From positions 1 through 64,000 of the forward strand of contig NZ_JAMZFY010000003.1 of assembly GCF_025457605.1 (NCBI RefSeq): a DNA stretch of 64,000 nucleotides, written 5' to 3'. A program made the position numbers and the translations under genes. The notes beneath the pieces were generated by a model. It did no database searches. It was not told the origin of the DNA and was given only the letters and a program-made list of their open reading frames with translations. Positions 1 to 64,000 of this stretch are shown here, piece by piece. Each line of letters begins with the position of its first letter. Within the stretch, counting starts at the first letter, position 1. The DNA is from Haloarcula laminariae (lineage in GTDB: Archaea; Halobacteriota; Halobacteria; Halobacteriales; Haloarculaceae).

Positions 1-294
1 CTGGCCAGCGGTCGTCCCGACACGAACACCGTCGACGTTGGACATTTCGAGGTCGTGAATAGCGGTCCGGAAAGGCGTGCCGTCGACGAGGACACGGTGA
101 ACGATGGTGCGGATGGGATCGGTCCCGTACCTATCGACGACAGTCGCCATCATCTCGTCGAGATGTGCGTCCCGGTGCTCCGTCCGGGGATGCTGTGCGC
201 GCTCGAGGGTGAGTTCGACCACGTCATCAACTGATGCGTGCTCGGGATTCTTGGTTCGTTCACAAACGTCGTAGAGAGCGTCGTTATCGGACAT
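1..294 (-). CDS. Hypothetical protein, cut by the window edge
   Basis: Only the first 98 codons are visible, from an ATG at 294 leftward to the window edge. The product begins MSDNDALYDV, is acidic and rich in Asp, Glu and Arg, and has no signal peptide or membrane segment in the visible part. I do not recognise the family. It lies 31 bp downstream of the PIN-domain gene on the same strand, so it may share that transcript. Codon use and composition match the neighbouring genes. Confidence 0.6.
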   Translation of the reverse strand, partial: MSDNDALYDVCERTKNPEHASVDDVVELTLERAQHPRTEHRDAHLDEMMATVVDRYGTDPIRTIVHRVLVDGTPFRTAIHDLEMSNVDGVRVGTTAGQ

Positions 295-325
295 TCCAAA
301 TCACTTCGAAGGATCCTCCATGGTG

Positions 326-838
326 TCAGGGCTCCTTGAGCAACGAGCGAGCTCGCTGCACGTAACTGTTCGCGCCCCAGCTACGGGCGTTGCTAATCTC
401 ATCGAGGAGCATCCGCGCATCGGCAACTGATAGGTGTTCAGTTCGAACGAGAACCGAGAGCAGTGTCGGTGTTGTGACGAGTCGGGTATCAGCAAGTGAG
501 GCGTGGATCAAGCCAAGTTGGTTGAACTCGTCACAGAGGAAGAGCGCAGCGTCGAGATCGTTCGCGAGGGTGACAGCCGCGTTTTCACCGTCATCGAGCG
601 GAAACTCGGCATCGAGGTCGACCGACTGTGTCGTGAATGACTCCGTTTGGTCGAGGACGGCGGACGCGGCGTGTCCATGGACGTCCTCGTAGGATGCAAT
701 CTCTCGGAGTTCATCGATGACCGCCGTTGGGACGACGACCTCGTACCGGGAGAGACAGAGTGCGAGTGGATCGGGATCGTCGTCAGTAACGATGCCGAGA
801 CTCACGAGGGCGGAGGCGTCTGCGATAAGCCGCGACAT
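326..838 (-). CDS. PIN-domain protein, VapC-like putative toxin
   Basis: A 170-aa protein with the layout of a PIN-domain ribonuclease. It opens with a strand leading to an acidic residue (D7), then has E43 in a VIDELREI helix, the pair D83/E85 in a DDGE motif, and D103 in FLCDE. These four positions match the usual metal-binding acidic cluster. PIN proteins in such pairs usually cut RNA. The ATG starts directly after the TAG stop of the upstream ribbon-helix-helix gene, which suggests coupled translation. It is somewhat longer than a minimal VapC (about 130 aa). The role as toxin is inferred from domain and context. Confidence 0.75.
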   Translation of the reverse strand: MSRLIADASALVSLGIVTDDDPDPLALCLSRYEVVVPTAVIDELREIASYEDVHGHAASAVLDQTESFTTQSVDLDAEFPLDDGENAAVTLANDLDAALFLCDEFNQLGLIHASLADTRLVTTPTLLSVLVRTEHLSVADARMLLDEISNARSWGANSYVQRARSLLKEP

Positions 839-1141
839 CTATGCGTCGGCGACCTCGTCGACGAAGTCCTCGTCCAACTGCTGTTTCAACACTCGGAGAT
901 TTGCCGCCTCCTCGGCGCCGACGAGCGCTTTGAGTTGCTCGAAGGTAATCTCATCGTCGTAATAGGCGGCAGCGATCTCCTGGGTGAGTGCGTCGTCGTG
1001 AGCGGCGTCCTGGAGGTACTCCCGAAGCGCGGTCACGAGGATGTCTGTTCGGTCTTCCCCGAGGACTGCGGCCAGTGCGTCGGCCCGGTCGATGAGCCGA
1101 TCGGGGGCCCGAAACTGCACGCGCTTCTTATCGGTGCTCAT
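839..1141 (-). CDS. Ribbon-helix-helix protein, putative antitoxin of the PIN partner
   Basis: A 100-aa protein starting MSTDKKRVQF at the ATG at 1141; a longer reading to 1216 has basic, unrelated sequence and was not used. Residues about 6-45 fit a ribbon-helix-helix fold: a short strand (KRVQFRAP) followed by two helices. The rest is acidic and helical, as expected for a segment that binds a toxin. Its stop touches the start codon of the PIN gene, so the pair looks like a VapBC-type module that represses its own promoter and neutralises the PIN protein. Function is inferred from fold and adjacency. Confidence 0.7.
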   Translation of the reverse strand: MSTDKKRVQFRAPDRLIDRADALAAVLGEDRTDILVTALREYLQDAAHDDALTQEIAAAYYDDEITFEQLKALVGAEEAANLRVLKQQLDEDFVDEVADA

Positions 1142-1212
1142 AATGTGTACATTGTGAGCCAACGCACTTAGCCGTTTTCGTGTGTACGATGTGAGCCTCA
1201 CGCGGCCAAGCG

Positions 1213-1539
1213 TCACTCGGCCACGAGGTGCTCCGTGAGGTCACGCGTCCAGTACGTCGCGAGCCCACCAGGGCTACAGCGAGCACACAGTTGGACCGGC
1301 CCCTCGAGACGGCCGAGTTCGACGCGGAACCGGGTAAGTGCCGCGAGGGCGTCGACGACCAGTCCGCACCCGTCGCAGGCGTGGTGGTCGCGCTCGTCGG
1401 GATCCGACCGCGTCTGGGTGGCGCAGTCGACACAGATTGGGTGCGTCACCCGTTCGTCTTTCCCCCACGTATGCGCCTCGCCCATCTCTGCACCGGGCGG
1501 TGAATCGCAGAACGCACACCCAGAAAGCGTCTGTTGCAT
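1213..1539 (-). CDS. Small protein with four CxxC pairs, likely zinc binding
   Basis: A 108-aa protein with four CxxC pairs in order (CAFC, CVDC, CDGC, CARC), enough for two zinc sites. There is no membrane segment. Its ATG overlaps the TGA of the upstream gene in an ATGA arrangement, so the two are probably co-translated. Short zinc-ribbon proteins of this kind are common on haloarchaeal plasmids. A role in nucleic-acid or protein binding is a guess. Confidence 0.65.
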   Translation of the reverse strand: MQQTLSGCAFCDSPPGAEMGEAHTWGKDERVTHPICVDCATQTRSDPDERDHHACDGCGLVVDALAALTRFRVELGRLEGPVQLCARCSPGGLATYWTRDLTEHLVAE

Positions 1540-1829
1540 CAGTTGTCCTCCGCGTCGGCGTCGGTGGCAGCCCGCCAGCCACGATGGAACACGGCGAGCT
1601 GGGTGATCGATTCGAAGGGCTTGCTACTGGGCTCGTGGACGAGAATGCGTTGGTCAGGGATCGGCGTCACCACATCGTCCTCGACGAGGTCACCAACGAG
1701 ACGGCGGGCAGTCGCCTCGTCGATGTCCGCCGTCGCGACCCGGGACGCATCCCGGTCCTGTGCAACGAGTTCGGTTTCGAGCCGGTTGTAGTCGCCTGTC
1801 GTGTCGTCGATGGTATCTTGACCAGACAT
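1539..1829 (-). CDS. Hypothetical acidic protein, 96 aa
   Basis: The likely start is the ATG at 1829 (MSGQDTIDD); an upstream ATG at 1907 would add a Cys/Arg-rich stretch unlike haloarchaeal coding sequence. The middle (about residues 29-62) has an alternating helix/turn pattern ending in VVTPIPDQRILVHE, which may be a winged-helix-like fold. The C-terminus carries FHRGWRAATDAD. It overlaps the next gene by ATGA. No family recognised. Confidence 0.55.
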   Translation of the reverse strand: MSGQDTIDDTTGDYNRLETELVAQDRDASRVATADIDEATARRLVGDLVEDDVVTPIPDQRILVHEPSSKPFESITQLAVFHRGWRAATDADAEDN

Positions 1830-2013
1830 AGGAATCACGCTTCTGCACGCGCTTCGAGCGCGCCCCACGCCTCTTGGCGCCGATAGACACACCTGCGGTG
1901 CGGGCACGATGTCCTCCGTCAGCGATCTGCCTTCAGCTAGCCTCGTTTCTGGTTGGAAGGGAGCATGACGCTACTCCAACACCTACTGTGAGCCACCCCT
2001 TGCTGTCGGTCTG

Positions 2014-2502
2014 TTAGAGTGCGATCACGAGCCCGGTCACGAGTGTCACGAGTCCGAGTGCCATCCACGTCGTCCGCGCTGCAAGGCGCTGCCAAACCCG
2101 CCTCCCCAGCTGACGGAGTTGATCACGGAGGGCTGCCCGCCGTTCTGTTTCGAGGACCGCGACTTCGTCGTAGTAATCGCGGCGATCTGCGGGAAGCGTC
2201 CGGAGTATCGTCTGGCACTCGCTGCAGGTGTATTCGAACTCTGCTCGGACGTGCTGGCGGCGGAATTCTTGCTCGCCGCCCTCGTCGTAGCCGGTGACCT
2301 CGTACACGAGGAGTTTTGAGACGAAGCGACGGTTCCCACACTCCGGACATTGGTCCATCCTGAGCGTTGGTGTTCCATCCTCGCTGCTCGTATCGTCTGG
2401 CCAGGATGTCTGTGGCTCTGTGTCCTCGGTCTCTCGGGGTGGGCTCGTGTGGTTTTCTGACGGCGATGCACTCGCTGTCTCGGAGTTACTAAACGTAGAC
2501 AT
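2014..2502 (-). CDS. Zinc-ribbon protein with C-terminal membrane anchor
   Basis: 162 aa from the ATG at 2502. The first 50 residues are Ser/Thr/Glu-rich and probably disordered. A split zinc ribbon follows: CPEC near residue 53 and CSEC near residue 92, separated by a strand-rich segment. A helix precedes a C-terminal membrane segment (WMALGLVTLVTGLVIAL), so the protein is probably tail-anchored with the ribbon in the cytoplasm. It lies downstream of the primase-polymerase gene on the same strand. Function unknown. Confidence 0.65.
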   Translation of the reverse strand: MSTFSNSETASASPSENHTSPPRETEDTEPQTSWPDDTSSEDGTPTLRMDQCPECGNRRFVSKLLVYEVTGYDEGGEQEFRRQHVRAEFEYTCSECQTILRTLPADRRDYYDEVAVLETERRAALRDQLRQLGRRVWQRLAARTTWMALGLVTLVTGLVIAL

Positions 2503-2861
2503 GGATTCACCTGTGACCGCGCTCAGTTGACACCAGGCTGGACACCACGGCGGCTTTCGTGTGGTGCCCATCGGGCTGAGCGCCGTCACCCTTGGTCGGC
2601 GCGATAAACGCCACTGCGAGGGAGTCGTCTAGTCGTCCCACAGTGCTGCAATCCGGTCTTCGATCTCGTCGAGGACCAGTTGCAGGACATCACGATGGTC
2701 GACCGGCAGGAGTCATCGTCACCGGGCGTCGGGGCGGTGGGTGGGGGATGGAGCACGATATAACGAGCGCGTTGGGTAATCCGCCTTCGTTCACGGAACC
2801 AGGGCTCTGGAAGTAGTTTCCTCAGACAGGGATGATTGTCCTGACGTTTCAGTCCCCGCTG
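2503..2861. other. Gene-poor stretch between zinc-ribbon and primase-polymerase genes
   Basis: About 360 bp without a full gene. The only coding-like piece is a 27-codon open stretch on the minus strand (2629-2712), listed separately. I see no promoter or clear repeat. Confidence 0.5.
2629..2712 (-). pseudogene. Possible gene remnant, 27 codons
   Basis: On the minus strand an open stretch ending at a TAG (2629-2631) reads VDHRDVLQLVLDEIEDR near its middle, with haloarchaeal codon use and an amphipathic helix. An in-frame TGA (2713-2715) closes it upstream and no ATG or GTG start is present. It looks like the C-terminal end of a lost gene, although chance cannot be excluded at this length. 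Confidence 0.3.
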
Positions 2862-4118
2862 CTACTCAGACCGACCACCGAAGAATCGACGCAACATGGA
2901 GGCTGGCTCTGGGTCATCACCGGTCTCGTCACCCGTGCCGGATTCTTCCTTGTGGGATTGCGTAGTCTCCTGGTCACGAGCCGCGAGTCCGTCGGTGAGC
3001 CGCTCAATTTCTGCTTCGAGGGTCTCGATCCGCTCAGTCTTCTGTTCGAGTGTTGCCTCGAGTTCGTCGACGCGCTCGCTCAACAAGCGATTTTTCTCCG
3101 CCAGATACGCACGACTCCGGTCTGCCTCGTCAGGCGTCCCGCCAGTTGCGACCCCGTCAGGTTGGCCGTGAGAATCTTCGGTATCGCCGCCAGCGTCCGG
3201 GTCGTAGAACTCCGACGTGGTCGCAATCGCTCGCTCGATGGTCTTCTTGCCGTACGTCGACCCGTCAGCGTAGTGGACCTCGTCCCACTTCTCCCGCATC
3301 AATCCCGACTGCCGGAACAGCTGCTCCATTTGGGTCCGGTCACCACCGGTCCAGAACGCCAGCAAACAGCACAGCGCCATGTCGGCCTCGGACTGACTGT
3401 CGTAGCCGACCGTATTCCCGTTCCAGAGCCGCTCGAACTTCTCGCCGTTCGATGCGTTTCGCGCTTTCTCGAGGAGGTCCTCGTCTTCGAGGTCGACGTC
3501 GGCTGCGTCGGTCGTCGGTGACCGGGCGTCAGTGCCATCACGCTGTTCGGACTCGGAGGCTGTGTCACGCTCTGTGTCCTGGACGTACTCGCGGTGAATC
3601 GCTGTGAGCGCGTCCTGCCGGCGTGCAACGCGCGTCGGTGTCCGCTCGACGTGGTCGCCAGTGACGGTGAAAAAGCGTGCCGTGTCGTACAATTCGACGC
3701 TCCCGCGCCGGTTCCGCCCCTCGGGGAGTGCGCCAGTGATCAGGACGTGATAGCCGGTACCGGACGGTGACACCTCGGTGTAGGAGTCGAGTCGCTCAAT
3801 GATGTCCAGCGCCGCGTCGTCGACGTCGTCTGTCTCGGGATCGCGGCAGTCGTCCAGATCGACGCCGACGATGGAGTCGTCGTCAGTAAACACGAACCCG
3901 ATACCATCGGCGTGCTCTGTCTCGCTGTAGTCGAGTGCTGCCTCGAAACTCGCCCAGGTCTCCGACTCTGTTGCTGACGCGAACCCCCCAGCCCCTGGCG
4001 TCACCGGAATCTTCGTCGGTTTGCCGTCTCGCTCCTCCTCGCGCCAGCACACCCACTGGTCGCGTTCGCGTAACGTCTCCGGAATCGCCTCCGGCTCGTC
4101 GATCATAGGCTCACTCAT
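2862..4118 (-). CDS. Plasmid primase-polymerase-like protein with C-terminal coiled coil
   Basis: 418 aa from ATG 4118 (a GTG two codons earlier is possible). The N-terminus (RDQWVCWREEERDGKPTKIP, then GIGFVFTDDDSIVGVDLDDC) matches the start of bifunctional primase-polymerase domains of plasmids and phages. The VDLDD acidic motif and SGTGYHVLI are typical catalytic elements. Residues about 220-310 (NGEKFERLWNGN, SEADMALCCLLAFW) match the helical-bundle domain of NrS-1-type polymerases. The expected helicase is missing; the protein ends in a coiled coil (about 335-380) and an acidic tail. It probably makes primers on plasmid or transferred single-stranded DNA. Its promoter region holds the five-box array at 4243-4419. 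Confidence 0.75.
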   Translation of the reverse strand: MSEPMIDEPEAIPETLRERDQWVCWREEERDGKPTKIPVTPGAGGFASATESETWASFEAALDYSETEHADGIGFVFTDDDSIVGVDLDDCRDPETDDVDDAALDIIERLDSYTEVSPSGTGYHVLITGALPEGRNRRGSVELYDTARFFTVTGDHVERTPTRVARRQDALTAIHREYVQDTERDTASESEQRDGTDARSPTTDAADVDLEDEDLLEKARNASNGEKFERLWNGNTVGYDSQSEADMALCCLLAFWTGGDRTQMEQLFRQSGLMREKWDEVHYADGSTYGKKTIERAIATTSEFYDPDAGGDTEDSHGQPDGVATGGTPDEADRSRAYLAEKNRLLSERVDELEATLEQKTERIETLEAEIERLTDGLAARDQETTQSHKEESGTGDETGDDPEPASMLRRFFGGRSE

Positions 4119-4146
4119 CCTCACGTAGCACCTCGCATGGCTCTCA

Positions 4147-4161
4147 CTGGCTCTGAGCCAG
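4147..4161. repeat. Short perfect inverted repeat CTGGCT-CTG-AGCCAG
   Basis: Six-base arms with a 3-base spacer, 29-43 bp upstream of the primase-polymerase start codon, probably within the 5' leader. It could be a small hairpin or a protein site. Confidence 0.5.
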
Positions 4162-4201
4162 CACAGAACGCTCTCTGCTGTACGTCGCGATCCAATCCCT
4201 T

Positions 4202-4217
4202 GGTCCCAACGGGGACC
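4202..4217. repeat. Inverted repeat GGTCCC-AACG-GGGACC
   Basis: Six-base GC-rich arms with a 4-base loop between the box array and the primase-polymerase start. In RNA it would form a stable small hairpin in the leader. Confidence 0.5.
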
Positions 4218-4242
4218 CCCCGTTCTATCTTAGTTGGTTGTT

Positions 4243-4419
4243 GGGTGGAACACCCGCTATAGCAGGTTAAAAATCGCTGGACGTGAGCGTGTTCCACCCA
4301 TTTCGGCCGTTTCGTAGCTGTTCCACCCATTGAAGATTTGGGTGGAACATGCCGCAGTCGGGTGATTTCCGACCTTCGAGTTTGATTGGATGAGGTCATG
4401 ATTCAGCTTGGGTGGAACA
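4243..4419. repeat. Array of five 10-bp boxes TGTTCCACCC in both orientations
   Basis: Exact copies: GGGTGGAACA at 4243-4252, 4340-4349 and 4410-4419; reverse complement TGTTCCACCC at 4290-4299 and 4319-4328. The copies at 4319 and 4340 form an inverted pair with an 11-bp spacer. The intervening DNA is AT-richer than the genes around it. The array fills the space between the coupling ATPase stop (4470) and the primase-polymerase start (4118). Repeats like these serve as operators, replication iterons or transfer-origin sites; which applies is not shown by the sequence. Confidence 0.85.
4264..4273 (-). promoter_or_regulatory. TATA-like element for the primase-polymerase gene
   Basis: The minus strand reads TTTTTAACCT. 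A start site about 25 nt downstream would fall on or beside the box at 4243-4252. The other four boxes lie upstream of this element. This fits a promoter controlled by a protein that binds the boxes, but it is an inference from spacing. Confidence 0.45.
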
Positions 4420-4469
4420 GGTCTCAAGAAGTCCCGATGATATCGGGAATTGGACCGTGTACGTCCATT

Positions 4470-7400
4470 TCATGGCTGAAAGTCCTCTTCAGACCGGATG
4501 CGGACACCAGTGTAATGCGGGACGGGTTCCCCGTCGATTCGCTTCTTCGTGGAGTCCACCTTGATGTGGGTGTTGAGCTTCCGGGTGAACCAACTCTTAT
4601 TCAGCGGATCGTCGATGCCGTGTGCCTCTGCCCAGTCGTTGTAGAGACCGAATACATCGTCTTTCGGCACGGCTTCATCCGCGTCTTCGACGAGATATTC
4701 GTCGACAAACGCTTCGAACGACGGTGGCGATTGGTCTTTCTCGACTTTCTCATCGGCCTGGTCGGTCTGACTGGGTGGTTCGTCAGCGGCCGCTGATTCA
4801 GGCGATGCGGGACGGAATGCCCCGTCAGTGATTGCCGAGAGTGGCCGCTTCTCACCGTCTTCATACACGACCGATTTCGCCTCATCGTGAAGGATAAGGA
4901 TGCCGTACGTCGAACGTGTGTAGTCTGGTACGGGGAGGTCGGCTTCGGGGACGAATGGCTTCTTGACACGCACCCAGTCATCCTCGAACGCCGGTTTCGT
5001 CTCGTAGATGTGTTGCTCACCATGCTCATAAACGACGTACTCGTCGGCAGCGTGGTCGTAGCTGTAGATGGCCGGAACACGATCTTTCGAGAGTTTTTCA
5101 AGCGACGGGAGGCGGATGTGTTCCGTCTCGCTGGCATCACGAAGGACGATCTCGTCGCCATCACGCTGCCAGATATTCTGGGTCCCATTCTCGTCATCGG
5201 TCGCCGGGCGGACGGCCGTCACTCCACCTTCTTCGGTCGCTCCGCCGTTGAACGTGAGATTCGAGTCAGTCGTGTAGAACCGCGTCTCACCATTCTGGAG
5301 GGTACGGACGGGTGGTGTGAGAATGCCGTCGACACGCTCGGCCCACTCAGTTTCGTCGTTTCCTGGTCGAACGACAAACAGCGGGATATCCCCTGCTGCT
5401 TGGGCCTTCCGGAGGTTCGTGAGCACCTTTGTGGGATTCTCGGGTGTCGTCGTTTCGACTTCGATGGCGAATCGGTCGTCAACGTCGGGGTGACTCGCCC
5501 TCGCGTCGGGTTTCTCGCTGCCATCCTGTGCGAGGATCGAGACAGTGAAGCCGAGTGCGGTAAGCTCTTCTTCGATCTGGAGGAGTGCTGCGTCGTGGGC
5601 ACTCCCACCAGCGGCCTGCACGCCACCAGTATCGGGTGTCGCGACCTCTTCTCCGGCGTCAGTGAGCCGGATGCGGAGCTCGTCAGCGTCGATATCGACG
5701 GTCGTATCGAGGTATCGTGATCGTTCTCGGATGTCCGCGAGGGCATCATACGATGGCGGCTCGGCGTCGACGTCGTCGAAGAGCCGTCTGAGTTCGTCGT
5801 CACCTGCTTCGACGGCCACCCAGCCGTTTTCCTCACGGCAGCCCTCTCGAAGCTGCAGACTCCGAACCACGTTCGCAATCGCGACGTCCAGGTCGTCGCT
5901 CGCGATATCGAGCACTTCGTGTCCGTCGGCAGGTGTGCTCGTTGTTGAGGTGTCTGGCTCAGCCGGCACGCCGTGTTCGTCGCTGATGTGCTCGTGCATC
6001 GAGGAGAGCGTCTCAGTGAACTGCTCCTCTTCACGCTCAGTGAGCGGGGATTCGCTCTCGGGGTGGCCCGGTGGAATCGGGAGTGGTTCGAGACTGAACG
6101 GATACGGCCCCGTTTCACCGAACGTCGGGCTTGGCAAGCTGGCGATCCACTCCCCTCGTGGCAACGAACGAATTCGATTGGCGAAATCCGCGGGGTCCAT
6201 CTCTTCGTGGGCCATCGCTCGCGCCAGTTCCCGGTCGACGTTGATTTTCCCGATGAGCGAACTGCCGATGTTGTTCAGAGCGTTCAAGTAGATTTTCCGC
6301 CCGCCTTCGGCCTCCATCTGTTCGGGGAACTGCATCGACAGGCCAACAGAGAGCCGGAATCCCCGGCCTTTCTCGAGGAGATCGTTCATGATGTCGGAGA
6401 CCACAACCGATGCTGCCTCGTCGACGAGCAAGTTCACGACGTAGTCGTCCGAGTGCTGGGAGAGGGCCTGTTTGCGGTCCTTGAGGGCTGCATCGAGATT
6501 GGTCAGGATCACACCGGTCATGATCCGGGCGGCATCGTCGCGGAGGTCACCGAGGTCGAAGAGGATGACCGTATCCTCGTCGAGGACATCCCGAAAGTCG
6601 AACTGGTTCTCGGTATTGTTGAAGATCTGCCGCAGGTGCGTATCCTGTGAAATGTACGCAAGGCGGTTTCCGACACCGCCCATCACGTTCGCGAAGGTGT
6701 TCGGATCTAACTGGAGCTGCCGTCGAATCGTCCGGGTGACTTCCTCGTCGCTCGACCGTGGAGCGTCGCCGATGTTTTCGTTCGGTGGCCCGGCCTCCCA
6801 GAGCTGGTCGACGACGTGTTCGAGCTGTCGGTGAGCGAAGTAATCCGTCGACGCTCGGTATAGCCCGTTTTCACGCCCGTATTCCTCGTCGAACAGTGCC
6901 TTGATGAGTGTCTTGATGAGAGTTGGGGCCACAGTCGCCCGCTCGTAGCGGTCGGTTCCCATCACGAGCTTCAAAATCTCTTCGTAGTGGTCGGCCTTCC
7001 GTTGCACGGCGTCTTCGCGGCGCCGTCCGCTCTCCATCGACGGTTCGAGATCAAAAAACGAGAACCCGGGGAGGACGTCCGGGATCGGGAAGTGGACGAC
7101 GTTCTCTTCGAGGTCGGTCATTCCGAACCGACGCGCGTGAGCTCGCATATAATTCTGGGCCATATCGTCGTTTTTCGGGATGATGAGGATCGTTGGCCCC
7201 TCGGTGTTGTCGTACAGCGACAGCAGGTCGTTGATGAGGGCTTTCGACTTCCCAGAGCCGGTTGTTCCGAACCGGCCGTAATGAGTGGGCAGCAGTCCGG
7301 GTGGAATGTGTGTCGGCACATCTTCGGCCTCGCCGGTGTCGTCGAGGGCATACCCGATTGCCATCCCGTCTCGGAATTCACTCATGAGGTCTTGGTGTGG

Positions 7401-8780
7401 ACGGGGCAACGGATTCCGACTCTGCTGTTCCGCACGCGTCCCCCGTGTCCCCTCGACAGTAAGCTGTTCCGAGGAAGGTACGAGTACGAAGTGCGCGAGT
7501 TCTCGGCCGCTCAGGACGAACTCCGGTCGGGTCTTTCCACGGCCAGTCGTGATCTCACGATCCAAGAGCCGCTGCAGCGCCGCTCGTGCGTTCCGTTCTT
7601 TCGTGGCTGCCCGGAAGCCGCTGTCACGTAATCGTTCGGCCGCAACTTGGTAGTACGGCCCGTCAAGCGGGTCGAATACTGGGACAAGTGATTGCATTCG
7701 CTCATCGAGATCATCGCGACCGTCACCACCGGATGGAATCCCGACTGCTCGGATGTTCGCGGTGAACGACCGTTTCGGATTTTTCGCCTCGATTGCCGCG
7801 ACACGTTTTGCAACGGCGTCGCTCAGCTGGTTTCTGTCCCGGCTCTCCGACTGATCGTCGAGTTCGAAAAGGGAGCCAATAATTTCCTGAGCGAGTGTGT
7901 CCCGTCCGTCGATGACGTCCTCCTTGCGGAGGTCGGCATCGGACTGCCAGCTCTCGCGTCGTTGGAAGACGACTTGGAACGCTACTGGTGCTGTCGCCTC
8001 CATTAGGTGGTCGACAAGCGACGCGAGCGCACCCCCTGGCTGATCGACGGCTGGGAGTTCCGCTTCGTCGTCGGCAGTAAATGGCGAGAGTGAGGTCATC
8101 CAGTCTTGCTTCCGAGTTGCCGACCCCTGCCACCGCACGCCGAGTGGGGAGACGGATTCGGTCGCTGGCCGCGCGAGTATCGTCCCCTCTGATGTTACCG
8201 TTGGTTTGGCAAGTGTCATGAGTGGCTCATCCTCGGGAATCGCATCTGGTGGAGCGAGTTCGAGGGCAGTATCGCCGATCTCGATGAAGTGGTCGAGAGA
8301 CTGGTTGCCGACTGTTCCTCCATCCGCGACTGATTCGGCGTCCCCTGGCCCCGATTGTTTGTTGTCGTCAGTGCCACGTTCGTATTGCTCGTCAGGGTCG
8401 AATTCGTACTGGAGGTCGCCTGACTCATAGTGCTCGACGAATGTCTCGCGGTCGAATTCGACAGGCTGTACGAGTCGGGATGCGATGTCGACCTCGGTAC
8501 GCTCGATGTCGAACGTCTCGGGATAGATCGACCGGAGACGTTTCTCCAGGGTATCCAGATGGTCGTCGGCACCGTAGTAGAATTCGACGGGGTCATTTTT
8601 CCCCTCGCTGAGCGCGAGGAATTCGAAGCGTAGCGGTGTGTCGCTATGTAGCGGATTGAGTTTGTCACCTAGCCCTGTCGAGTCCGTTGAGGTCAGTTTG
8701 TGGAGGCTCTCCAGTGCCTGCGGCAGACGCTCCGGATTGAGCCGTTCGGAGGTTGGCGTCACGCGAAGGTACTCACGCAT
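4470..8780 (-). CDS. VirD4/HerA-type coupling ATPase with nuclease-like and primase-type C-terminal parts
   Basis: 1436 aa from ATG 8780, which overlaps the VirB4 stop by 8 nt (ATGCGTGA). A P-loop GTTGSGKS (K511) and Walker B LLVDEA (D787, E788) define a HerA/VirD4-type motor, expected to drive DNA into the transfer channel. It is much longer than a normal coupling protein. Residues about 1065-1150 resemble a restriction-nuclease fold (PDARASHPD, then FAIEVETTT and KVLTNLRKA). The last 85 residues (FGLYNDWAEAHG, WFTRKLNTHI) resemble the winged helix at the C-terminus of D5/P4 primase-helicases. It sits directly upstream of the primase-polymerase gene. Family assignment is firm; C-terminal domain calls are inference. 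Confidence 0.8.
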   Translation of the reverse strand: MREYLRVTPTSERLNPERLPQALESLHKLTSTDSTGLGDKLNPLHSDTPLRFEFLALSEGKNDPVEFYYGADDHLDTLEKRLRSIYPETFDIERTEVDIASRLVQPVEFDRETFVEHYESGDLQYEFDPDEQYERGTDDNKQSGPGDAESVADGGTVGNQSLDHFIEIGDTALELAPPDAIPEDEPLMTLAKPTVTSEGTILARPATESVSPLGVRWQGSATRKQDWMTSLSPFTADDEAELPAVDQPGGALASLVDHLMEATAPVAFQVVFQRRESWQSDADLRKEDVIDGRDTLAQEIIGSLFELDDQSESRDRNQLSDAVAKRVAAIEAKNPKRSFTANIRAVGIPSGGDGRDDLDERMQSLVPVFDPLDGPYYQVAAERLRDSGFRAATKERNARAALQRLLDREITTGRGKTRPEFVLSGRELAHFVLVPSSEQLTVEGTRGTRAEQQSRNPLPRPHQDLMSEFRDGMAIGYALDDTGEAEDVPTHIPPGLLPTHYGRFGTTGSGKSKALINDLLSLYDNTEGPTILIIPKNDDMAQNYMRAHARRFGMTDLEENVVHFPIPDVLPGFSFFDLEPSMESGRRREDAVQRKADHYEEILKLVMGTDRYERATVAPTLIKTLIKALFDEEYGRENGLYRASTDYFAHRQLEHVVDQLWEAGPPNENIGDAPRSSDEEVTRTIRRQLQLDPNTFANVMGGVGNRLAYISQDTHLRQIFNNTENQFDFRDVLDEDTVILFDLGDLRDDAARIMTGVILTNLDAALKDRKQALSQHSDDYVVNLLVDEAASVVVSDIMNDLLEKGRGFRLSVGLSMQFPEQMEAEGGRKIYLNALNNIGSSLIGKINVDRELARAMAHEEMDPADFANRIRSLPRGEWIASLPSPTFGETGPYPFSLEPLPIPPGHPESESPLTEREEEQFTETLSSMHEHISDEHGVPAEPDTSTTSTPADGHEVLDIASDDLDVAIANVVRSLQLREGCREENGWVAVEAGDDELRRLFDDVDAEPPSYDALADIRERSRYLDTTVDIDADELRIRLTDAGEEVATPDTGGVQAAGGSAHDAALLQIEEELTALGFTVSILAQDGSEKPDARASHPDVDDRFAIEVETTTPENPTKVLTNLRKAQAAGDIPLFVVRPGNDETEWAERVDGILTPPVRTLQNGETRFYTTDSNLTFNGGATEEGGVTAVRPATDDENGTQNIWQRDGDEIVLRDASETEHIRLPSLEKLSKDRVPAIYSYDHAADEYVVYEHGEQHIYETKPAFEDDWVRVKKPFVPEADLPVPDYTRSTYGILILHDEAKSVVYEDGEKRPLSAITDGAFRPASPESAAADEPPSQTDQADEKVEKDQSPPSFEAFVDEYLVEDADEAVPKDDVFGLYNDWAEAHGIDDPLNKSWFTRKLNTHIKVDSTKKRIDGEPVPHYTGVRIRSEEDFQP

Positions 8781-10980
8781 CGTCGTCACCTCCCGTTTCG
8801 CCGCCATCAGTCTCTGTTGGCGTCCGCTCAGGTGGGCGTTGTCCGTTGTCGGTCGCTCGGCTTTCAATATCGTCCTGGAACGCTTGCACCTCCGCGTCCA
8901 CAGCATTCTCACCAGTCCCGGGGAGTGAGTCTCGCCGTTGCTCGGTTGGCTCGAAGTCGATGACCTGCTTCTCCTTGGGCATCGCTTTGACCTGGATTCC
9001 ACGCCACTCGCCGTCGACGCCGACCAGTGCCTCGGAGAAGCCAGCATCTTCGTTGCCAGGAACGGCGTCCTGGACGAACCGCATCTGTGCGTAGTTCAGC
9101 CCGAACTCGTCGGCCCACTCCTTGTCCATTCCGTCCAGCCGATGGAACTGCTTGACGGCACACTGATCGAGGATAGCTTCGCTTTCGGCGTGCTCGAAGA
9201 ACTCGTCGACGGTCTGGGTGACCAGCCGAATCGAGAGGTCGTGGTGGCGGTGGTGCCGGAACACCGTTTCGAGGAACGCCAGACTCGCAGCGTCTTGCAT
9301 GATGTAGCGCGCTTCGTCGATGTAGAACACGACCTCCTTCTCCGAAACCTTCGCCCGTTCGTACACCAACGAGATGAGTAGCTGCATCGTCAGCGCCGTG
9401 CTGCTGTCGACGCTGCCCTCCTGCTGGGCGAGGTCGAGGTAGATCACCTTCTCGTCCCGGATGTCGAAGTCGGACTCCTGGCCGAGATTGGCGTGGCGAC
9501 CGTCGTCCTCGAAGGGGCGAAGCTGATCGAGCAACCACGTTGCGTCCTCTTTGATCTTTCCGGCCTCCTCGTCGGACCGGACGACGAACTCCTCGGGGTC
9601 GTCGACCATATCTTCGAACACGTCCATCATCTCGCGGATGGTCGGACTCGAATTGCTGTGCGTCGAGATGTCGTCGGTGATCCCGTTGCGCTGGTAGGCA
9701 CGTTTGAGGGCGAGTTCGAGCGTGGTGCGCCGATCTCCCAGTGAGATACCCCGGAGGGCGAAGAAGTTCGTGAGGAAGCTCATCGCGTCGTCGAGTTTCT
9801 CGTTGAACGGACTGGCGTCCTCACCCATCGCTCGCTGGACGTGCTCGGGCGTCTCGCGGATTTCCAAGGGGTTGAGGCCGAGCGTCCCGCCAACCGTGAT
9901 TCGTTTGGCGTCGAGGGCTTCCGAGACACCAGCCCAGTTGTTCAGCGGTTCGAGGATGATGCCGATGCGATCCTTGCTCTGCTCGATGGAGCGGATGAAG
10001 TTCTGCTTCGAGCTGAACGACTTCCCCGAGCCGGTGTCGCCCACGGTGAACATCGCGTACCCGTTATCTCGGGCGAACGGGTCGATGACCACGGGGCTCT
10101 GGTTGTCCTTGTGAATCCCGAACTCGACGCCGCCCTCCTCGAGGATCGTCGCGTTGTGCGGTGAAGACAGCAACGCGCCGATGGCGCCGCCGAGCGCAAT
10201 CGACGTCCGGCCGAACTCGTTGTCGCCGATGGGCGCGGCGGACTGGAGGGCGAGATCCTGCCGGCAAATTGCGGTCTTCGGCGTGAGGTTCGACGGGTCG
10301 TCACGGAGCGCACTCTTGACCGTCTGGACGGCATCTCTGAGCTCGTCCTTCTCGTCGGCCCGCACGGTGATGAACATCCCCTGGTCGAAGACATTCGCGC
10401 CGTTCTCGACGGCCTTGTACGTCGCTGCGGCCTCGTTGGCGCGTTCTTGTAGATAGGCGCTCCGGATACTCTGTTCGAGATCAGCATCGACCTGAAGGTC
10501 GTCAGCGATGTCCTGCAGTTCGTTCCGGGCTCGCTCCTGATTTTTCGGCGTGATGTGGGCAGTGAGGTCGAATTCGACATCGGTCAGCTCGAAGAGGTCG
10601 CTCAGATACCCGTCGTTGGGATAGTCGGCATAGTTAGCGATATACAGCGTCGTCGTCCACTGCTCCCCGACTCGTGCGGCTCGCGTTTCCCACTCGATAG
10701 CTCCGGGCGCGGTGACCGTTTTGTGCGACTCGGAGATATCGTCGAGGAGTTGGCGTTCGGCCTCACCTTCTTTGAGTGTCTCCTCGTCGAGGACGTCCAC
10801 GAAGTCCACGTCTGGTTCATCATCCGCGGTGAAGCGGTCCCAGAGGTACTTACTGCCGACGCCAAGGCCGAGACCCACTGCAAGGGCAAGTACTGCACTC
10901 TCTGCTGGCGTCAGATTCTGGAGCCACCCGGCGACGGAGCCAAGCGCACCACCACTGGTCTGGAGGATCACGTTACGCAT
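8773..10980 (-). CDS. VirB4-like conjugation ATPase
   Basis: 735 aa from ATG 10980, overlapping the upstream stop by 8 nt (ATGCGTAA). An N-terminal hydrophobic segment near residues 23-45 (ESAVLALAVGLGLGVG) is followed by an alpha/beta region, then Walker A GDTGSGKS (K320) and Walker B FYIDEARY (D555, E556). NPLEIRETPE after the P-loop domain and the RLVTQTVDEFF segment fit VirB4/TraU-type motors. It should power assembly or substrate transfer at the inner face of the membrane. The partner upstream appears to carry the region found at the N-terminus of longer VirB4 proteins. Confidence 0.82.
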   Translation of the reverse strand: MRNVILQTSGGALGSVAGWLQNLTPAESAVLALAVGLGLGVGSKYLWDRFTADDEPDVDFVDVLDEETLKEGEAERQLLDDISESHKTVTAPGAIEWETRAARVGEQWTTTLYIANYADYPNDGYLSDLFELTDVEFDLTAHITPKNQERARNELQDIADDLQVDADLEQSIRSAYLQERANEAAATYKAVENGANVFDQGMFITVRADEKDELRDAVQTVKSALRDDPSNLTPKTAICRQDLALQSAAPIGDNEFGRTSIALGGAIGALLSSPHNATILEEGGVEFGIHKDNQSPVVIDPFARDNGYAMFTVGDTGSGKSFSSKQNFIRSIEQSKDRIGIILEPLNNWAGVSEALDAKRITVGGTLGLNPLEIRETPEHVQRAMGEDASPFNEKLDDAMSFLTNFFALRGISLGDRRTTLELALKRAYQRNGITDDISTHSNSSPTIREMMDVFEDMVDDPEEFVVRSDEEAGKIKEDATWLLDQLRPFEDDGRHANLGQESDFDIRDEKVIYLDLAQQEGSVDSSTALTMQLLISLVYERAKVSEKEVVFYIDEARYIMQDAASLAFLETVFRHHRHHDLSIRLVTQTVDEFFEHAESEAILDQCAVKQFHRLDGMDKEWADEFGLNYAQMRFVQDAVPGNEDAGFSEALVGVDGEWRGIQVKAMPKEKQVIDFEPTEQRRDSLPGTGENAVDAEVQAFQDDIESRATDNGQRPPERTPTETDGGETGGDDDA

Positions 10981-12094
10981 CGTGTGGGTCCTCCCGGCGC
11001 GAGTGGCCGATGATCGATTGGTCGCGAACGACACGTTCTGCCTCGTCGTAGTCGTGTTCGCGGCCGTTCCAGAAGTCCATATTCAGGACGAACAGCTCGA
11101 CCGTGCTGAGGCGGCGTGCGGACCACCCCGACGCTTGCTGGATGAACTCGGATCGCACGTCGTTCACGCGACTGTCGAGCTTCTCGAACATCTGCGCACG
11201 ACGTTCGACGTCGGTGAGGTCCTCGCGGCGGGTGACGAACGGGTTGAACAGGAAGCCGATGACCGGGAACTGGGTCAGCTTCTCTGCGGGGGTGCCCTCA
11301 TCGCGGAAACGGTCGTACACTTCTATCGGGCTGACTTCAACGCCGATGTAGTACCGGACCTGCTGAATGCCCCGGTCACGCATCTCCTTCGGCCGTGTTT
11401 CCCGATATTCTTCGAGGAGTTCCCGGAAGATCGGGTTCTCCGTAACGTCTTCGTCAGTGAGTCGATCCTCGATGGTCTCGGTGATCTGCTCGACCGGGAA
11501 GGAACGGGTTGTGGCGTGGAGTTTGAGCTTCGAGTCCAGCTCTTTGTTGGCGAACTCTTCCCCGGCGTCTTGCAGCTGTGCCCAGTCGTCGGACATCGCG
11601 AAATCCATGTTGGCCGGATCGATCTCGATGAATGCCTCCATCGAGCCGTCTTCACGCTGGATCGCGCCAGCGCCCGGCCACGCCCGCTTGATGTTTGTGA
11701 GGTCCTGCGTTCGCTCGTCCGGCTTGAACGGCGTGTAGTTCGCGAGTCCGCCTTCGTTCCGCTCTGACTCGTTGGTACTCGTGTCGGCGTCGGCGGGCGC
11801 ACTGAACGTGACCTGAGGGCGTTTGAGGTACCGATAGACGTCTTTCGTCCACGTCCAGGCGTTCAGGTGGGTTGGTGAGACGTAGATGACGGCAACGCCA
11901 AAGCCAAGCCCGCCAGCAACGAACGGGAGGGCAAGCGACTCGATCCCGGTGAGGCCAGCGATAAACAGCCCAATAATGGGGAAGGCGATGAGCATGCCGA
12001 CGTCCCCTTCCTCGATATTGAGATACGGGATGCGACTCTCCTCGCCGAACTGATCCATGATGCGCCGTGCGGCCGCGTCTTGATCTGCTGACAT
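10973..12094 (-). CDS. Membrane protein, VirB3/PrgI-like plus VirB4 N-terminal-like domain
   Basis: 373 aa. Two membrane segments near the N-terminus (about residues 33-75: GMLIAFPIIGLFIAGL, FVAGGLGFGVAVIYV) precede a long soluble part. That order fits VirB3/PrgI-type subunits. The soluble part (EAFIEIDPANMDF, HATTRSFPVEQI) resembles the N-terminal domain that in many systems is fused to the VirB4 motor. The gene overlaps the VirB4 start by 8 nt. I infer that VirB4 is split here into a membrane half and a motor half. Confidence 0.65.
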   Translation of the reverse strand: MSADQDAAARRIMDQFGEESRIPYLNIEEGDVGMLIAFPIIGLFIAGLTGIESLALPFVAGGLGFGVAVIYVSPTHLNAWTWTKDVYRYLKRPQVTFSAPADADTSTNESERNEGGLANYTPFKPDERTQDLTNIKRAWPGAGAIQREDGSMEAFIEIDPANMDFAMSDDWAQLQDAGEEFANKELDSKLKLHATTRSFPVEQITETIEDRLTDEDVTENPIFRELLEEYRETRPKEMRDRGIQQVRYYIGVEVSPIEVYDRFRDEGTPAEKLTQFPVIGFLFNPFVTRREDLTDVERRAQMFEKLDSRVNDVRSEFIQQASGWSARRLSTVELFVLNMDFWNGREHDYDEAERVVRDQSIIGHSRREDPHDA

Positions 12095-12096
12095 TG

Positions 12097-13212
12097 TTAG
12101 TGGATTCCTCGATCAAACTCCATCCCACGGTCGTCACTCGCCGATTCCGCTGTCGCTCCACCAGGGTCATTCTCTGTTCGACGGTACGATGGCGTCCCGC
12201 CATCGTCTCCTCCATGTCCACCGCGGGCAGCTGCTTTTTGCGCGACGGCGTGGCCAGCGGCGGCTTTCGGCCCCCACCGAGCGGCGGTCGTCGCGACGCC
12301 GGCGCCACCGACGTAGGCTCCAGCGGCGACACCGCCGACGAGTGCCGCGCCTTTTGTCGCACCGCCGACGACTTTGGCCGTCAACGGCGTCGCGTATTTG
12401 AACGTCTTCCACGTAATGTAGAGGGCGACCAGCGGGAGGGACGCCGCAACGAGATATTTGAGGAACGCTGTTCCTGGTGTGAGCGTCCCACCGCCGTAGA
12501 TCAAGTCGTACCCCTTGAGGACCATCGCTGCGGGGAGCGGGAGGACAGCCAACGGGACAAACCGTTTGCAGAACCCCATCGCGATATCGGATACGACCGG
12601 AATGTTTCCGTAGGCCAGTGCAAATGCAATCGGCATTCCGTACAGGTAGACATACAGCAGAATCATCCGGATGTAGAACAGCGCCTCCAGCGCCCACATA
12701 GAGATTCCACCAATCACGGCGAACAATAGCCCCAGTCCGGGGTTTGTGATAGATACTTCCAAGAATCCAAGCATCGCTTCCGTAACCGAGGAAAGCTCCG
12801 GCATCAGGGCGATAGTGAATCCGTCGACGAGGTAGAGAGCGAGAGTCCCAATCCAGTACCATGTAATAATCAGAAAGGCTCCGACCCAGGCTGTCTTCTT
12901 CGTTTTTCGGGCATCGTAGGCACTTCCGATATTGAAGATTCGAACCGTGTGACGCCCTTGGACGCTCATCACGAGGAGCAAAAGGGCGACCAACATGATT
13001 TCGCCGCCGATGAGAGCATCGTGAATCGCTGGCCAGGGTGCGTTGGTCGGTTCACCGAAGACAAAGGCCCCGTTAGTCTCTGGAGTGGGTGTCCCGAACA
13101 TTTCCTCAGTTAGAGTCTCATACCCTGATCTGAGACCGTCCATGAACAGCCCGATGAACCACTCAACGACGCCCTTTATCCCCTCAAGGACGACATCAAT
13201 GAGATCGACCAT
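12097..13212 (-). CDS. VirB6/TrbL-like polytopic membrane protein
   Basis: 371 aa with about six to seven membrane segments between residues 65 and 290, including a long loop and a segment rich in Leu and Tyr (MILLYVYLYGMPIAFALAYG). The last 80 residues are Gly/Ala-rich and end in a charged, disordered tail. Topology and operon position match VirB6/TrbL channel subunits. The stop is 2 bp from the start of the next gene. Assignment rests on topology and context, not on a sharp motif. Confidence 0.65.
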   Translation of the reverse strand: MVDLIDVVLEGIKGVVEWFIGLFMDGLRSGYETLTEEMFGTPTPETNGAFVFGEPTNAPWPAIHDALIGGEIMLVALLLLVMSVQGRHTVRIFNIGSAYDARKTKKTAWVGAFLIITWYWIGTLALYLVDGFTIALMPELSSVTEAMLGFLEVSITNPGLGLLFAVIGGISMWALEALFYIRMILLYVYLYGMPIAFALAYGNIPVVSDIAMGFCKRFVPLAVLPLPAAMVLKGYDLIYGGGTLTPGTAFLKYLVAASLPLVALYITWKTFKYATPLTAKVVGGATKGAALVGGVAAGAYVGGAGVATTAARWGPKAAAGHAVAQKAAARGGHGGDDGGTPSYRRTENDPGGATAESASDDRGMEFDRGIH

Positions 13213-13214
13213 CG

Positions 13215-14051
13215 TTATGCCTCAGGGATCGTGACCTCACAATCAGTCATATCGTCGGAGCCAGTGTACTGAACGTTGTAGGTGTTTGAGACCTGATTTC
13301 CACTTACTCGTGTCTCAACGATAACAGTAAACTGGCCACTATTCCCGTCTGGGGAACATCCCATCCCGTCCTCAGTTTCTGTGCCAAACGGGAACGAACT
13401 ACTGAACAGGTCGGTCGTCTCTCCGGGGCCGATTACAACTTGTTCAGTTTCGTATATACCACTGCCTCTCGGATTCTCAATTGGATTGGGTACATCTCCA
13501 GAGAATCGTAGTTCGACGGCAGCATCTGGACCGCTACCTGTATTTTCTACGGTGACAAACGCCTCCCCATTTTTCTTTCTATCTGTCTCAGTGTCGCCAT
13601 AGACCTCATCCCACGGTTTGTCGGGGTTATTACGGTAGAGACCAACGTCGCGAATCTGAACCTCTGGCCGAATCTCCGCGGAGATTTCCGTGACTGTCTC
13701 CTCCCCTTTCAGTGCGATCACTTGGTATTCACCGGGCGCATATGCGGTGCCGATCTCGAATGAGACCTGCTGAGCACCTGCGGCTACGTCACGCTTCCCG
13801 AATAACTCGCCGTTCGGTTGGATGAGGTTGACTTGGTCGACGTCGGCCTCTTCGGAGAGTTCGACGACGAGTGTGGTTCCCTCGACAGCGACACGCGTGA
13901 GTGGGCCGTTGCCATCTGGAGAGGTCGTTCCGTCACCAGGCGGCCCAGAACCGCCATTGTCGTTCAGACAGCCCGCGACGCTCACGAGGGCAGCACCTGC
14001 GACTGTTCGGAGGGCGGTTCGCCGACTGATGTGTGGGTGGTTTCTAGTCAT
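13215..14051 (-). CDS. Tat-exported lipoprotein of the transfer operon
   Basis: 278 aa. The N-terminus has a twin-arginine motif (SRRTALR) and a haloarchaeal lipobox (VSVAGC), so the mature protein is probably lipid-anchored on the outer face of the membrane. A Gly/Ser/Pro-rich linker leads to a beta-rich region with VTVENTGSGPDAAVELRFSG, typical of CARDB/Ig-like sandwiches. It lies 3 bp from both neighbours, within the operon. It may help mating contacts or stabilise the surface apparatus; no specific family recognised. Confidence 0.7.
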   Translation of the reverse strand: MTRNHPHISRRTALRTVAGAALVSVAGCLNDNGGSGPPGDGTTSPDGNGPLTRVAVEGTTLVVELSEEADVDQVNLIQPNGELFGKRDVAAGAQQVSFEIGTAYAPGEYQVIALKGEETVTEISAEIRPEVQIRDVGLYRNNPDKPWDEVYGDTETDRKKNGEAFVTVENTGSGPDAAVELRFSGDVPNPIENPRGSGIYETEQVVIGPGETTDLFSSSFPFGTETEDGMGCSPDGNSGQFTVIVETRVSGNQVSNTYNVQYTGSDDMTDCEVTIPEA

Positions 14052-14054
14052 GGA

Positions 14055-15791
14055 CTATGGGTTCCGTTGGAAGATGTCTTCTGGACCGAGCATTCGGAGG
14101 AGCCGCTTGCCTGCGTAGAACATCACAAGAAACGGGATGAGCTGCCAGCCGACCTCGAAAATGAAGGCGAACCAACCGTCGATGGTGCCGAGCGGGTGCC
14201 AGCGAACAGTTGCCGTCGCACTCACATACGCGGGGTTGTGCCCGAGCCACGAACCTGGGTGGTACCGAGCCGTGTAGATGCCCGGTTCGTCGATCGTCAC
14301 AACCGCCACCCCGGAGGCGTTGGTCTCGACGCGTTGCTCTGCGACGGTGATGTACCCGTTGCGAGTGTTCCCACCGATTGGATATCGTCGGTCGGGATCG
14401 CTGAGCATGATTGGTGCGCCAGTCTCGTTGTCTCGGAGTTCGATGCGGAGTGTGGCCTGGCTTTCGTTCTGCTGGAGCACCTCAACGGTCAGATTACTGC
14501 GCCGGAGCTGCCGCTCTGAGCCAGCGTCAGGTGCCACAATCGAGGCGTTCACACCCCGCACGATCCCCGCTACCTGGAGCGCGTTGCGGTCGACGTTCTC
14601 CGCGCGAACCGCAACACCGTACGTCGTTGTGTACGACTGGTTGACGATGTCGATGTTGATGTTCTCACCGAGCGTTCCGTCCGGAGACGGTCGGTTAGTG
14701 CCCCATGTATCGATGATCTCTGGGCCATCGCGAACTGGTTCAGCACGCGGGCCGATTCGCGACGGATACGCGTGAACATAGACCGGAATCGCGTCAGACT
14801 TGACGGTGGCGCTGTCGGTCCGGTTCGACCTGACGAGTGTATCCCAGTTGGTGTTCCGAGCGGTGTAGAACCGCCAGACGCCACGCACTCGTGCGCTTCC
14901 ATTCTCCGTCAGCGTGTACCCTTGCCACGGTCTGGACTGGAAGATAGCCACACCAGCGTCACCATTGGGATACTCGGCGTAGTAGGGGTACGCCGAGAGG
15001 TCGTAGATCTCGACGGCAATCGAGTCCGAGACGTTGAGCGACTCGGTACGATACGTGACCTCGACATCGGTCTCGTCGCCTCGGTCGATTCGCGTGGTCT
15101 TCTTCAACCGGACGCTGATCTCGGCTTCAAGCGTGAGATTTGCACTCCAGTCATCCTCGATCTGGTAGTCGAGGGCCGGCGTGTGCGAGCCATCACGTTC
15201 GACGATGGTTTCACCGTCCTTCTTCAATCGAACCTCCTCGACCTCGTTGCTCGCGAGCGACCACTCGATCGTCGTGTTCCCTGAAGAGCTTCCGTTCGGG
15301 ACGCGAACACGATAGTCAACGAACCCCCGAATCGTGCCGTTCGGTGCGATATAGAGCGGTGTTTCACCCGACTCCAAGTGACCTCGCGTCGACGGCTGCA
15401 CAGCGAACACCGTGGCGTGGGCGTCCTCGATGAAAACCCCGTCTTCGAGCGACGCGTGGCGCGGATGCACGGACGTATCCGACCCACCGGGTTCGAGATC
15501 AGCGAAATCGTTTCGCGTCCACGTTGCAGCTGTCGCCGGCGGGCGCTTGAACGTGATGTCCGTCCCGTTTGCGAGTTGGTGCATCGCGGTCCGGCTCTCG
15601 CCGTATCGCTGCTGGTACTCCTCCTGGCTGATGTAGCTGTCCGCGTCGCGAGACCACAGCGTGGCTGATTCATTCTCTGTGAGCCCATTTCCCTCCGTGC
15701 CTGGCCGTGGCGGGCTTGCAGTGACGAGACCCGTGACTAAGCTCGTCACGAACAGGGCGGCCATTAGCACGGAGAGCTCTCGTTGTGTCAT
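14055..15791 (-). CDS. Large exported protein with C-terminal membrane anchor
   Basis: 578 aa. A Sec-type signal peptide (LSVLMAALFVTSLVTGLV) is followed by about 500 residues of beta-rich, Asn/Ser/Thr-rich sequence with many N-glycosylation sequons, then a membrane segment near residues 550-570 (WQLIPFLVMFYAGKRLLRML). This predicts a surface protein anchored at its C-terminus. Proteins of this layout accompany VirB6/VirB4 genes on haloarchaeal conjugative elements as I recall them. An adhesion or pilus-base role is plausible but not shown. Confidence 0.65.
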   Translation of the reverse strand: MTQRELSVLMAALFVTSLVTGLVTASPPRPGTEGNGLTENESATLWSRDADSYISQEEYQQRYGESRTAMHQLANGTDITFKRPPATAATWTRNDFADLEPGGSDTSVHPRHASLEDGVFIEDAHATVFAVQPSTRGHLESGETPLYIAPNGTIRGFVDYRVRVPNGSSSGNTTIEWSLASNEVEEVRLKKDGETIVERDGSHTPALDYQIEDDWSANLTLEAEISVRLKKTTRIDRGDETDVEVTYRTESLNVSDSIAVEIYDLSAYPYYAEYPNGDAGVAIFQSRPWQGYTLTENGSARVRGVWRFYTARNTNWDTLVRSNRTDSATVKSDAIPVYVHAYPSRIGPRAEPVRDGPEIIDTWGTNRPSPDGTLGENINIDIVNQSYTTTYGVAVRAENVDRNALQVAGIVRGVNASIVAPDAGSERQLRRSNLTVEVLQQNESQATLRIELRDNETGAPIMLSDPDRRYPIGGNTRNGYITVAEQRVETNASGVAVVTIDEPGIYTARYHPGSWLGHNPAYVSATATVRWHPLGTIDGWFAFIFEVGWQLIPFLVMFYAGKRLLRMLGPEDIFQRNP

Positions 15792-15819
15792 GGGGGCTCG
15801 CGACGGGGGTGGTAGTCGC

Positions 15820-16242
15820 CTACCAGGGGGCGAGGTCGACGCACTGCGCCAACGGGAGGTTCATCATCGACCCAGCGACGGTGTAGAGTGGCCCGAGGGC
15901 GACGAGGACGACCGCGGACTTCATCGCCGACCGTTTGTGGCGCTTGAGTCCCTTCTTCTGGTCGGGCGTGATCGTGAACATCTCGATAAGGGAGTCGGCC
16001 TGCCACACGACTGCGAGGCCGACAATGCCCAGCGCCGTGGTAAGCTGGAAGAAGCCCTCGATCATGCTGGGAAGGTTGTCCGCACTACAGACGGCATTCG
16101 TCTGTGCGGCGGCGGGTTCCACAGCGAACAGGCTCAGGACGACGACGATGAACATAGCTTGCCTGGGAAGCCTACTTGCCGCCGTGGACTGGCTGTCGGC
16201 GCGATTCGGGGCCGTCTCGGAGGGCGTATTGTCCTGTGACAT
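15820..16242 (-). CDS. VirB2/TrbC-like pilin candidate
   Basis: 140 aa. A charged start leads to a hydrophobic signal-like segment ending in an Ala-rich cleavage site (AVEPAAAQT). Two further membrane segments follow (about 70-90 and 108-128), separated by a short basic cytoplasmic loop (TPDQKKGLKRHKRSAMK). Small size, signal peptide, two hydrophobic helices and a basic loop are the signature of VirB2/TrbC pilins. Two Cys near the mature ends (C52, C134) could form a disulfide. Operon position supports the call. Confidence 0.65.
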   Translation of the reverse strand: MSQDNTPSETAPNRADSQSTAASRLPRQAMFIVVVLSLFAVEPAAAQTNAVCSADNLPSMIEGFFQLTTALGIVGLAVVWQADSLIEMFTITPDQKKGLKRHKRSAMKSAVVLVALGPLYTVAGSMMNLPLAQCVDLAPW

Positions 16243-16248
16243 AGCGGG

Positions 16249-16497
16249 TTACTCCTCTGCGTCGTCGACGAGTGCTTTCAGATCAGCGTAGCGGTTGGTC
16301 TCGTCGACGATCTCGTCTTTCGTGTAGCCCTGTTCGCGGGCCCGTTCGAAGAGATCTCGAAGCTCGTCGGGGTCGACGTCGCGAAGCTCCATCTCATCTC
16401 GGAGGGCGCGGCGATAGAGGGCGGAACCGTTGATATGGCTGTTCCACGTCAGGTACAGATCATCGATGTCTTCGATGGTGACTGCCCGTGTGATCAT
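16249..16497 (-). CDS. Small acidic protein, first gene of the transfer operon
   Basis: 82 aa from ATG 16497 (MITRAVTIED); an upstream ATG at 16518 is possible. Entirely soluble, predicted helical, with RDVDPDELRDLFERAREQG typical of small helical haloarchaeal proteins. It lies 6 bp before the pilin gene. No family recognised; a regulatory role is possible. Confidence 0.6.
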   Translation of the reverse strand: MITRAVTIEDIDDLYLTWNSHINGSALYRRALRDEMELRDVDPDELRDLFERAREQGYTKDEIVDETNRYADLKALVDDAEE

Positions 16498-16644
16498 ATG
16501 TGCGGGGTGGGTATGCACCGGTTGAGCCCCGGTCCATGGTGGTGCGATAGCTAGAAGATCGGTATATGCTTTCTGGCCACCAACTGGCGCAAAAAGCTAA
16601 AGTAAATTATAACCGGAAAGTTCGTTCACCTCGCAAAGGTACCG

Positions 16645-16685
16645 TTAACCAACAATGGGGTTAGATTCCGTTGACTGTTGGTTAA
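16645..16685. repeat. Inverted repeat TTAACCAACA / TGTTGGTTAA
   Basis: Perfect 10-bp arms at 16645-16654 and 16676-16685 with a 21-bp spacer, about 150 bp upstream of the transfer operon and just past the xseB stop. The arms are about three helical turns apart, which suits a dimeric regulator. It could also act as a terminator for xseAB. Confidence 0.65.
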
Positions 16686-16700
16686 GGTTGGAATGGCGCT

Positions 16701-16883
16701 CTACTCGAGTTCCACGACCTCTCCACGCCCGTTGTCGAGGATTTCTCGCACCTCGGCCAAGAGTTCCTGACCTTCCTCGTGGAGCCTTGTCCCTTCATCG
16801 AGGTCACACTCCTCCGCATCGAGCTGCTCAATGATTTCTTCGACACGGGCCAGCCGGTCGTGGATCTCTTGGTCGTTTGCCAC
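16701..16883 (-). CDS. xseB: Exodeoxyribonuclease VII small subunit
   Basis: 60 aa from GTG 16883. The helical hairpin (IHDRLARVEEIIEQLDA, LHEEGQELLAEVREILD) matches XseB, the small subunit that binds XseA so that the complex degrades single-stranded DNA. The GTG is chosen because a near-perfect ribosome site (GGGGGTGATC, 16889-16898) stands 5 nt before it. An ATG at 16904 would place that site inside the gene and overlap xseA by 19 nt. Confidence 0.8.
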   Translation of the reverse strand: MANDQEIHDRLARVEEIIEQLDAEECDLDEGTRLHEEGQELLAEVREILDNGRGEVVELE

Positions 16884-16885
16884 GC

Positions 16886-17938
16886 TTAGATCACCCCCAA
16901 CCAAAGCCCAGTGATGGCCAACAACAGCAACAGTAGCACAGCGATTGCGGCCTTGTAGTAGACCGACGGGAGGCCCTCGGGTGCGGCCGCCTCGTCGACT
17001 GCTTCGGCAAGCTTCCGTTCATGTTCATGCTCTTGCTGGAAGGTTTCGTACGCGGCGTCGAGTTGCTGTGCCAGCGGCTTGACCTCGCCCGCGAAGAACT
17101 CCTCGCGGGAATTCACGATATACTCGCCAGCGGCCGTCGGCGTGATCGTCGCTACATCCGCGACCTGATCGGCGATTAACCGGTCGTCAGTATGCCCGAT
17201 CGCCGTGACGATCGGGGCGTTCGCGGTGAAGATCGCCTCCGCGACCCGCTCGGTGTTGAACGCTTGGAGGTTCGAATCACTCCCACCGCCACGACCGACG
17301 ATGACCGCGTCGATGTCCTCCGAGCGGTCGAGATGGTGGATGCCGTTCGCGATGGACGTGGGCGCCTCCGACCCTTGGACGGTGGCGTCCTTCACCAGGA
17401 TGTCGACGGTAGGGTCCTGTTCGTGGATCGCGTTCTGGATGTCATAGCGGGCATCGCCGCGGAGGGAGGTTACGACCCCAACCCGCTCTGGAAACGCCGG
17501 CGGGCGCTGTTTCTGGTCGTCGTCGAACCAACCACGTTCCCCGAGTTCACTTTGCAGTCGCTCGACGGCAGCTGCTTGGTCGCCGTCGCCGACGACGATC
17601 ACCTCCCACGGCTTGAGGTCGATTTTCCCACCCTCTGTCCAGTAGTCGATATCGCCTTCGAGGATGACCTCCGTTCCGTCCTCGAGGTCAGCATCCATCG
17701 TCCGATAGCGGTTCGCCCAGATCATGCAGGGGAGTTCTGCGTCGCCGTCAGTGAGGGTGAAATAGAGTGCAGTACTGTTCTGATGGAGATCCGTGACCTC
17801 GCCAATACAGCGGACACCGTCGAGGGCAGGCGCTTCCTCGACGACCGCCGCAATCCGGTCGTTCAGCTCTGTAACGCTGAGGACCTCTCCTGTATCGGGT
17901 TCAGTTGCCTGCCGTTCGGTATCCGGTGCGTCCGCCAT
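16886..17938 (-). CDS. xseA: Exodeoxyribonuclease VII large subunit with membrane tail
   Basis: 350 aa. Residues 20-110 form the OB-fold (VLSVTELNDRI, ALYFTLTDGDAELPCMIW). The catalytic core carries VIVGRGGGSDSNLQAFN and IGHTDDRLIADQVAD, both family signatures, so this is the subunit that cuts single-stranded DNA. The long coiled coil of bacterial XseA is reduced to about 50 residues, followed by a hydrophobic stretch at about 328-348 (AAIAVLLLLLLAITGLWL). This predicts tail anchoring to the membrane, which is unexpected for this enzyme. It precedes xseB; the 55-aa histone-fold gene lies 76 bp upstream. Confidence 0.88.
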   Translation of the reverse strand: MADAPDTERQATEPDTGEVLSVTELNDRIAAVVEEAPALDGVRCIGEVTDLHQNSTALYFTLTDGDAELPCMIWANRYRTMDADLEDGTEVILEGDIDYWTEGGKIDLKPWEVIVVGDGDQAAAVERLQSELGERGWFDDDQKQRPPAFPERVGVVTSLRGDARYDIQNAIHEQDPTVDILVKDATVQGSEAPTSIANGIHHLDRSEDIDAVIVGRGGGSDSNLQAFNTERVAEAIFTANAPIVTAIGHTDDRLIADQVADVATITPTAAGEYIVNSREEFFAGEVKPLAQQLDAAYETFQQEHEHERKLAEAVDEAAAPEGLPSVYYKAAIAVLLLLLLAITGLWLGVI

Positions 17939-18013
17939 CTTCGTTTACTAACTTCTGAACAGGAACCTCAAAAAGCTACGTTCGAGTGATGGGGTTGGCT
18001 GTGTTACGCAGGC

Positions 18014-18181
18014 CTACAGGTCGCGGGGCTGGACAGTCTTTCGGTCGTTGGCCTCGGCACGCTTTGCGGCGTCGTCGAGCAGTTCGGCGACCTCTTCGTT
18101 GAGCGCATCGTAGAAATCCGCCGAGACGTTGTGGTCCGAGAGTGTGTCCTTCACGGCTGCTTTGACGATTAGGTCAGACAT
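18014..18181 (-). CDS. 55-aa DUF1931-type histone-fold protein
   Basis: A short gene reading MSDLIVKAAVKD at the start and NDRKTVQPRDL at the end, with an amphipathic helix between. This pattern matches small haloarchaeal DUF1931 proteins, which contain a single histone-fold-like unit and probably bind DNA as dimers. A TATA box (18206-18214) stands 29 bp before the ATG, so the mRNA is leaderless or nearly so. It precedes xseA and xseB on the same strand. Confidence 0.75.
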   Translation of the reverse strand: MSDLIVKAAVKDTLSDHNVSADFYDALNEEVAELLDDAAKRAEANDRKTVQPRDL

Positions 18182-18205
18182 TCCATCGCGGACTTCTCTC
18201 GTCTA

Positions 18206-18214
18206 TATTATAAA
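18206..18214 (-). promoter_or_regulatory. TATA box of the DUF1931/xseAB unit
   Basis: Minus strand reads TTTATAATA, centred 29 bp before the ATG at 18181. This is the usual haloarchaeal spacing for a transcript that starts at or next to the start codon. Confidence 0.65.
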
Positions 18215-18369
18215 GGTTCGAATTTTCGATTTACCATTTTGAGCATCAGTGAGTAACACAACAGGAAGATACGGAAAGTCAATGCGCCAGTGTTGAACGT
18301 GGCGATAACCGGACCCATCTCAGAATTACGCCCACAGCTGGCAACATCAGAAACCACCCCGTGGCAAAC

Positions 18370-18375
18370 TATAAA
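18370..18375 (+). promoter_or_regulatory. TATA box of the DtxR-type regulator gene
   Basis: TATAAA centred 28 bp before ATG 18401, predicting a leaderless mRNA. The operator-like repeat at 18377-18390 lies between it and the start codon, so a bound repressor would block initiation. Confidence 0.7.
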
Positions 18376-18376
18376 C

Positions 18377-18390
18377 TTAGCCCCATCTAA
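18377..18390. promoter_or_regulatory. Operator candidate TTAGCCCCATCTAA (regulator gene)
   Basis: A 14-bp element between TATA box and start codon. It matches the reverse complement of the site at 19128-19141 (TTAGACCCATCTAA) at 13 of 14 positions. This points to autoregulation by the DtxR-type protein. Confidence 0.7.
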
Positions 18391-18400
18391 TTTCGCTCTA

Positions 18401-19078
18401 ATGCTGAGCGCCATCATGGAGGACTATCTCAAAGCGATCTATTACCTCCAAGACGAAACGGATGAACGGGTGCGGACCTCGACGCTCGCTGAGCATATGG
18501 ACGTAGAACAACCCTCAGTCACCAGTATGGTGAAAAAATTGGCCGAGCGCGATTTTGTCCATTACGAACCTTACAAGGGCGTTGTACTCACAGACACTGG
18601 AATTCGTATCGCTCTCGAAATCATTCGCCATCATCGGCTCTTAGAACGATACCTGACGGAGCGCCTCGAGTACGATTGGGCTGAGGTACACGACGAAGCA
18701 GATCGCCTCGAACACCATATCAGTAGTCAATTTGCCGACAGAATTGCAGAGCAGTTAGGGAATCCGGCAGTTGACCCGCATGGCGACCCGATTCCCACAG
18801 CGGATCTGGACGTTTCACCGCCACAATCCGGTGAAACACTCGCTGATCAGCAGGTTGGCGAAAAGGTTCGAATCGAACGGGTGCCAGACCATGACCCAGA
18901 TCTACTCCGGTACCTGTCTGAACACGGGATTACCCCAACAACGGTAGTCGAAATTGTTGAGACCACCTCATTTGGGATGGTGACGCTTGATCCTGATGGC
19001 ACTGACGAACGAGTTGCACTTCCTGAGGAAGTTGCCCGAATTATAACCACTCAAACGCTCACTGGAGCTTCAAACTAA
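18401..19078 (+). CDS. DtxR/MntR-family metal-dependent transcriptional regulator
   Basis: 225 aa from ATG 18401 (MLSAIMEDYLKAIYYL); upstream readings are not used because TATA box and operator lie there. The N-terminal wHTH (TSTLAEHMDVEQPSVTSMVKKL) and the following helix with RIALEIIRHHRLLERYL are classic DtxR/IdeR/SirR elements, with Met, His, Glu and Asp ligands for Fe or Mn. The last about 75 residues form an FeoA/SH3-like domain. It should repress metal genes when the metal is bound. Sites of the same type occur at its own promoter and before the next gene. Confidence 0.88.
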   Translation: MLSAIMEDYLKAIYYLQDETDERVRTSTLAEHMDVEQPSVTSMVKKLAERDFVHYEPYKGVVLTDTGIRIALEIIRHHRLLERYLTERLEYDWAEVHDEADRLEHHISSQFADRIAEQLGNPAVDPHGDPIPTADLDVSPPQSGETLADQQVGEKVRIERVPDHDPDLLRYLSEHGITPTTVVEIVETTSFGMVTLDPDGTDERVALPEEVARIITTQTLTGASN

Positions 19079-19110
19079 ACTGATGAGCCTCCATGAGCGA
19101 GGATATTAGT

Positions 19111-19125
19111 TTAGACTCAATCTAA
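19111..19125. promoter_or_regulatory. Operator candidate TTAGACTCAATCTAA
   Basis: A 15-bp element with TTAGA/TCTAA arms, 2 bp from a second copy at 19128-19141, upstream of the multicopper oxidase gene. Related in sequence to the site at the regulator's own promoter. Confidence 0.65.
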
Positions 19126-19127
19126 GT

Positions 19128-19141
19128 TTAGATGGGTCTAA
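19128..19141. promoter_or_regulatory. Operator candidate TTAGATGGGTCTAA
   Basis: Perfect TTAGA/TCTAA arms around TGGG. Its reverse complement differs from the 18377 site by one base. It lies next to an AT-rich TATA-like segment (TTTATGTAT, 19142-19150), so binding could control the oxidase and ZIP genes. Confidence 0.7.
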
Positions 19142-19206
19142 TTTATGTATTGGGTGGGACAATGGACGTGTATGGGTATGCGAAGGCTTGACCAGCGGAG
19201 GAGATC

Positions 19207-20466
19207 ATGCCATCGATAGATTACAATAGCGCAGCAGACATCACAAAACGGCTTGAGGAGCGATTGGTCGAATCACTCACTGGTGAAACGAGTGTCAGTC
19301 GCCGCACGGTCCTCGGCGGGCTCGGTGTCGCTGGGAGTGCAGCTGTCGGACTCGGGAGCTCCCGGGCAAGTGCCACCCCCGATCACGACAATGGGGATGA
19401 ACACGGTAACTTCGGAGCGGTGGGCGAATATCGTGATTTGAACTTCGACCCGCACGAGTTCCTCACTGCGTTCAATACCGGAGAGAGCGGACAGGATAAC
19501 GTTCCCCAACAGGTCTACGAAGAGGACGGCCGAACCGTACGGGAATTCGAATTCACTGCCGTCGACACGACGATAGCAATCGCGCCGGGCGTCGAGTTCT
19601 CGGCATGGGCGTACAACGGCCAGGTGCCGGGGCCGACGATTCGCGCCGTCGAGGGCGACCTGATCCGCGTGAAGTTCACGAATTTGGGACGACACGCGCA
19701 CACGATTCACCCACACCTGAAGAACCTCAACCCGCGAATGGATGGGATCCCACAAAATGGGCCTGGCGTTCTCGATACGGGTGAGTCATTCACGTACGAG
19801 TGGATCGCACAGCCCGCCGGTACGCACTTCTATCACTGCCACTCGCTCCCCCTGAAAGAGCACATCCACCGCGGACTCTACGGCACGATCATCGTTGATC
19901 CGGACCCTGAACGCGTTAGGGAGAGCCCACGCGAGTACGTCAACTACCCGGGCCCGATTACTGATGATTTCCGAGAGCAACTCGTCGCTGAGGCGAAGAG
20001 TCGTAACCACGAGTACGCCGAAAACGACGCCGTCAACGAGATGGTGATGGTGATGAACTCGTTCGATACCAACTTCGACGGCGGAAACGAGGTTTACGCA
20101 GCGAACACGCGGGCGTTCGGATACGGCGTCGGTGCTACCGATGGCAACGGCAACTGGACGGCGGGCGAGACCAAACGCCCCATCCAGATCGACAAGAACG
20201 AACGCCAGCGAGTGTACCTCTCTAATGCGACGGAGTTCGATCTCATCAATTCGTTCCACACACACTCGCAGTTCTTCGACTACTACGACCATGGGACGAC
20301 CCTGACGCCGACGAACAAGACTGTGGACACGATTATGCAGTGTCAGGCCCAGCGCGGTATTCTCGAGATCGACTACTCGGATCACGAGCCCGGGCTGTAC
20401 ATGTTCCACGCCCACCAGTCTGAGTTCGCCGAACTCGGCTGGATGAGCTTCTTCGAGGTGGTCTAA
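19207..20466 (+). CDS. Two-domain multicopper oxidase (type-1 copper in domain 1 only)
   Basis: 419 aa with a Tat signal (SRRTVLGGLG) and two cupredoxin domains. Domain 1 has HTIHPH and HFYHCHS...HIHRGL (C211), giving type-1 and trinuclear ligands. The usual axial Met is Leu, as in high-potential laccases. Domain 2 has NSFHTHSQFF and FHAHQSEF, where Ala402 replaces the type-1 Cys. So only domain 1 carries a type-1 site, as in type-C two-domain oxidases or NirK-related enzymes. It acts outside the membrane, probably oxidising Cu(I), Fe(II), Mn(II) or phenols. A ribosome site (GGAGGAGATC) precedes the ATG. The ZIP gene follows by 1 bp, so they share a transcript. Confidence 0.85.
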   Translation: MPSIDYNSAADITKRLEERLVESLTGETSVSRRTVLGGLGVAGSAAVGLGSSRASATPDHDNGDEHGNFGAVGEYRDLNFDPHEFLTAFNTGESGQDNVPQQVYEEDGRTVREFEFTAVDTTIAIAPGVEFSAWAYNGQVPGPTIRAVEGDLIRVKFTNLGRHAHTIHPHLKNLNPRMDGIPQNGPGVLDTGESFTYEWIAQPAGTHFYHCHSLPLKEHIHRGLYGTIIVDPDPERVRESPREYVNYPGPITDDFREQLVAEAKSRNHEYAENDAVNEMVMVMNSFDTNFDGGNEVYAANTRAFGYGVGATDGNGNWTAGETKRPIQIDKNERQRVYLSNATEFDLINSFHTHSQFFDYYDHGTTLTPTNKTVDTIMQCQAQRGILEIDYSDHEPGLYMFHAHQSEFAELGWMSFFEVV

Positions 20467-20467
20467 C

Positions 20468-21718
20468 ATGACGGACAAGACACGGAATTCGACAACGGAC
20501 GGTGGTGTTCCAGCCGAGGAAGAAATTACACGACCGCTTGGCCTTCCGAGATGGGTCAGCGCGTTACTCCCAATCGTGTTGCTCGTGCTCGTCTTAGGCG
20601 TGTTCGCGTTCACGTCCCCGCTCGCCGGAGTACAGAGCGGCGAACCACTTCCCGACGTGACGATCACGCACACGACGCTTCCGAGCGACGAAACGGTCGT
20701 CCTGCACGTGACGAACAACGGGCCCGAATCTGTGACGATATCACAGGTTCTCGTCGATGAGGCCTACTGGGATTTCCGAGTCGAAGGAGCCGGTGGTGAC
20801 CAAACACTCGCCCCGATGGAAAGCGCACAGATCGTGATTCCGTATCACTGGAATCCAGGGTGGGATCTCGACGTCACTCTCGTGCTCTCCGACGGAGCGA
20901 CATTCGATAACACGATCGTCGCGCCGAGCCAGTCCCCCGGGTTTAGCCTCAGTCTGCTTGGGACGCTCGCAGTCATCGGACTGTTCGTCGGCGTGATCCC
21001 GGTCGCCTTAGGGATGCTCTGGTTCCCCTACATCAAGACGATGAGCGATCGGTGGCTACACGCCGTGCTCTTGTTCGCGGCTGGCGTACTGGGCTTTTTG
21101 GCGTTCGACGCCGGGTTCGAGGCGTTCGAACTCGCCGAACGAGTTCCGGGTGCGTATGAGGGCAACCTCTTGATCGTCTTCGGAATATTCGGCGCACTCC
21201 TCTTGGTACAGGCGATCAGTGCGTGGCGTGAGGGGCGTGTCGCCGCTGGTGATAAACAGGCGAGTAGCGGTCTCTGGATCGCCTATCTAGTCGCTGTCGG
21301 GATCGGTCTACACAACCTTGCGGAGGGGTTGGCAATCGGGAGTTCGTTCGCACTCGGGCGTGTGTCGCTCGGCGCATTCCTCGTAATCGGGTTCATGCTC
21401 CACAACGTGACGGAGGGTCCGGCTGTCGTCGCGCCAGTCGCCCGAGGAGAACGTCCGGCTCTCAAGCACTTCGCCGCGCTCGGCGTAATCGCCGGCGCAC
21501 CAGTCATCCTCGGTGGCTGGATTGGTAGTCTCGCATACTCGCCGACGATCGGTGCCTTCTTCCTCGCGATCGGGGTTGGTGCAATCCTACAGGTTGACTG
21601 GGAGATCGCGCGAATGGTTCGCGACGCCGGCGGTCGGGTGGCGAGTGCGACGAACCTACTCGCATTTCTGCTCGGTCTCGGCATAATGTACGTGACCGAC
21701 CTCTTCGTGGCGCTCTAA
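20468..21718 (+). CDS. ZIP-family metal transporter with extra exported domain
   Basis: 416 aa. After a first membrane segment (about 32-52), residues about 60-150 form an exported beta-rich domain (VVLHVTNNGPESVTISQVLV). The ZIP permease follows with the family motifs HNLAEGLAIG and HNVTEGPAV, whose His and Glu bind metal. ZIP proteins move Zn, Fe or Mn into the cytoplasm. The exported domain may receive metal from the multicopper oxidase made by the gene just upstream. Both genes lie behind the DtxR-type operators, which fits metal-controlled uptake. Confidence 0.85.
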   Translation: MTDKTRNSTTDGGVPAEEEITRPLGLPRWVSALLPIVLLVLVLGVFAFTSPLAGVQSGEPLPDVTITHTTLPSDETVVLHVTNNGPESVTISQVLVDEAYWDFRVEGAGGDQTLAPMESAQIVIPYHWNPGWDLDVTLVLSDGATFDNTIVAPSQSPGFSLSLLGTLAVIGLFVGVIPVALGMLWFPYIKTMSDRWLHAVLLFAAGVLGFLAFDAGFEAFELAERVPGAYEGNLLIVFGIFGALLLVQAISAWREGRVAAGDKQASSGLWIAYLVAVGIGLHNLAEGLAIGSSFALGRVSLGAFLVIGFMLHNVTEGPAVVAPVARGERPALKHFAALGVIAGAPVILGGWIGSLAYSPTIGAFFLAIGVGAILQVDWEIARMVRDAGGRVASATNLLAFLLGLGIMYVTDLFVAL

Positions 21719-21742
21719 TCGGCACTACTCATCTCTGTATCA

Positions 21743-22165
21743 ATGACACCCGAATTCTACGATCGGCGGACGGTATTGCGACTCAGCACTGCCACCCTAG
21801 CGACGCTCAGCACGGCTGGGTGTTTGAGTGGGCAGACGTCGTCAGGCCAGACCGTCACGATGCCCGACAACCTCACGTTCGAGCCGAAGACTGCGACGGT
21901 AGAAACGGGGGAGACGGTAACGTGGACGAACGAGAGCGAAATCAAGCACACAGTCACAGCATATGAAGACGAGATTCCGGACGAGGCCGCGTACTTCGCA
22001 AGTGGTGGCTTTGAATCAGAGCGGGCTGCGAGGAATCGGGTCACCGAGGGGCTCATCGCTCCGGGTGAGAATTACGAGCACACGTTCGAGGAACCAGGCA
22101 CGTACGGGTACTTTTGTATCCCACACGAGGGGTCCGGAATGGTCGGGACGGTTCGGGTAAAGTAA
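21743..22165 (+). CDS. Halocyanin-like blue copper lipoprotein
   Basis: 140 aa. A Tat motif (DRRTVLRLS) and lipobox (STAGC) predict a lipid-anchored exported protein. The mature part is a plastocyanin-like cupredoxin: His in IKHTV, then the C-x4-H-x4-M type cluster in FCIPHEGSGM near the end, giving one type-1 copper. Halocyanins carry electrons in respiratory or oxidase chains. It follows the multicopper oxidase/ZIP pair by 24 bp and may be the electron partner of that oxidase. Confidence 0.87.
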   Translation: MTPEFYDRRTVLRLSTATLATLSTAGCLSGQTSSGQTVTMPDNLTFEPKTATVETGETVTWTNESEIKHTVTAYEDEIPDEAAYFASGGFESERAARNRVTEGLIAPGENYEHTFEEPGTYGYFCIPHEGSGMVGTVRVK

Positions 22166-22211
22166 TCGAACAATCAAGTTCCCGTTCCAACGAAACACGT
22201 CCGCAAACTCG

Positions 22212-22730
22212 TCACGATCCCTCCGCTAGTAGATTATCGACGAGGCGGGTGAATCGGTCGATCATCCGATCGGACAGCGAGGGTGTAATCTCTTCGAGGA
22301 GACGAGCGGTCTCAATCGGCTCGGCTGCGACCAGCGTCACGTGATTATTGGCATCTCGGTGTTTCTCGATGAGATTCTGCTCCGTCAAATGATTCAAGTG
22401 CCATTCGAGGGTTCCCCGAGCAATCCCGAGTGACTCTGTGACAGCGTTCGGTCTGGATGGCCCCTGTTCGAGAACACAGAATAAAATATCGCGTGCTGTT
22501 TCCCGGCGAATGACAGCGATTGCTCCCCGCTCCCACGCATCATATTCAGGTGTGTAATAGTGGGTCCGGCCATAGAGAGGCAGTTCCACCACTCTCCCTT
22601 GATTCTGGAGTTCCCTGAGATGGTACTGTACCTGTCCCGGTGCAAGGTCGAGTCTCCGCGTGAGTGCGTTGAAGTGTTCTCCAGGATGGATGGCAATATA
22701 CTCGTGAATCCGGTCACGTTGGTGTGTCAT
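22212..22730 (-). CDS. Transcriptional regulator with two winged-helix domains
   Basis: 172 aa. Residues 1-65 form a wHTH (GEHFNALTRRLDLAPGQVQY, HLREL), and residues 70-130 a second (GPSRPNAVTESLGIARGTLE, WHLNHLTEQ). This double wHTH layout is common among haloarchaeal regulators that control membrane or metal genes. It overlaps the upstream membrane-protein gene by ATGA and is convergent with the halocyanin gene. Target unknown. Confidence 0.75.
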   Translation of the reverse strand: MTHQRDRIHEYIAIHPGEHFNALTRRLDLAPGQVQYHLRELQNQGRVVELPLYGRTHYYTPEYDAWERGAIAVIRRETARDILFCVLEQGPSRPNAVTESLGIARGTLEWHLNHLTEQNLIEKHRDANNHVTLVAAEPIETARLLEEITPSLSDRMIDRFTRLVDNLLAEGS

Positions 22731-23065
22731 GTGTCCAAATTGGTCTCGTTCGAAGTGGTTCGAGAGTGATAGACCGCAGCAATAACGAGCGCAACAAGAA
22801 TAACATCAAGTCCGTGTTCGAGTAGGTGATGTTCGGCGTGTGAAAACAGGCCGACGATGGTGATCCCCGCAACTGCAGAGCGTCCAAAAAGGGCAGCTAG
22901 CGCAACGACAACTAACAGATATGGACGAGATTGGCGCTGAACGAACGCGCCGATCGCTAGTCCCAGAAGCACCGCTGTACCGGCAGCCGCGATGGTGAGC
23001 ACCGCGAGCAACGGAAGGGACCACGGATCGATGAACCCACTATGAAGTGGGATAAATCCCGCCAT
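22727..23065 (-). CDS. Membrane protein, 112 aa, coupled to a wHTH regulator
   Basis: Three to four membrane segments, with a His cluster (FSHAEHHLLEHG) between the last two. Start ATG 23065; its stop overlaps the start of the double wHTH gene by ATGA. The fixed pair of small membrane protein plus wHTH regulator is common in haloarchaea. The His cluster may bind a metal. Function unknown. Confidence 0.65.
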   Translation of the reverse strand: MAGFIPLHSGFIDPWSLPLLAVLTIAAAGTAVLLGLAIGAFVQRQSRPYLLVVVALAALFGRSAVAGITIVGLFSHAEHHLLEHGLDVILVALVIAAVYHSRTTSNETNLDT

Positions 23066-23235
23066 GTGGGCTGAATTTGAAACGCAGTTACCTGAGAACG
23101 TCGATTCGAATTACCCCCGGATGTTAGAATTATAGCGAGTGGGTGGTGGTTCCAAACTTCTTCTGAGGGGGCAGTCTCTGGGCACGAACCACGATTGACT
23201 CACTTTTTTGTCCTGCACAATCACCACATAAACAT

Positions 23236-23823
23236 ATGTACTCGTTCTCAGATCGCGCGCTGCTGACGGCAGTCGTCGCGGATGTCACGCTGATTTTCGG
23301 GTACGCCATCAGTGCGGTTCATCCTGACCGTCGAGTGTGGCCCATCGGCGACAGCTCGTGGCGGTGGTGGTTCAATTGGTCAGCGCTCTCCGTCGTGTTC
23401 GCTGGGTTTCCCGTGCTGGCCGCGCTTGATCGGGATTCATTCATTTTCACCGAACGCTGGAGCAAACTCGCAGGTAGCGGTATCGCCGCACTCGGTATGG
23501 GATTTGCCCTCTCAGCACTCTTTGAACTCGGGTGGATGGAAAGCAGTGGAAGAGAAGGGGAGCTTCGGACGGACGGTATCTACCAGTACACGCGCAACCC
23601 ACAGAGCGTAGGATTCATTACGTTCATCGTCGGCGCGATCATCGCAGTGAACTCCAGGAAACTGGCTGTACACGGCGTCTTGACCATCCTTGTGTACGCA
23701 CTGTTCCCGTTTGCCGAAGAACCGTGGCTGCGAGAGCAGTATGGCCAGGAATACGATGAATACCGCGAGCGGACCCCCCGATTTATCGGGTGGAACTTGG
23801 TGAAGAAGCTCTTCACCAGATAG
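23236..23823 (+). CDS. Isoprenylcysteine/phospholipid methyltransferase-family membrane protein
   Basis: 195 aa, about five membrane segments. The C-terminal signature TDGIYQYTRNPQSVGF with FAEEPWLREQYGQEYDEY and RTPRFI is characteristic of the ICMT/PEMT fold, which binds S-adenosylmethionine at the membrane. Members methylate lipids, prenylated cysteines or quinone-type substrates; the substrate here is unknown. It stands alone between a divergent regulator pair and the DyP-like gene. Confidence 0.75.
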   Translation: MYSFSDRALLTAVVADVTLIFGYAISAVHPDRRVWPIGDSSWRWWFNWSALSVVFAGFPVLAALDRDSFIFTERWSKLAGSGIAALGMGFALSALFELGWMESSGREGELRTDGIYQYTRNPQSVGFITFIVGAIIAVNSRKLAVHGVLTILVYALFPFAEEPWLREQYGQEYDEYRERTPRFIGWNLVKKLFTR

Positions 23824-23900
23824 TCCGCTACCGGCCTTGAGGGGAGGATTCAAGAACTCTACCAGAACCGCTTTTCCGTTGACTTCCTAATTGCCGGGTA

Positions 23901-25220
23901 ATGAGTGATGAGAGAGGTATCCCTCGCCGAGAATTCCTCAAGTCGGCCATCGCTATCGGAGGAACAGCGGCATTTAGTGCCTGTCTAGGCCGTGAAGAAG
24001 TCGATGTCCCGACGGGCCCGGACGATCTCTCGTCGTATCCACAACGTCAACACGCTTGGAATGAGGTCCTCCCACGGGACGACCATGGGAACATCATCGC
24101 TCCGAGCCATCGTGTGCTTCTCTATTTGAATTACCGACGAGACGGGCAACCGAACGAAGACGACCGCGACCAAGTTGAAACAGCTCTCCGTGGCATCGAA
24201 CACGCCTACGAGCGAAGCGGGGACGGGTTATTGCTCACGGTGAGTTATTCTCCGGCATACTTTTACCGATTCGACGACTCGCTTCCCGACGACGTTGACC
24301 TCCCCGATCCGGAAGCACTTGCTCCGTTTGAGGAACCCGAGTTCGATACGCCCGATGCGGTCGTCCATCTCGCAAGTAACACGGCACAGGTGGTGCTCGG
24401 TGCCGAAGAAGCCCTCAAAGGGAACAAATCGACCCTCAACGGTGTCGATCAGCCTGACGCTGCACTGACCGATGTCTTCTCACTCGCCGACCGGCGAACT
24501 GGATTTATCGGGGATGGACTCCCGGCGGAGAATGCAGACGATGCGGAGGGTGTTCCGGCCGACAAAGTCCCGGAGGACGCACCCCTGTTTATGGGATTCA
24601 AATCGGGATTCAAATCGGGATTCAAAAAGAACCAGGCCAGTGAAGACCGTGTCACGATCCAGTCGGGGCCGTTCGCCGGTGGCACGACTCAGCACATCTC
24701 CAAGCTCCAGCTCAACCTCAACCAGTGGTACAATCAGGACGATCGTTGGCAGCGTGAGGCGAAGATGTTCTGTCCGTACCACGCCGAGAACGACGTCATC
24801 GAGGGGGCTGGAGACAATCTCGGGACCAGCAGCAAAATCGACGACTGTCAGCCGACGGATGAAACGGCCCGCGAGATGGGCGTCGTCGGCCACTCTCAAA
24901 AATCCGCCCGCGCTCGCGACGACGATGACTCACCGCTCATCCTTCGGCGTGACTTCGATTCTACCGACGGTGGAGCCGCTAGTCTCCACTTTTTAGCGCT
25001 CCAGCGACGGATCACCGACTTCGACGACACGAGAGAAGCGATGAACGGAACTGATGTTACCGAGCAGTCGGCCGTCGGTCAGCGAAACAACAACGGCATC
25101 CTGCAGTACATCCGTACGGAGCGTCGCGGTAATTTCCTCGTCCCCCCGCGATCGTTGCGCGCGCTGCCGCCTGGACAGCCGGCTGGGGACGCACAGGAGG
25201 TGACGCATGAATCGTCGTGA
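23901..25220 (+). CDS. Tat-exported DyP-peroxidase-like protein
   Basis: 439 aa. A Tat motif (PRREFLKSA) and a Cys after FSA suggest a Tat lipoprotein. The C-terminal half keeps DyP-type features: a His in VVGHSQKSAR (candidate heme ligand), LILRRDF, and SLHFLALQRRI. Where DyP enzymes usually have GxxDG with a catalytic Asp, this protein has a tandem repeat GFKSGFKSGFKK (residues 232-243) without Asp. It may be an EfeB-like heme protein with altered chemistry. It overlaps the first P19-like gene by 14 bp, so the two are made together, which suggests a joint role in iron or copper handling. Confidence 0.6.
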   Translation: MSDERGIPRREFLKSAIAIGGTAAFSACLGREEVDVPTGPDDLSSYPQRQHAWNEVLPRDDHGNIIAPSHRVLLYLNYRRDGQPNEDDRDQVETALRGIEHAYERSGDGLLLTVSYSPAYFYRFDDSLPDDVDLPDPEALAPFEEPEFDTPDAVVHLASNTAQVVLGAEEALKGNKSTLNGVDQPDAALTDVFSLADRRTGFIGDGLPAENADDAEGVPADKVPEDAPLFMGFKSGFKSGFKKNQASEDRVTIQSGPFAGGTTQHISKLQLNLNQWYNQDDRWQREAKMFCPYHAENDVIEGAGDNLGTSSKIDDCQPTDETAREMGVVGHSQKSARARDDDDSPLILRRDFDSTDGGAASLHFLALQRRITDFDDTREAMNGTDVTEQSAVGQRNNNGILQYIRTERRGNFLVPPRSLRALPPGQPAGDAQEVTHESS

Positions 25221-26268
25221 CGTACTTCGAGCGGTCGGGGGCACGTCACTCATAGGGCTCGCGGGGTGTGCCGGCCTGTTCGAGACGCGATCAGCGCGGG
25301 CACCACCGCTCCCCGAGAACCGGCCGGACGCAGTATACTATCCGACCCACTATGAGGGCATGAAAATGCCCGGGATGAAGGAACAGGGCGGGTACAGGTG
25401 TGCGATCACGTACTCGTATGCGCACCGGTTCTGGCTGATGAAGCCGAATGGGATCACGAAGGTCGAGATTCAACCCGAGGATTCGATTCATCTCATGCCG
25501 GTCGTTTGGGAGACACAGACGGGGATTATCCCACCCGATATCAATCCACAGCTCACGATTACACAGAACGGTGAGTCGATTGATCAGTTCGCGCCGTGGC
25601 CGATGCTCTCCCAGCCGATGGGTTTTCACTTCGGTGATAACGCACAACTTCAGGGCGACGGCACATACACTGTCGAGGTCAGCATCGGCGGGCCGTCGAC
25701 GCGACGGACCGGCTCGCTGGCCGAGAACCAAGGAAACACATCGTTCACGTTCGAGTTCGAGTTCAGCGAATCGACGCTCAATGAGATCTCGTACACGGAT
25801 ATCCCCGACGACAAGGAAGGCACGAAGGGTGCTGTCGACCTGATGGACATGGAGATGTTACCGAACTCGCAGGTGCCGACACCAGACGCACTCCCCGGCG
25901 ACGTGCGTGGCTCGGAGACGAGCGGAGACGCGAAGTTCGCGATTACGGTCGTCGAAGACGCGTCGCGTTTCGGTGGTGACGAGGAGCAGAAGTACCTCGC
26001 TGTGTCTCCGCGCACGCCTTACAATCGGACCATGCTGCCGATGATGTCACTATCGGCAACACTACAACGCGACGGTACGTCGGTATTCGACGGAATTCTG
26101 CAGGCAACCATCGATTCAGATCTCCGCTATCACTATGGGACGACGGTTGCGGACGTACTGACGGGAGATGAACTGACGATCACAGTCGATTCGCCCCCAC
26201 AAACGGCTCGCCATGAAGGATACGAGACAGCCTTCGTTGATATGCCAGATGTGCAGGTGACGTTGTAG
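25207..26268 (+). CDS. P19/Tp34-like metal-binding Tat lipoprotein (copy 1)
   Basis: 353 aa. MNRRDVLRAVGG is a Tat motif and LAGC a lipobox, so the mature protein is lipid-anchored. The first domain matches P19-type iron/copper-binding proteins: a Met-rich stretch (GMKMPGMK), DSIHLMPVVW, and PMGFHFGDNAQLQG, where His and Met are expected ligands. A second related beta domain follows, with MDMEMLPNSQVPTP. A perfect ribosome site (GGAGGTGA, 25196-25203) lies before the ATG, inside the preceding gene. P19 proteins pass ferrous iron or copper to a permease. A close paralog lies downstream. Confidence 0.75.
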   Translation: MNRRDVLRAVGGTSLIGLAGCAGLFETRSARAPPLPENRPDAVYYPTHYEGMKMPGMKEQGGYRCAITYSYAHRFWLMKPNGITKVEIQPEDSIHLMPVVWETQTGIIPPDINPQLTITQNGESIDQFAPWPMLSQPMGFHFGDNAQLQGDGTYTVEVSIGGPSTRRTGSLAENQGNTSFTFEFEFSESTLNEISYTDIPDDKEGTKGAVDLMDMEMLPNSQVPTPDALPGDVRGSETSGDAKFAITVVEDASRFGGDEEQKYLAVSPRTPYNRTMLPMMSLSATLQRDGTSVFDGILQATIDSDLRYHYGTTVADVLTGDELTITVDSPPQTARHEGYETAFVDMPDVQVTL

Positions 26269-26308
26269 TTTCAAAGGTGTCTTTAGAAATCCAATCGAAG
26301 CCAAACCC

Positions 26309-26395
26309 ATGGAAGAGAAACACCTCTTACTGGCGGCGTTACTCGGCGTCGTCTCACTACTGGTACTCACCGGATTCGTCGTTCGCCTGGCGTAG
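26309..26395 (+). CDS. 28-aa membrane microprotein between the two P19-like genes
   Basis: ATG 26309 to TAG 26393-26395 encodes MEEKHLLLAALL followed by a single hydrophobic helix (GVVSLLVLTGFVV) and RLA. Charged start, one membrane helix and basic end are the pattern of genuine small membrane proteins. It sits 40 bp after the first P19-like gene and 104 bp before the second. It could be a subunit of a metal-uptake complex. At this length chance is possible. Confidence 0.45.
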   Translation: MEEKHLLLAALLGVVSLLVLTGFVVRLA

Positions 26396-26499
26396 ACAGT
26401 CACAAAGTGACCGAGGCTGGCAGTTTCAGATACTTCCGGTTGATGACAGCGAGGTCGACTCAATATGAACCAACCAAACATACCATCGCAGATGGGACG

Positions 26500-27570
26500 A
26501 TGAATCGACGAACGTTTCTCAGACAGGGAGCCGCCCTCTCGGGAGGACTGCTGCTGTCTGGTTGCTTGGGTCAGCTCGGGTTCGAGACGCAGTCCGCGTG
26601 GCGTGATCCACCGCTGGTGGAGGATCGACCTGACGCAGTCTACTATCCGGCAATCATCGAAGGGATGGGAATGTACGGAACGACGACGGCCGGCGATCTC
26701 GGATTTGCACTGATGCATTCCTTCCCGCACCGTTTCTGGAATCTCACTGGCTCACGAAAGACGAAAGTCGTCGTTCAGTCGGATGATTCGGTGCATCTGA
26801 TGGCGAGTGTCTGGGACACCGAGACGGAGACGATCCTCCCGGTCGACGTCTCTGTCGAAATCAGTAACAGCGACGGTCGAGTGTCTTCGACCAACCTCTG
26901 GCCGATGATTTCGCCGAATATGGGGTTCCACTACGGCGACAATATCGCGCTTCCGGGGGAAGGACAGTACGATGTGACGCTCCAGGTCGGCCCCTTGCAG
27001 ACAGCTCGTACGAATCCAATCGACGGGCGATTTACAGAGGGACAGTCTGCCACGATGCAGTTCACGTTCGATACGGATGAGACGTACAATTTGGAGATTC
27101 GCCGGTTAGGCGACAAAGCCGGTACCCGTGGGACAGTCGATCTAATGGACATGGAAATGGTCCCTGAACCGGTCGTACCGACAAAATCCGAGCTTCCTGG
27201 TCGACTTCTCCACGAAGGGCAATCCAGTGATGCGACGATACTCGTTGCTCTCGTTGACGGTGACCATCGGTTTAGTGATAGTGACGGTCCCTTCCTGATC
27301 GTCTCTCCTCGAACACCGTACAATCGCGTGATGCTCCCGAGGATGGCTCTTTCAGCAACACTCGACCGAGGAGGGGACACAATCACACAAGGGACACTCC
27401 AAGCGTCCCTCGATCCCGACCTCGGGAGTTTCTATGGGATGGGTCTCGATGAACTCGAGACGGGCGATACGGTCAGACTCACCGTCGAGACACCACCCCA
27501 ACTGGCGCGGCACGATGGCTACGAAACCGCATTTCTCGATATGGATCCGGTTGAGTTCACTGTCGAGTGA
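26500..27570 (+). CDS. P19/Tp34-like metal-binding Tat lipoprotein (copy 2)
   Basis: 356 aa from ATG 26500 (MNRRTFLRQG). A Tat motif and lipobox (LLSGC) match copy 1. Shared features include RPDAVYYP near the N-terminus, DSVHLMASVW, MGFHYGDNIALPG, VDLMDMEMVPEP, SPRTPYNRVMLP and a common ending (ARHDGYETAFLDM). The Met-rich stretch of copy 1 is reduced to EGMGMYG, so the metal site may differ. It is probably an exported iron- or copper-binding protein that arose by tandem duplication. Confidence 0.72.
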   Translation: MNRRTFLRQGAALSGGLLLSGCLGQLGFETQSAWRDPPLVEDRPDAVYYPAIIEGMGMYGTTTAGDLGFALMHSFPHRFWNLTGSRKTKVVVQSDDSVHLMASVWDTETETILPVDVSVEISNSDGRVSSTNLWPMISPNMGFHYGDNIALPGEGQYDVTLQVGPLQTARTNPIDGRFTEGQSATMQFTFDTDETYNLEIRRLGDKAGTRGTVDLMDMEMVPEPVVPTKSELPGRLLHEGQSSDATILVALVDGDHRFSDSDGPFLIVSPRTPYNRVMLPRMALSATLDRGGDTITQGTLQASLDPDLGSFYGMGLDELETGDTVRLTVETPPQLARHDGYETAFLDMDPVEFTVE

Positions 27571-27633
27571 AGTTCCGAAGGGTGGCTTCTGTCAGCCAGT
27601 GTGCGACCAGCTGTACCCTCGAATCCACCAGAA

Positions 27634-29145
27634 TCAGGGTAGATAAGGGGGCGTCGCTCCTGGAAGTGAGAGAATCCAGAGGCTAATGACGGTGTAACCG
27701 ATCATCACAAGAATGAATGGGTACTGGCTCCGGATCGCGACGAGACGACTCGAGAAGAGTTCGTAGGCGGTCGCGTGCGCTGCCCAAATAGCGAGGAGAT
27801 GCCCAACGAGCACGTAGGCGATACTCAAGCCCTCGAACCATCCAGGTGGAGACAATGTCAGGGGATTCGCTGGAGGCGACAGTGGGGAGACAATCGCCAT
27901 CCCTAGAGCCGGACTGAGGGATACGGCCAGTCCAGTGTAGTGAGCGAGGTGATATCCCGCTGCGATAGCCAATAGCGAGGGTGCAAACCGAAAGGCGATG
28001 CGTTTCGCTGAGATGTATGTCCCAGTCCGTCGCCGAGAGAGTACGCCAGCATACCAATACGCGCCGAAGAAAACGACGTAGCCACTGACGAAAAGGAGCG
28101 TGTAGATGAGGATCGCACGAATTTGTACAGCTCCCACTCCGATATTGGAGTGGCTGACGAGTGTCTCGATAGTTGCTGCGCCCGTCTGCGTCGTGATGAA
28201 GCCACTGTACGTGAGTTCCCAGATTAGCGCAATGACGAACGCAACATCGGATGTGTCAGTGATTACGTCTGCGTTGGTCAGGTCACTACCGGGCAGTTTT
28301 ACAGTAAGCTTCCCATCCCGCCGTTTTACAGGGGCGACAGCCCCGAAGAATCGGAACAGGACGGATAACGGATCTGCGTTCCCGAACCATGCGTTGGGAC
28401 CGACGAGTACCGCGCCTGCGATTGTGACGACACTGTAGCCGAGGATCGCAATCGAAAGAACGGACGGAATCGTGCTGACAGGAAAAATCACCTCAACCCA
28501 CACGAGAAGTAATAGGCCACCAACAGCTGGCCATCGGGCTAATCCTTCTGGATACGTCCGGAATCCAGTTGGAAGTAGCGAGACGATTCCTCGCCAGGGG
28601 TTCAGCACTGGCCAGAGATTGCCTCCGAGATACGTGAGCATCGGCAAGCCTGCACGAACGACGACGAACGTGACCAAGATGGTGAAACTCGCTGTCGGGA
28701 GTTGAGGGCCCGTCACTCCGAGGTACACTGCCAGTCCGAGGACGACGATCCCGAGTCCACGTCCGGTCCACACAACAGGTGTTCGCCAGTCATCAATCGT
28801 TGGGCCAGGAACCGACCAGCTGTGGAGATAACGGATAAACGCCCGATCAGTGACGAAACTCGCCAGCAAAGCGGAGGCTCCGATTGTGGCACCACCGGTG
28901 GCAAGGTACAGCCATCGGGGAACGGCGAGGGTATCCCGTGGCTGCTTCGAGAGCGTCATTCCGTTCCCGGCAGCGACTGTTTCGGTAAACAGCGTCAATA
29001 CCGAGACCCAGGTTACAAACTGAATCAGGAGTCTGAGCTTTGTGTTCGATACGACCCAATTATGAAGCCTCGACTCTAGCCCTGAGTCTGTGTCTCCCTC
29101 CCTGCGTGCTCCAGAATTCGTGTCTGAGTCAGGCGACGATGGCAT
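27634..29145 (-). CDS. Polytopic membrane protein, about 11-12 helices
   Basis: 503 aa with an N-terminal cytoplasmic tail (about 30 residues) and roughly 11 membrane segments. A conserved-looking loop GPNAWFGNADPLSVLFRFF precedes a cytoplasmic stretch with basic residues (VKRRDGKLTVKLPG). I do not recognise the family. It is convergent with the second P19-like gene, separated by 63 bp, and overlaps the upstream zinc-finger gene by 17 bp. A permease serving the P19-like proteins is one guess; no FTR1-type REXXE motif is visible. Confidence 0.6.
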   Translation of the reverse strand: MPSSPDSDTNSGARREGDTDSGLESRLHNWVVSNTKLRLLIQFVTWVSVLTLFTETVAAGNGMTLSKQPRDTLAVPRWLYLATGGATIGASALLASFVTDRAFIRYLHSWSVPGPTIDDWRTPVVWTGRGLGIVVLGLAVYLGVTGPQLPTASFTILVTFVVVRAGLPMLTYLGGNLWPVLNPWRGIVSLLPTGFRTYPEGLARWPAVGGLLLLVWVEVIFPVSTIPSVLSIAILGYSVVTIAGAVLVGPNAWFGNADPLSVLFRFFGAVAPVKRRDGKLTVKLPGSDLTNADVITDTSDVAFVIALIWELTYSGFITTQTGAATIETLVSHSNIGVGAVQIRAILIYTLLFVSGYVVFFGAYWYAGVLSRRRTGTYISAKRIAFRFAPSLLAIAAGYHLAHYTGLAVSLSPALGMAIVSPLSPPANPLTLSPPGWFEGLSIAYVLVGHLLAIWAAHATAYELFSSRLVAIRSQYPFILVMIGYTVISLWILSLPGATPPYLP

Positions 29146-29395
29146 ATAGCATTAAGAAACCGAAGTATAGGAGCACAAGGGCTCCAAGTGCTTTCAGACG
29201 CAGCGTGCGTAACTCGTCTTCTTCGTCCGCTCTGGCAGAGAGGAACGCGTCTTCCTCGTCGGCATCCAACTCTTGGGGATGTTCTAAGCCTTTGTGGAGG
29301 ACGAGGCGGTCGGTCGTTGGGAACGGATGCCCACAGTAATCACACTCCCCTGCAGGAGAGTCACGCTGTGGAACCGTAGTGCCTTCGTATGACAT
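29129..29395 (-). CDS. C2H2-like zinc-finger protein with C-terminal membrane helix
   Basis: 88 aa. A single finger CDYCGHPFPTTDRLVLHKGL, with a further His in EH, fits a C2H2 site. An acidic helix leads to a membrane segment near the end (ALVLLYFGFLMLYAIVA). This makes a tail-anchored cytoplasmic finger. It overlaps the polytopic membrane gene by 17 bp, so the pair is co-transcribed. Such finger-plus-membrane-helix proteins recur beside haloarchaeal membrane genes; role unknown. Confidence 0.72.
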   Translation of the reverse strand: MSYEGTTVPQRDSPAGECDYCGHPFPTTDRLVLHKGLEHPQELDADEEDAFLSARADEEDELRTLRLKALGALVLLYFGFLMLYAIVA

Positions 29396-29516
29396 ACTCT
29401 CGAAAGCTGTTAATCGGCCGTAGGCCAGTCAGCGTTGAAACCGTTCTGGTTCGACGTTCGAACTTCTCCGCTCGTATATCGACTTACGTGGCGATATCAG
29501 CGGGCAGAATGGTCGG

Positions 29517-29666
29517 CTACAACAGATCTACTAGCGAAGAACGAAGCTGTACAAACACTCCCTTTGACGGCGTTGAAGTAGCCTTTTGTTCAGAGTGGTT
29601 GTCCTCGGCCGGGGACTGACTCTTCGCTTCTCGCTCTTCTTCGTAGGCGTCGCAGTAGATGCACAT
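29517..29666 (-). CDS. Small CxxC protein, 49 aa, leaderless
   Basis: ATG 29666 opens MCIYCDAYEEEREAKSQ, followed by an acidic/polar stretch and VQLRSSLVDLL before the TAG. A TATA box (29691-29697) stands 28 bp before the ATG, which supports a leaderless gene. The CxxC at the start could take part in a zinc or thiol site. The rest of the 29396-29876 interval holds no other gene that I can support; it is AT-richer than its surroundings. Confidence 0.5.
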   Translation of the reverse strand: MCIYCDAYEEEREAKSQSPAEDNHSEQKATSTPSKGVFVQLRSSLVDLL

Positions 29667-29690
29667 GAAAAAGAGTAGGCAGAGCGTCTC

Positions 29691-29697
29691 TATAAAA
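29691..29697 (-). promoter_or_regulatory. TATA box of the 49-aa CxxC gene
   Basis: Minus strand TTTTATA, centred 28 bp before ATG 29666. Confidence 0.5.
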
Positions 29698-29845
29698 CCA
29701 TTTGACCGTAAGATGGGATATCGCGGAGAATTAGGATGAAGAAGCATTACCGGCTTAAGAGTGAGACGTTATATCGCACGAATATTAACTAACGTCTGAA
29801 TCACAGCCATATTCTATTAACGATGAAGGGATCAATAACAGCCGA

Positions 29846-29856
29846 TTTATTATATC
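29846..29856 (+). promoter_or_regulatory. TATA box of the 134-aa membrane gene
   Basis: TTTATTATATC centred about 27 bp before ATG 29877, the spacing expected for a leaderless mRNA. Confidence 0.65.
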
Positions 29857-29876
29857 GTGAAACTCAATTCGAGATA

Positions 29877-30281
29877 ATGAGCGATCCATCTGACTCGGAC
29901 GCAACCTTCACCGGGTCGAGTCCATGGCCACTCTTCGTCGCGATTGGATTTGCTCTCTCGGAGGTCGGTGTTGTTCTCGGCCTTCGTCCTGTATCCGTTG
30001 CAGGACTTTTGTTGTTCGTAGGGTCTGTTGCTGGCATTCTTACGGAGGCGGGGTATATCTCTGGCCCAGCGAAAGCTGCAGGTATTCAAGGATTCGTCCT
30101 CATCGGCATCGGAATCCTGTTGATCACAGAAAATCAGATTGGGACAACAATCCGTGGTCAATCGATTGCTATCGCTGGCATCATCTGTCTCGTTGGCGCA
30201 GCTCTCTGGGTCGGCTTCGTTCGGAAGAAGACCCGCGCCAAAATGTCGAAGACCGAGACACCGGAAACAACATCTGATTGA
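29877..30281 (+). CDS. Small membrane protein with four helices
   Basis: 134 aa from ATG 29877 (MSDPSDSDATF); an earlier ATG at 29823 lies upstream of the TATA box and was not used. About four membrane segments fill residues 15-115, followed by a basic, then polar tail (GFVRKKTRAKM). Similar small proteins accompany terminal-oxidase genes in haloarchaea as I recall, but no such gene is adjacent here. No family assigned with confidence. Confidence 0.6.
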   Translation: MSDPSDSDATFTGSSPWPLFVAIGFALSEVGVVLGLRPVSVAGLLLFVGSVAGILTEAGYISGPAKAAGIQGFVLIGIGILLITENQIGTTIRGQSIAIAGIICLVGAALWVGFVRKKTRAKMSKTETPETTSD

Positions 30282-30613
30282 GCGACAGTACCGTACTACA
30301 ATAATATTCGATACCACAAGAGAGAGATCACGTTCGTGGTTCTACTTGCTATCAGAATCAGGAGGGGACGATACTGAATCCGGTGAGTACCAGTGGTGAT
30401 GTGGTCAGCGTCGGTCTCACCGTGTGTGAAGTCCGTACCTTCTCCTCGGGATCAAACACGGCGAGTATCGAGCAATTCGGACTTAGGTCCGGAGAATGGG
30501 ACGGATTACCGGCCGAATTAATAACTCGGCCCGAATATTTTATTAGAGACTGCCATAATAAGGCCGTTTAGTAGCAGTCGATTTAATAAGTCTGTAGTAG
30601 CTAGCGGTATGTA
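30282..30613. other. Regulatory interval before the Zn/Cd ATPase gene
   Basis: About 330 bp with no supportable gene. It holds a perfect hairpin CGGAC-TTAG-GTCCG (30478-30491), an inverted repeat GGCCGA/TCGGCC (30511-30516, 30526-30531), and AT-rich promoter DNA. The repeats could bind a metal-responsive repressor or end the upstream transcript. Confidence 0.5.
30582..30589 (+). promoter_or_regulatory. TATA box of the Zn/Cd ATPase gene
   Basis: TTTAATAA centred 28 bp before ATG 30614; leaderless spacing. Confidence 0.6.
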
Positions 30614-33298
30614 ATGACCTCACCTGACGAGGAATCCCACGATGGAAGTGGTGAACCACCGGATCACACCCACGACCACGGAGAGGATTCTCACGAGCAG
30701 GCTCATACACATGACCACGAGCACGAGGAGCACGAGCATATCCGGCACACAGGACAAGACGGTGATGACGTTGCCCAATCGATAGATCAAGGGGATGTTG
30801 CACAGTTCTCCGTTCCGGAGATGGACTGCCCATCCTGTGCAGGAAAGGTCGAAAACAGCGTCGGAAAGCTGGACGGAATCAATAGCGTCGATCCACAGGT
30901 GACGACGGGAACACTGACGGTTTCGTACGACCGCGAGCAAACGAGCGCCACCGCAATAGCTGAACGTGTTGAAAAAGCTGGATACACCGTCGAGAACACT
31001 GGCGAAGTGACCTCGAAATTCACCGTCCCAGAGATGGATTGCGCTTCGTGCGCGGGTAAAATCGAAAACGCCCTCAACCGGGTCGGTGGAGTCACAACAT
31101 ACGAGACGCAGCCGACGACCGGAACCGTCGTCGTCACGTACGATTCGTCGCGGGCTGGGCAAGCTGATGTCATCGACGCGATCGAAAGCGCTGGGTACGA
31201 GGTCACAGCCACGACAGGTGACGAATCAGGACGGCAGGAAGCGGGCGGAGAGCGCGAGGGTATCTGGACCAGTTCGCGCGCACTCAAGACGTGGGTGAGT
31301 GGTGGATTCGTCGCCCTCGGCTTACTCTTCGAATTCTTCCTGATCGGCCAGAATATACAGATCGCAGGCCTTCTCGGTACTGATCTGCTGGTCGCCGACG
31401 TACTGTTTCTGATTGCAGTGGCCACCGGCGGCCAGGAGATCCTTCGCAACGGCTACTACTCGGCGCGGAATCTGAACCTCGATATCGACTTTCTGATGTC
31501 GGTGGCTATCCTCGGCGCACTCGTTGCGAGTCTCGTCTTCGGTGAGGCACTCTACTTCGAGGCCGCCACCCTCGCGTTCCTGTTCAGCGTCGCGGAACTG
31601 CTGGAGCGGTACTCGATGGATCGCGCCCGGAACTCCCTCCGCGAGCTGATGGACCTCTCTCCGGATGAAGCGACGGTCAAGCGTGATGGAAGCACGGAGA
31701 CGATTCCCGTCGATGAGGTCGCCGTGGGAGACATCGTCGTCGTCAAGCCGGGGGAGAAAATCCCGATGGACGGGGCCGTCGTCGACGGTGAAAGCGCAGT
31801 CAATCAGGCACCGATCACGGGTGAAAGCGTCCCCGTCGACAAGACGACGGGCGACGAGGTGTACGCCGGCACCATCAACGAGGAGGGCTATCTCGAAGTG
31901 GAGGTCACCTCTGAAGCCGGTGATAATACGCTTTCGCGCATCGTGGAGCTGGTCGAAGATGCACAGTCGAACAAGACCGAACGCGAGCAGTTCGTCGAGC
32001 GCTTCTCGACGTACTACACACCAGTCGTCGTCGCCTTCGCCATCCTGACGACGGTGGGAAGCCCATATGTCCTCGGCACAACCTGGTCCACGGCCGTCGT
32101 CTACGGGCTGACGCTGCTGGTATTGGCCTGTCCCTGTGCGTTCGTCATCTCGACGCCTGTCTCGGTGGTGTCGGGAATTACGAGTGCCGCGAAGAACGGC
32201 GTCCTGATCAAAGGCGGTAACCACCTCGAAGCGATGGGTGCGGTCGACGTCGTCGCGTTCGATAAGACGGGAACCCTGACGAAGGGTGAGCTCACCGTCA
32301 CGGACGTCGTTCCTCTGAACGGGAATTCGGAGGAGGACGTGCTCCGGTGTGCACGGGGACTCGAACAACGGAGTGAACACCCCATCGGCGAGGCGATCGT
32401 CGCCGAAGCCGGCAGCGCAGGGGTCGCCGAGCGCGAGATCGATGACTTCGAGAGCATCACCGGCAAGGGTGTTCGTGCCGACCTCGACGGGACTCCACAC
32501 TTCGCAGGCAAACCGGGTCTGTTTGAGGAGTTAGATTTCGATCTTTCGCACGTTCACGCGACGACCGACGGTGGCGTCGTGACACAGACAGCCCGGCAGA
32601 TGTGTGACCGGAACAACTGTCTCGATCTCCTCGAAGAGACCGTTCCCGAACTCCAGGCTGAAGGCAAGACCGTCGTCCTCGTTGGGACCGAAGACGAACT
32701 CGAGGGCGTCATCGCGGTCGCCGACGAGATTCGGCCGGAAGCGAAGCGAACGGTGACGCGACTGAAGCAACTCGGTGTCTCCCGAACGGTGATGCTGACG
32801 GGGGACAACGAACGGACTGCCCGCGCGATCGCCGACCAGGTCGGTGTCGACGAGTATCAGGCCGAACTACTCCCCGAAGAGAAGGTGGCCGCGATAGAGG
32901 AACTCGTCGATGAGTTCGATGGGGTTGCGATGGTCGGTGACGGCATCAACGACGCACCGGCGCTCGCCACCGCCACAGTCGGTGTGGCGATGGGGGCTGC
33001 CGGGACGGATACGGCGCTGGAGACCGCGGACATCGCCTTGATGGGCGATGACCTCGCAAAGCTCCCGTACCTCTACGAACTCGCAAACGATGCGAACGGT
33101 GTCATCCGGCAGAACATCTGGTCGAGTCTCGCTGTCAAAGCCGGGCTGGCCGTCGCAGTCCCGTTCGGATACGTCCCAATCTGGCTGGCGGTCCTCGCTG
33201 GCGACGCCGGGATGACGACGGCCGTTACCGGGAATGCGATGCGACTCTCTCGAATTACGCCAGACACAGACACCGAAACCAACGCTTCGGAGGGGTAA
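30614..33298 (+). CDS. P1B-type ATPase, Zn/Cd exporter class, two HMA domains
   Basis: 894 aa. A His-rich N-terminus (HDHEHEEHEHIRH) is followed by two metal-binding domains, each with DCxSCAGK (DCPSC, DCASC). Core motifs: TGES, CPC (C506-P507-C508), the phosphorylation site DKTGTL (D550), and GDGINDAP. CPC followed by AFVISTP, and an Asp in the last membrane helix (LAGDAGMTTAVTGNAM), match the Zn/Cd/Pb subclass. An insert with MCDRNNC adds two Cys. It exports soft divalent metals using ATP. A CDF exporter gene lies downstream, so the block is a zinc/cadmium defence unit. Confidence 0.9.
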   Translation: MTSPDEESHDGSGEPPDHTHDHGEDSHEQAHTHDHEHEEHEHIRHTGQDGDDVAQSIDQGDVAQFSVPEMDCPSCAGKVENSVGKLDGINSVDPQVTTGTLTVSYDREQTSATAIAERVEKAGYTVENTGEVTSKFTVPEMDCASCAGKIENALNRVGGVTTYETQPTTGTVVVTYDSSRAGQADVIDAIESAGYEVTATTGDESGRQEAGGEREGIWTSSRALKTWVSGGFVALGLLFEFFLIGQNIQIAGLLGTDLLVADVLFLIAVATGGQEILRNGYYSARNLNLDIDFLMSVAILGALVASLVFGEALYFEAATLAFLFSVAELLERYSMDRARNSLRELMDLSPDEATVKRDGSTETIPVDEVAVGDIVVVKPGEKIPMDGAVVDGESAVNQAPITGESVPVDKTTGDEVYAGTINEEGYLEVEVTSEAGDNTLSRIVELVEDAQSNKTEREQFVERFSTYYTPVVVAFAILTTVGSPYVLGTTWSTAVVYGLTLLVLACPCAFVISTPVSVVSGITSAAKNGVLIKGGNHLEAMGAVDVVAFDKTGTLTKGELTVTDVVPLNGNSEEDVLRCARGLEQRSEHPIGEAIVAEAGSAGVAEREIDDFESITGKGVRADLDGTPHFAGKPGLFEELDFDLSHVHATTDGGVVTQTARQMCDRNNCLDLLEETVPELQAEGKTVVLVGTEDELEGVIAVADEIRPEAKRTVTRLKQLGVSRTVMLTGDNERTARAIADQVGVDEYQAELLPEEKVAAIEELVDEFDGVAMVGDGINDAPALATATVGVAMGAAGTDTALETADIALMGDDLAKLPYLYELANDANGVIRQNIWSSLAVKAGLAVAVPFGYVPIWLAVLAGDAGMTTAVTGNAMRLSRITPDTDTETNASEG

Positions 33299-33299
33299 G

Positions 33300-33737
33300 A
33301 TGGGTGCTGAGAACGAGGGAAATGCAACATCCCATACGGAGTCAGATCAGCAGGAATACCCGTTCGGACTCTCGTCTCCGCAGTTTGCTGTCCTCGTTGT
33401 GCTCGTTGGGCTCATCGGTCCCGGTTTGCTGGTATACACCCTCGAACAGGCGAATCTCTCTGCCGTAGCTGATCTCGTGTGGATCGTCGGCTATGGTACA
33501 ACCATATTTGTCGTTTGGTACATCTGGCTTCGTCCGCTCGACTTCAGTGGCTCCTCCGCCCAGGATATATCGCTCACCGAGGAATCGGAAGATTCCGACA
33601 CAGCAGCTGAGGAACGGGATAGCGAGTCTGACTCCTCGGATCGTACTGAATCCTCTACGGAGGATTCGACGTTGGCGACTGAAGATAGGTCGGAGGAGTC
33701 TACTCAGGAATCCTCAGATTCCCCGGAATCGAAATAG
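33300..33737 (+). CDS. Membrane protein with acidic Ser-rich tail
   Basis: 145 aa from ATG 33300, 1 bp after the ATPase stop. Two membrane segments (about 30-50 and 57-77) precede a tail of about 65 residues made almost only of Ser, Glu, Asp and Thr. The short spacing implies co-transcription with the Zn/Cd ATPase. The acidic tail may bind cations loosely or simply be a salt-adapted disordered region. No family recognised. Confidence 0.65.
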   Translation: MGAENEGNATSHTESDQQEYPFGLSSPQFAVLVVLVGLIGPGLLVYTLEQANLSAVADLVWIVGYGTTIFVVWYIWLRPLDFSGSSAQDISLTEESEDSDTAAEERDSESDSSDRTESSTEDSTLATEDRSEESTQESSDSPESK

Positions 33738-33758
33738 CACTCCCTCCAACGTGAATGT

Positions 33759-34694
33759 ATGACGCTCCACGAGCACGCACAAGAGGATACGGCAGAACAC
33801 GAACACCCGTCTGAAACAAGTGGTAGTACGCGTCGGCTTGCGCTCGTCGCGGTCGTGAATTTCCTCGGATTCGTCATCGAACTGGCTGGTGGACTCCTGT
33901 TCGGGTCGGTCGCGCTCATCAGCGACGCACTCCACATGCTGTTCGATATGCTTGCGTACGCGATGGCGTTTGGCGCGAGCTACACCGCCGAACGGTTCGA
34001 GGGTGGCGAGGCGTGGTCCTACGGTCTCCACCGACTGGAGCCGGTTGCGGCCTTCCTGAACGGCGTCTTGCTCCTTCCAATGGTCGGATACATCGTCTGG
34101 GAGTCCTACCAGCGGTTCCTTGAGCCAGTGGCGATCAATCCAGAGTTGACGCTGATCATCGCGACGGGTGGACTGCTGGTGAACATCGGCTCCGTGTACG
34201 TGTTGCAGGGTGGTGAGATGAGTCTCAACGAGCGCGGGGCGTTCTACCACCTGCTCGGTGACGCCGGTGGCTCTGTTGCGGTAATCGTCTCGACCGCCGC
34301 CGTCGCAGTGTTCGACCTCCCTATCGCAGACCCTGTGGCGGCCGTACTCATTGGGCTGCTGGTACTCGCGTCGGCTGGGAACGTCCTCCGGGAAAGCACC
34401 TCGATCCTGCTGGAACGGAGCCCGGTGTCGTCTGAAGAACTCCGGGATGAATTGACGACACTCGACGGCGTCGACCAGATTGAGGATCTCCACGTCTGGC
34501 AAGTCTGTAGTCAACTCACCGTCGCAACCGTCCGGCTCACCGATACGTCGACCACACTTGAGGAGCAACGGACAATTCAGTCACAGGTCCACAACCATCT
34601 CACGGATCGAGGAATCGACCATGCAACCGTCGAGCTCGTCGGGCATACCGACCCAGATACCGACCCTGTCGGTACTACGAATCACTCCCACTAG
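33759..34694 (+). CDS. CDF-family cation efflux protein (CzcD-like)
   Basis: 311 aa. His-rich ends (HEHAQEDTAEHEH at the start, TNHSH at the end) flank six membrane segments. The paired HxxxD-type metal sites appear as SDALHMLFD in helix 2 and YHLLGDAGG in helix 5. The cytoplasmic C-terminal domain (about 215-295) resembles the usual dimer and metal-sensing fold. CDF proteins exchange Zn, Cd or Co against protons. It follows the Zn/Cd ATPase unit by 21 bp. Confidence 0.88.
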   Translation: MTLHEHAQEDTAEHEHPSETSGSTRRLALVAVVNFLGFVIELAGGLLFGSVALISDALHMLFDMLAYAMAFGASYTAERFEGGEAWSYGLHRLEPVAAFLNGVLLLPMVGYIVWESYQRFLEPVAINPELTLIIATGGLLVNIGSVYVLQGGEMSLNERGAFYHLLGDAGGSVAVIVSTAAVAVFDLPIADPVAAVLIGLLVLASAGNVLRESTSILLERSPVSSEELRDELTTLDGVDQIEDLHVWQVCSQLTVATVRLTDTSTTLEEQRTIQSQVHNHLTDRGIDHATVELVGHTDPDTDPVGTTNHSH

Positions 34695-34696
34695 CG

Positions 34697-35104
34697 ATGT
34701 CCCACACAGCACCCAATCGAATGTTCGAGGTGTTGGACGAGACGAACGAGAACCTCATTGCGATTCGCGTCGGGCAGGGCACGCGAACAGGCTATCAAGA
34801 GCTGTACTCGCTGCTCGTCGAAAAGAGTGACCAGTACGGGCACATCCACGTGTACGAGGAAGTTCCGAACTGGACGTTCAGGACGTTTCTCACACACCTC
34901 CACGGAGTGGTTCCCGATCTCCGGTACGGCCCTGACTTCGATATCGACCGGTACGCCGCAGTCGGCGATACACGATGGGCGAAACTCTTGTTCGACTGGT
35001 GGTATGCAATCCGGCCGATCTGGCCAGTTGCTCCCAACGAAATGCGATACTTTGAGGTCAAGAAACGCGAGCAAGCTCTCAACTGGCTTCGAGAGGAAAT
35101 TTAG
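34697..35104 (+). CDS. SpoIIAA/STAS-like protein
   Basis: 135 aa. The pattern MFEVLDETNENLIAIRV, HIHVYEEVPNW, and RYAAVGDTRWAKLL with W and P-rich C-terminal part (WYAIRPIWPV) matches SpoIIAA-like proteins of the STAS-related fold. These often sit in metal-resistance or stress loci, but their biochemical role is unclear. It follows the CDF gene directly and ends in a 4-bp overlap with the convergent arylsulfotransferase-like gene. Confidence 0.72.
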   Translation: MSHTAPNRMFEVLDETNENLIAIRVGQGTRTGYQELYSLLVEKSDQYGHIHVYEEVPNWTFRTFLTHLHGVVPDLRYGPDFDIDRYAAVGDTRWAKLLFDWWYAIRPIWPVAPNEMRYFEVKKREQALNWLREEI

Positions 35105-36438
35105 TTACGAATTCGGTTACCTCCGCCGACGGCGATGAGGAGTGCGGAGACAAGCGTCAGTCCGAGTTGTGGTTCCCGGAACCAGAACGGCGTTGAGGGA
35201 ACGACTGCCCGAAGCCCGACCAGTAGTAGTGAGAGGCCCGGCACGCCGGCGTCAGGGCTGTCGACGCTGCTGCCGTTATTCGTGTAGGTCGGGGCTCCGA
35301 CAGGCTCGCCATATGGCAGCCGGTCGGCTTCGTATGGGATACGCTCTGTTCGAACGCTCCAGACGACAGTCCCGGATTCGTCGACCTCTACGAGTCGCCG
35401 ATTGAGGGTGTCGGTGATGAGCGTGTTTCCGTTCGGGAGGCGATCTGCATCCCGAGGCCAATCTAATGCGACCCCCTCTACCTGATCTACGGCCCACGCT
35501 GGCTCCCACTCACCGGTCTCCGTTCGATGGAGTTCGACGACACGGTCGTTCTCGCTGTCAGCGACGAGGACAGCACCATCACCGAGCCACTGGGGGTTGT
35601 GCTGGTGGTTGAGCACGTCGGGGTCACCACATCGAATATCGCCATCACTGTCATAGTCGGCTAGCTGATCTGACTTCCGACAGTTGGCATCGTTTGAATC
35701 GGTCGTGTCCTCGTTGATGACGTCGACGACGCCCTCACCGCGTTCGATGACGAGAAGTTGGTTGGCATTCCGTACTGAGACGAGATAGCGCCCGGTGCTG
35801 ATGACATCCACGTCGTTGATGTGTAGCCAGTCGGTCGTCGTCGGATCTTGTGGGGCGTCGTAGAACGAACTCGCATTCCACTGCCACGTGACTTCGCCGT
35901 TCTTGACAGTAAATATACGCTCGTACTCCATATCCGTCACGAGGTATTCTCCTGTCTGAAGTCGTTCGACATCGTGGACTTCGCTGTTCTTGTTCGTTCG
36001 GACCGGGAAGCTATACTCCGAAAGCACCTGTGGGTCTTGTCCGGGGTCAATGACTCGGAATCCCGTTCGGGTACAGGGAGATTCGTACGGTCCGCACGAA
36101 GTATATCCGCTATCCATAAACCCAGCTAACACTGTTCCGTTCTCCGATTGTGTGACGTCGAAATAGCTATCAGCACTCGATTCACGCCAGGTAGTGTTCG
36201 TACCGTTGAGAAGGTAGACGCTGCCGTATTCGTGCCAGCCCGGGCCACCCCCCTGAGACCCGACTAACGTATGTGGCTGGTAATCGAGTTTCGTTGTTCG
36301 GTCTATTGATGGGGCAAGCGCTGCACTCACGGTGAAGGTACCTACTAGGAGAATGATTCCCCCGACGAACAAGAAGGTGCCAAGGGAGATAGATGAGATC
36401 CGATTCCAAATTCTTGAAACTCCAGAACGATCAATCAT
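35101..36438 (-). CDS. Arylsulfotransferase-family (ASST-like) beta-propeller protein
   Basis: 445 aa. One membrane helix near residues 20-42 anchors it, then an exported propeller with repeated DVE/NGN motifs: SEVHDVERLQTGEYLVTD, LHINDVDVISTGRYLVSV, DWPRDADRLPNGNTLITD. HDV and HNPQ positions resemble ASST active-site surroundings, though the catalytic His cannot be fixed by eye. A second hydrophobic segment ends the protein. The first codons overlap the upstream membrane gene by ATGA. Substrate unknown. Confidence 0.7.
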   Translation of the reverse strand: MIDRSGVSRIWNRISSISLGTFLFVGGIILLVGTFTVSAALAPSIDRTTKLDYQPHTLVGSQGGGPGWHEYGSVYLLNGTNTTWRESSADSYFDVTQSENGTVLAGFMDSGYTSCGPYESPCTRTGFRVIDPGQDPQVLSEYSFPVRTNKNSEVHDVERLQTGEYLVTDMEYERIFTVKNGEVTWQWNASSFYDAPQDPTTTDWLHINDVDVISTGRYLVSVRNANQLLVIERGEGVVDVINEDTTDSNDANCRKSDQLADYDSDGDIRCGDPDVLNHQHNPQWLGDGAVLVADSENDRVVELHRTETGEWEPAWAVDQVEGVALDWPRDADRLPNGNTLITDTLNRRLVEVDESGTVVWSVRTERIPYEADRLPYGEPVGAPTYTNNGSSVDSPDAGVPGLSLLLVGLRAVVPSTPFWFREPQLGLTLVSALLIAVGGGNRIRN

Positions 36439-37001
36439 TGTCTCTTGAGACCATCAATGTTCCAAATCCCTTTCGACGAACGAAGTCTAAATGTTCCCGA
36501 CTCAAATGACTGTGATATAATCTGTTGAGATGGAATCCTCTCAGATTTCGTGGAAGGCTCCAAATTAGCAAAATCAATAGTTATCTCCTTAATCAGTGTA
36601 TACTCGTCAGCCGCCTCAACGTAGGTTAGCGTATATTTTTGAGCCGGATCGACGCCATACTGTTCGCCTGAGCCATTCAGTTCAGAGGTCCAAACCTGCA
36701 TCTCGTCTTCAGATAGGTTACGCCAGTTGGTCATGTCATCGAGAACTTCTTGATAGGTAGTATTAACTGCTGAACAGGAGCGTCGCCAAATGATAATACT
36801 GAGTGAAACTCCAATAAGCGGGAATAATATAAAAACAACAAGAGCATACGAATCGACCACCCATGCAAGCGGGATTAAGAGTACGCTGGCCAGGACAAAA
36901 CTGGCCACAAAATATCGAATCAATATGTCTATTGGGTTCCACGCCTGTTGCCACTGCCGATGCGAGATATCGGTTTTTTCTGGAATCGTGATGCGGTGCA
37001 T
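36435..37001 (-). CDS. Membrane protein with C-terminal soluble domain, 188 aa
   Basis: Two membrane segments (about 28-50 and 53-72) are followed by a soluble, mainly beta domain (YTLTYVEAADEYTLIKEI). The gene overlaps the arylsulfotransferase-like gene by ATGA. Composition is clearly AT-richer than neighbours, suggesting a different origin or relaxed selection. No family recognised. Confidence 0.6.
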   Translation of the reverse strand: MHRITIPEKTDISHRQWQQAWNPIDILIRYFVASFVLASVLLIPLAWVVDSYALVVFILFPLIGVSLSIIIWRRSCSAVNTTYQEVLDDMTNWRNLSEDEMQVWTSELNGSGEQYGVDPAQKYTLTYVEAADEYTLIKEITIDFANLEPSTKSERIPSQQIISQSFESGTFRLRSSKGIWNIDGLKRQ

Positions 37002-37065
37002 TAGCTGAATTCTCGTTCGGGGTTAGTTCTTGGAATTAGCCCCAGAGTTAGATATTGAGCCACGA

Positions 37066-37344
37066 TCATTGCTGTATGTGGAGAGAGTACATGATGACCG
37101 CGAGGCCAAGGGCGACGAACAGGCTGTTAATGAGAACGCCGAGGGCCAATCCGACAGAAAAGAACTGATTGGCCACGCCAGTCAGGATTGCCCCGAGTGT
37201 GATGATACCGAACCCGACACCAAGGACGCGTAGCGAGTCCTCACCCGTCCGTCGATAGGCTTTAAATGCAATGTAGGTGATCCCGCCACCGAGAAGCAGA
37301 ATTACAAATTTGACGACTGCAATCGCCGTGATGACGCCGTTCAT
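37066..37344 (-). CDS. Three-helix membrane protein, 92 aa
   Basis: Three membrane segments with a basic loop (FKAYRRTGEDSLR) after the first. It overlaps the upstream wHTH gene by ATGA. The combination of a wHTH regulator and this small membrane protein recurs in haloarchaea, suggesting that the membrane protein passes a signal to the regulator. Function unproven. Confidence 0.7.
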   Translation of the reverse strand: MNGVITAIAVVKFVILLLGGGITYIAFKAYRRTGEDSLRVLGVGFGIITLGAILTGVANQFFSVGLALGVLINSLFVALGLAVIMYSLHIQQ

Positions 37345-37718
37345 ACTTCGTCCCCCATCATCGACCAGATATCTGCAAGCCGTTCGTCGGTAGATTGCGG
37401 CGGTCGGTCGACACTCACCGAAAACGTCCCTGTGTCGTCCATAGAGATTGTGACGTCCTCGAACGACCGCTCGTAGTAGGTGACCCGTCCACCTCCGGGG
37501 TTGATCGTCTCCTGTTCTCGAACGAGGGAAGCGGAACTGAGGAGTTCTAATTTTCGATACAGCGTCGACTTGGGGATGTCACATGCGTCGAGGAGTTCGT
37601 TCGCAGTCATTGGTTCGATAGTTTCCTGGAGAATAGCCCGACACGCGGGATCATCCAGCGCATCAAGGACATCTTGTACCTCCGGAGTGTCCTCGGACGA
37701 CACTGAATCATCTCCCAT
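37341..37718 (-). CDS. Winged-helix regulator coupled to small membrane protein
   Basis: 125 aa from ATG 37718 (MGDDSVSSED); longer readings upstream contain non-coding-like sequence. The helix-turn-helix (MTANELLDACDIPKSTLYRK, LELL) is of ArsR type. The C-terminal half is beta-rich. It is expected to bind DNA as a dimer and control itself and its membrane partner, with which it overlaps by ATGA. Confidence 0.75.
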   Translation of the reverse strand: MGDDSVSSEDTPEVQDVLDALDDPACRAILQETIEPMTANELLDACDIPKSTLYRKLELLSSASLVREQETINPGGGRVTYYERSFEDVTISMDDTGTFSVSVDRPPQSTDERLADIWSMMGDEV

Positions 37719-37869
37719 TATTCGATAATACGTGGTCCTCGGGATATGGTGTCCGATTGCTGGAGAGGCATCCCATTGGTCCCACGAACTCAGTCGGGAT
37801 CGTGGTTCCAGAATCATGACGGCCGATCCATCGAAAGAGGGGAGACATGGTGACACAGTTGTGAAGCGG

Positions 37870-38097
37870 TTATGAATCGTGCTGAATTTCGAGTCGTTGT
37901 TCGCCTGCGTCTGTGATCTCGTAGAGACCCCTCCCCAGTGGAACAATACAGCCCTCACTATGGAGGTGAGCACACGTTTGGTCAATGGTGATCGGGTGTC
38001 CATCGACGGCGTTAGTGATCTCCATCACATGGCACGGTGACTCTTCCACGAGCAGCTCCAATACTTCGAGCTCGGTCTGTATTGAGAACTCGCTCAT
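37870..38097 (-). CDS. Small winged-helix protein, 75 aa
   Basis: ATG 38097 (MSEFSIQTEL). The pattern ELEVLELLVEESPCHVMEI, TIDQTCAHLHSEG, then LGRGLYEITDAGEQRL is a compact winged helix like those of haloarchaeal phage-type repressors. It lies between the wHTH pair and TFB. Target unknown. Confidence 0.65.
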   Translation of the reverse strand: MSEFSIQTELEVLELLVEESPCHVMEITNAVDGHPITIDQTCAHLHSEGCIVPLGRGLYEITDAGEQRLEIQHDS

Positions 38098-38157
38098 GGT
38101 AAATATCGTGTCACGACCCAATCAGTGGCCGAATTTCGCCCGGCAGGGGCTATCCGG

Positions 38158-39120
38158 TCAGTCATGCTGCGCATACACCTCGAGAAGCTCTTGGTATCGG
38201 TTTCGGATCGTGACTCGACTGACGTGGGCGACCTCACTCACCGTCTCCTGTGTGAGCTGCTCGTTCGTGAGGTGGGTCGCAGCATACAGAGCGGCAGCCG
38301 CCAATCCAGCTGGACTCTTTCCACTGTGGACGGCATTATCTGTAGCTACCTCAAGCAGTTCTCGAGAGCGCCGTTCTGCTTCGTCGCTCACGTCAAGCGA
38401 GGACGCGAATTGGGGAATGTATTGCATGGGATCCTCTGGCTCGATCTCCAGCCCAAGTTCTCGGGACAGATATCGGTACGCTCGCTGGATCCGGATTTTC
38501 TCGACACGGCTGACATCGGCGAACTCCGTAAGCGGCCGTGGCATTCCATGCTGTCGAGCAGCCGCGTACAACGACGCCGTCGACATGCCCTCGATCGAGC
38601 GACCTGGGAGCAGGTTCTGCTCTACAGCACGCCGGTACAGCACGCCTGCAGTTTCCCGAACCGATTCCGGAAGTCCCAGAGCGGAAGCCATGCGGCTTAT
38701 CTCCCCGAGCGCTTGCTTGAGATTCCGCTCGTGGGCATCCTTCGTCCGGAACCGCTCGTCCCACGTCCGGAGGCGCTGTAATTGAGCACGTTTGCGACCG
38801 GAGACAGCCTGTCCGTAGGCATCCTTGTCCTGCCAACCAATAGTCGTACTCAGGCCCTTATCATGCATCAGCTGCGTCGTCGGAGCACCGACCCGACTCT
38901 TTTCATCGCGTTCGTCCGACGTGAATGCACGCCACTCCGGGCCGTGGTCAATTGGATCATCTTCAAAAACCAACCCACAGCTTTCGCAGGTCGCCTCACC
39001 GCTGTCGCTATTCAGGGTAATATGGCCCTGACACTCTGGACAGGTGTTGTCGTTAGCAGACTTCACCTCACGGTCGCGTTCATCTATTGATCGTTCCTGG
39101 GTATGTTCTTGAGCCATCAT
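38158..39120 (-). CDS. tfb: Transcription initiation factor TFB
   Basis: 320 aa. An N-terminal zinc ribbon (CPEC, CESCG), a B-finger-like segment (EWRAFTSDERDEKSR, GAPTTQ) and two cyclin repeats (about 125-210 and 220-315) define archaeal TFIIB. It recruits RNA polymerase to TBP-bound promoters. Haloarchaea have several TFBs that steer stress programmes, and plasmid copies are known. The start could also be the second ATG (39117). It is divergent from the heme A synthase gene, sharing a 172-bp promoter region. Confidence 0.92.
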   Translation of the reverse strand: MMAQEHTQERSIDERDREVKSANDNTCPECQGHITLNSDSGEATCESCGLVFEDDPIDHGPEWRAFTSDERDEKSRVGAPTTQLMHDKGLSTTIGWQDKDAYGQAVSGRKRAQLQRLRTWDERFRTKDAHERNLKQALGEISRMASALGLPESVRETAGVLYRRAVEQNLLPGRSIEGMSTASLYAAARQHGMPRPLTEFADVSRVEKIRIQRAYRYLSRELGLEIEPEDPMQYIPQFASSLDVSDEAERRSRELLEVATDNAVHSGKSPAGLAAAALYAATHLTNEQLTQETVSEVAHVSRVTIRNRYQELLEVYAQHD

Positions 39121-39292
39121 ACTATCGGCGTATAGGGGGTTTCCCTACAAACCGTGGGTCTTCTTAACAGTGCCGTGGGACGGCTCCTCAATGAATAGCA
39201 GGCGGTGTCCCACTCGCTGGGAATCCGGCCTAACACTTTGCCTCCAAGACATCAACTAGTCACACCGCCAGTCAGCGTCCCTACCCAATATT

Positions 39293-39808
39293 ATGTCTCA
39301 AGCCCGACTCCGCTGGCACGACGTGCGAGCTACGATTTCAAGGATTCCGATCGGGTACAGACATATCGCCGGCTTCACGCTACTAGTGACGTATATCGTG
39401 ATGCTTCTCGGAGCTTACACTAGTGCAATCGGTGCTGGACTTTCCTGTCCTGATTGGCCGACCTGCTACGGGACGTGGGTCCCCTTCCTCCAACCCGATA
39501 TCATTACTAACTCGCCATACTCTGCACTCCAAATCTTCGCAGAGTGGGCTCACCGTGGACTGGCGATGACGGCCGGGGTTCTGATCGTCGCCACGACTTT
39601 GGGAGCGTGGGTGACACACCGGAATACCCCGATTGTCAAATGGTCGGCCACGGCTGCTCTTGTCCTGCTTCCGTTACAGGTTATCCTCGGAGGACTGACC
39701 GTCACGGAAAATCTCCAACCGATCATCGTGACGACTCATCTCGGCGTGGCAATTCTTATTCTCCTCTGTCTCCTGACGACCTTCCTTGTCACATATCTCC
39801 GCCGCTGA
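39293..39808 (+). CDS. ctaA: Half-size heme A synthase, CtaA/Cox15 family
   Basis: 171 aa with four membrane helices. LGAYTSAIGAGLSCPDWPTCYG (here only its parts LGAYTSAIGAG and CPDWPTCYG cited as motif), EWAHRGLAM and VTTHLGVAI supply the paired Cys and heme-binding His expected of CtaA, which oxidises heme O to heme A for terminal oxidases. Bacterial enzymes have eight helices in two halves; compact four-helix archaeal forms that act as dimers are known, for example in Aeropyrum. The gene is complete, with an ATG and intact core, so it is not a fragment. Confidence 0.82.
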   Translation: MSQARLRWHDVRATISRIPIGYRHIAGFTLLVTYIVMLLGAYTSAIGAGLSCPDWPTCYGTWVPFLQPDIITNSPYSALQIFAEWAHRGLAMTAGVLIVATTLGAWVTHRNTPIVKWSATAALVLLPLQVILGGLTVTENLQPIIVTTHLGVAILILLCLLTTFLVTYLRR

Positions 39809-39913
39809 TGACACCTTCCGTATAAAATAATGCCACAGACACCGACGATTCAGCTCACTACGAGAGCACAACACGGAGCCTATGAAATCTGCCACCTGGA
39901 GTAGTGATCACGA

Positions 39914-40900
39914 ATGACTGCCCATACCTGCCCGATCTGTACAGATCAGTTCGAAACAGCTGGAGCAGCGCGTGACCATACATGGAACGATCACAGCGCC
40001 TGCCACTATTGTGGTGAACAACTCGGTGACGAAACCGACGAGCAACTCTACAGACACTGGCTCGCCGCGCATCCCGACGACCTCTCACGTGTGGACTACA
40101 AACGGGCCGATACAGTCGTTGATTCAATCACCTTCTCAGAGCGGCTCTCCGAGGGAGGTGTCGGAGCTGCTGTTGGAGGACTGACCCGCCGGCAACTTCT
40201 CCTCGCCGGTGGTAGTGCCGCCACTGCCGGTCTCGTGATCGGCGCCACCGCTCTCTCTACCGATACGGGTACTGAACCGGATGGCGGTGCGAATGCTGGA
40301 GGTGAGGGGGGCGCCGTCGCCACTGCCCCGATTCCCGAATCGTCGAGCGATTTCCGGTATGCGACGATGGGGTCCGCTGATGCTGATATCACGGTAACAT
40401 ACTTCGGGAGCTGGAAGTGTCCGTACTGCGCCCAGTTCAGTACGGGGATGCTCTCACAGCTCGTGACGGACTACGTGGAACCAGGCACGATCGCGCTCGA
40501 GTTCCGCAATCTCGCATATATCGGTGGCGACCCGTTTTTGGGCCCCGATGCCCCGGCAGCTGGACAGGCCGGATTAGCCGTCTGGAACACCGACCCAGCC
40601 TCGTACTGGTCGTTTCACGAATACGTGTTCCGGAATCAGCCACCCGAAAGCGACCAGTGGGCGACCGCCGAGAGATTGGTCGAGTTTGCGCAGTCGGCAG
40701 GCGTCTCGGAAACTGCGTCGATCCGCACGGCGATCCAAGAAAAGCAGTACGACGACGCGCTGCGGGCGACTGACAGGGCTGCGAGCGATGCCGGTGTTGA
40801 CGCCACACCCACGCTCCTCATCAATGGCACGACGGTCAATCCACTCGGAAACGAAGAGCGAACAAGACAGTTGATCGAAGATGCAACTGGATCAAACTGA
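39914..40900 (+). CDS. DsbA-like thiol oxidoreductase with N-terminal zinc finger
   Basis: 328 aa in three parts. Residues 1-60 hold two finger-like motifs (CPICTDQF...H, CHYCGEQL...H). Residues about 88-115 carry RRQLLLAGGSAATAGL, a membrane segment with Tat-like RR. The C-terminal part is a DsbA-type thioredoxin fold with active-site CPYC (in SWKCPYCAQFS) and cis-Pro loop ATPTLLING. The redox domain should lie outside, the fingers inside. It overlaps dsbB by 20 bp, so together they form an oxidative folding pair. The finger fusion is unusual. Confidence 0.82.
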   Translation: MTAHTCPICTDQFETAGAARDHTWNDHSACHYCGEQLGDETDEQLYRHWLAAHPDDLSRVDYKRADTVVDSITFSERLSEGGVGAAVGGLTRRQLLLAGGSAATAGLVIGATALSTDTGTEPDGGANAGGEGGAVATAPIPESSSDFRYATMGSADADITVTYFGSWKCPYCAQFSTGMLSQLVTDYVEPGTIALEFRNLAYIGGDPFLGPDAPAAGQAGLAVWNTDPASYWSFHEYVFRNQPPESDQWATAERLVEFAQSAGVSETASIRTAIQEKQYDDALRATDRAASDAGVDATPTLLINGTTVNPLGNEERTRQLIEDATGSN

Positions 40901-41324
40901 ATCATGGATGTCCGAAGGACGATTCTGGCTTGCAGGCGGGGCATGCGTCGCGGCGGTTGCGACCCTGGGAAGCCTCTGGTTCAGTCTCGGCCTCGGTCTC
41001 GTTCCGTGTACCCTCTGTTGGTATCAACGTATCCTCATGTATCCGCTTGTCGTCGTTCTCGGCGTTGCCGCCCTCGAGAGTCACAACACAGTCTGGCGAA
41101 CAGTTGTGCCACTGTCCGTGGTGGGTGTTTTAATCGCGGGATATCACTCCGTGCTCCAAGCAACGACGGCCTCATGCACCTTTGCTGGCCCCTGTGCAGT
41201 CGTCCAATGGCAGGCTCCGGTGCTCGGACTCACGATTCCGAATCTCTCACTGATCGCGTTCGTACTCGTGACCATTACAGTCCTCGCTGGATCGAACCTC
41301 GTCGAACCTGAACATCAGCCATGA
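40881..41324 (+). CDS. dsbB: DsbB-like disulfide bond formation protein
   Basis: 147 aa, four membrane helices. First Cys pair in VPCTLCWYQR, the family signature that passes electrons to quinone; second pair in TASCTFAGPCAVV in the loop before helix 4. It re-oxidises DsbA. The ATG at 40881 overlaps the DsbA-like gene by 20 bp; an ATG at 40908 is an alternative. With cytochrome bd and heme A synthase nearby, electrons would end in the respiratory chain. Confidence 0.85.
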   Translation: MQLDQTESWMSEGRFWLAGGACVAAVATLGSLWFSLGLGLVPCTLCWYQRILMYPLVVVLGVAALESHNTVWRTVVPLSVVGVLIAGYHSVLQATTASCTFAGPCAVVQWQAPVLGLTIPNLSLIAFVLVTITVLAGSNLVEPEHQP

Positions 41325-41421
41325 ATAAAATTACTACCGCGGGAAGTCCTGTAATGGATAGTGCCGGAGTCGACCTATTACAGCCAGCTTGTAGGGTGGA
41401 GCCCTACGCACACATCTGAGT

Positions 41422-42147
41422 ATGTCGTCGATATCTCGTTTCCGGTCTGTCGCCTCGGCGATTGGTCTCACGTATGGATCATACGTCGCGGGGGCTATCG
41501 TAATCCTTGCCGTCGCGACGGTCGTCGGAGTGTTCGGAGTCGACCTCGCGTCACGTCCAGCCCTCAGGTTGGTCTTGAGTACGTTCTTCCTCCAAGGAGT
41601 GACGTTTGGGGGCATCGCCATCCTCTATCTCAAAGGCCGTGATCTCGGATTTGGATTCGTTCCAGTTCGTCTGCCTGACAAGCGTGAGGGGGCGGTGATT
41701 ATCGGAGGGAGTATAGCGATCCTTGGGTTGCTCTTTGTGGCGTCCTCAGTAATCACGGCCCTGGGTCTGAACTCGGCTCAGAATCAGATCGTCAAGGTCG
41801 GGCGACAAAATCCGAGTGTCTTCCTTCTTCTGATCCCGCTCCAATTTCTGTTGGTCGGCCCGGGAGAAGAGCTGTTGTTCCGGGGCCTCGTCCAGGGCAC
41901 CCTCCGTGAAAGTCTCCATCCGGCTCGTGCAATCATCCTCGCAAGCGCTCTGTTCGCATCGATCCATCTCTTCTCGTTGTCAGGGGAAGGCAAACTGGTG
42001 TACATCGGTATCGCATTCGTCCTGGCCTTGGTACTGGGAGCAGCGTACGAGTACACGGACAACCTCACAGTTCCGGCTGTGATTCACGGGACGTATAACG
42101 CGGTGCAGTTCGCAGGGGCCTATCTGACGGCGACAGGCGGACTCTAA
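41422..42147 (+). CDS. CPBP-family intramembrane protease (CAAX/bacteriocin-processing type)
   Basis: 241 aa, about seven helices. The signature EELLFRG (from GPGEELLFRGLVQ) supplies two catalytic Glu; later His residues in ASIHLF and VIHGTYNAV complete the site. Members cut prenylated proteins, pro-bacteriocins or unknown membrane substrates. It stands alone 97 bp downstream of dsbB. Substrate unknown. Confidence 0.82.
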   Translation: MSSISRFRSVASAIGLTYGSYVAGAIVILAVATVVGVFGVDLASRPALRLVLSTFFLQGVTFGGIAILYLKGRDLGFGFVPVRLPDKREGAVIIGGSIAILGLLFVASSVITALGLNSAQNQIVKVGRQNPSVFLLLIPLQFLLVGPGEELLFRGLVQGTLRESLHPARAIILASALFASIHLFSLSGEGKLVYIGIAFVLALVLGAAYEYTDNLTVPAVIHGTYNAVQFAGAYLTATGGL

Positions 42148-42314
42148 AAGTCTGATCGCTTTCAACCTCAGTTTCGGACTCCTAACGGCGAACAAGTATA
42201 GGCGAAAGGCCGCGATCTTCATTCGCCTTTTGCCGAACATATCCACGCGCTGTCCCGTGAATTGGGACGCCGCAGTCGCCCTATGTTTAGGCCAACCAAA
42301 ATACCGAGTGTATC

Positions 42315-43469
42315 ATGACTACACGTTTCGGCGCACCCGGAACCGGACTGTCCCGGCGTGAGTTTCTCGCGGCAACTGGCGCGACTGGTCTCGCTTCGTT
42401 ATCAGGCTGTTCTGCGGGCGGAACCAACGAGCCAGCAGCAACGAGCGACAAGCCCACGCAGGCACAAACTGACTCGCCTAATCTCCCATACACCAGCCCT
42501 CCAACAGTCGTCAACGTCGACGAGCAGGGCGGCGAAGTGACGGTGCGGACTCAGCAGGCCCGCCACGCCGTCCACCCGCTCGATACAATGGGTGGGCCCG
42601 TCGAATTCCCACGCGTCTGGGCGTTCCAGGCCGACGACAACGACCCCAGCGTCCCCGGCCCAATTCTTAGAACGACCGAGGGTAACGCGATGGAGGTGAC
42701 ACTCGACAATACCGATGGCCGACGTCCCCACACGATTCACTTCCACGGGGTTCGCAAGACGTGGAAGAACGACGGTGTTCCGACGACGACCGGCATTCAG
42801 GTCCCGCCAGGGGAGACACACACCTACGAAATACCCGCTAACGTCCCTGGGACGCATTTCTACCATTGTCACTTCCAGACCCACCGACATATCGACATGG
42901 GCATGTACGGGGTCTACCGAGTCGATCCCGAAGGCTACGAACCGGCGGACCGCGAGTACTTTATGACGATCAAGGACTGGGATTCGCGGGTTCCACGGAA
43001 GTGGGCCGGTGAGGCGGACTTCACCTACAATTCGGCAAGTCGAAATCCAGACGTGTTTACCGTCAATGGGAAGAGCGCGCCCCGGACGCTGCACCCCGAA
43101 GAAGGGTCCCCGATCATCGTCGACGAGGGCGATTCAGTTCGTATCCACCTCGTCAACGGCGGGTACATGTCGCACCCGATGCACATCCATAACCACCGCT
43201 TCCAGCGCGTCGAAAAGGACGGCGGGACGATTCCGGAGGCTGCCCGACACGACATGGACGTCACGAACGTTGCCCCTGCTGAACGACACACGATCGAATT
43301 TACTGCCGATGCAGACCCCGGCATCTACCTGATGCACTGTCACAAAGTCAACCACGTGATGAACGGCACATTCTATCCCGGCGGGATGCTTACTGGAGTG
43401 GTCTATCGGTCCGTCATGGATACGGACATCTTCAACCAGCTTATGGAGTACGCCGGCTACTCCACGTAG
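42315..43469 (+). CDS. Two-domain multicopper oxidase (type-1 sites in both domains)
   Basis: 384 aa. SRREFLAATG is a Tat motif and LSGC a lipobox, so the enzyme is probably membrane-tethered outside. Domain 1: HTIHFHG and HFYHCHFQTHRHIDMGM (C185). Domain 2: HPMHIHNHRF and MHCHKVNHVMNGTF (C342). Both domains thus show a type-1 Cys plus trinuclear His pairs, the layout of type-A two-domain oxidases. It differs from the oxidase at 19207, which lacks the domain-2 Cys. Probable roles are copper detoxification or metal oxidation. Confidence 0.85.
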   Translation: MTTRFGAPGTGLSRREFLAATGATGLASLSGCSAGGTNEPAATSDKPTQAQTDSPNLPYTSPPTVVNVDEQGGEVTVRTQQARHAVHPLDTMGGPVEFPRVWAFQADDNDPSVPGPILRTTEGNAMEVTLDNTDGRRPHTIHFHGVRKTWKNDGVPTTTGIQVPPGETHTYEIPANVPGTHFYHCHFQTHRHIDMGMYGVYRVDPEGYEPADREYFMTIKDWDSRVPRKWAGEADFTYNSASRNPDVFTVNGKSAPRTLHPEEGSPIIVDEGDSVRIHLVNGGYMSHPMHIHNHRFQRVEKDGGTIPEAARHDMDVTNVAPAERHTIEFTADADPGIYLMHCHKVNHVMNGTFYPGGMLTGVVYRSVMDTDIFNQLMEYAGYST

Positions 43470-43674
43470 AGACGCTCTATACGACGACCCGGACTGGATC
43501 TAACTGAACGATAGTGGTTAACCGCCCCTGGTGGACTACCGTTGGTTCGACACCGCCCCGTTGAAACAGCCGTCGCCAGGACTGCGAATCGGTCATCGAA
43601 ATGAATCGGAATCAACACAGCTGGAGGCTAGCATGGATCGCAATCTGGCGGATTTCGGCTACTGGGTCGGCCTG

Positions 43675-43860
43675 TTACGGACTGGCGCGGAACTCGCCGT
43701 GTTTCATCCCGAAGAAGAACGCGATGACTGAGAAGACGATCATCGAGGGCAGAACCATCATGAAGACTGTCGAGGAGGTCATCACGGTCGTGAGCGCGAT
43801 CGCCGCGACGGCGACAATTACGACAAGGGGAGCCACCGAGCGCACAAAGTCGAATTCCAT
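43675..43860 (-). CDS. Small membrane protein, 61 aa
   Basis: ATG 43860 (MEFDFVRSVA). Two membrane segments: VVIVAVAAIALTTV and VLPSMIVFSVIAFFFG, then MKHGEFRASP. The pattern recurs in haloarchaeal genomes as a conserved small membrane protein. It lies downstream of the multicopper oxidase gene on the opposite strand. Function unknown. Confidence 0.65.
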   Translation of the reverse strand: MEFDFVRSVAPLVVIVAVAAIALTTVMTSSTVFMMVLPSMIVFSVIAFFFGMKHGEFRASP

Positions 43861-44000
43861 ATGTACTGTTGTGACCGGATAGACAAAACCGTTAACAAAG
43901 TGAACCACCTCGGGGTCAAGCCCCGAGGCACTCGCCTTGCTTTCTCTGTAGATTTGCTGGAAACCGACACTGACGACTGAGTAGGAAGTGAAAGAAGGAA

Positions 44001-44753
44001 CTACTCATATTGGGAAATGATTTCCAAGATATCGACAAACGTCGCCAATACCGGATAATCAACCTCCAGACCCTCATAGAGATACGAACAGAGATCAGTG
44101 TGGGTATCCACGTCTGCCGATCGATCGATTCGATGAGTGTGGATTTCCTCCTGCCGTTGCTGGATCCAACTCTTACATTCACTATTCAACGTGTGAAGCG
44201 TGTCGTATCGGTCGGTCAGTTCAGTATCTGAGCCCCTCTGTAATTCCGTAGAATCAAGTTCTGCTATCGCCTCTCGAATCTCCTGAACTGTAGATTGCGC
44301 ATCTTTGAGCGTAGTGAATTCATCCTGGAGGCTCTCCAGAAAGACCTGGCGGTTGTCAATACACTGCTGTGCGGCCTCGAGGAGTCGTTGTTTGATGACT
44401 GGTGAGAACGTAGTCGCTTCCGAGATTAGAACCAACACATCGACCCCGAACTCGGCACTGAGGCTCGCCTCGAACGAATCACCGTACACGTCGCCGTAGT
44501 GGTCGACTGCCATTACAGTATCATGATACCACGGCTCGATGGCATCACGGATCGACTTCTCTTCGGATATAAAGTTCTGATTCACTCCAACAACGGACCG
44601 TTCGAACCGAGGAGTCTGTGTGTCGACTGTCTGAATACGCTGGCGAAACCGTTGGAAGGCTCGACATTCACGTTCGACCTCACGTCGTTCTCGCCGAACA
44701 CTATCGAGGGCAGCATCCGTGTATGTCGGCCACGAGCCTTGTGCGAGCGTCAT
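44001..44753 (-). CDS. Helical coiled-coil protein of a haloarchaeal family
   Basis: 250 aa, almost all helix, with heptad-like stretches (RRERREVERECRAFQRF; LLEAAQQCIDNRQVF; VQEIREAIAELDS). VYGDSFEASLSAEFG with FSPVIKQRLL resembles uncharacterised haloarchaeal proteins found singly next to transposons and metal genes. AT-richer than neighbours. It has no signal peptide or catalytic motif that I can see. Function unknown. Confidence 0.65.
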   Translation of the reverse strand: MTLAQGSWPTYTDAALDSVRRERREVERECRAFQRFRQRIQTVDTQTPRFERSVVGVNQNFISEEKSIRDAIEPWYHDTVMAVDHYGDVYGDSFEASLSAEFGVDVLVLISEATTFSPVIKQRLLEAAQQCIDNRQVFLESLQDEFTTLKDAQSTVQEIREAIAELDSTELQRGSDTELTDRYDTLHTLNSECKSWIQQRQEEIHTHRIDRSADVDTHTDLCSYLYEGLEVDYPVLATFVDILEIISQYE

Positions 44754-44806
44754 CGACAGCGTATGTCTCCATACTGGAAGTCCGAAGCAGAGTCAATGTC
44801 GGCCAT

Positions 44807-44893
44807 ATGGTGTACAAGCGATTCCAGAGCGCACAGCTCGCAGTATACGCGGCCGCCTACCCGGAGAACGAGCTGTATGAGACGCTGCCCTGA
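44807..44893 (+). pseudogene. Possible gene remnant, 28 codons
   Basis: A short open stretch from ATG 44807 reads MVYKRFQSAQLAVYAAAYP and ends at TGA 44891-44893. Amino-acid pattern and codon use look coding, but there is no promoter or ribosome site, and it fits the tail of a larger lost gene. It lies between two leftward genes. Confidence 0.25.
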
Positions 44894-45420
44894 TCGACGA
44901 TGGTCTGGCTTTCGGGAACGTCTCCGTCCGGCGGCATACTCCCCTCCGCGGGACCGCCGGGTTCGCCAACGACAATCCGACCAACCATCCCCAGGGACTT
45001 GTGCGGGATACAGAAATAATCGTACGTCCCCGTGGTCTCGAACGTATGCTCGAACGTTGCCCCCTGTTCACTCAGGATTTCGCTATTGAACGTTTCTGCT
45101 CCCTCGGGAATCCGTGTCACCTCTGCTGAACTCGTTCCTTGTTTGTAGGCAGTTGCCGAGTGACTCCCACTCTGGATTTCGAACGTGACTGTCTCCCCGG
45201 ATTCGATGAACAGACCGATGGGATCGAAATAATACTCGCTCCCTTCGGTAACCATCATAACGGTATTCGAGTCTCCTGACCCACCAGTTGTCTCCTGCGT
45301 TTCAGTCGTGGTTGGCTCACCGCCACTATCTCCGTTCCCCGAACTACTGCATCCGGCGAGACCAGTTACGCCACCTGTTGCGAGAAGTCCGGCTGTCTTG
45401 AGGACCTGTCGACGCTCCAT
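44857..45420 (-). CDS. Halocyanin/plastocyanin-like Tat lipoprotein
   Basis: 187 aa from ATG 45420 (MERRQVLKTAG); GTG 45426 two codons earlier is possible. Tat motif and lipobox (LAGC) are followed by a Ser/Thr/Gly/Glu linker. The cupredoxin domain has a His in SGSHSATAY and the cluster FCIPHKSLGM, giving one type-1 copper site. A tail of about 30 residues follows. Its start is 188 bp from cydA on the opposite strand, so it may carry electrons for the bd oxidase chain or another acceptor. Confidence 0.85.
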   Translation of the reverse strand: MERRQVLKTAGLLATGGVTGLAGCSSSGNGDSGGEPTTTETQETTGGSGDSNTVMMVTEGSEYYFDPIGLFIESGETVTFEIQSGSHSATAYKQGTSSAEVTRIPEGAETFNSEILSEQGATFEHTFETTGTYDYFCIPHKSLGMVGRIVVGEPGGPAEGSMPPDGDVPESQTIVDQGSVSYSSFSG

Positions 45421-45607
45421 ACCCACTTATCAAACTCCCCAATATAAGGGTCGAAGGCGGATTCCCAATACATAGGACACCGCCTTCGTTTGACGTACCG
45501 AAGTCGCAAAGTCGGAGTGATGGCATTCCGCTTGGCATGGCCCCATTCTTCATTCGATCTCTGGGCCACCGTTCAGACCAATAGCTACCTCTGTCGAGGT
45601 GAGCCCG

Positions 45608-47032
45608 ATGGTTGATCCCGTTCTTGCGAGCCGACTCCAGTTTGCGCTCACCACGATCGTTCACATCATCTTCCCAGTGATGAGTATGGGACTTGCACCG
45701 TTTCTCATCTATTTTACATGGAAAGAGATTCGTACAGAACAGCCAGTGTACGAACAGTTACGTCGGTTCTGGACGCGCATCTTTGCGGTCAGCTTCGTCG
45801 TTGGCACAGTGACCGGACTCGTCCTCGAGTTCGAATTCGGAACGAACTTCGCCGCGTTCTCGACTACCGCCGGGGAGCTGTTTGGCGGCCCGCTCGCGCT
45901 CGAAGGGATGATGGCGTTCATGCTGGAGGCGACGTTCCTCGGCATCTTCGTCTTCGGCCGTGACCGCGTCTCGGACCGCCTCTACTTCCTCTCGAGTATC
46001 GCGGTCGGGCTCGGGACGTGGCTCTCGGCCGTGTGGATCCTTATCGCGAACTCCTGGATGCAGACGCCTCGGGGCTTCGAGATCGTCGTCGAGAACGGCC
46101 AGCGAGTCGTAAAACTCACCGATCCGCTCGCGGCCTACCTCAACCCGAGATTCCCCTATATGTTCGTCCACATGCAGAACGCCGCAGTCGAGTCGGTGGC
46201 GCTCTTCATGGCCGGCGTCGCGGCCTACTACGTGTTCCGGCACCACGTCTGGGGCTACCCAATTGAACACATCAATGTCTGGGAGAAGACGCTCAAAATC
46301 GCGCTCGTTGTTCTCCTCATCACGGCTCCACTACAGGTAATTCAGGGCGATGAGTATGCCCGCCACGTCTCTGAAACCCAACCCCAGAAATTCGCCGCGA
46401 TGGAAGCCGTCTGGGAAACAGACTCCTACGTCCCCGAGTATATTGTCGCGTTCCCCACGGACGTCAACGACCTGCTGAACCCACGCACGAAAGAGCTATT
46501 TGGCATCGGCATCCCGGGGGGAGCATCCTGGCTCGCGAGTGGCGGAAACCCACAGGCGACAATACGTGGCCTCGAATCCTTCTCGACGAAAGCCCCACCA
46601 GTGGCGATCGTCTTCTGGGCGTTCCGAATCATGGTTGCGCTCGGCTTCTGGTTCATCCTGTTGGCCGTCTGGGGTGCCTATCGATGGTGGCGTGGGGAAC
46701 TCTTCGAGGACGACCTATTACACAAGGCTTTGATGGCCTCATCTCTCTTAGGGTTCCTCGCCGTGGAAGTCGGCTGGATCGTTACCGAGGTCGGGCGACA
46801 ACCATGGGTCATTCAAGGAGTGATGAAAACAAGTGCTGGCGTTTCCTCCGATTTAACAGGTGCAGAAGCAACGTTCACGCTCATCGGCTTCGCCACCGGG
46901 TACGCCCTGTTGTTGAGCCTCTACACGTACGTCGTCAGTCGCATCATCAGAGAAGGGCCACCATCCTACAATGAACTCAGACTGAGTGACCGCGCCCCTC
47001 CATCGAAAACGGAGGTGACATCTAGTGACTAG
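45608..47032 (+). CDS. cydA: Cytochrome bd oxidase subunit I
   Basis: 474 aa from ATG 45608, chosen because GAGGTGAG (45595-45602) is a fitting ribosome site. Nine-helix subunit with family motifs: SRLQFALTTIVHIIFP (heme b595 His region), LVLEFEFGTNF, EGMMAFMLEATFLG and GRQPWVIQG. The quinol loop is short. Together with CydB it oxidises quinol and reduces oxygen with high affinity. cydB overlaps its end, so both are coupled. No CydX-like gene was found. Confidence 0.93.
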   Translation: MVDPVLASRLQFALTTIVHIIFPVMSMGLAPFLIYFTWKEIRTEQPVYEQLRRFWTRIFAVSFVVGTVTGLVLEFEFGTNFAAFSTTAGELFGGPLALEGMMAFMLEATFLGIFVFGRDRVSDRLYFLSSIAVGLGTWLSAVWILIANSWMQTPRGFEIVVENGQRVVKLTDPLAAYLNPRFPYMFVHMQNAAVESVALFMAGVAAYYVFRHHVWGYPIEHINVWEKTLKIALVVLLITAPLQVIQGDEYARHVSETQPQKFAAMEAVWETDSYVPEYIVAFPTDVNDLLNPRTKELFGIGIPGGASWLASGGNPQATIRGLESFSTKAPPVAIVFWAFRIMVALGFWFILLAVWGAYRWWRGELFEDDLLHKALMASSLLGFLAVEVGWIVTEVGRQPWVIQGVMKTSAGVSSDLTGAEATFTLIGFATGYALLLSLYTYVVSRIIREGPPSYNELRLSDRAPPSKTEVTSSD

Positions 47033-48029
47033 CGTCGGATCGCTGGCCACGAAGCCGCTATTCGGATTACCACTCGCCGAGCTCTGGTTCGCGCTGCTGT
47101 TCTTCATATTCGGGATGTTTCTCTTTCTCGACGGGTTCGACTTCGGCGTGGGCGTCCTGTTTGCGACCCGTGACGACGACCACGAGAAAGAACAGCTGTT
47201 GGCGGCTGTTGGGCCGTTCTGGGACGGGAACGAGGTCTGGCTCGTCGTCTTTGGTGGAGCACTATTCGCGGCGTTTCCGTCCGTCTACGCGAACCTCTTC
47301 AGCCGGTACTATCTGTTGATGTTCGCGATTCTCGCCGCACTCGGGCTCCGAGGGCTCGCTCCCGAGATGTACGAGGAGCGCGAAAATGACCGTTGGCGGA
47401 CACTCTGGGGCTACTCGTTCGTCATCGGGAGTACCGTGACGCCGTTTCTGCTAGGGCTGTTCGTGATGAACTGGCTGCTCGGGGCGACCAGCCTGATCAC
47501 CCCAGTGGGGGTCCTCGGTGGTCTCACAGTCCTCACCCTCACGATCGTCGACGGGGCGGCATTCCTCGGGCTGAAAACCCGCGGCGCGCTGCGAGGCGAA
47601 ATGCGGACCTACGGTATTCGAGCCGCCGTGGGTTATCTTGGTGGAGCAATCATCACTCTCGGAGCGATATACGTGACCGAACCAGGGCTGCGCTCCTCTT
47701 TCCGATCCCCCACCGTCGTTGCACTTATAATTCTCACTGCAACTCTGACGGGAATCTACGTCGTCGCGCTCCGCAAACGTCGGTACTACGCCGCGTTCGC
47801 GGCGACAGTCGCGCTCGTCTTCGGATTCGTAGGGCTCGTTGCGACCCTACTGTTCCCCGTCGTCGATCGAACGGCTGGACTCACCATCCGAGATGCGATC
47901 ATCTCGACGCTTCCGCTCAATCTCATGTCGATCATGGCGAGCGTGCTGCTGCCGATTGTGCTCATATACTTTATCGTGCTCTATTCAGCGTTCAGTGGTC
48001 CCGTCGATACTGAGGGAACGTACGGATGA
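47025..48029 (+). CDS. cydB: Cytochrome bd oxidase subunit II
   Basis: 334 aa from GTG 47025, supported by a perfect ribosome site GGAGGTGA (47011-47018) that lies inside cydA. The N-terminal motif FLFLDGFDFGVGVL and PFWDGNEVWLVVFGGALFAAFP are CydB signatures. About eight to nine membrane helices. It pairs with CydA and is translated from the same mRNA by overlap. Confidence 0.92.
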   Translation: MTSVGSLATKPLFGLPLAELWFALLFFIFGMFLFLDGFDFGVGVLFATRDDDHEKEQLLAAVGPFWDGNEVWLVVFGGALFAAFPSVYANLFSRYYLLMFAILAALGLRGLAPEMYEERENDRWRTLWGYSFVIGSTVTPFLLGLFVMNWLLGATSLITPVGVLGGLTVLTLTIVDGAAFLGLKTRGALRGEMRTYGIRAAVGYLGGAIITLGAIYVTEPGLRSSFRSPTVVALIILTATLTGIYVVALRKRRYYAAFAATVALVFGFVGLVATLLFPVVDRTAGLTIRDAIISTLPLNLMSIMASVLLPIVLIYFIVLYSAFSGPVDTEGTYG

Positions 48030-48122
48030 GACGCATAATCAGGCAACAGCGTGTCGTTGAATTGTGAGGATAGAATCCAATGAGAAATCAACATCAGTTC
48101 GTGAAGATGGTGACCTGAGACG

Positions 48123-48353
48123 ATGGTATCAATACAATCCAGTTCGGAACCCCGATTGCTGTCTCGTATCGTAGTGACGTGGGTTGAGCTTACGGTTGTC
48201 GGGTTCGGAGGAGGTGCGATTGGCACATCGATTGGTGGCCCGCCAGGATTGATTATTTATTTTGTCACAACACTCGTCTCGGTTGGAATTCTCTTCTACA
48301 ACGTGAATGAGCTCATCAAACAATGGGTGATCGATACTACAGATTCCACGTAG
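48123..48353 (+). CDS. Small membrane protein, 76 aa
   Basis: Two hydrophobic segments (VELTVVGFGGGAIGTSI; IIYFVTTLVSVGILFY) separated by GGPPG. ATG 48123 lies 93 bp after cydB. It could be a subunit or assembly factor of the bd oxidase, but nothing shows this; it does not resemble CydX. Function unknown. Confidence 0.55.
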   Translation: MVSIQSSSEPRLLSRIVVTWVELTVVGFGGGAIGTSIGGPPGLIIYFVTTLVSVGILFYNVNELIKQWVIDTTDST

Positions 48354-48422
48354 GCGCCTGAGTATATCGAACCGTTTGATGAAGTGGTCAGGCTTAACAG
48401 GAGTGACCAGCGAGTTCAAGAT

Positions 48423-48497
48423 GCTCCGTTGGTGTAGCTCGGCCAATCATCTCGGCATCTCTCGTCGAGGACCGGGGTTCAAATCCTCGACGGAGCA
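48423..48497 (+). tRNA. tRNA-Glu (anticodon CUC) with unusual anticodon loop
   Basis: All four arms fold. Acceptor GCTCCGT pairs perfectly with ACGGAGC and is followed by A. D arm is GTGT with one mismatch. Anticodon stem TCGGC/GTCGA pairs with one G-U. T arm is CGGGG/CCTCG around TTCAAAT. The loop reads A-U-C-U-C-U-C, so the anticodon is CUC (Glu). Positions 37 and 38 are U and C, whereas position 37 is almost always a purine. The acceptor and D region are typical haloarchaeal tRNA-Glu. Functional status is uncertain. Confidence 0.75.
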
Positions 48498-48537
48498 TCC
48501 CTGATCCGTTCCACTGCTCTACTCATAACTATCACAG

Positions 48538-48957
48538 ATGGCCACCGCACAACAAGAGACCGAAGAACACATTTTGACCCGCTATCTCTCTGTAGAAATC
48601 GGTACACTCACTAGCCCGTGTCTGTTTGTTCTTGCCGCCGCCACGGTCGTATATAGCTGGCCACCGGCTGTACTCGGATGGTTTGTATCCGGCTTACTCG
48701 GACTTCTTGTCGCAGTAGCTTCCGGCCGGACGTCAGCGGTCAAGCTCAGTCTCATCAAGTGGCCCCGACCTGAGTCGAAAGGCGATTTAGCGGTGAATGC
48801 GATTGCATACAACGGCGTTTTGATTATTGGAACCGTACTTGGACAGATTGTGTGGACGGCATCGAATAGTCTCCCACTCGCTGCAGGGGTTGGGGCCGTT
48901 CTTCCGGTCTGGTTCCTCAAGCACATACAGTTCCTCGTGTTTCTGGACGGCGAGTGA
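48538..48957 (+). CDS. Membrane protein, 139 aa
   Basis: Four membrane segments between residues 24 and 135, with a cytoplasmic loop SGRTSAVKLSLIKWPRPESK. ATG 48538 lies 41 bp after the tRNA. No family recognised. Position beside the tRNA may mark the edge of an inserted block. Confidence 0.6.
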   Translation: MATAQQETEEHILTRYLSVEIGTLTSPCLFVLAAATVVYSWPPAVLGWFVSGLLGLLVAVASGRTSAVKLSLIKWPRPESKGDLAVNAIAYNGVLIIGTVLGQIVWTASNSLPLAAGVGAVLPVWFLKHIQFLVFLDGE

Positions 48958-49083
48958 ATTCACCGTGTTGGTCATACTTTCGGAGGAGGGTATTTCCACA
49001 CCCTGAGGATACAAGACAGGCAAATCCGGGATTCAGAGGAGAAATCAGTCAGGTAGAAGTGGCTCCCTATCCAAGGTCGAATA

Positions 49084-50295
49084 ATGTCACCGGAAGAGCG
49101 CCAACAACGGGGGGAATCCTCCCGTGGACAGGCCTCTCGAATTGGGTCTGTTCGGCCACTCTCTGTACTTCTCGCCGCGATTGGTACGCTCACTCAGGTT
49201 CCAGTCGCGTCCGCCCACGGTACAACCGGAAGCGGTGGACTCTCCCAAGAACACGGACTCATCTTGGCACTGGTCGGTGCCCTCATCCTCGGAGGGTTCG
49301 TCCTCCTCAAACGGTTCGATCGAGTCACGGCGACAACCGCTCTGTACGGCGTGTTCGCCGGTATCGCTATCACTGCGCTTGGAGCCGTACTCTTCGAAGG
49401 ACTCTCGCCAGATCCCACATATACCGCGAGCTCGATGCCGTTTCCCCGGTCGTGGTATCAACCACTTGCCCTACTGAGTGGCTTGGGCATCATGGTCGCG
49501 AGCTTCGTCGTTGGGTGGCTCCGCTGGCCATCCCGGCCACGGTACACGTTCCTTGGTATCCTCATGGGACTGTGGATCTCGTACCCTTACCTGCTTCATG
49601 GACTGGCAAGCGATACCCATCCACTCGGGTACGCCATCGTCCTCGGCACGCCACTCCTGGTCGGGTATGTCGTCTGGAAGGACGCAGGGAGTGTCATTCG
49701 CGCAGTTATGCGTGATCCGGTTGCGCGTCGCTTCGGCATCGGCGTCGGCATCGTGTTAGCGCTCTTTTTCGTTACCGTGACGGGCTACCTCTCGTTTTTC
49801 CCCGAGGAGGGCTTCCCCGAGGAGGTGACGGTCGTCGTGCTGCCCGCGATCTATCAGCTGGTGTCGTGGCCCACGCTCGAAATCGCGATTCCGCACCTCC
49901 CGTACGTACATATCCCGTTCTTCCTGGCCGTGTCCCCCGGCCAGGTCATCATCGTCGGGCTGCTGAGCGCACTCATCGGGCTGAACGCCGCTCTCATCGC
50001 CCGGCACTGGCGTGTTGAGGAACGGGCTGGTATGACCGAAGGAACCGCGGGAAGTGCTGCAATCGTCGGGACGTGTACCTGTGGGTGCTGTGGGCCACTC
50101 GTCGCGAAGATCGCGGTGCTTGCTGCCGGGCCATCGATTGCCGCCCCTCTCTACTGGGTGTTCGTCGATTCCGCTTCGCCGCTCAGTGCGGTATTCATTG
50201 TCGGGAGCTTCATCCTCTTCACCGGGAGTCTACTCTACTCGGTCCAAGCAGCCCGACAGCCCGATCAATCGGCCGCCATCATCCCAGCCGACTGA
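49084..50295 (+). CDS. Polytopic membrane protein with Cys cluster
   Basis: 403 aa with about nine to ten membrane segments. A signal-like first helix ends near ASAHGTTGSGG. Residues around 330 hold GTCTCGCCGPL, a cluster of four Cys at the start of a helix, which could bind copper, heme or iron. Another loop carries PSWTL-type and HLPYVHIP sequences with two His. I do not recognise the family. Its place between cytochrome bd and P1B ATPase genes suggests a metal or respiratory role. Confidence 0.6.
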   Translation: MSPEERQQRGESSRGQASRIGSVRPLSVLLAAIGTLTQVPVASAHGTTGSGGLSQEHGLILALVGALILGGFVLLKRFDRVTATTALYGVFAGIAITALGAVLFEGLSPDPTYTASSMPFPRSWYQPLALLSGLGIMVASFVVGWLRWPSRPRYTFLGILMGLWISYPYLLHGLASDTHPLGYAIVLGTPLLVGYVVWKDAGSVIRAVMRDPVARRFGIGVGIVLALFFVTVTGYLSFFPEEGFPEEVTVVVLPAIYQLVSWPTLEIAIPHLPYVHIPFFLAVSPGQVIIVGLLSALIGLNAALIARHWRVEERAGMTEGTAGSAAIVGTCTCGCCGPLVAKIAVLAAGPSIAAPLYWVFVDSASPLSAVFIVGSFILFTGSLLYSVQAARQPDQSAAIIPAD

Positions 50296-50329
50296 AATGA
50301 GAGATCTACCGTGAGAACACGGTTGACGG

Positions 50330-50524
50330 ATGTCTCAAGATATGGAGAGCAAACATCGACGCTACGGATTGTTTGGACTGGCAGCGGTACTGATCGTTGT
50401 CGGTACCCTTGCGACCGGCTTCCTGCCGTCGACGCCGTTCTACCAGATTCTCTCTGGAGGCATCATCGTAGCAGGCTTTGTAGTCGGGTACGCGGGCCTC
50501 GGTGCCTTCGAGTTCCTCGAATGA
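50330..50524 (+). CDS. Small membrane protein, 64 aa
   Basis: Two membrane segments (GLFGLAAVLIVVGTLATG; ILSGGIIVAGFVVGYAGL). Start ATG 50330; ATG 50342 is also possible. It follows the 403-aa membrane gene by 34 bp, probably in the same transcript, and is convergent with the P1B ATPase gene. Function unknown. Confidence 0.6.
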   Translation: MSQDMESKHRRYGLFGLAAVLIVVGTLATGFLPSTPFYQILSGGIIVAGFVVGYAGLGAFEFLE

Positions 50525-50587
50525 AGCAATAGGGGCCGTCTTCATCCGGTTACAGTAGGTATCTGCCGCTTCGTAGGATTTGATCCG

Positions 50588-53116
50588 CTACTCGTGAAGC
50601 AGGTCTCGAAACGAGTTCGCCGCGAGGAGACCGCCGGTCGCCACGACCGCACCCATCGCGAACACCGGATTCAGCAACCCCGTCGCTGCGAGGGGCATCG
50701 TGACCAGATTATAGAGCAGCGCTGGCCCGTTGTTCTGTGTGACACGCCGACGAGCTGCATCTGCGAGATCGAACGTCGTCTCCACCGCCGCGAGGTCGTC
50801 ATCGACGATAGAAATATCCGCGGCATCGGATGCGAGTGCCGTCCCCCCACCGAGCGAGATTCCCAGGTCTGCGGTCGCTAGGGCCGGCGCATCGTTCGTT
50901 CCATCACCGACCATCGTAACCTGTCCCCGGGACTGCAACCGCCGAATCGTCGCGGTCTTGCCTGCGGGTGGGACCCCCGCGAACACGTGATCGACGGCAG
51001 GGTGGCTGTCGAGAAAGTCAGTGGCGGCCTCGTCATCGCCGGTCAGAACGACGATCTCGATATCACGATCACTCAGTTGCGTGAGTGTGTCATCCCAACT
51101 CGGGCGTGGTTCGTCTCCCACGACGATGACGCCCTCTGCATGACCGTCACGGCCGACGACGACCGGTAGCTGACCGGCCGTTCGTGCCCCTGTGGCCCGC
51201 GTCGCGATCTGCTCGCTCACCGACCACCCCAGGTCCGCGAAGAGATCGAGATTCCCGACGAGAACGCGCGTGTCCGCGACGACTCCTTCGACGCCGGTCG
51301 CGTGGCTCGTGAATTCAGTGATGTCCGCTGCGTGCTCGTGGTCACTTCCATCGGTAACACCCCCATCGGCCCTCGGTCGGTCGTCGTCCTGGCTCCCCTG
51401 TACGAACGTATTCACGATCGCGGCGGCCGCCGGGTGGGATGCTCGCTGTTCGAGGGCCGCGACGATTTCAAGGAGATCCGACGGTGCATCCGCCTCGAGG
51501 ACATCCATCTGGCCGGTTGTGATAGTCCCCGTTTTGTCGAAGACGACGACGTCGACGTTCCGAAGGCGCTCGAAGACGGTCTCGTCGAAGATGACGATTC
51601 CCCGCTCTACCGCTTGTTCGATACTGGTTGCCACCGAGAGCGGGGTTGCCAGGCCAAGTGCCCACAGACACCCAACCAGGAGAACTCCCAGCGCCGTCAG
51701 GACGGCGACGGGAATGCCAGTCCCCACCAGAAGCGACCCCAATCCAGTGAGTACCGCCCCACCGACGACGACCGGGATGATGACCGACGCGAGCCGGTCG
51801 GCCTGCCGCTGGACGCCGTGCTCCCCGCTCTGGAGATTCCAGACCGAGGTGATGAGGCGATCGATACTACTGGTTGTCCCATCGCTCACTGTGAGAACAG
51901 CAGCACCATTTGTGACGACCGCCCCGCCGACGACGTCGTCGCCCGCTCGCTTCGATACCGGGAGCGACTCGCCCGTCACGATCGCTTCATCGACCGTGCA
52001 CTCACCCTCAGCGAGAACTCCATCGACCGGGATTCGTTCGCCCTCGCAGACGAGGACACGCTCCCCAGGTTCCAGATCGTGTACGTCGACCATCGTTGTC
52101 ATCCCATCGGCGCCATACCGCCTGGCCTCGGTGACGTGAGAGATAGTGAGATTCGTCAGGCGATCCATCGCTCGCTGTTTGCTCAGGGATTCGTAGAAGA
52201 TAGCAGCCACCACACTCGCGGCAACCAGAATCGTGAGGTCGTAGAAAACATCGATCCGACCGAGGAGAAAGGCAATCGTACTGTACACGTAGGCACTCAC
52301 GATGGTAAGTGCGACGAGCAGGTCTGTGTTCGGCTGTCGCATCTTCAGACTAACATACGCACCTTGTAACAGTGGGAGGCCAGTGAATAACAGAACCACC
52401 CCTGTCAAAACGAGGAAGAGTGGCAGGATCAACAGGCCATCTCCACCGCCGAGTCCGGACGCACTCGCGTACATATCGAGCGTCCCATCGCCAAAGAATG
52501 ACGAGAGCTGCGCCGGATAGAGGAGAACCGCATACGGGAGGACCATGAACGTCCCAAAAATGACGCCAACAGCGTAACGGAATCCCAGCACCTCATCAAT
52601 CCCTCGTTCATTCGGCTCGTCAGATCGCCGTGACTGTCCGATTACAGTCGGTGAGCCATTATTCCCTCCAGCACGAAGGGTTGCCGAATAACCGAGCGTA
52701 CTCAGGGCATCACAGAGAGTCTCCTTTGAGACGCGATCAGGATCGTATGTGATACGAACCGTCTCGGTCACGTAGCTTGCTGCCGCATCGACGACGCCTT
52801 CGCAATCCTTGGCGACCGATTCGAGAAATCCCTCACACGTCGCACAGTGCATCCCGTCGACTTGGAGGAAGACACGGTCCTCAGCTCCTGATCGATGCAT
52901 GGCTGCCTCGCGCTCGTCCGTTCCAGACTCAGGCTTGCGCATGATATCGTCCGTCGGAGCCATCCGACTGTGATCTCCATCGCTACCGAGCACTCGATGG
53001 ACGTTTCGACATCCATCACAGCAGAAGACGATGTCGTCTTCAGCTACGTCTCGATCATCGGGGACAGTCCCCCCACAAAGCGCGCATGTGGAAGATAGCG
53101 ATTGAGATGGAGACAC
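50588..53116 (-). CDS. P1B-type ATPase (CcoI/CopA-like) with altered metal motif CLW
   Basis: 842 aa from GTG 53116. The N-terminus has two Cys pairs (CALCGG; CCDGCRNVH), like the CcoI/FixI ATPases that supply copper to oxidases, then an HMA domain with GMHCATC. Core motifs are intact: TGES, FDKTGT and GDGTNDAP. The usual transport motif CPC reads C483-L484-W485 (GCLWALGLATP). YN in helix 7 is kept (YNLVTMPLA) but the helix-8 Met/Ser motif is not. So export of a soft metal is likely, but the metal or its coordination may differ. It may serve cydAB-linked respiration. Confidence 0.85.
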   Translation of the reverse strand: MSPSQSLSSTCALCGGTVPDDRDVAEDDIVFCCDGCRNVHRVLGSDGDHSRMAPTDDIMRKPESGTDEREAAMHRSGAEDRVFLQVDGMHCATCEGFLESVAKDCEGVVDAAASYVTETVRITYDPDRVSKETLCDALSTLGYSATLRAGGNNGSPTVIGQSRRSDEPNERGIDEVLGFRYAVGVIFGTFMVLPYAVLLYPAQLSSFFGDGTLDMYASASGLGGGDGLLILPLFLVLTGVVLLFTGLPLLQGAYVSLKMRQPNTDLLVALTIVSAYVYSTIAFLLGRIDVFYDLTILVAASVVAAIFYESLSKQRAMDRLTNLTISHVTEARRYGADGMTTMVDVHDLEPGERVLVCEGERIPVDGVLAEGECTVDEAIVTGESLPVSKRAGDDVVGGAVVTNGAAVLTVSDGTTSSIDRLITSVWNLQSGEHGVQRQADRLASVIIPVVVGGAVLTGLGSLLVGTGIPVAVLTALGVLLVGCLWALGLATPLSVATSIEQAVERGIVIFDETVFERLRNVDVVVFDKTGTITTGQMDVLEADAPSDLLEIVAALEQRASHPAAAAIVNTFVQGSQDDDRPRADGGVTDGSDHEHAADITEFTSHATGVEGVVADTRVLVGNLDLFADLGWSVSEQIATRATGARTAGQLPVVVGRDGHAEGVIVVGDEPRPSWDDTLTQLSDRDIEIVVLTGDDEAATDFLDSHPAVDHVFAGVPPAGKTATIRRLQSRGQVTMVGDGTNDAPALATADLGISLGGGTALASDAADISIVDDDLAAVETTFDLADAARRRVTQNNGPALLYNLVTMPLAATGLLNPVFAMGAVVATGGLLAANSFRDLLHE

Positions 53117-53325
53117 AATTGATTACCACCATCTGATAGTCGGCCGATCACAGCCACGGAACCTCAACGGCGACCTCAGCCGAAGGGACATTACCGGTGA
53201 TACAGATGCCTCGATATTAAACGCTGTTCGGTGACGAGTATACTAGTAGATACCCTTGGTCCGAATCTTCGCCTTTGAGTACCAGAGAGAACATATGCCA
53301 CCCCTCAAAAATAGGGAACACACGG

Positions 53326-53622
53326 ATGCACGAGCTAACTGGGTTCCAGCGGGACATCTTGTACGTGATCGCCGGGCTCGAGGAACCACACGGGCTCGCA
53401 GTAAAGGCCGAACTTGACGACTACTACGAACAAGAGATCAACCACGGCCGCCTCTATCCGAATCTCGACGACCTCGTCGGCAAAGGCCTCCTGGAGAAAG
53501 GTGAACTCGACAAACGGACGAACATGTACACGGTCACACAACGCGGAGTGCGGGAGATCGAGGCGCGACGTGAGTGGGAAAGCCAGTATTTAGAGGACGT
53601 GAACGTTCCCACCCAGTCGTAG
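53326..53622 (+). CDS. PadR-family transcriptional regulator
   Basis: 98 aa from ATG 53326 (MHELTGFQRD). The pattern LTGFQRDILYVIAGLEEPHG, INHGRLYPNLDDLVGKGLLE and YTVTQRGVREI is the PadR winged helix of haloarchaea. It lies in the 560-bp interval between the P1B ATPase and the Fic-like protein, divergent from the ATPase. It may control that ATPase or the Fic-like gene. Ligand unknown. Confidence 0.8.
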   Translation: MHELTGFQRDILYVIAGLEEPHGLAVKAELDDYYEQEINHGRLYPNLDDLVGKGLLEKGELDKRTNMYTVTQRGVREIEARREWESQYLEDVNVPTQS

Positions 53623-53675
53623 AATCAACAAACAAGCGGGACTGCTTTATCGACTTCCGACGAATACACAGTAAG

Positions 53676-54563
53676 ATGGCTCGGCTCGTCTTCTATCATC
53701 ACCCACAGGCCGAGAATTTTTCACTCAAATACAGCTCGGCATCGGTAGCAGAAATCCGGTCTCAGCGAAAGCAATCCGATGAGTCGACGAAACTCATCGG
53801 ATATCCCTTCGAGACACCGGTCTATGTGCTCTACGAAGGCGATTCAGAGATTGAATCAGCCCAAGATATTGACTTCGATCAGGAATGGCTGACCGACCGT
53901 ATTCGTGACCTCCCTCGTCCTGGGCAAGTTGTCGCCTTCCGATTAGTGGAATTGCTCGAAGCTGCTGTCGATGTTCGAGATGAGGATGAGTTTCGGCTTT
54001 ACAAGGAGTTCGAACCACGAAAGATCCAGCAGGCACTTGATCACGTATCCTGGGGAGCCCCACTCCCGAACGTCGCTGGAGAGGTGATGTCGAATTTGAT
54101 TCTCCGACATTCCCTCCCGAATGCGAATCATCGAACTGGCATCGCGATGCTTCAGTTCTGTATTGAAAGTGTGAACCCGGATTTTGCGATGCCACGAACA
54201 CACGTCGATGACGATACCTGGCGAGAGTGGGTCGATCCCTACATCATTGATTCCAAGCGGCTCATCACGGTTCGCCGGAACAATCTCCGATTCAAGCAAC
54301 TCGAAGACTTGGAGGTCGACCTCGTCGAACGGAAAGACGGGATCCAAATCCGATTAGCCGAGTTCGAGTTGGATATGCACTGGCGAGAAGCCCTTTCAAA
54401 GTACGCTAAGCAGCATGAGTCCCACTGTACGGACTTCGCGCAGGCAGTCCTCAAACGTGCAGAGCGGAACGATCTGCTCGACCGTCAAGGACCAACGAAA
54501 CAAGAGTTCATCACGTATCTGGAGGACGGACTCGTCGAACGCGACTTCAGAGAAATGTTCTGA
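53676..54563 (+). CDS. Fic/DOC-like protein with degenerate active-site motif
   Basis: 295 aa from ATG 53676 (MARLVFYHHP). Residues 145-153 read HSLPNANHR, followed by TGIAML, which aligns with the Fic motif HxFx(D/E)GN(G/K)R: His, Asn and Arg are kept, the acidic residue is Asn, the first Gly is Ala and the second is His. The surrounding helices (VAGEVMSNLILRHSL; FCIESVNP) fit a Fic core. Such changes predict altered nucleotide transfer, for example phosphorylation or no activity. The rest of the protein has no signal peptide or membrane segment. It lies 53 bp after the PadR gene. Confidence 0.55.
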   Translation: MARLVFYHHPQAENFSLKYSSASVAEIRSQRKQSDESTKLIGYPFETPVYVLYEGDSEIESAQDIDFDQEWLTDRIRDLPRPGQVVAFRLVELLEAAVDVRDEDEFRLYKEFEPRKIQQALDHVSWGAPLPNVAGEVMSNLILRHSLPNANHRTGIAMLQFCIESVNPDFAMPRTHVDDDTWREWVDPYIIDSKRLITVRRNNLRFKQLEDLEVDLVERKDGIQIRLAEFELDMHWREALSKYAKQHESHCTDFAQAVLKRAERNDLLDRQGPTKQEFITYLEDGLVERDFREMF

Positions 54564-54668
54564 TCAGTCGCGAAGCTCGGCGACCGACTGACCGACCTCA
54601 CGGACGTGTTCACTTCGCTCGAGGTCAAGTTCCTCGGCGAGATAGTCGACCGTCTCTTCGAGGGTCAT
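54564..54668 (-). CDS. 34-aa leaderless small protein
   Basis: ATG 54668 to a stop at 54564-54566 encodes MTLEETVDYLAEEL, then LDLERSEHVREVG and QSVAELRD: one or two acidic helices. A TATA box (54691-54700) lies 27 bp before the ATG, so the shorter start is preferred to a longer reading from 54809 whose first part contains that box. It begins just after the Fic-like gene's stop on the opposite strand. It may be an antitoxin-like partner, but this is a guess. Confidence 0.5.
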   Translation of the reverse strand: MTLEETVDYLAEELDLERSEHVREVGQSVAELRD

Positions 54669-54690
54669 ACCGGAAAGAAGTCCGTCAAGC

Positions 54691-54700
54691 GGTATAAACC
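54691..54700 (-). promoter_or_regulatory. TATA box of the 34-aa gene
   Basis: Minus strand GGTTTATACC, centred 27 bp before ATG 54668: leaderless spacing. Confidence 0.55.
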
Positions 54701-54842
54701 TAGTGCTGGCGTAGCTATGTAGCCCATCAGAGGAAGCGTCTGTGTATACCGAACTACGTACCCCTCGGGAAAACGGTGGAATCGGTGACCGCATAGCGAT
54801 ACCCACCAAAATTACGCAGTGTCCGAAGCGATCGGGAGCGTT

Positions 54843-56963
54843 TCAGTCTGCAGGTTGTGCCTCCGCCGATGGTGTCCCGCCCGGAATCTCGGGAATGGAC
54901 AGGTCCACGCGCCGAAGCAGCTGTGCGTTGACTGCGACGATCACCGTACTCAGCGACATCAGGAGGGCGCCCACGGCGGGAGACAGCAGAATTCCGATTG
55001 GTGCCAACACGCCTGCTGCAAGCGGAATCGCGAAGACGTTGTAGCCGGCCGCCCAGACGATGTTCTCCTGCATCTTCCGGTAGCTCGCCGTACTCAGCTT
55101 GACCAGTCGAACAACATCCATGGGGTTGTTCTGGACGAGGATGACGTCCGCCGACTGGACGGCGACGTCGGTGCCGCTCCCGATCGCGATGCCGACGTCG
55201 GCTCGTGTCAGCGCCGGCGCATCGTTCACGCCATCGCCGACCATCCCCACCAGCTTCCCCTGGTCTTGGAGCTCCTGGACTTTCTCGTCTTTGTCTTCGG
55301 GGAGAACCTGCGCGAACACCGTATCGATGCCCAATTCGTCCGCGACGGCGTCGGCGACGTCCTGGGAGTCGCCAGTCAGCATCGCCACCTCAATCCCCAG
55401 TTCGTGGAGGGCGTCGACAACGCGGAAACTCTCCTCGCGGATCACGTCGGCCATCGCGAACGCGGCGATCAACTCCCCATCACGGACGAGATACACCACC
55501 GTCTGTGCGTTCTCTCCCGCATCGTCAGCGAACCGCTGGAGGTGGCCCGGAACCTCGCTATCGAGCTGTGAGAGCAGGTTCGGCCCGCCGACGTACACCT
55601 CGCTTCCAACGACGTTCGCGCGAACCCCTCGTCCTTTGATCGCCTCGAAGTCGGTCGCATCAGGGGCGCTGAGATCGCGCTCGTCGGCGGCCTCGCGGAT
55701 GGCTCGCGCGATCATGTGCTCGGAGTCGCTCTCGACGGCCGCCGCGAGCGCGAGCGCGTCGTCCTCGTCGACACCCTCGACGGTCGCCATATCCACGACG
55801 CCGTGCTCGCCTTCGGTGAGCGTCCCCGTCTTGTCGAAGATGATGGCGTCCAGCTTCCGTGCGTCCTCCATCGCGATGCGGTCGCGGACGAGCATCCCGT
55901 TCCGCGCCGCCAGGGAGGTGTTGATCGCGACCACGAGGGGAATGGCAAGTCCAAGAGCGTGTGGACAGGCGATGACGAGTACCGTGACGACGCGTTCGAT
56001 GACGGTCGCATCGAACGAGACCGCGACCGTCCACGCGATTGCGGTCACGACTGCCGCCCCGAGCGCGACGTAGAACAGCCAGCCGGCCGCGCGGTCGGCC
56101 AGCACCTGGGTCTTCGACTTGCTCTGCTGGGCTTCCTCGACGAGCCGCATAATGCCCGCGAGCGTCGTCTCCTCGCCAGTTGCGCCAACACGGACGCGGA
56201 GGCTGCCGTCACCGTTGATGGTACCGCCGATGACCTCGTCGCCAGGCTCCTTCGAGACGGGCTTGGACTCACCCGTGATCATCGACTCGTTGACGTCCGA
56301 ATCTCCCTCCTCGACGACGCCGTCGGCGGGAACGCTCGCGCCCGGTCGGACGAGCACGCGGTCGCCCTCGGAGAGTTCACTGACAGGAACCTCTTCGGTC
56401 TCGCCGTCATCGGTGAGTCGTTCCGCCGTGTCCGGCATCAGTTTCGCCAGCTCGTCGACGGCGCTCGAGGCGCGCCGGACTGAGCGCATCTCTATCCAGT
56501 GCCCGAGCAGCATGATGTCGATCAGCGTCACGAGTTCCCAGAAGAACGCCGACTGTGTGGGAAAGACCACGGTCGCGAGACTGTAGACGAACGCGACGGT
56601 GATCGCCATCGAGATGAGCGTCATCATCCCCGGCGAACGGTCTTTCAGCTCCGGCTTCGCCATCTGTAAGAACGGAATCCCACCGTACGCGAAGACGATC
56701 ACCGCGAAGACGGGGGTAATCCACTCGCTGCCGGGAAACGTCGGGGCGGTGAAGCCCAGCCATTCCTGGAGAGTCGGGCTGTAGAGCAGGACGGGAATCG
56801 AGAGGAGCGTAGAGACGAAGAACCGACGTCGAAACATCTGTTCGTGCCCTTCGTGCATCCCACCGTGGTCCCCCTGGTGATGGTCGTGTTCACCAGAATC
56901 GGTGCTGTGATCGTGGTGCTCGTGCGTGGCAGACGAGTGGTTTGGAGGGGAATCAGCGTCCAT
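54843..56963 (-). CDS. copB: CopB-type P1B ATPase (CPH class)
   Basis: 706 aa. The N-terminus is His-rich ([17 protein letters not shown]) and lacks an HMA domain. Transport motif C333-P334-H335 ([13 protein letters not shown]) is the mark of the CopB/P1B-3 class, which exports Cu (Cu(II) or Cu(I)). Other motifs: TGES, FDKTGTL (D377), GDGVNDAP, and the last helices with YNVFAIPLA and [12 protein letters not shown]. It is the third P1B ATPase of the window and the most typical copper exporter. A palindromic GTGAG-AC-CTCAC (56965-56976) stands just before its start. Confidence 0.9.
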
Positions 56964-56964
56964 C

Positions 56965-56976
56965 GTGAGACCTCAC
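56965..56976. promoter_or_regulatory. Short inverted element before copB
   Basis: GTGAG and CTCAC arms with 2-bp spacer, 1-13 nt before the copB ATG. The minus strand includes GAGGT, a weak ribosome site, so it may serve translation rather than repression. Confidence 0.4.
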
Positions 56977-57019
56977 ATCAGGTTCTCTCTCTACCTACTC
57001 GGGCGGGTGTGAAATACCC

Positions 57020-57274
57020 CTACGCCGACCGAGGGTACAGCAAGCAACCTGCGTAACAGCAATTGCCGTCGTCGGGTGACCACACACACGCATTCCCCGT
57101 TGTCAGCTCGTTCTCGTCGATATACGTTGAGAGACAGGCATAATTGCAAAAGTACTCGGGCGAGCCACAGTCGTCGGCACAGTCGCGAACACAGATAGGA
57201 TCGTGATCGGAAATACGCGATCCACAGTACGTACACGTCTCGTCCACATCGGGTGTTGCGACCGTCGTAGACAT
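57020..57274 (-). CDS. Cysteine-rich small protein, 84 aa, likely metal binding
   Basis: Eleven Cys in 84 residues (CTYCGS, ICVRDCADDC, YFCNYACL, ACVW, NCCYAGC). Spacings suggest two zinc ribbons or a metallothionein-like site for soft metals. No signal peptide. It lies upstream of copB on the same strand (57-bp gap), so it may share regulation with the copper exporter. Copper or zinc buffering is likely but inferred. Confidence 0.75.
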   Translation of the reverse strand: MSTTVATPDVDETCTYCGSRISDHDPICVRDCADDCGSPEYFCNYACLSTYIDENELTTGNACVWSPDDGNCCYAGCLLYPRSA

Positions 57275-57496
57275 ACCTCTACTAGGGCGGAGAGCTACTG
57301 AAAGAGTTTCGTAGAGAATCTGGTTGACGTATAAGCGACGTCGACCGGTCGCTGTTGACTATCTCCTCGGTGGGAATCCGTCGAATGGATCCAATATCTC
57401 AAAAGTATCAGCACCTCTGAGCCTTGTTTTATAAACAGAAACGAGCATCAAGTAGGAGACTCTATATTCAACCGAGAACACTCTCAGGGGATAATT

Positions 57497-57868
57497 ATGC
57501 CAACCACTTCAACCGATAACCAACTCGTCACGATCGTCCTCGTCGTCCTTGGTGCCCTGCTCATTCTCCCCGTCCTCTTCATGGGATTTGGGATGATGGG
57601 ATTCGGCCCGATGATGGGTGGAATGTGGGGTGGTCATATGTGGGGTGACGGAACAGTTCCCGGATGGATGGTCCTCGTCGGCCTACTGATGCAGCTGCTG
57701 TTCATCGCTGCCATCGTCGGCGCAGGGTACCTCATCTATCGCGCAGTGGCCACCTCTAATAGCGGGACTGATCAAGCCCTCGAGGAGCTCCGGCTCGCCT
57801 ACGCCCGTGGTGATCTCACGGACGACGAGTACGAACAACGGAAAGAGGCACTCGAACGAGACTCATAA
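57497..57868 (+). CDS. Met/Gly-rich membrane protein with SHOCT domain
   Basis: 123 aa. Two membrane segments flank a Met/Gly-rich exported loop (MGFGPMMGGMWGGHMWGDG), a composition seen in copper-binding proteins. The C-terminal SHOCT motif (LEELRLAYARGDLTDDEYEQ) is a short helical module typical of small membrane proteins. The position next to copB and the Cys-rich gene supports copper handling. The next gene follows by 14 bp. Confidence 0.75.
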   Translation: MPTTSTDNQLVTIVLVVLGALLILPVLFMGFGMMGFGPMMGGMWGGHMWGDGTVPGWMVLVGLLMQLLFIAAIVGAGYLIYRAVATSNSGTDQALEELRLAYARGDLTDDEYEQRKEALERDS

Positions 57869-57882
57869 CTCGAAAACCATTC

Positions 57883-58506
57883 ATGGCCACCACGGGAGAC
57901 ACAGCACCATCACTTCCGGTTCGAATAGGGCAGTACACGACTGCTGGCCTCTATGGATTGGTACTTGGGACAGTTCTCTGTCTCGTCGCTCTGTTCACCA
58001 ATCCCGTCCCTGACCCATCGTTCCCCTGGGCCACGCTTCCTCCATCGCTGAGACTCCCGCTTCAGCAGCCGAGAATCGAACACTGGCCGGTAACCTACAC
58101 TATCGGCATCTGGCTGTGGGTTTTCTGCTTTCCCGCACTCTTCCTCGCTGGATACCGACGATACGGCGACAGGAATCGTGGGGCAGCGGTGTGGCTCGTC
58201 GGGTTGCCGACTGTGGCAATGCTAGGCTGGACCACGTACTGCCGGTTCTTCTGGCCGAAGCTCCATCCTCCGACCTGGAACGCCCCAGCCTACACGTTCG
58301 TTTGCTGGCTGTACTGTTCGACCTACGACGTTATTTGGAGCAATGCGGCGTTCCTAATTGCGCTTCTCGGCGCCGTTGCCACGGTCCTGATACTGCAGCG
58401 TACACGCGGAACCAAGTATGCACTAATCGGGTTCGGCGTACTGGCCCTTCCGCTCGGCCTCCCAGCCCTCTACGTGGGTTCCCGACGAGCAAAGACTGAT
58501 GGCTGA
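57883..58506 (+). CDS. Membrane protein, 207 aa, with Cys residues
   Basis: Five to six membrane segments. Cys residues appear in the loop TYCRFFWPKLHPP and in FVCWLYCSTYD. It follows the SHOCT gene by 14 bp, so it is likely part of the same copper-related transcript. No family recognised. It is convergent with the recombinase gene, 10 bp away. Confidence 0.6.
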   Translation: MATTGDTAPSLPVRIGQYTTAGLYGLVLGTVLCLVALFTNPVPDPSFPWATLPPSLRLPLQQPRIEHWPVTYTIGIWLWVFCFPALFLAGYRRYGDRNRGAAVWLVGLPTVAMLGWTTYCRFFWPKLHPPTWNAPAYTFVCWLYCSTYDVIWSNAAFLIALLGAVATVLILQRTRGTKYALIGFGVLALPLGLPALYVGSRRAKTDG

Positions 58507-58516
58507 CTGCGGTTGT

Positions 58517-59803
58517 TCAGCCCTGGGGCCGTGGTTCGATTTCGTCGAGTGCTTCTGTCGCCACATCGCCAAGTTCTCCGGCCTCAATATGTGAATACCG
58601 CTCTCGAACCATCTCTTCGGAGTTATCGAGATACCTGGCCGCCACCGTGTACCCGAACGCCCGGACAAGCACCTCACCCATCCCACGTCGACCGCCGTGG
58701 GGAGCCAGATAGTCGTGTTTCGGATGGTCGATGTCGATTTCTGCGGCCTCCGAGAGTCGTTGGAGAATCGACCGTGCGCCGTCCGTCGTGATCGACGGCG
58801 GCCGAATGTCCTCATCGAGCGCCAGCAGTAGGTCACGAGCGTATTCGTCACGGCGCTCAGTAATCGCTTCTGGGTGTTCCCCTCGTTCGGCTAGCTCTTC
58901 CTCAACGAGCCCTGCGAGAGTCCGTTGGTCGAACGTCGGAAACACCGGCCAGCGCTCCGTCGGTGGGTCCATCAGCTTGCGGTAACTCCGCAGCGGCGAG
59001 ATTACCGGATCGGGGAGACTGGCGGCGTCCCACTGCTGTTTCTTCCGGTAGACGTCCATACTCCCGTCGTCAAGGGAGAGGTCCTCCCAGCGGACGCCGC
59101 GCCGGCGCGGGTCGTTGGGATCCCGGAGCAGTTCCCCGACGCGGACAGCTGTGTACGCGAGGACGAACACCAGCGCCCGGTCACGAGCCGCCTTCAGCGC
59201 CGCGTAGCGTGCTCGTTGCTTGTCGAGGGGGTCAGTATCCTCCGGGAGTGTCGTGTACGCCTCAACGGCATCGCGGGCCTGTTCGTCGGCGTGGCGGGTG
59301 AGGGCGTGGCGTTGTTCGGACGTCCAAGCCTGCTGGTCACCGGGCTTGCGGCCGTCGTCCTCCGGCAGCGGCGCCATCGCACTCGCCCGCTGCGCGTAGT
59401 GCGCCTCGAGATAGCCCTCGTTGACGCACCAGCCACACCACGCAGAGATATAGCGGTAATAGGTTTGTACCGTATTCTGTTTGAGTCCTCGATCCCCACC
59501 AAGATGCCGGGCGTACTCCCGGAACACGCGTTCGTCGAGGTCCTCGAAGGTGGGGTCGCGGCCGACGTCGTCGGGGACAATCCCGATCCAGTCGTCGCCC
59601 CCGCGGTCGCCGGCGGCCCACTCAGCAAATCGTTCGAGTTCGCGGGCGGCGTTGCGTCGATAATTCCCGCCGTCGCCCCCGCGGCCTTTCCCCTTGTCCT
59701 GGAGGTAGCGCTCGAACGACTCGGAGAGTGAGGTCAAAGGCGTCTGTTCCGTCGGTGTATTCCGGTCCATGCTCTCTTGAAATGTTGAAATGTAGTCAGT
59801 CAC
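58517..59803 (-). CDS. Tyrosine recombinase (phage/plasmid integrase type)
   Basis: 428 aa from GTG 59803; ATG 59770 is an alternative. N-terminal SAM-like core-binding domain (about 25-140), then the catalytic domain with R221 in AVRVGELL, H369 and R372 in APHGGRRGM, and nucleophile Y403 in RERYSHIEAG. These residues cut and rejoin DNA during integration, excision or dimer resolution. The GTG start overlaps the HEPN stop by 8 nt (GTGACTGA), so it is translated together with a toxin-antitoxin-like pair. Confidence 0.88.
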   Translation of the reverse strand: MTDYISTFQESMDRNTPTEQTPLTSLSESFERYLQDKGKGRGGDGGNYRRNAARELERFAEWAAGDRGGDDWIGIVPDDVGRDPTFEDLDERVFREYARHLGGDRGLKQNTVQTYYRYISAWCGWCVNEGYLEAHYAQRASAMAPLPEDDGRKPGDQQAWTSEQRHALTRHADEQARDAVEAYTTLPEDTDPLDKQRARYAALKAARDRALVFVLAYTAVRVGELLRDPNDPRRRGVRWEDLSLDDGSMDVYRKKQQWDAASLPDPVISPLRSYRKLMDPPTERWPVFPTFDQRTLAGLVEEELAERGEHPEAITERRDEYARDLLLALDEDIRPPSITTDGARSILQRLSEAAEIDIDHPKHDYLAPHGGRRGMGEVLVRAFGYTVAARYLDNSEEMVRERYSHIEAGELGDVATEALDEIEPRPQG

Positions 59804-60305
59804 ACAGACAGACGCCGCCTTCCCGGATTTGGCTTACTGCAAACTGATGGACAGCGCTGGCGAGATCAGTCATTGCTTCCGCCTGCTCTTCGGTTGGACG
59901 CCCCCCGCCGTAATAACTCTCTGTCCGGTTCTCGCTGTAGAGGTCCTTCATCGCCTCTGCAGTCTCCCGCTCAAACAGCCCGATCTGGTGGGCACGCTCG
60001 TAGCTGAACTGGTGGTCCTGAAAGTCCTGAAGCGTATCGTTCGTCATCGCGAGCGCGTACGCCTCGATTGACCGTTCGATCGCGCCGAAACAGACCTCGA
60101 TGACGGCCGTGTAGTACCCATCCTGTGACTGGAGAGTGTCAACGACCTCGAGGAGGCGGCACGCTTTCGTCAGCTGTGTCTTCCAGTCTTCGTCGGCACT
60201 AATCCCGTCCTCGAACGCTGTTCGCCCGCGTCCGACCATCTCGAAGGCATCCTGTGCACGGTCGAGTGCTGTGAGCACAGCGGTCGGGTCCGAGCCGTTA
60301 CTCAT
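59796..60305 (-). CDS. HEPN-domain protein, partner of MNT nucleotidyltransferase
   Basis: 169 aa from ATG 60305 (MSNGSDPTAV). All-helical, with a HEPN-like core: AIERSIEAYALAM and the SYERAHQIGLFE helix. HEPN proteins of HEPN/MNT pairs are RNases or their inactive forms, kept in check by the MNT partner. The ATG overlaps the MNT stop by 8 nt, and its own stop overlaps the recombinase start. Function follows the pair; the classic RX4-6H motif is not clearly visible. Confidence 0.7.
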   Translation of the reverse strand: MSNGSDPTAVLTALDRAQDAFEMVGRGRTAFEDGISADEDWKTQLTKACRLLEVVDTLQSQDGYYTAVIEVCFGAIERSIEAYALAMTNDTLQDFQDHQFSYERAHQIGLFERETAEAMKDLYSENRTESYYGGGRPTEEQAEAMTDLASAVHQFAVSQIREGGVCLCD

Positions 60306-60993
60306 CAGAGGCTCCTTCCTCCAAGAGGAGGTTCTCGACGGTTTCGAAGTCATTCGTCTTGTAGACCAGAATCCCTGAAACGACGATCTCTCGGATGTCT
60401 TCGGTGTACGCCGGGATCGCCTGGACGGCCTCGACATCGATATCGTAGGCGTATCGGTCACCATCGAACTCCGTATCTTCGAGGTCACGGGCAATGGCGT
60501 TCGCTTCTCGTTGGCTTTCGGCCCGCCCAGACCGGGTTAGCACCCAGAGATCGATATCGCTCCGTCGGTCAGCCTCGCCCCGGGCCACACTCCCATAGAG
60601 GATGATGCCGACAACGTCGTTGATGTTCTCACGAAGCTCCGTAACCGCAGCTTTGACGGGTTGATGATACTCTGGTTGGGGAATCCGGAGGATCGGATCG
60701 TCTGGAATCGACAGGCGCTGTCTGTTGATCTGGACGAGTCGCTGGTTGCTTTCGGCCGATTCGACGACCAAGTCGTTCGCGCTGAGAACGTTTACTGCCC
60801 GTCGGACGGACTGGTGTGAGTGACCGATCTGTGTCGCGAGTTCTCGCAATGAGAAGTCACTGAATCGGTGGTTTGTTAAAAAGAGAAGGACATCGCTCGT
60901 CGCCTTGTGTTTGAATAAAGTCGGATCTGAAGGGGGTATTGAAAGAGAAATAGCTGCCCCAGACGAATTCGTACTATCCGTCTCGCGGTTCAT
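60298..60993 (-). CDS. MNT nucleotidyltransferase with N-terminal winged helix
   Basis: 231 aa from ATG 60993 (MNRETDSTNS). Residues about 25-95 form a winged helix (SLRELATQIGHSHQSVRRAV). The nucleotidyltransferase has the motif GSVARGEADRRSDIDLWVL, giving the GS and DxD metal site. MNT proteins add AMP to HEPN toxins, blocking them. The wHTH suggests that the antitoxin also controls its own promoter. Gene order MNT, HEPN, recombinase is linked by overlaps. Confidence 0.82.
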   Translation of the reverse strand: MNRETDSTNSSGAAISLSIPPSDPTLFKHKATSDVLLFLTNHRFSDFSLRELATQIGHSHQSVRRAVNVLSANDLVVESAESNQRLVQINRQRLSIPDDPILRIPQPEYHQPVKAAVTELRENINDVVGIILYGSVARGEADRRSDIDLWVLTRSGRAESQREANAIARDLEDTEFDGDRYAYDIDVEAVQAIPAYTEDIREIVVSGILVYKTNDFETVENLLLEEGASDE

Positions 60994-61093
60994 GTGCCGT
61001 ATCACGGACCACTACTATAAAAACATTATACGTGAGTCGTAATCAGCCTAAATATTCATCTGCCAGCAATGGACGTGCGGAAAACGAGGTCCG

Positions 61094-61633
61094 TCACCTC
61101 CGGGCCTCACCACGTTCTGTCGCTGGGGCTAGAAAGTCCCACTCTCGGATGGCAAAACCCACAATTTCGATTCGCCGTTGGAGCTGTTCCCACTCACGCG
61201 CGATCTCTCGGCGACGACCCTCTTCGGTGACGCCGAGTACCTGGTCAGCGATCGTCCCGCGAAGTCGGTTCGGTGACTCGACATCGAACTCGTCCTTCCA
61301 TGCTCGGATCTGAGCATTCATCTCAGTGAGCCGTTCGGTGAGGTCTTCGACGGTGTGGTCGCTGTCCCGAAGGCGTATGGCCTCCGTGAGTGCTTGACGA
61401 CGATAATCGGGGAAGTATGTCGTGTGGCCCCCGGTGTCGTCACGGTGGAGGATGCCGTCGTCGACGAGATGTTCGAGGACGCGCTTGGTCGGCCCGTGTG
61501 ACCAGTCTGCTTCAGAGGCGATCCAGTTTGCTGTCCGCGGCTCTGAAACCTGTCGGGCGACCATCCGCACCCGGTCTTCACCCGTGGATTGGCGTTCCAT
61601 CGGGCCCTCGGAAATCGATTCACCTCCAGTCAT
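61094..61633 (-). CDS. Winged-helix protein, haloarchaeal plasmid type
   Basis: 179 aa from ATG 61633 (MTGGESISEG); a TATA box (61656-61663) 27 bp upstream supports this start. The wHTH reads SEPRTANWIASEADWSHGPT and KRVLEHLVDDGIL, followed by a helical region (LTERLTEMNAQIRAWKDEF). Similar proteins occur widely in haloarchaeal accessory DNA as DUF7342-type regulators (recalled, not checked). Target unknown. Confidence 0.7.
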   Translation of the reverse strand: MTGGESISEGPMERQSTGEDRVRMVARQVSEPRTANWIASEADWSHGPTKRVLEHLVDDGILHRDDTGGHTTYFPDYRRQALTEAIRLRDSDHTVEDLTERLTEMNAQIRAWKDEFDVESPNRLRGTIADQVLGVTEEGRRREIAREWEQLQRRIEIVGFAIREWDFLAPATERGEARR

Positions 61634-61655
61634 ACAACCCCGTTCGTGCTGTGTC

Positions 61656-61663
61656 ATAAAATA
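61656..61663 (-). promoter_or_regulatory. TATA box of the wHTH gene at 61094-61633
   Basis: Minus strand CCTATTTTATG, AT core centred 27 bp before ATG 61633. Confidence 0.5.
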
Positions 61664-61836
61664 GGTCACAGGCATCTAGTCTATTACGAGGACTGCCCCC
61701 GCTATCTCCGCGGACTCGGCTGAAAAGGGTCAGAGAAATCTCGAACCCTGTTCTTGGCGGCTCTACCCCCGGGGAAGCGTCTTTCTGAGCCGATTGCAGC
61801 ATTCGTGCTTCACCGACGGCGGCGGGGGACTTCAAA

Positions 61837-61868
61837 GTGGTCGTGATTACCGGCGTAATCAGGACCAC
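61837..61868. repeat. 32-bp near-perfect palindrome
   Basis: Arms GTGGTC-G-TGATTAC and GTAATCA-G-GACCAC around CGGC. Thirteen of 14 arm positions pair; the single mismatch is symmetric. It lies in a 468-bp interval (61634-62101) that holds no supportable gene. The stretch could be a recombination or replication site, or a bidirectional terminator. Confidence 0.75.
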
Positions 61869-62032
61869 CGGTGACAGAAGTCTCATAACCATTTTTCCTA
61901 TGATAGAAGGGTTCTATCCCCCGAAATTCGGATTTGGCCAACGGTATAAATCATATGCCGCTATACCAAAGCCGCGACCGCCGTTCGGACCCGGTTCCGA
62001 GAATAATCGCGAGACTGCAAGCAGATGGCTTG

Positions 62033-62057
62033 CTACACAATCTGCATAATGTACAAT
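62033..62057 (+). repeat. Partition-type repeat, downstream copy
   Basis: Begins CTACACAATCTGCATAATGT and ends ACAAT. It matches the repeats at 63623-63647 and 63694-63718. It lies 45 bp past the end of the parA operon, so copies flank the operon on both sides. Confidence 0.75.
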
Positions 62058-62101
62058 GCGTCCGAAATCTGAATGATAAGGGAAATCACCCAAACCCAAT
62101 G

Positions 62102-62587
62102 TTAGTCGTTCGTAGCTTGCTCGCTCAGCATCTCCACAACTTCCTGAACACGTTCCTCATCGGCTTCGATACCACGCTCCCGGAGGATCTGGAGGGCGAC
62201 CTCCTCACCGTGGTCCGCAATTACCCGGAGACACGCATCTTGGAACTCTCTTCCCTCAAATTCGGGAACATCAAACATAGAGCACGCAGCAGTTACCGAT
62301 GATCGCATCCGGGTGACGCCATCCCACGTGTCCTCCCGGACATAGAAGCCGTGCATATCGGTCTCATCAAAGGAGAAGGCCGGTCCACCAGTGGATTCGT
62401 CCACATCCACCTCATCCTGCTCAGGAATGGACTCAGTCTCCGACTCTGTGTCCTCAGTAGTTATCTCTTCATCCGGTTGCGGTTCATCCTGGGTGTCAGT
62501 ACGTTCGTCGTCATCCGATTCGGCTCCTTCCTCCGTTTGTTTGAGCTGTTCAGCGACGTCCCCGAAACGGTCGTCCTCATTAGGCAT
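62102..62587 (-). CDS. Acidic protein partnered with ParA, possible centromere-binding factor
   Basis: 161 aa. Residues 1-65 are strongly acidic and disordered (EEGAESDDDERTDTQDEPQ). The folded C-terminal part is helical (EFEGREFQDACLRVIADHG; EERVQEVVEMLSE). The ATG overlaps the ParA stop by 8 nt. No ParB-type nuclease or HTH motif is visible. By position it is the expected second subunit that would bind the repeats, as in small ParG- or SegB-like partners, but the family is not recognised. Confidence 0.6.
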   Translation of the reverse strand: MPNEDDRFGDVAEQLKQTEEGAESDDDERTDTQDEPQPDEEITTEDTESETESIPEQDEVDVDESTGGPAFSFDETDMHGFYVREDTWDGVTRMRSSVTAACSMFDVPEFEGREFQDACLRVIADHGEEVALQILRERGIEADEERVQEVVEMLSEQATND

Positions 62588-63452
62588 GGCTGTGTTCCTC
62601 CACGAGGTCCGCTAAGTGGTCGAAATTCGGGATCTGGTCGCAATCTTCGTCGAACTCCGAGACCGGCATTCCTTGCTTGAACGCGCGAGAAATCGCGGTC
62701 CGTTCGCGAATCCCTGGCTTCGGAATACTATCGATGGTGCGTCCCGAATCATCGAGGGCATCGAAGATCTCCGGGTCCACACGAGCGTACTCGGGGACGA
62801 ATGAACCGAACTCCCGGTTGAGATTTTCAACGAGAGTCCGATGCTCGTTGCGTTGCCCCATTGTTTCGCGAATCATATTCGGAGTGACTGCGAGGATATC
62901 CAACCCGATATTCTGCCGGATTGGAGAAATCTGGCGTTCAATCATCTTATTGAGGCCGTTGATCGAGCCAGCACGCGGAATCAGCGGGATGATGACGCGC
63001 TGGACGGCGATGAGGGCGTTGTCGGAGAGTTTCCCACGGCCGCCTGCGGCATCAATTATCACGTAGTCGTATCCGTTTTGAATGAGCGGATCGACAACGT
63101 TCCGTCGAAGCTTCACGTCTGCGAACCGTTCGTCCTTCAGCCTCGTCTCAACATTCTCGAGCTCGTTACTCGACGGGAGGAGGTGAACGCCGAAGTCCGT
63201 CTCGATAAGCAGGTCTTCGGGGTCCTCACCATCGATAAGGGCGTCACCGAGGTTCGCATCTCGGTCGTACGCATCGTCGTATCCCAACTGGGTCGTCATG
63301 TGCCCGTCCTTATCCAGATCCAATAGTACCGTCTCATGGCCACGAGCAGCGAGTCGATCAGCGATGTTGAGCGCAATCGTGGATTTTCCCACGCCGCCCT
63401 TGAGCAACGAGACAGCTGCTCCGGGGAGCCCTTCAAACTCGTCAGCACTCAT
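62580..63452 (-). CDS. parA: ParA/MinD-family partition ATPase
   Basis: 290 aa. The deviant Walker A KGGVGKST (18-25), DLDKDGHMTTQLG and VIIDAAGGRGKL are ParA signatures. Such ATPases bind DNA non-specifically and move plasmid copies apart with a centromere-binding partner. The partner gene overlaps by 8 nt. The upstream interval (63453-63945) and the sequence past the operon carry matching repeats, as expected for a partition locus. Confidence 0.9.
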   Translation of the reverse strand: MSADEFEGLPGAAVSLLKGGVGKSTIALNIADRLAARGHETVLLDLDKDGHMTTQLGYDDAYDRDANLGDALIDGEDPEDLLIETDFGVHLLPSSNELENVETRLKDERFADVKLRRNVVDPLIQNGYDYVIIDAAGGRGKLSDNALIAVQRVIIPLIPRAGSINGLNKMIERQISPIRQNIGLDILAVTPNMIRETMGQRNEHRTLVENLNREFGSFVPEYARVDPEIFDALDDSGRTIDSIPKPGIRERTAISRAFKQGMPVSEFDEDCDQIPNFDHLADLVEEHSHA

Positions 63453-63480
63453 AGCTCAGCACCCCGTAAGAAGCGAATTT

Positions 63481-63838
63481 TGTACATTTTGTAGGTAATG
63501 TACATTGGGTAGATGTTGAAGGTTGCGCGAGTTTTGTCGATAATGTACGTTTTGCACTGGTCATACGCGGTCAATGAAGCTCGTCCATCTTAATTCTGTG
63601 TCAGACAGATTGCGTACGCCATCTACACAATCTACATTTTGTACATTACGTAGATTGTTGGCACAATCTCAATTGCCATAATCACCGTCGACCCTACACA
63701 ATCTACATAATTTAGATTATCAGCATTTCATACGTATTCATCGCAATCTTTGCCACCCACACGAGACAATTGAAGAAGCCCAATTTGCATTATCTACATT
63801 ATTCACATTATGCAGATTGGCTATGAGATCTACATTCT
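63481..63838. repeat. AT-rich repeat region upstream of parA (centromere/origin candidate)
   Basis: Contains two copies of the 25-bp repeat found at 62033 (63623-63647, 63694-63718), TGTACATT at 63481-63488, 63499-63506 and 63640-63647, and a perfect 9-bp inverted repeat ACAATCTAC/GTAGATTGT (63627-63635, 63650-63658). Further ATCTACATT copies stand at 63792 and near 63828. The whole interval is markedly AT-rich. No gene is supportable in 63453-63945. Confidence 0.8.
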
Positions 63839-63919
63839 TCAGTCATTCAATGGGAGAGTCCTGAGTGATAGAGCTCAGACAGAGCCGTTCTACCCCGTCT
63901 TCTAGTAAGACTTTTAACT

Positions 63920-63939
63920 GTTACCGGATTATTGGTAAC
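63920..63939. repeat. Inverted repeat GTTACC / GGTAAC
   Basis: Six-base arms with an 8-bp AT-rich spacer, 6 bp before the ATG at 63946, downstream of a TATA-like CTTTTAAC. It probably acts as an operator for the gene that starts here. Confidence 0.55.
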
Positions 63940-63945
63940 CACCAG

Positions 63946-64000
63946 ATGTATGAGGTTCTCGACGATACCGCGGCGCAGGTCATCCTCACCATCGAGAGTG
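63946..64000 (+). CDS. Start of a gene cut by the window edge
   Basis: ATG 63946 opens MYEVLDDTAAQVILTIES with haloarchaeal composition, preceded by the inverted repeat and a TATA-like segment. Only 18 codons are visible, so no function can be given. Confidence 0.45.
   Translation, partial: MYEVLDDTAAQVILTIES

Follow-up and report, generated by a model that had tools for sequence, protein, structure and literature searches.

A divergent Doc-like protein and a convergent 34-aa microprotein: a candidate toxin–antitoxin module of haloarchaea

The window analysed here is a stretch of 64,000 nucleotides from Haloarcula laminariae, on contig 3 of a 3.69-Mb haloarchaeal genome. On its forward strand, an open reading frame at 53676–54563 encodes a 295-aa Doc-like protein of the Fido superfamily, which we predict to be a toxin and which carries the Fic/Doc motif HSLPNANHR at residues 145–153 (54108–54134, forward strand). 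On the reverse strand, at 54564–54668, lies a gene for a 34-aa microprotein, MTLEETVDYLAEELDLERSEHVREVGQSVAELRD, a predicted antitoxin or other partner of the larger protein. Its ATG is at 54668 and its stop codon ends at 54564, directly abutting the stop codon of the Doc-like gene, such that the two genes are convergent. For leaderless haloarchaeal genes, a TATA box is expected approximately 25–30 nt before the start codon. The string TTTATC occupies positions -30 to -25 relative to the Doc-like ATG (53646–53651, forward strand) and is likely that gene's own leaderless promoter. At the same distance from the microprotein ATG stands TTTATA (54693–54698, reverse strand), in agreement with the initial annotation, which had called this tiny gene leaderless. 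Across the small-gene family, 39% of 79 upstream clusters contain a TATA-like string between -37 and -23, compared with 4.7% in shuffled sequences.

The surroundings of this pair include a 98-aa PadR-family regulator upstream (53326–53622, forward strand; Pfam PadR, E = 3.8e-14), as well as two reverse-strand open reading frames that we treat as context only: a heavy-metal P-type ATPase on the left (50588–53116) and a copper-type P-type ATPase on the right (54843–56963). The same arrangement is annotated on Haloarcula marismortui pNG600 (L278), where close copies of the two genes again lie between the two ATPase genes in this order, and the module seems to travel with the metal island. The PadR gene is found beside most copies in this close group, though not at L030–L034, L036, L038, L039 and L042; it is represented by a match of only 45% at L037 and is absent beside most diverged copies. 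This distribution rules out PadR as an antitoxin or a constant regulator; it is perhaps a local regulator of the close group. The regulator also hits phrog_4278 (E = 1.1e-36), a family linked to viruses and without a known function. The initial annotation had placed the large gene between PadR and the tiny gene. Both neighbors are real and were correctly named, but they do not deserve equal weight: the tiny gene is constant and PadR is not.

Relatives of the Doc-like protein are present in at least 121 of 292 sampled Halobacteria genomes and at least 54 of 77 genera, at 48 loci in genome contigs and in at least 65 plasmid records. Among the matches listed, proteins with ~92–95% identity recur across many genera and are often plasmid-borne. 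A second copy, with 38% identity, resides in the window's own genome. When 246 genomes of the phylum were searched with a profile, 19 matched, every one of them within the window's own order.

The motif is a consistent property of this family. The pattern [H or Y]-x-[LMFI]-P-N-[AST]-N-H-R appears in 102 of 103 intact copies, the single exception being HPLLNANHR (L166), indicating that the open reading frame and motif on which the initial annotation had based its Fic-like call are real and not a chance string. The alignment of homologs that it had proposed as a check gives the same picture: among 34 members with 25–84% identity to the window protein (alignment A1), 15 columns are invariant, five of which fall within the motif (P148, N149, N151, H152 and R153), and 33 of the 34 members retain H145. 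Across all 103 intact copies, the anion-binding Asn and the Arg of the motif are always present and the catalytic His is retained in 102, with Tyr in its place in the remaining one (L094). Two family-wide deviations from the Doc consensus stand out, namely position 3, occupied by Leu or Met, and position 8, occupied by His.

By itself, the window protein gave no family match of weight in single-sequence searches of Pfam, NCBIfam, PHROGs and the PDB. A Tudor_Coilin match (E = 0.0097) was dropped, as it was below cut-off and covered only 19 residues. Its relatives were more informative. DOC_P1, the NCBIfam death-on-curing model, matched 30 of the 34 aligned members, all weakly (best E = 1.1e-4), and Pfam Fic matched eight (best E = 0.003); these direct matches do not reach the curated cut-offs, and there is none for the window protein. 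Run over whole genomes, DOC_P1 picked out several members, including the second copy in the window's genome (E = 7.3e-4, again below cut-off). At the profile level, 84 columns of A1 could be aligned to 35 archaeal Docs, which placed the two motifs in register (probability 79.8%, E = 1.5e-5), and the top PDB match of the core profile was Enterococcus faecalis Doc (9vzc; E = 0.0024), with the runner-up at 0.45. Against 15 canonical haloarchaeal Fic proteins, the A1 profile reached a probability of 2.9%, with no match at the motif.

Structure models, built from a shallow set comprising the window and related loci (sequences 79–96% identical), were of low confidence, with a pLDDT of 53.9 for the full-length protein and 64.9 for the core. 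Aligned with VIA-align, the low-confidence core model gave Z 4.1 against Doc 3k33_A (rmsd 3.5, 93 aligned) and Z 3.9 against Doc 3dd7_A (rmsd 3.9, 98 aligned), while unrelated chains reached Z 5.2. Fold searches with these models likewise did not single out Fic, and Doc chains in the core-model lists ranked under unrelated ones. The models were therefore counted neither for nor against the Fic fold, a core of six to eight helices. Because the DOC_P1, archaeal Doc profile and 9vzc matches agree around the helix–motif–helix core, we assign the protein to the Fido superfamily as a divergent member of its Doc branch, on sequence evidence that is weak singly and consistent together. The original Fic-like identity is thereby supported, on the Doc side of the superfamily. 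PADLOC returned no match for the five proteins tried, and searches of viral contigs and phage records recovered no relative of either the large or the small protein, leaving a phage origin or a role as a viral counter-antitoxin unsupported.

We then considered what the motif implies for chemistry. PMC4177925 and PMC13034048 give the Doc consensus as HxFx(D/N)(A/G)NKR, and the former states that Lys at position 8 forces inverted ATP binding and phosphate transfer. The initial annotation had noted that the acidic residue and the glycines of the Fic motif are changed and had raised the possibility of another chemistry. The changes are real, and one further change, Phe to Leu, had been missed; Asn in place of the acid and Ala in place of Gly are nonetheless ordinary for a Doc, since both lie within this consensus, and Asn also occupies the acidic position of E. 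faecalis Doc in our alignment. The true departures from Doc are at position 3, which is Leu or Met, and at position 8, which is His, and these residues leave room for a different reaction. Other archaeal Doc-like proteins vary at the acidic position as well, with Asn in L253 (HAFRNGNKR) and Gln in L263 (HPFFQGNKR) and L274 (HGFWQGNKR). The protein cannot simply be filed as a Doc kinase: H, N, A, N and R are present, but Phe is replaced by Leu and the position-8 Lys by His. Nor does it fit a canonical Fic AMPylase, with HSLPNANHR in place of HxFx(D/E)GNGR and no canonical Fic profile match at the motif. As a first guess, transfer of a phosphate onto a translation factor, as in Doc, appears more likely than AMPylation, since position 8 is bulky and potentially positively charged (His) rather than Gly.

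The most consistent feature of the locus is the convergent small gene. We scored 166 genomic places, after dropping duplicates (L050, L179) and excluding L001–L048 for overlapping species. Both genes are intact and adjacent at 100 of these; at three more, the large gene is intact and the small gene is separated from it by an insertion at codon 280, for a pairing of 100/103. The large gene is broken or absent at 63 places (counting L173, which carries an internal deletion, as broken), at 52 of which the small gene is intact and at 11 of which it too is broken or absent. At none of the 166 places does an intact Doc-like gene accompany a verified defective small gene. Among the three insertion exceptions, two have an intact small gene ~1.4 kb further on, and the examined stretch of the third ends inside the insertion. 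Three second copies (G067:C4, G096:C90 and G270:C40) were left out of these counts; the small gene adjoins two of them.

The pairing persists down to ~25% identity and in differing surroundings, with the small gene on the strand opposite the intact large gene at every paired place. Stop codons range from an overlap of up to 16 nt to a gap of up to 98 nt, most being at -4, 0, 9 or 10 nt. Among 100 paired small proteins, 90 have 34 aa, eight have 36, and one each has 37 and 43. As a negative control, the small gene was found beside none of 60 loci with Pfam Fic or DOC_P1 matches. No gene is listed at the small-gene site in 44 of 45 plasmid records with a close homolog, as judged from the incomplete gene table of PLSDB, which is weaker evidence than the original records would give. 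Pairwise distances among the large proteins correlate with those among the small ones (r = 0.888 over 38 loci, reached by 0 of 2000 permutations), as expected for linked genes. The insertion after codon 280 is a common ~1.4-kb element in L074, L077 and L079, with an edge hairpin, CCCACCCCTTCAGGGGTGGG, that we take to recall haloarchaeal IS605/IS1341-type elements. Separately, L239:2373-2642 holds an intact small gene and, close by on the other strand, a fragment of a second copy.

Several considerations temper the one-sided pattern of decay. The Doc-like gene is a ~8.5-fold longer target, and the asymmetry is therefore weaker than it appears and carries moderate weight. Under length-proportional decay with independent events, an outcome of 51/51 has P = 0.0033, a value that assumes independence for places that are related by descent. 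In addition, 37 of the 166 places were chosen for small-gene presence, and the 52 are thus enriched by choice; the searches covered 292 genomes for Doc-like genes and 116 for the small gene.

To what extent does the small gene behave as a protein-coding gene? Pairwise comparisons, when pooled, give a pN/pS of 0.107 among 90 paired copies and of 0.170 among 48 unpaired ones. Substitutions fall on codon positions 1, 2 and 3 in proportions of 12.4, 7.2 and 80.3% among paired copies and 18.1, 11.5 and 70.4% among unpaired ones. The small gene thus encodes a protein under purifying selection, both paired and unpaired, and this codon-level selection rules out an artefact caused by an RNA or a terminator. 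With a mean net charge of -4.7, the protein is acidic, and it nearly always ends in ...LxD; in an alignment of 24 diverse members (A4), only M1, L32 and D34 are invariant. Searches with such short queries have little power: against Pfam and NCBIfam, the 24 proteins gave a best E of 0.04, far below cut-offs, and nothing in the PDB fell below E = 1.5.

At seven loci (L221, L222, L223, L225, L227, L229 and L233), an unpaired small gene (~position 2500) starts ~50 nt past a TFB-type gene that runs in the same direction. No Doc-like gene was recognised near these copies, and this cluster is under purifying selection (pN/pS 0.137). Plasmid examples are found on Haloferax mediterranei pHME132 and Halorientalis litorea unnamed3 (L299:2501-2605; L301:2501-2605). 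The TFB neighbors were named by eye from sequence, and the TFIIB identity is backed by annotation in pHME132 and unnamed3. Conservation in this setting may point to a role other than that of an antitoxin; these copies may serve in immunity or have been reused in regulation. In 20 genomes, an unpaired small gene occurs with no Doc-like match at E ≤ 1e-3 among the matches listed, and selection on small genes in Doc-free genomes strengthens the case for a function of their own. At one further locus (L212), a gene ~440 nt downstream of an unpaired small gene encodes, as judged by eye, a 381-aa protein of canonical Fic type; the proximity may be coincidental.

Taken together, we consider it probable that the two genes form a haloarchaeal module of a Doc-like toxin and a convergent 34-aa antitoxin, each with its own leaderless promoter. 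The signs of a type II system, in which a bound protein antitoxin would neutralise a toxic protein, are genetic footprints: the constant pairing, the selection on the small protein, and the one-sided loss, in which lone small genes are many and lone intact large genes have not been verified. In the mechanism we propose, the large protein would be toxic when free, probably transferring phosphate in the manner of Doc onto a translation factor. The small acidic protein would bind it and keep it inactive, in a way comparable to that in which Phd's C-terminal helix sits in Doc, and loss of the small protein would free the toxin, so that plasmids and islands carrying the pair would persist. Unpaired small proteins could provide immunity against incoming modules or be reused elsewhere. 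An antitoxin of 34 aa is plausible because, in PMC13034048, only residues 52–79 of Phd (28 residues) are resolved on E. faecalis Doc, bound as a bent C-terminal helix. Counting against a toxin–antitoxin module are an arrangement unlike the usual operon, the lack of a PADLOC match for the proteins tried, and a small protein for which the Pfam, NCBIfam and PDB searches yielded no known antitoxin. More tentatively, and with slightly less than even confidence, the pair may represent a new toxin–antitoxin class, in which a Doc-derived toxin (H-x-L/M-P-N-A-N-H-R) is joined tail-to-tail with a 34–36 aa antitoxin whose unpaired copies act in immunity or in TFB-linked plasmid regulation. As part of that same joint reading, and held just as tentatively, the small protein, if an antitoxin, would be among the smallest protein antitoxins known and free-standing.

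Constant pairing would suit any obligate partner, and the small protein could instead assist a Doc-like modifying enzyme as its cofactor, activator or chaperone, or be its substrate, the enzyme having another role, for instance in plasmid or metal-island regulation. The conservation of unpaired small genes beside TFB genes hints at such regulatory use. A cofactor or substrate would be expected to disappear with its enzyme, yet the small gene stays intact, and under selection, at 52 of the 63 places where the enzyme is broken or absent, and we regard this explanation as unlikely. That the two genes are unrelated passengers co-travelling on plasmids and metal islands strikes us as highly improbable: the close group does sit between two P-type ATPase genes and move with them, but the pairing holds at ~25% identity amid different surroundings, to which neither PadR nor the ATPase island follows.

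A separate question is whether the large protein transfers anything at all. Given Asn, Leu/Met and His in its motif, it might be a pseudoenzyme that binds a nucleotide or a partner without transfer, in keeping with the departure of positions 3 and 8 from both Doc and Fic consensus and with the Tyr that replaces the catalytic His in one intact copy. We judge this quite unlikely in view of the catalytic His in every other intact copy and the anion-binding Asn and the Arg in all of them; Asn at the acidic position, moreover, has precedents in E. faecalis Doc and L253, and Gln is found there in L263 and L274.

Our preferred reading, a Doc-like toxin with a convergent antitoxin, shares features with several known systems. 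Phd-Doc (phage P1; E. faecalis 9vzc) has the same Doc-type core and a motif region that allows Asn and Ala, and its toxin-gripping Phd helix, at the 28 residues resolved in 9vzc, is about the size of the 34-aa partner. By contrast, here there is no Phd gene and no antitoxin domain that binds DNA, the partner gene lies on the other strand rather than in an operon, and the Doc-like protein has 295 aa, not ~125–140, and differs at motif positions 3 (Leu/Met) and 8 (His). We accordingly did not file the locus under Phd-Doc: no phd-like gene lies in an operon with it, the upstream PadR is confined to the close group, and the constant partner is convergent. Other haloarchaeal Docs, of the NHPFVDGNKR type, share common ancestry around the motif, but they are short, carry Asp, Gly and Lys in the motif, and lack the 34-aa partner in the negative control above. 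In class I FicTA (VbhA-VbhT), too, a toxin of the Fic fold is accompanied by a small antitoxin that is a protein of its own. According to PMC3667792, that antitoxin is encoded upstream and has an inhibitory helix with SxxxE, a canonical inhibition motif that we did not find by eye in the small protein here; the Doc-like protein, for its part, lacks the canonical HxFx(D/E)GNGR.

The survival of the small gene without its partner has parallels too. Orphan antitoxins and anti-addiction genes persist without a toxin partner. The likeness lies in that survival, to which the present family adds a conserved TFB-linked cluster. Our searches of the open-licence literature turned up no account of a Doc-like module in haloarchaea whose partner is a convergent microprotein. 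The superfamily itself is known; what is new is that this Doc branch is divergent, has a novel form of the motif, runs convergent with its partner gene and pairs with so small a protein.

If this interpretation is correct, a toxin–antitoxin type present in about two fifths of sampled haloarchaeal species genomes would have been overlooked, because its antitoxin is too short for annotation and its toxin lies under every curated family cut-off. A complete pair, OE_RS13105 with an unannotated 34-aa neighbor on the minus strand at L277:3377-3481, is present in Halobacterium salinarum R1, which opens the module to laboratory testing. The Doc branch would be extended to proteins in which His occupies the position proposed to decide between AMP and phosphate transfer, offering a direct test of that rule. 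Furthermore, an antitoxin would be able to shrink to little beyond a single toxin-binding segment.
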